Assembly (NCBI GenBank): GCA_947165805.1 | Contig: CAMVBT010000056.1 | Coordinates: 1-11,084, forward strand | Length of the DNA stretch: 11,084 nt | Reading direction: 5' to 3' | Source: an uncultured Clostridia bacterium | Lineage (GTDB): Bacteria > Bacillota > Clostridia > Oscillospirales > Ruminococcaceae | In this document: one piece after another, positions 1 through 11,084 of the stretch | How the letters are laid out: every line of letters begins with the position of its first letter | Numbering within the stretch: the stretch's first letter is position 1 | Notes under the pieces: generated by a model | The model's database searches: none | Told to the model about the DNA's origin: nothing | The model's input: only the letters and a program-made list of their open reading frames with translations | Program-made: the position numbers and the translations under genes

Positions 1-599
1 AGCTTCCCGGACCGCTGAAAACGGTGTTCACGTTCGTTTTCTACGCCCCGCCGCTTGCCGGTAACATCTTCACTACATGGCAGCTCATCTTCTCGGGCGA
101 TACCTACGGCATAGCGAACGCTTACTTACTCAACCTCGGCATAACAAAGGGCGCGATACAGTGGCTCACGGACGCAAACTACATCATGGGCGTCCTGATA
201 GTCGTACAGCTGTGGATGGCGCTGGGCGCAGGCTTCCTCGCGATAAGAGCGGGTCTCCAGGGTATCCCGAGAGACCGCTATGAGGCGGGCGCTATCGAGG
301 GAATAAAGAACAGAGGTCAGGAGCTGATCTATGTAACTATCCCCGCAATGGGACCGCAGCTGATGTTCGCGGCGGTAATGCAGATCACATCTTCCTTCAC
401 CGCGGGCGATATCGGACGCTCCCTCACCGCCTTCCCGACCACCGACTACGCGGGCCATACGATAATGACCCACGCCTTCGACTACGGTTCGATCAGATAC
501 GAAATGGGCTATTCGTCGGCAATATGCTTTGTCCTGTTCGCAACGATGCTCATAGCGAACTGGGCGATCAAGAAACTGCTCGGCAAGTATCTCGATTAA
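1..599 (+). CDS. CUT1-family sugar ABC transporter permease, MalF type (5'-truncated by window edge)
   Basis: This is an inner-membrane subunit of a carbohydrate importer. The reading frame is open from the first complete codon at position 3 (reading LPGPLKTVFTFVFY), so the N-terminal third or more lies outside the window; the in-frame GTG at 24 is not a credible start. The diagnostic feature is the cytoplasmic EAA loop at about 279-350 (EAGAIEGIKNRGQ, then TIPAMGP), which in this family docks on the ATPase. The loop departs slightly from consensus, with EAG for EAA and EG for DG. Hydrophobic segments lie on both sides, and the protein ends in a helix followed by a short basic tail (KKLLGKYLD). 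The next gene, 67 bases downstream, is a MalG-type permease, the usual heterodimer partner. The substrate cannot be read from the sequence. Family assignment is secure; the MalF rather than MalG designation rests on gene order and loop sequence. Confidence 0.9.
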   Translation, partial: LPGPLKTVFTFVFYAPPLAGNIFTTWQLIFSGDTYGIANAYLLNLGITKGAIQWLTDANYIMGVLIVVQLWMALGAGFLAIRAGLQGIPRDRYEAGAIEGIKNRGQELIYVTIPAMGPQLMFAAVMQITSSFTAGDIGRSLTAFPTTDYAGHTIMTHAFDYGSIRYEMGYSSAICFVLFATMLIANWAIKKLLGKYLD

Positions 600-614
600 G
601 GAAAATTTCTCCCC

Positions 615-634
615 CTCCCCGTAAAAACGGGGAG
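615..634 (+). other. Intergenic stem-loop between two permease genes
   Basis: A perfect inverted repeat, CTCCCCGT / ACGGGGAG, forms an 8-bp stem with an AAAA loop. It lies 15 bases after the first permease's stop and 32 bases before the next start. No U-run follows, so it is unlikely to be a strong intrinsic terminator. It could be an mRNA-stability or processing element setting relative expression of the two permeases. Only the structure is visible; the function is inferred. Confidence 0.6.
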
Positions 635-666
635 CCGGGCATGATAAATTTGAAAGGACGGTAGTC

Positions 667-1527
667 ATGAGGGCAAAAAAATCCAGAAAGAAATATGGCG
701 GAAGCCGCGGCGGCGACATAGCCATTTTTATACTGTTGTTACTGCTTGGACTGTTCATGCTTTTCCCGATATATCTGTCGGTGATACAGTCCCTGAAACC
801 TTCGGAGGAGTTGTTCCTGTTCCCTCCGAAACTCTACGCGATGTCACCCACGAACCAGAACTATGTTGACCTCATCAACACGGCATCAAATATGTGGGTG
901 CCTTTCAGCCGATACATATTCAACTCCCTGTTCGTTGCGATAGTTGTTACCGTGGCACAGCTTCTCTTCTCCTCCTCCGCGGCCTACGCGCTTGCAAAGG
1001 TGCAGTTCCCCGGAAGAAAGATGCTCAACAAGATCATCGAGATCACGCTTCTGTTCACAAGTACCGTACTGTACATCATGCAGTACATCGTAATGGCGAC
1101 AATAGGCATCATCGATACCTACCTCGCGATCACGCTCCCGTACATCGCTACATCGATGGGTCTGTTCCTTATGAGACAGTTCATAGGACAGCTCCCTGAC
1201 GCGCTGATAGAGGCAGCTTATCTCGACGGCGCAGGACAGGTAAGGATCTGTTGGCAGATAGTAATGCCGAACGTAAAGCCCGCGTGGCTGACGCTTATGA
1301 TCTTCGCCTTCAACGGCGCATGGCAGATCAACGGTTACTCCTTCATCTATAACGAAGCATTAAAACCTATCCCTACGGTGCTTCAGCAGATAAGCGCCTC
1401 CGGTATAGCCCGAGCGGGCGTCGCGGCGGCAGCTACGGTCGTGCTGATGATACCGCCCATGGTGATATTCCTGCTGTGCCAGAGCTCGGTCGTTGAGACC
1501 ATGGCACAGAGCGGACTCAAGGATTAA
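667..1527 (+). CDS. CUT1-family sugar ABC transporter permease, MalG type
   Basis: This 286-residue inner-membrane permease has the normal length for the family and is the likely partner of the truncated permease just upstream. A short basic N-terminus (about 17 residues) leads into the first membrane helix at about 18-39. Further hydrophobic segments follow, and the EAA loop at about 182-206 is close to consensus: EAAYLDGAG starting at E182, then IVMPNVKP. This loop is the contact site for the ATP-hydrolysing subunit. The ATG at 667 has AAAGGA at 653-658, eight bases upstream. The start codon of the next gene lies 26 bases after the stop, so co-transcription is likely. No ATPase gene accompanies it. 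Many Firmicute CUT1 importers share one MsmX/MsmK-type ATPase, and that is the likely explanation here. Substrate unknown. Confidence 0.93.
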   Translation: MRAKKSRKKYGGSRGGDIAIFILLLLLGLFMLFPIYLSVIQSLKPSEELFLFPPKLYAMSPTNQNYVDLINTASNMWVPFSRYIFNSLFVAIVVTVAQLLFSSSAAYALAKVQFPGRKMLNKIIEITLLFTSTVLYIMQYIVMATIGIIDTYLAITLPYIATSMGLFLMRQFIGQLPDALIEAAYLDGAGQVRICWQIVMPNVKPAWLTLMIFAFNGAWQINGYSFIYNEALKPIPTVLQQISASGIARAGVAAAATVVLMIPPMVIFLLCQSSVVETMAQSGLKD

Positions 1528-1535
1528 AAATTTAC

Positions 1536-1544
1536 AGGAAAGGA
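1536..1544 (+). promoter_or_regulatory. Ribosome binding site that fixes the start of the NHL/TPR gene
   Basis: AGGAAAGGA ends nine bases before the ATG at 1554. An in-frame TTG at 1545 would sit directly against this site with no spacing, so 1554 is the better start. From 1554 the protein also begins with a clean signal peptide. Confidence 0.75.
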
Positions 1545-1553
1545 TTGATTTTA

Positions 1554-3137
1554 ATGCCGTTTATGAAAAAGCTCGCGGCAGCGTTCCTGACGGCTGCCAT
1601 AGCTGCAAGCGCCCTTGTGGTCACGGCATCGGCCGATGAGCCTTACACCGGTTACAACTACGACTGGTGGGGCGACCCGATACCTTCACAGAACGGATTC
1701 GTTGTCGATAAGGTCATCGACGGCAGCGACCTCGGGCTCGACAAGCTGGATTACAGCTCGTACAGCAGCACGCTTCAGGCTCAGATGCAGAGTCTTGCCG
1801 AGCCTTCCGATATATTCGTCTACCAGAAGACCGGCGAGTTCTATATAGTTGACAGTAAAAATAACAGACTGATCGTTACCGACAGCACGTTCTCACCCGA
1901 AAAGACAAGAGTGATAACCGAGCTGCACTACGGGAGCGAGTTCCCCGAAAGCCAGAGCGTCGTCAAGAACGTCAACTTCAAGACGCCCCGCGGCGTATAT
2001 GTCAGGGCGAACAACGACGGTATCAAGTTCATCTTCGTTGCCGACTACGATAACAACCGCGTGGTCATGTTCAACGAGGACGACGAGATACTCATGGAAT
2101 ACACCCGCCCCTCCGGAGATGTGTATGACGCGAATGTAACGTACAACCCCAATAAGGTCATCGTGGACAGCGCGTTCAACGTTTATGTCATAGTTCCTTC
2201 GATCACCCAGGGTGCCGTGCAGTTCTCCGCAGACGGAACGTTCAACGGATACTACGGCGCGAACCGTGTCGAAGCGACCGCCGAGGTAATAGCGCAGCAG
2301 TTCTGGAAGCTCATCTACACCAGAGAGCAGATCATAGCGATGCGCCGCTCGGTAGCTATCGAGATATCCAACATCGATATAGACAACGACGGCTTCATCT
2401 ACACCGTTACCGAGAACAAGTCGGCAAACACCGACGTTCTCAAGAAGCTCAACCCCGCGGGTACGAACATCTTCGTCAACCTCGGCTACGATGAGGTGAC
2501 CTTCGGCGATTTTGCCTCGAGATACTACAAGGGCAAGAATTACGCCTCCGCGATAACCGATGTCGATATCGACGAACAGGGCAACATCTACCTGCTCGAC
2601 TTCGCAACCGGAAGAGTCTTCCAGTACACCGACGAGTGCGACCTGCTCTTCATCTTCGGAACAAAGGGTCCTCAGCAGACTCAGGGTACCCAGAAGGGCA
2701 CGTTCATGTCGGTCTCCGCGCTGGAGACCTACAAAGGCAAGGTCTACGTCGTTGACTCGCGTAAGAACAGCATAACGGTGTTCAAGCAGACTGAGTTCGG
2801 CGGCATAGTGCAGAACGCCATATCGCTCTTCAATGAGGGTCTCTACGATGAGGCAAAGGGTCCGTGGGAGGAAGTCCTCCGCCGTGACGCCAACTACTGG
2901 CTCGCTTACATAGGACTCGGAAACGCCTACCTGAACCAGAACGATTACTCGACAGCGATGAACTACTTCTACCGCACATCGCGCGCGGGCTACAACAGAG
3001 CGTTCAAGTCCTACCGAATAGAGTTCATCAGGGCGAACTTCAACTGGATACTCATAGTCATACTCGTCATAGTTGCTCTGCTGATAGCATGGAGCATCGT
3101 CAAGAAAAAAGTGCTGAACAAAGGAGGGAATAAATAA
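1554..3137 (+). CDS. Secreted, membrane-anchored NHL-repeat beta-propeller protein with TPR and C-terminal transmembrane anchor
   Basis: The 527-residue protein starts with a signal peptide (MPFMKKLAAAF through TASA, likely cut before DEPYTG). Six repeats of NHL/propeller type follow, at roughly residues 82, 143, 196, 271, 333 and 383. Each has the pattern of a hydrophobic strand, a D/N-G turn and a second strand, for example IDIDNDGFIYTV and VDIDEQGNIYLLD, consistent with a six-bladed propeller. Residues about 417-480 look like two TPR helices pairs (ISLFNEGLYDEAKGPWEEV, then YIGLGNAYLNQNDYSTAMNYF). A single membrane helix at about 495-518 ends in a basic tail (KKKVLNKGGNK). The topology puts propeller and TPR outside the cell, tethered to the membrane. 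NHL propellers usually bind proteins, peptides or glycans; no catalytic residues can be assigned. The position between permease pairs suggests a surface receptor or scaffold for the importer, which is inference. The stop codon abuts the next ATG. Confidence 0.8.
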   Translation: MPFMKKLAAAFLTAAIAASALVVTASADEPYTGYNYDWWGDPIPSQNGFVVDKVIDGSDLGLDKLDYSSYSSTLQAQMQSLAEPSDIFVYQKTGEFYIVDSKNNRLIVTDSTFSPEKTRVITELHYGSEFPESQSVVKNVNFKTPRGVYVRANNDGIKFIFVADYDNNRVVMFNEDDEILMEYTRPSGDVYDANVTYNPNKVIVDSAFNVYVIVPSITQGAVQFSADGTFNGYYGANRVEATAEVIAQQFWKLIYTREQIIAMRRSVAIEISNIDIDNDGFIYTVTENKSANTDVLKKLNPAGTNIFVNLGYDEVTFGDFASRYYKGKNYASAITDVDIDEQGNIYLLDFATGRVFQYTDECDLLFIFGTKGPQQTQGTQKGTFMSVSALETYKGKVYVVDSRKNSITVFKQTEFGGIVQNAISLFNEGLYDEAKGPWEEVLRRDANYWLAYIGLGNAYLNQNDYSTAMNYFYRTSRAGYNRAFKSYRIEFIRANFNWILIVILVIVALLIAWSIVKKKVLNKGGNK

Positions 3138-3776
3138 ATGAGATTTGATTTAGACCTTCCTGCATGGAAATGGCCCTTCTACGTTATGAGACATCCCTTT
3201 GAGGGATATGACGACCTCAGGTGGAAGAAAGGCTACAATATGAAGGTCGCGTGGGTGATCGTCGCCGCGTTCTTCATAGTAAGCGTTGCGAGCGCACAGC
3301 TCACGGGCTTCCTGTTCAACAACACATACGTTAAGGTATTCAACATCATACCTTACTTCTCGTCCTCGGTACTGCTGTTCCTTACATGGGTGGTCGGAAA
3401 CTGGTCACTGTGTACGCTGTTCGACGGCGAGGGTACGATGAAGAACATCTTCTGCGTATCCGCTTACGCGCTTCTCCCCTACCTCTTCTCCGAGGTCATA
3501 GTGATAATCGCGAGTAACTTCCTTCTCCGCACGGAGGGCGGATTTATAACCTTCTTCCGCTATCTCGGCATCGTGTGGTCGGTAGTGCTTATGATCTCCG
3601 CAATGAAAACGGTCCATCAGTATTCGATACCGAAGACCCTCGCGGCTATGTTCTTCACAGTGGTCGCAATGGCAATAATCCTGTTCCTTGCGGTCCTTCT
3701 GCTGACACTGTTCCAGCAGGTATTCGTATTCGTATACTCGATCTATACCGAGCTTATGTACCGCTTCAGTATTTAG
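3138..3776 (+). CDS. YIP1-family integral membrane protein
   Basis: This 212-residue protein has five predicted membrane segments at about 36-57, 70-94, 103-128, 136-156 and 167-200. The charged N-terminus carries an aromatic-rich motif (WPFYVMRHPFEGYDDLRWKK), and the central GEGTMKNIFCVSAYALLPYL resembles the conserved core of bacterial YIP1 domains (G-x-G-T-h-x-x-h-x-x-x-x-Y-A-L-h-P). Bacterial YIP1 proteins have no firmly established role. The ATG at 3138 follows directly on the TAA of the NHL/TPR gene, with AAGGAGGG at 3121-3128 inside that gene's end, so translation is probably coupled. Constant linkage to a propeller protein and DUF5696 within an ABC-permease operon suggests a membrane accessory to the uptake system, for example in assembly or in coupling envelope proteins. 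That role is inference. Confidence 0.8.
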   Translation: MRFDLDLPAWKWPFYVMRHPFEGYDDLRWKKGYNMKVAWVIVAAFFIVSVASAQLTGFLFNNTYVKVFNIIPYFSSSVLLFLTWVVGNWSLCTLFDGEGTMKNIFCVSAYALLPYLFSEVIVIIASNFLLRTEGGFITFFRYLGIVWSVVLMISAMKTVHQYSIPKTLAAMFFTVVAMAIILFLAVLLLTLFQQVFVFVYSIYTELMYRFSI

Positions 3777-3813
3777 CGGCGCTCAGAGTTTCATAACCAA
3801 AACAATTTACACA

Positions 3814-3829
3814 GTCTCCCTGCGGAGAC
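3814..3829 (+). other. Small stem-loop just upstream of the DUF5696 ribosome site
   Basis: GTCTCC / GGAGAC pair perfectly around a CTGC loop (6-bp stem). The stem ends four bases before the GGAGGT ribosome site at 3834-3839, which itself lies six bases before the ATG at 3846. A hairpin this close could limit or time ribosome access to the largest gene of the operon. There is no U-run and no recognisable promoter in the 69-base gap. Confidence 0.5.
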
Positions 3830-3845
3830 CATTGGAGGTCATAAA

Positions 3846-6182
3846 ATGCTGAAAATAAGGAAAAAGCTGATGGCGGCCGGTCTTGCCGCTCTGATAGCGA
3901 CTTCCGCGGCGGCAGTGCCGGTATGGTCGGAGGCCGGGGAAGCGGCAGACGCTTCCGCCGAAGCAGCCGATGCCTCCTCCGCTGAACCTGTCGTGGAGGA
4001 CGACGGCGTATACGTTACCGAGGAAGAGGCGCTTTCCGGTATGGAGGTGTACGCCAGCAACTCAAAGCTGAACCTGTATGTCAACAAGAAGGACTGCACG
4101 TTCATGATAGAGGATAAGGCTAACGGTAAGAAGTGGTGGTCGAGCTACTATAACACCGATTCTTCCAACAAGACCAGATTAAGCAAGCGCAGCACCATTC
4201 TTTCGGTCGATGTCGTGGCGACCGAGAGCAAGACGATAGAAACTTCCGTCCGCGCGTATGAAAAGAACGTAAAGAAAAAGGCCGAGAAGATCGACGGCGG
4301 CGTAAAGTTCACCTTCAGCTACGACAAGTACAGTATCGATGTACCGCTGGAGATCCGCATCAACGAGGACGGCACCTTCACGGCGACCGTTCCGACCGAT
4401 GAGATCGCCGAGAACAATCCCGAGACAGATGCCAACAACAATACCGGCTATCAGCTGATAAATGTGCACGTTCTCGAGAATATGGGAGCCGCGGCTCACA
4501 AAGACGACGGAATGATGATAGTTGCGGACGGCTCCGGCGCGGTCATCAACTACAACAACGGCACCACCTCGGGTGACAACAACACCTACGAGTCGAAGGT
4601 CTACGGCACCGACCTCGCAGTCGGAAAGCTCTTCGCCGGCGCGCTGATCGAGCAGATCACAATGCCCGTCATGGCAACGATCAACAAGACCGAAAACGCC
4701 GGACTTGTCATGATAGCCACTCAGGGCGAGCCCTACGCGATAGAGCACGCGATGGTGACCGGACAGAACGTTACAGACCTGAACTCCTGCTGGTTCGAGT
4801 TTGCGCTCCGTACTACGGATAAGTACTTCATGGGCAACACCAACGATCCGCTTACCGTTTATGAGGCAAACGGCATCAAGACCGGAGATGTGTCGGTCAC
4901 ATACTACCCGGTATACGGAGACAGCCTCAGTTACATCGACGCGGTCAATGTCTACAGAGATTACCTCATAAACAAGATCGGCGTGACAAAGAAGACGACA
5001 GCGAACAGCGCTCCGTATTACCTGACACTCTACGGCGGAACTGTAAAGACACAGTCCGTTATGGGCTTCCCCGTTGATATCCAGACAGCGGCTACCACAT
5101 ACAAGGAAGCGCTCAGTATCATACAGGATCTTGAAGCAGAGGGTGTCAATGATCTCAAGATCATCTATGAGGACTTCAATGAGGCAGGCATCGTCGGACA
5201 GATAGCGGCGAACTTCCAGTATTCCTCGCTGCTGGGCGGAAAGGGCGACTACACGGAATTCAAGAATTATGCCATACTGATGAAGAACTATGAAGTGTTC
5301 CCGAGCTGTGACATAATGGAATTCTACAAGTCGGGCAACGGCTATTCGTTCACCCTCAACTCGTCGAAGCAGATCACAAAGGCATACGCGACACAGACTC
5401 CGTTCGAGCTGGCGTTCGGTCTGCCGCATCTGACAAAGGCAACATGGACGATACTTTCGCCTTACTACTTCACAGATATCTTCACCAAGCTCCGCAAGAG
5501 CTTTACCGATGAGGGCGCTACGGGTATCTCGCTCAATCAGGCGTCTTACATGCTGTACAGCGATTTCAGCCGCGAGAACAGCGACAAGAGACCGTATATC
5601 GTAAGACAGGATACCATAAATATCCTGAAGGACGGCTACCAGCAGCTGAAAGACGGCGGACTGAAAATAATGACCGAGAACGCGAACCAGTATCTGATCC
5701 CGTATGCGGATTATATCAAGGACGTTCCGCTCTACTCCTCGAACTACGATATATTCGACTACGATATCCCGTTCGCGGAAATGGTGCTCCACGGTCTTGT
5801 ACCGTACACCACAAAGGCTATCAACAAGAACGCCGACGCGGAGGAGCTGAGAATGCTCGCGCTCCTGACGGGTACGCCGATACACTATGAGCTTATGTAC
5901 GAAAACCCGAACAAGTTCGCGGACAGTGAGTACGACGTTCTCTACTATACCAACTATCAGGGCTGGCTCGAGCGCTCGGTAAAGGAATACAAGCTGTTCG
6001 ATGAGATCGTCAAGGCCGTTTCCGACGCGACGATCACGGACTTCGAGCACATCAACGATCATGAGATGCAGTCCACATTCAGCAACGGCGACATGATCTA
6101 TGTCAACCTTGAAACAGGCGAGATCAGATACAACGGTACTTCCTACAGTGCCGAATCCTACGGATTGGGGGTCAATGAATAA
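3846..6182 (+). CDS. Secreted DUF5696 protein, probable glycoside-hydrolase-like barrel
   Basis: The 778-residue protein opens with a signal peptide (MLKIRKKLMAAGLAALIATS), then an Ala/Ser/Asp/Glu-rich linker to about residue 50. Residues about 65-380 are strand-rich (for example LNLYVNKKDCTFMIEDKANG), fitting a beta-sandwich. Residues about 395-700 alternate helices and strands like a TIM barrel: DLKIIYEDFNEAG near 436-448, ISLNQASYMLYSDF ending near D573, and IMTENANQYLIPYADYI near 608. The blocks DVPLYSS, IPFAEMVLHG and YNGTSYSAESYGLGV at the end are features I recognise from DUF5696 proteins of Paenibacillus and Clostridia. A C-terminal strand domain (NGDMIYVNLETGEIRYNG) completes it. No membrane anchor or LPXTG is visible. 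The layout resembles glycosidases with an N-terminal sandwich and a barrel, so an extracellular glycan-active role is plausible, with E442, D443, E446, D573 and E611 as unproven candidate acidic residues. The start has a good GGAGGT site, and the stop overlaps the next gene by one base. Confidence 0.8.
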   Translation: MLKIRKKLMAAGLAALIATSAAAVPVWSEAGEAADASAEAADASSAEPVVEDDGVYVTEEEALSGMEVYASNSKLNLYVNKKDCTFMIEDKANGKKWWSSYYNTDSSNKTRLSKRSTILSVDVVATESKTIETSVRAYEKNVKKKAEKIDGGVKFTFSYDKYSIDVPLEIRINEDGTFTATVPTDEIAENNPETDANNNTGYQLINVHVLENMGAAAHKDDGMMIVADGSGAVINYNNGTTSGDNNTYESKVYGTDLAVGKLFAGALIEQITMPVMATINKTENAGLVMIATQGEPYAIEHAMVTGQNVTDLNSCWFEFALRTTDKYFMGNTNDPLTVYEANGIKTGDVSVTYYPVYGDSLSYIDAVNVYRDYLINKIGVTKKTTANSAPYYLTLYGGTVKTQSVMGFPVDIQTAATTYKEALSIIQDLEAEGVNDLKIIYEDFNEAGIVGQIAANFQYSSLLGGKGDYTEFKNYAILMKNYEVFPSCDIMEFYKSGNGYSFTLNSSKQITKAYATQTPFELAFGLPHLTKATWTILSPYYFTDIFTKLRKSFTDEGATGISLNQASYMLYSDFSRENSDKRPYIVRQDTINILKDGYQQLKDGGLKIMTENANQYLIPYADYIKDVPLYSSNYDIFDYDIPFAEMVLHGLVPYTTKAINKNADAEELRMLALLTGTPIHYELMYENPNKFADSEYDVLYYTNYQGWLERSVKEYKLFDEIVKAVSDATITDFEHINDHEMQSTFSNGDMIYVNLETGEIRYNGTSYSAESYGLGVNE

Positions 6183-7324
6183 TGAGTGATTTTGAACAGA
6201 ACACAAATGAAGAGATCACCGAGTCCGTAACGGAAACAGCCGAAGCAGCGGAAACAGCAGCTGAGGAAGTGACGGAAGCACCCAAGAAGAAGAAAGCGGC
6301 GGCTCACATGACGGCATCAGCGGCGGCTCTCAATGCCGACGGCGAGGTCGATATCAGAAGAATGAAGCCCCGCGAGGTAAAGCAGATCAAGGAATCGAAG
6401 ATTTCCTACGAAAAGAAGAAGGGCCTGTACGGCTACGGCTTCATAGCCCTGTGGTTCGTCGGAGTGCTGTATATGTTCATCATTCCGATGGCACAGTCGC
6501 TGTGGTACGCGATGTGCAAGACCGAGCTCGTAAACGACGCCGCGAAACAGCTCGAATACGGCATGAGCGGCCCGGGTATCTACACGACATGGAACGACTT
6601 CGGCAACTTCTCGTGGGCGTTCACCGTCAACCCGGACTACCCGAAGAACCTCGCGACTTCCCTCGGCGAGACCGCGTACAGAGTACCGCTTATCCTCGTA
6701 TTCTCGCTGTTCGTGGCTCTGCTGCTCAACGATAAGTTCAAGGGCAGAACCCTGGCGCGAGCGATATTCTTCCTGCCGGTACTGATAGCGACGGGCCCGG
6801 TGCTCGGAGTTATCAACGGCGATATGCTCTCACAAGGCGTCTCGGACGCGTCCCAGTTCAGCGCGCTGTTCAAAACGAACTTCGTTGAGGACTTCCTGCA
6901 GTTCATGGGACTGAACAACATAAGCCAACAGCTCGCGGACGCGGTCTCCGAGGTCACGAGCTCGATACTCAACCTGATATGGGATTCGGGTATACAAGTC
7001 CTGATATTCATTTCCGCACTCCAGCAGATACCTACCTCCGCGAAGGAGGCGGCGTCCATGGAAGGCGCGACGGGCTGGGAATTCTTCTGGAAGATAACCT
7101 TCCCGACAATTTCCCCTATGATCTTCGTAAACCTCATCTATACGATCATAGACGCGTTCGTCAAGTCGGATAACCCGGTAATGAAACAGGTAATGTCCTA
7201 CATAAAGGTGTGGGAGTACGACCACGCTTCGGCAATGGCATGGGCATACTTCGCGATAGTAGGCGTGATACTCGCGCTGATATCGGTGATAGTTTCCAGA
7301 TTCATATTCTATCAGGTAGATTAA
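6182..7324 (+). CDS. CUT1-family sugar ABC transporter permease, MalF/LplB type, with long N-terminal extension
   Basis: This 380-residue membrane permease is the MalF-type member of the second pair. The first helix begins only near residue 84. Before it lies an 80-residue, presumably cytoplasmic, extension: acidic and Ala/Thr/Glu-rich to about 33, then a KKKK cluster, then a basic stretch ending ISYEKKK. The transporter core shows the expected helices, a large loop with GPGIYTTWNDFGNFSWAF, and an EAA loop near 289-312 (EAASMEGATGWEFFWKITFP, followed by TISP). As in the first MalF-type permease, EG replaces the usual DG of this loop. The start overlaps the DUF5696 stop as TAATG, with only a weak GGGGG-type ribosome site at 6167-6171, so expression probably depends on coupling to DUF5696 translation. 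The MalG-type partner begins 12 bases downstream. Confidence 0.92.
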   Translation: MSDFEQNTNEEITESVTETAEAAETAAEEVTEAPKKKKAAAHMTASAAALNADGEVDIRRMKPREVKQIKESKISYEKKKGLYGYGFIALWFVGVLYMFIIPMAQSLWYAMCKTELVNDAAKQLEYGMSGPGIYTTWNDFGNFSWAFTVNPDYPKNLATSLGETAYRVPLILVFSLFVALLLNDKFKGRTLARAIFFLPVLIATGPVLGVINGDMLSQGVSDASQFSALFKTNFVEDFLQFMGLNNISQQLADAVSEVTSSILNLIWDSGIQVLIFISALQQIPTSAKEAASMEGATGWEFFWKITFPTISPMIFVNLIYTIIDAFVKSDNPVMKQVMSYIKVWEYDHASAMAWAYFAIVGVILALISVIVSRFIFYQVD

Positions 7325-7336
7325 GGAGGTACTTCA

Positions 7337-8446
7337 ATGGACAACGAAAATACAGCAGTTGTACAGGGAACCACCTCCGTACCTGCCGGAATGAAATCAA
7401 AGAAAGAGCTCAGGAAAGAAGAAAAAGAGCGAATGAAAAAGTTCCATGTCTCGACATGGCACATCATCACCAATTACCGCAATTATAAGCCCGAGGAAAA
7501 GAAGCATTACCGCTACATACTCGGAAGGCGCGCGTCGTCGATAGTATGGCCGATATTCAGATTTCTGATACTCTTCGGCCTCGCGTTCGTCGTTATCTAC
7601 CCGATACTCTATATGATATCCTGCGCGCTGAGACCTCAGATGGAGATGTCCGACCCGTCGATCATGTGGATACCCAAGACACTGACGTTCGGGAACCTTG
7701 AGGAAACATGGATAGCTATAGACTATCCGAAGCTGGTATGGGACACCGTAACGGTAAACGTGGTCTGCTCGATAATACAGGTTCTTACCTGCTCTATCGC
7801 AGGCTACGGCTTCGCGAGATTCAAGTTCAAGGGCAAGAGCATATTCTTCGCTATCGTTATACTCCAGATCATCGTACCGACCCAGGTAATCCTTATACCG
7901 CAGTTCATGCAGTTCAGATACTTTGACCCGTTCCACATCTGCACTCTTCTGACGGGTGCGCCTGTGAACCTTGCGGACTCTCCGTGGGCTTTGTATCTGC
8001 AGGCATTCTTCTGCAACGGTATCCGTGCGGGTCTGTTCATCTTCCTGTTCAGACAGTTCTTCCGCGGACTGCCGAAGGAGCTGGAGGACGCCGCTTATCT
8101 GGACGGCTGCGGCCCGTTCGAGACATTTGTGAGGATCATGGTACCGAACGCGTCCAACTCGTTCCTGACGGTATTCATCTTCTCCGTTGTATGGTACTGG
8201 AACGACTCTTACGTTTCGGGAATGTTCTTCTCGAAGTCGAACACCGTAGCGCTTATGGTAAGCAACCTGTATCAGACCATTTCGGCATACTACAGCCCGA
8301 CGAGCACGCCTACCGGCGTACCTGCCGACTGGCTGGTATGGATCGAGTCCGGATGCTTACTCTCTATCCTTCCCATTCTCGTTATGTACATCTTCTTACA
8401 GAAGAACTTCGTTGAAGGTGTCGAGCGTTCCGGTATCGTTGGCTAG
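7337..8446 (+). CDS. CUT1-family sugar ABC transporter permease, MalG type, with charged N-terminal extension
   Basis: This 369-residue permease is the last gene of the operon and the likely partner of the permease 12 bases upstream. An excellent AAGGAGGT site at 7323-7330 lies six bases before its ATG and overlaps the previous stop codon. Residues 1 to about 68 form a strongly charged, mostly basic extension (including KSKKELRKEEKERMKKF) ahead of the first helix at about 70-95; most MalG-type proteins, including the one at 667-1527, have a far shorter tail. The EAA loop is canonical near 250-273: EDAAYLDGCGPFETF, then IMVPNASN. The protein ends in a hydrophobic segment and FVEGVERSGIVG, a typical MalG-like C-terminus. 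It supplies half of the membrane channel of a carbohydrate importer; the substrate is unknown and no ATPase is adjacent. Confidence 0.93.
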   Translation: MDNENTAVVQGTTSVPAGMKSKKELRKEEKERMKKFHVSTWHIITNYRNYKPEEKKHYRYILGRRASSIVWPIFRFLILFGLAFVVIYPILYMISCALRPQMEMSDPSIMWIPKTLTFGNLEETWIAIDYPKLVWDTVTVNVVCSIIQVLTCSIAGYGFARFKFKGKSIFFAIVILQIIVPTQVILIPQFMQFRYFDPFHICTLLTGAPVNLADSPWALYLQAFFCNGIRAGLFIFLFRQFFRGLPKELEDAAYLDGCGPFETFVRIMVPNASNSFLTVFIFSVVWYWNDSYVSGMFFSKSNTVALMVSNLYQTISAYYSPTSTPTGVPADWLVWIESGCLLSILPILVMYIFLQKNFVEGVERSGIVG

Positions 8447-8461
8447 CGCAGAGCCTGCGCT
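8445..8461 (+). other. Stem-loop overlapping the stop codon of the last permease gene
   Basis: AGCGCAG / CTGCGCT pair perfectly around a three-base AGC loop. The stem starts inside the TAG stop at 8444-8446. Flanking TTGG (8439-8442) and CCAA (8463-8466) could extend it past a small internal bulge. It is the first of four successive hairpins after the operon. Confidence 0.6.
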
Positions 8462-8469
8462 CCCAATAC

Positions 8470-8514
8470 CGTACCACGGAGATCCGGTACGCGCATCAGT
8501 ATTACACAATACTG
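8470..8514 (+). other. Two further stem-loops in the operon 3' region
   Basis: CGTACC (8470-8475) pairs with GGTACG (8486-8491) around a 10-base loop. CAGTATT (8497-8503) pairs perfectly with AATACTG (8508-8514) around ACAC. Neither is followed by a U-run, so they are more likely 3'-end protective or processing structures than terminators. No coding sequence is credible here. Confidence 0.55.
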
Positions 8515-8531
8515 CAAATCGGTAATAAAAC

Positions 8532-8567
8532 AAATAACTGCTCCTGACGACAGGGGCAGTTATTTTT
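8532..8567 (+). terminator. Rho-independent terminator, probably bidirectional, between convergent operons
   Basis: The 5' arm AAATAACTGCTCCTG (8532-8546) pairs with CAGGGGCAGTTATTT (8551-8565) over 15 positions, one being a G-U wobble, around an ACGA loop. T runs from 8563 to 8567 on the plus strand. On the minus strand the same stem is followed by TTATTTG and further T-rich sequence, so it can also stop transcripts of the opposing TPM operon. It is the expected end of the plus-strand sugar-transport operon. Confidence 0.9.
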
Positions 8568-8603
8568 GTATTTAAATGCGAAGCGGTTGAAAGTTTTTTG
8601 GAG

Positions 8604-8648
8604 GGGGTCCGGGGGAACCTTTTCTTCAGAAAAGGTTCCCCCGGGCTC
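8604..8648. repeat. REP-like palindromic intergenic element
   Basis: A 17-bp perfect inverted repeat runs from CCGGGGGAACCTTTTCT (8609-8625) to its complement at 8628-8644 with only two bases between. G-U and G-C pairs allow extension outward to about 8605 and 8648. It is preceded by TTTTTTGGAGGGGG. This matches the type of long G/C-rich hairpin that is scattered between genes in Ruminococcus and related Clostridia; that resemblance is from memory, and copy number must be counted in the genome. No U-run follows on either strand, so it is not a standard terminator. Confidence 0.7.
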
Positions 8649-8701
8649 GAGCGTAAGCGACTAAACTCGAGCGCAAGCGACCGCACTCGAGCGCGAGCGA
8701 C
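8646..8701. repeat. Three 16-bp direct repeats at a 20-bp period
   Basis: Copies at 8646-8661, 8666-8681 and 8686-8701 read CTCGAGCGNNAGCGAC, where NN is TA, CA and CG. They are separated by four-base spacers TAAA and CGCA. The first copy overlaps the outer end of the adjacent palindrome, and the third ends at the base directly before the stop codon of the minus-strand TPM gene. Three copies with no spacer sequestration and no cas genes do not make a CRISPR array. Confidence 0.85.
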
Positions 8702-9541
8702 CTATCTATGATGCCCGCCGCCGCCGTGACGACCGCCGCCGGAGGAATGGTGGGTGGAGGAGTGGTGGGAATGTCCGCCGGAGTGGCTGCCGGAGCTGCC
8801 GCTGCTGCGCGGCGAGTAGGTACGGGTGGTGATATTGCCCATGAACTGGTCGGTCTTCTGGGAGAACCAGAGGGAATCCTTCAATGTATAATTCTGTGTT
8901 TCGGGCTTGGTGATCGCGTACTGCTTTGAGAAATGCGCGTAGAGGCAGATCGAGACGATAAGCGCACCGAAGCCGAGGAACAGGAACGTGGAGAAGAACT
9001 CCTCCGCGAAATAGTCAAGGTCTACTTCCTTGCCGAACACTTCCTGCTGATTGTTGGCCTTGCCCTGCGCGCAGTAGGACACGACCTTTTCGATAAAGCA
9101 GAGAGACGCGCCGTAGAGGTCGTCCTTATCGTAGTATTTGTCCATGGCGCTGAATATGGTCTCGATGCGGTAGTCGCTCAGGTAGTTTATTCCCGCGCCG
9201 CTGGTGGATATCCAGTCGAATTTCGTGTCGTTGTTTATCAGCAGCAGAACGCCGTCGGTGTTGATGCCGCAGATAGATTCGTAGGCTACGTCCGCGAAGT
9301 CCATGACGCCGTTGTCGGATTTATCGGAGCCCACGTCATCGGTGGTGTACACTATTATGTTGAGCCCAGTCTTTTCCGCTGCCTCGACGGCTTTGTCGGT
9401 CATGTAGTTTTCCTGTGTTTTTGTGAAAATATCCGCTCCGTCGACAACAAGTCCCGTTTTTCCGTCGGCAATGACGGGTACACACATAACACAGAGGGCT
9501 GTTATGACCGCGGACACGAAAGATATCAGTCTCTTCATCAT
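8702..9541 (-). CDS. TPM-domain membrane protein with His/Ser/Gly-rich tail (YdjH-like)
   Basis: This 279-residue protein has a signal peptide (residues 1-25, cut after VIA), an extracytoplasmic TPM domain at about 31-160 (VVDGADIFTKTQENYM; TGLNIIVYTTDDV; GVLLLINNDTKFDWISTSGAG), one membrane helix at about 183-204, and a cytoplasmic tail. The last 37 residues are almost only Ser, Gly and His, with nine histidines. TPM (YgcG/TPM_phosphatase) proteins commonly end in Gly-rich tails. The ATG at 9541 overlaps the upstream TGA as ATGATG, with GGAGG at 9552-9548 spaced six bases; the second ATG (9538) is equally possible. A longer frame reaching 9721 is rejected because it would hide the signal peptide and overlap the upstream gene. 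With the zinc-ribbon gene upstream it matches the YdjG-YdjH pair of B. subtilis, which positions the SPFH protein YdjI and PspA at the membrane. The functional match is inferred from architecture. Confidence 0.85.
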   Translation of the reverse strand: MMKRLISFVSAVITALCVMCVPVIADGKTGLVVDGADIFTKTQENYMTDKAVEAAEKTGLNIIVYTTDDVGSDKSDNGVMDFADVAYESICGINTDGVLLLINNDTKFDWISTSGAGINYLSDYRIETIFSAMDKYYDKDDLYGASLCFIEKVVSYCAQGKANNQQEVFGKEVDLDYFAEEFFSTFLFLGFGALIVSICLYAHFSKQYAITKPETQNYTLKDSLWFSQKTDQFMGNITTRTYSPRSSGSSGSHSGGHSHHSSTHHSSGGGRHGGGGHHR

Positions 9542-10626
9542 ACCATACCTCCGAAAAAGCCCATGAACAGCGATGCCAGAAGTACGATAACAAACGGTAT
9601 GCCGAAGCACATCAGCGCCAGCTTTGGCTTGTTCACTGGCAGACTGCCGCCGAATTTGCCGGTCTGAGCGTTCATTGCGAAGTAGTACATCTTGTCCTTG
9701 TACTTGTAGGACAGGAACCACAGGGGCAGCATGACGTGCTCCCAGTTTATGTTGTTGATATGCAGAGTCTTGCCGGATATGTCCACCCTGCTGTAGCCTT
9801 TGACAGTGCCGAGAAAGGCCTTTTCCGTCGCCTCGAGGACGCGGCTGTTTATGCGGGGATAGACCATATCCTGCGACACATCGTATCTCTGTGCGCTGTG
9901 TCCCGACAGATATGACAGATCGAAGTCCACCAATTCGGTGTAGTCGAAAGGCTCGATGCTGTCCATGAGCGCGTCGTCGGCGCTGGTCGAGCCGTCAGCC
10001 GGCACGCCCTGATATATGACGCTGCCCTCACGCGTGACGAAATACTTGGCCTGCGTGGTGATTATGTAGTCGCCCTTGCGGATCGAGCTGACGGTATTGA
10101 AGCAGTTCGCGGTGATCCTGCCCTCGACACAGCAGTCCGCCAGCCAGAACGGGATATAGATGCCCTGCATCTTCTCGAGAGTCTCATCGCTGCCGAAGCC
10201 CTTCGCCATGAAGAACTTCTTCTTGCTCGTCCATGCTTTGAACTGCCCGAGAGCGTCTTCGCGCGTCTTTTTGAACGGTATTATCTTGTCGGGGCGGTAT
10301 TCTCCGGCAAGCCTGCCCGAAAGCACCACGGCGCTGTGGCAGTAGGCACATTCCGCGGATGCCGAAAGCTCGGAGTCCGTGATTATCGCGGCTCCGCAGC
10401 CCGGGCAGAGGTAAAGGCGGTTGTCCTCGCCGAATTTCTTCTGCTTCTCGTAAAGCTCGGCCTCCTCGGGCGAGATCGTTTCGGTGTGACCCTCGAGAGG
10501 CTTGTCGAGCGTTTCTTTCGTGAAATGCGAGCCGCAGTAGGCGCAGCCGAAATCCTGCGATTCGGTGGTGTACGTCAGCGGAGCGCCGCAGGACGGACAC
10601 TGATAGGCGACGATGCCGTTGTCCAT
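9538..10626 (-). CDS. Double TFIIB-type zinc-ribbon protein with C-terminal membrane helix (YdjG-like)
   Basis: The 362-residue protein begins with two zinc ribbons: C10/C13 with C28/C31 (QCPSCGAPL and CAYCGSHF) and C74/C77 with C93/C96 (LCPGCGAAI and CAYCHSAV). A charged helix (EEAELYEKQKKFGED) joins them. A long middle region of strands follows, including IYIPFWLADCCVEGRI and MLPLWFLSYKYKDKMYYFAMN, the pattern seen in bacterial proteins annotated as TFIIB-type zinc ribbon. One hydrophobic helix at about 335-358 anchors the C-terminus. Despite the name, such proteins are membrane-bound and not transcription factors. B. subtilis YdjG has the same design and acts with YdjH (TPM) in the PspA stress module. 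The ATG at 10626 has GGAGG at 10637-10633. The downstream TPM gene overlaps by four bases, and the gene upstream ends 13 bases away, so three genes form one operon. Confidence 0.85.
   Translation of the reverse strand: MDNGIVAYQCPSCGAPLTYTTESQDFGCAYCGSHFTKETLDKPLEGHTETISPEEAELYEKQKKFGEDNRLYLCPGCGAAIITDSELSASAECAYCHSAVVLSGRLAGEYRPDKIIPFKKTREDALGQFKAWTSKKKFFMAKGFGSDETLEKMQGIYIPFWLADCCVEGRITANCFNTVSSIRKGDYIITTQAKYFVTREGSVIYQGVPADGSTSADDALMDSIEPFDYTELVDFDLSYLSGHSAQRYDVSQDMVYPRINSRVLEATEKAFLGTVKGYSRVDISGKTLHINNINWEHVMLPLWFLSYKYKDKMYYFAMNAQTGKFGGSLPVNKPKLALMCFGIPFVIVLLASLFMGFFGGMV
9548..9552 (-). promoter_or_regulatory. Ribosome binding site deciding the TPM gene start
   Basis: GGAGG on the minus strand lies inside the end of the zinc-ribbon gene, six bases before the ATG at 9541. 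It supports the short, signal-peptide-bearing start and translational coupling through the ATGA overlap. Confidence 0.8.
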
Positions 10627-10639
10627 TTGTTACCTCCCG

Positions 10640-11084
10640 TCAGTCAATGATGTTGCGTTTGGTTATCTCCTTGTAGAAGCTGAAATCGACCTTCTTGAGC
10701 ATATCTATGATAGCGGTCTCTATCTCTATCTCGAGCCCGAGGCTCTTGATGCGGCGTTCGACGGTCCCTTCATGCTGCTCGGCCTTCGGGCGCTTTGTGG
10801 CGCGGTAGGGTCTGTACATGACGCCGGACTCGACATCGAACACGGCTGTCATGGTATCCGCGGTGCCGTCGATTATGCCGGCAAGCCCCGCGGGCAGCAT
10901 ACCGAAAATGTCGGTGAACAGCAGGCTCGCGACGCAGATAGCCTTGATGATGTCCGCCTTTATCACGGCGCGGCGGCTTATGTGCAGGTCTATGAGATAC
11001 TGCTCCATCGAGGTGTAGTAATAACCGCGTCCGAAAGAGAGCGTCAGCATGGCCGCGCCCGCCTCGGAGACAGTGACCGCGTCA
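10640..11084 (-). CDS. Unrecognised protein, C-terminal part only (runs off window edge)
   Basis: The frame is open from the right-hand window edge (first full codon at 11083, reading DAVTVSEAGAAM) to a TGA at 10642-10640, giving about 147 residues of C-terminus. The ATG at 11050 is internal and has no convincing ribosome site, so the true start is beyond 11084. Visible features are an aromatic glycine segment (FGRGYYYTSMEQYLIDL), an amphipathic-to-hydrophobic stretch (IIKAICVASLLFTDIFGMLP), and a charged C-terminus with a helix ending KKVDFSFYKEITKRNIID. I do not recognise the family. It is not the usual SPFH protein of the YdjFGHI group as far as this segment shows. The 13-base gap to the zinc-ribbon gene makes it a probable member of the same envelope operon. 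Confidence 0.7.
   Translation of the reverse strand, partial: DAVTVSEAGAAMLTLSFGRGYYYTSMEQYLIDLHISRRAVIKADIIKAICVASLLFTDIFGMLPAGLAGIIDGTADTMTAVFDVESGVMYRPYRATKRPKAEQHEGTVERRIKSLGLEIEIETAIIDMLKKVDFSFYKEITKRNIID

Follow-up and report, generated by a model that had tools for sequence, protein, structure and literature searches.

The window, by which we mean the whole 11,084-base stretch of DNA analysed here, makes up the whole of contig C56; the draft genome to which it belongs has 354 contigs and is 80% complete. Between positions 3 and 8446 lie seven co-directional genes on the + strand (F1, G1, NHL-TPR, YIP1, DUF5696, F2 and G2), with spacings of -1 to 69 bases, followed by a hairpin:

3..599, + strand: F1, MalF-type permease, its 5' part absent at the contig end (PF00528, 32.9 bits)
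within 3..599, + strand: EAA loop of F1, EAGAIEGIKNRGQELIYVTIPAMGP
667..1527, + strand: G1, MalG/UgpE-type permease, probable partner of F1 (PF00528; UgpE model; coevolution)
1545..3137, + strand: NHL propeller and TPR protein (Pfam; hydrophobic-segment scan)
3138..3776, + strand: YIP1-domain integral membrane protein (Pfam, 57.6 bits; hydrophobic-segment scan)
3846..6182, + strand: DUF5696 protein, probably secreted, with a GH129/GH101-type fold (Pfam; fold comparison)
6182..7324, + strand: F2, MalF-type permease with an N-terminal extension of ~85 residues, probable partner of G2 (PF00528; coevolution)
7337..8446, + strand: G2, MalG-type permease with an N-terminal extension of ~75 residues (PF00528; coevolution)
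8532..8565, + strand: terminator-like hairpin of 15 pairs, 3' of G2 (consensus scan only)

All seven products score above the cut-off of their own Pfam family (PF00528 for F1, G1, F2 and G2; NHL; Yip1; DUF5696), with the TPR match in the NHL protein lying under its cut-off (22.9 vs 32.7 bits). The initial annotation had placed the NHL-TPR, YIP1 and DUF5696 genes between two complete permease pairs in one tight operon. The order and the tight spacing are confirmed and both pairs are real, but the first is incomplete: the contig end leaves F1 with 198 residues, versus about 311 in relatives of the same genus. The long N-terminal extensions claimed for the second pair only are confirmed in F2 and G2, whose first hydrophobic segments follow about 85 and 75 residues, while the truncation keeps the N-terminus of F1 from being judged within the window. 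The 15-pair stem is the longest terminator-like stem on the + strand, two 8-pair stems lying inside G2, and probably marks the end of the operon; three promoter-like sites, by consensus match only, are all on the - strand.

It had also been noted that no binding protein or ATPase is visible. This is true inside the window, but contig C84 of the same genome carries both. Its gene order is recR, dnaX and a patatin gene, all three on the opposite strand, followed by genes for LolD-type ATPases of 239 and 311 aa, and then a solute-binding protein (SBP) gene inside which the contig ends, so that the first 659 residues of a protein of ~1000 are present (positions 9-653 of 977 in the SBP profile search). 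Of 40 loci from other genomes, chosen by the size of their contigs, 38 have a gene of more than 900 codons before F1; when four such genes were scanned with Pfam, three matched SBP_bac_1 or SBP_bac_8, and the fourth, from a distant family, gave no Pfam match. In one relative (L073) the two ATPase genes, the SBP gene and F1 to G2 are all in one piece, and the opposite-strand genes preceding the cassette encode 199, 583 and 283 aa versus 199, 525 and 302 aa on C84, a likeness of gene order and size only. As C84 ends in the SBP gene and the relatives are contiguous, the absence of SBP and ATPase genes from the window is best read as an assembly effect. The window would then be the 3' part of a larger cassette, with C84 and C56 predicted from the relatives to join between SBP and F1. 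The relatives have the extracytoplasmic SBP typical of a type I importer, and the window's own genome has it too, truncated where C84 ends. Its domain plan comprises two beta-rich N-terminal regions, a helical stretch and an MBP-like domain; weak Pfam matches suggest that the two N-terminal regions are probably CBM35-like. Because an SBP is part of the cassette, the earlier proposal that the NHL propeller substitutes for a binding protein was abandoned.

The order SBP-F1-G1-NHL-(YIP1)-DUF5696-F2-G2 is kept in 116 of 130 assessable loci, in agreement with the earlier statement that linkage of DUF5696, YIP1 and ABC permeases is conserved in Firmicutes. The fetched loci held 208 distinct DUF5696 proteins, 78 of them too close to an edge to be judged; duplicates were dropped only when identical, and since loci were fetched through DUF5696 or F1 matches, the fraction describes carriers and not random genomes. 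The DUF5696 family, PF18952, occurs in 105 relatives out of 149, in 89 of the 293 genomes from the class and in 52 of the 398 from the phylum (over the cut-off in 103, 75 and 43, respectively), copy numbers in the latter two sets being lower bounds because at most 4 (class) and 3 (phylum) candidates were scored per genome. The core is also present outside the class, and cultured carriers include Ruminococcus flavefaciens and R. callidus (L097, L115). One genome (G099) has six DUF5696 places, the highest number found. A second candidate in the window's own genome, on contig C184, scored 28.4 bits in one search and 24.5 bits, under the cut-off, in another; it forms the end of a protein that has CBM26 and matches alpha-amylase weakly, and was rejected as a cassette member.

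The 14 remaining loci comprise six that have every gene close by but with a changed order or broken gene call, four that are partial and four with only the second half. In a few families the cassette splits into SBP-F1-G1 (module A) and NHL/YIP1-DUF5696-F2-G2 (module B): module B stands alone within 20 kb in L199, L242, L245 and L247, module A occurs without B in the 8.6 kb read at L253, and the order is permuted in L203, L209 and L254 (in the last, F2-G2-SBP-F1-G1). L199 and a second module B share the 98.5-kb contig C7 of G490, on which there is no SBP match. At the level of genomes, the two halves are almost always found together. SBP and DUF5696 are both present in 99 of 149 related genomes and both absent from 49; DUF5696 occurs without SBP in one (G103, where its 8.3-kb contig begins within YIP1) and SBP without DUF5696 in none. 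These counts exclude five DUF5696 matches judged weak (G039, G069, G087, G089, G104; E 4.6e-5 to 2.8e-14) and two matches to the N-terminal part of the SBP only (G044, G064); no more than five SBP candidates were scored in each genome, and G068, one of the 99, was counted on a match to SBP positions 9-361. Co-occurrence across genomes favours the idea that both pairs belong to one system, and the few families in which the halves lie apart count against it.

F1, G1, F2 and G2 form MalF/MalG-type pairs of PF00528 permeases, as in CUT1 importers; the subtypes were taken from the best NCBIfam models, all under their equivalog cut-offs (for G1, UgpE at 111 vs 297 bits). The glycine of the EAA loop, through which permeases couple to an ATPase, is kept in 99-100% of the 165-187 sequences per family that scored at least 200 and were 270-480 aa long. 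The reported EG in both F-type loops and DG in both G-type loops is correct for the window, but EG is no family-wide rule: the residue before the glycine is E in 57% and D in 43% of F1 (n=173), E in 80% and D in 20% of F2 (n=187), and D in 99% of both G1 (n=173) and G2 (n=165). A recent duplication of the pair is ruled out, as had been supposed, since truncated F1 has no significant BLASTP match to F2 (E 0.5) and G1 is only 23% identical to G2.

We compared distance matrices between the cassette proteins, with YIP1 left out and each correlation corrected for the five other proteins; the values carry no significance test that corrects for the shared tree. Over 155 loci the highest were F1-G1 (0.42), SBP-F1 and F2-G2 (0.32 each) and SBP-G1 (0.28), followed by NHL-DUF5696 and SBP-DUF5696 (0.27 each), DUF5696-F2 (0.25), SBP-G2 (0.20) and NHL-G2 (0.17), while the cross pairs gave 0.15 (F1-F2), 0.09 (G1-G2), 0.05 (F1-G2) and 0.00 (G1-F2). 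These values suggest that F1 probably pairs with G1 and F2 with G2, a pairing for which coevolution is the sole line of support. In the 28 loci with both ATPases, the values were 0.55 for SBP-NHL, 0.44 for G1-G2, 0.42 for F2-G2, 0.39 for F1-G1, 0.38 for DUF5696-F2 and 0.37 for both NHL-F2 and SBP-F1. Since G1-G2 is here as high as the proposed pairs and SBP-NHL is higher still, only the larger set shows clearly which permeases pair and how A and B divide, and even there SBP-DUF5696 and SBP-G2 correlate across the division.

The NHL protein of the window has an N-terminal hydrophobic, signal-like segment and a C-terminal transmembrane segment at about residues 501-519. Every NHL protein above 640 aa (37 of 37) includes a YIP1 domain, and none is accompanied by a separate YIP1 gene. 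A YIP1 domain lies inside one of the 145 shorter proteins, and a YIP1 gene adjoins 138 of the 143 with inspectable neighbours; hydrophobic segments are found at the C-terminus of 137 and at the N-terminus of 130 of the 145. As the two are fused in other taxa, NHL-TPR and YIP1 probably act as a single functional unit, for which we propose the role of a membrane scaffold.

By fold comparison DUF5696 has the fold of GH129. The protein from the window carries an N-terminal hydrophobic segment and, at E<=0.001, matches PF18952 only, with no match to PF11308. It has Q565 in the GH129 Asp column and E611 in the Glu column; these columns are presumably those of NagBb Asp435 and Glu478. The Asp/Glu pair is invariant in 13 of 13 GH129-like proteins (nine orphans and four PF11308 members), whose alignment with DUF5696 is at about 15% identity. 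Among 206 cassette DUF5696 proteins, 34 have acids in both columns and 70 have an acid in neither, although other acids are conserved (D228 in 195, D256 in 183, D573 in 168). The nearest known relatives are GH129 NagBb (PDB 5wzn; PMC8106489) and the GH129-like DagB/ZGAL_3152 (PDB 5opq; PMC5698469), from which DUF5696 differs in that the Asp/Glu pair of GH129-like proteins is rare in it (6/206). DagB is an active enzyme with just one of NagBb's two catalytic residues (PMC5698469), so loss of the pair does not prove loss of activity. DUF5696 is probably a pseudo-glycosidase receptor that would bind and present glycan rather than cut it.

The shared ATPase MsmX of Bacillus subtilis serves CUT1 (type I) oligosaccharide importers, according to the sections available of two reports (PMC7658222, PMC5730181). 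MsmX/MalK-type ATPases (OB_MalK) have four matches on other contigs of the window's own genome and occur in 130 of 149 relatives; they are found in 96 of the 100 genomes with a strong DUF5696 match, the exceptions being G003, G004, G113 and G122. Both permease pairs may usually be energised by such a shared ATPase encoded elsewhere. However, a LolD-type ATPase gene directly precedes SBP in 45 loci, including that of the own genome (126 have another neighbour and 11 an edge), which does not fit a simple MsmX story. A second LolD-type gene is present in 31 of 31 loci with room for one; nine of the other 14 end there and five show a cut piece. In relatives the second ATPase ends in a MazE/AbrB-like tail of borderline score (24.1 and 25.8 bits; the cut-off is 24.7). 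The C84 pair resembles LolD/MacB-type ATPases in matching LolD best, but both score under its cut-off (205.5 and 234.8 vs 307.75 bits), and no FtsX-type gene is among the three upstream genes scanned on C84.

To the 3' side of G2 we found 99 co-directional genes and scanned 58, chosen by size. Among the matches listed, which cover 25 of 82 families, were SBP_bac_1 (18), GH95-type (5) and GDPD (4) proteins, one or two each of GH26, GH16, GH2, GH30 and GH36, and unrelated MatE (1), CotH (1), MIP and tRNA synthetase proteins. Before SBP, 44 of 64 listed genes were scanned, giving SBP_bac_1 (8), GH10, GH43, AraC, LacI and FtsX (2 each) and GH1, GH3 and GH30 (1 each). The split module B at L199 sits with apiosidase-like, GH31 and alpha-L-fucosidase genes. 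The neighbours scanned, both in the window and on C84, include no carbohydrate enzyme or regulator, so that the case for a glycan substrate comes from the relatives and the SBP fold. The cassettes may be glycan-specific versions of one core, the window's neighbours indicating no particular substrate.

Taken together, the window is rather probably the 3' part of a conserved bipartite cassette for the capture and import of glycan, with two CUT1 importers, a scaffold and a pseudo-glycosidase receptor; of the initial interpretation, the two linked importers survive and the propeller as SBP substitute does not. The system is real and widely conserved and its importers are of a known kind, the functions of the added parts being predicted. 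In module A the large secreted SBP would deliver to F1/G1. Module B would consist of F2/G2, an NHL-TPR-YIP1 membrane scaffold (fused into a single protein in some taxa, encoded as two here) and secreted DUF5696, whose GH129 fold, its pair usually lost, would capture and present glycan; a second ordinary SBP directly 3' of G2, where present, probably serves F2/G2. A fuller version, which we hold only tentatively, is that a decayed GH129-type receptor tethered by NHL/TPR/YIP1 hands long or branched glycans to F2/G2 while the CBM-bearing SBP feeds F1/G1, so that two importers work on one polymer as a Gram-positive counterpart of a surface capture-and-import machine, with two dedicated LolD-type ATPases recruited in the window's relatives.

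Alternatively, two ordinary CUT1 importers may share an operon in which DUF5696 is an active exo-alpha-glycosidase that uses non-GH129 residues to trim oligosaccharide extracellularly, NHL/YIP1 being accessory. The GH129-like fold, the activity of DagB with a changed catalytic set (PMC5698469, in the part available), the conserved D228, D256 and D573, the GH genes adjoining some cassettes, and the separable halves with a second SBP after G2 (18 of 58 genes, among the matches listed) all favour this possibility, but we consider it unlikely given the rarity of the GH129 pair, the 70 proteins with no acid at either column, the near-perfect co-occurrence of the halves and the covariation of NHL, DUF5696 and F2. 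Decidedly improbable is an envelope-maintenance system for the cell's own surface polymer, including the two LolD-type ATPases in the window's genus and importing no nutrient: the lack of carbohydrate enzymes among scanned neighbours in the window's genome, the paired ATPases in 31 of 31 loci and the GDPD, CotH and MatE genes listed downstream would suit it, whereas the glycan-enzyme neighbours and extra ordinary SBPs of other taxa, and up to six DUF5696 places per genome, as substrate-specific systems would show, argue against it. A single obligate complex of both pairs, SBP, NHL/YIP1 and DUF5696, though in keeping with the conserved order and spacing, the co-occurrence and the correlations SBP-DUF5696 and, in the narrower set, SBP-NHL and G1-G2, is very doubtful because the modules lie apart (five loci) or permuted (three) and F1-G2 and G1-F2 show no covariation over 155 loci.

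If correct, the bipartite cassette would give a function to four poorly known families (DUF5696, bacterial YIP1, the NHL-TPR protein and the giant SBP) and would mean that fibre-degrading gut bacteria have adapted a glycosidase fold to serve as a receptor for transport; the pairing of the modules could be tested directly on proteins from the cultured carriers. To our knowledge, the conserved NHL-TPR/YIP1 and DUF5696 set is part of no known CUT1 system. In literature searches outside which most subscription journals lay, we found no mention of DUF5696 and, for the NHL/YIP1/permease combination, a single unrelated paper among the matches listed, and 'Yip1 domain' was absent among the matches listed from a wider search on YIP1, transporters and polysaccharide utilisation loci. 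Judging from the accessible parts of the reports, none of the four putative ABC operons raised on cellulose in R. albus 7 transcriptomics could be linked to the cassette (PMC4300822), and the Blautia beta-glucan locus (PMC10318527) is a different system.

A Gram-positive polysaccharide utilisation locus is defined by a CAZyme and a regulator beside a carbohydrate transporter, and neither a CAZyme nor a regulator is among the genes scanned in the window and on C84. Compared with such loci, as described in the available part of PMC5320581, the cassette is alike in having a transporter beside CAZymes and regulators in several relatives, and its own core is two importers and a scaffold. Relative to Lin1841 (5ysb), an SBP for beta-1,2-gluco-oligosaccharides, the cassette SBP adds the weakly CBM35-like beta-rich regions and the helical stretch. 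Like MsmX-served CUT1 importers, as far as the sources at hand describe them, the cassette has MalF/MalG pairs with EAA loops and an extracytoplasmic SBP and, in most loci sampled beyond the window's relatives, an ATPase that is not next to the SBP; unlike them, it has two pairs per operon and an SBP with ~500 extra N-terminal residues.

LolD-type ATPase genes lie directly 5' of the gene for the ~1000-residue solute-binding protein (SBP) at 45 loci, including that of the genome under study, where they fall on contig C84 (locus L240), which ends inside the SBP:

L240:4950-6623: two LolD-type ATPase genes, directly 5' of the SBP

No FtsX-type partner was found among the scanned upstream genes of C84. 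In Ruminococcus flavefaciens 007c (L144), the F1-G1 permease pair has two ATPase-like genes upstream, and neither a recognised SBP nor module B (NHL/YIP1, DUF5696 and F2/G2) occurs within the ~20.9 kb read.

The 3' end of the window was analysed by Pfam scan:

8702-11083, minus strand: three genes

One encodes a TPM-domain protein, a zinc-ribbon-like protein had no Pfam match over the cut-off, and the third frame had no match; these genes are probably unrelated to the cassette.

Using an SBP profile search, we found open-frame proteins of ~520-850 aa (G044:C12, G064:C54, G016:C11 and G053:C6, related genomes) whose similarity to the cassette SBP is confined to its N-terminal portion; this module seems to be present elsewhere too. 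The Asp/Glu pair, invariant in the 13 GH129-like proteins compared, is kept in stand-alone DUF5696/GH129-like proteins of 561-614 aa (loci L181-L186, L228 and L230), which are probably active glycosidases outside the cassette.
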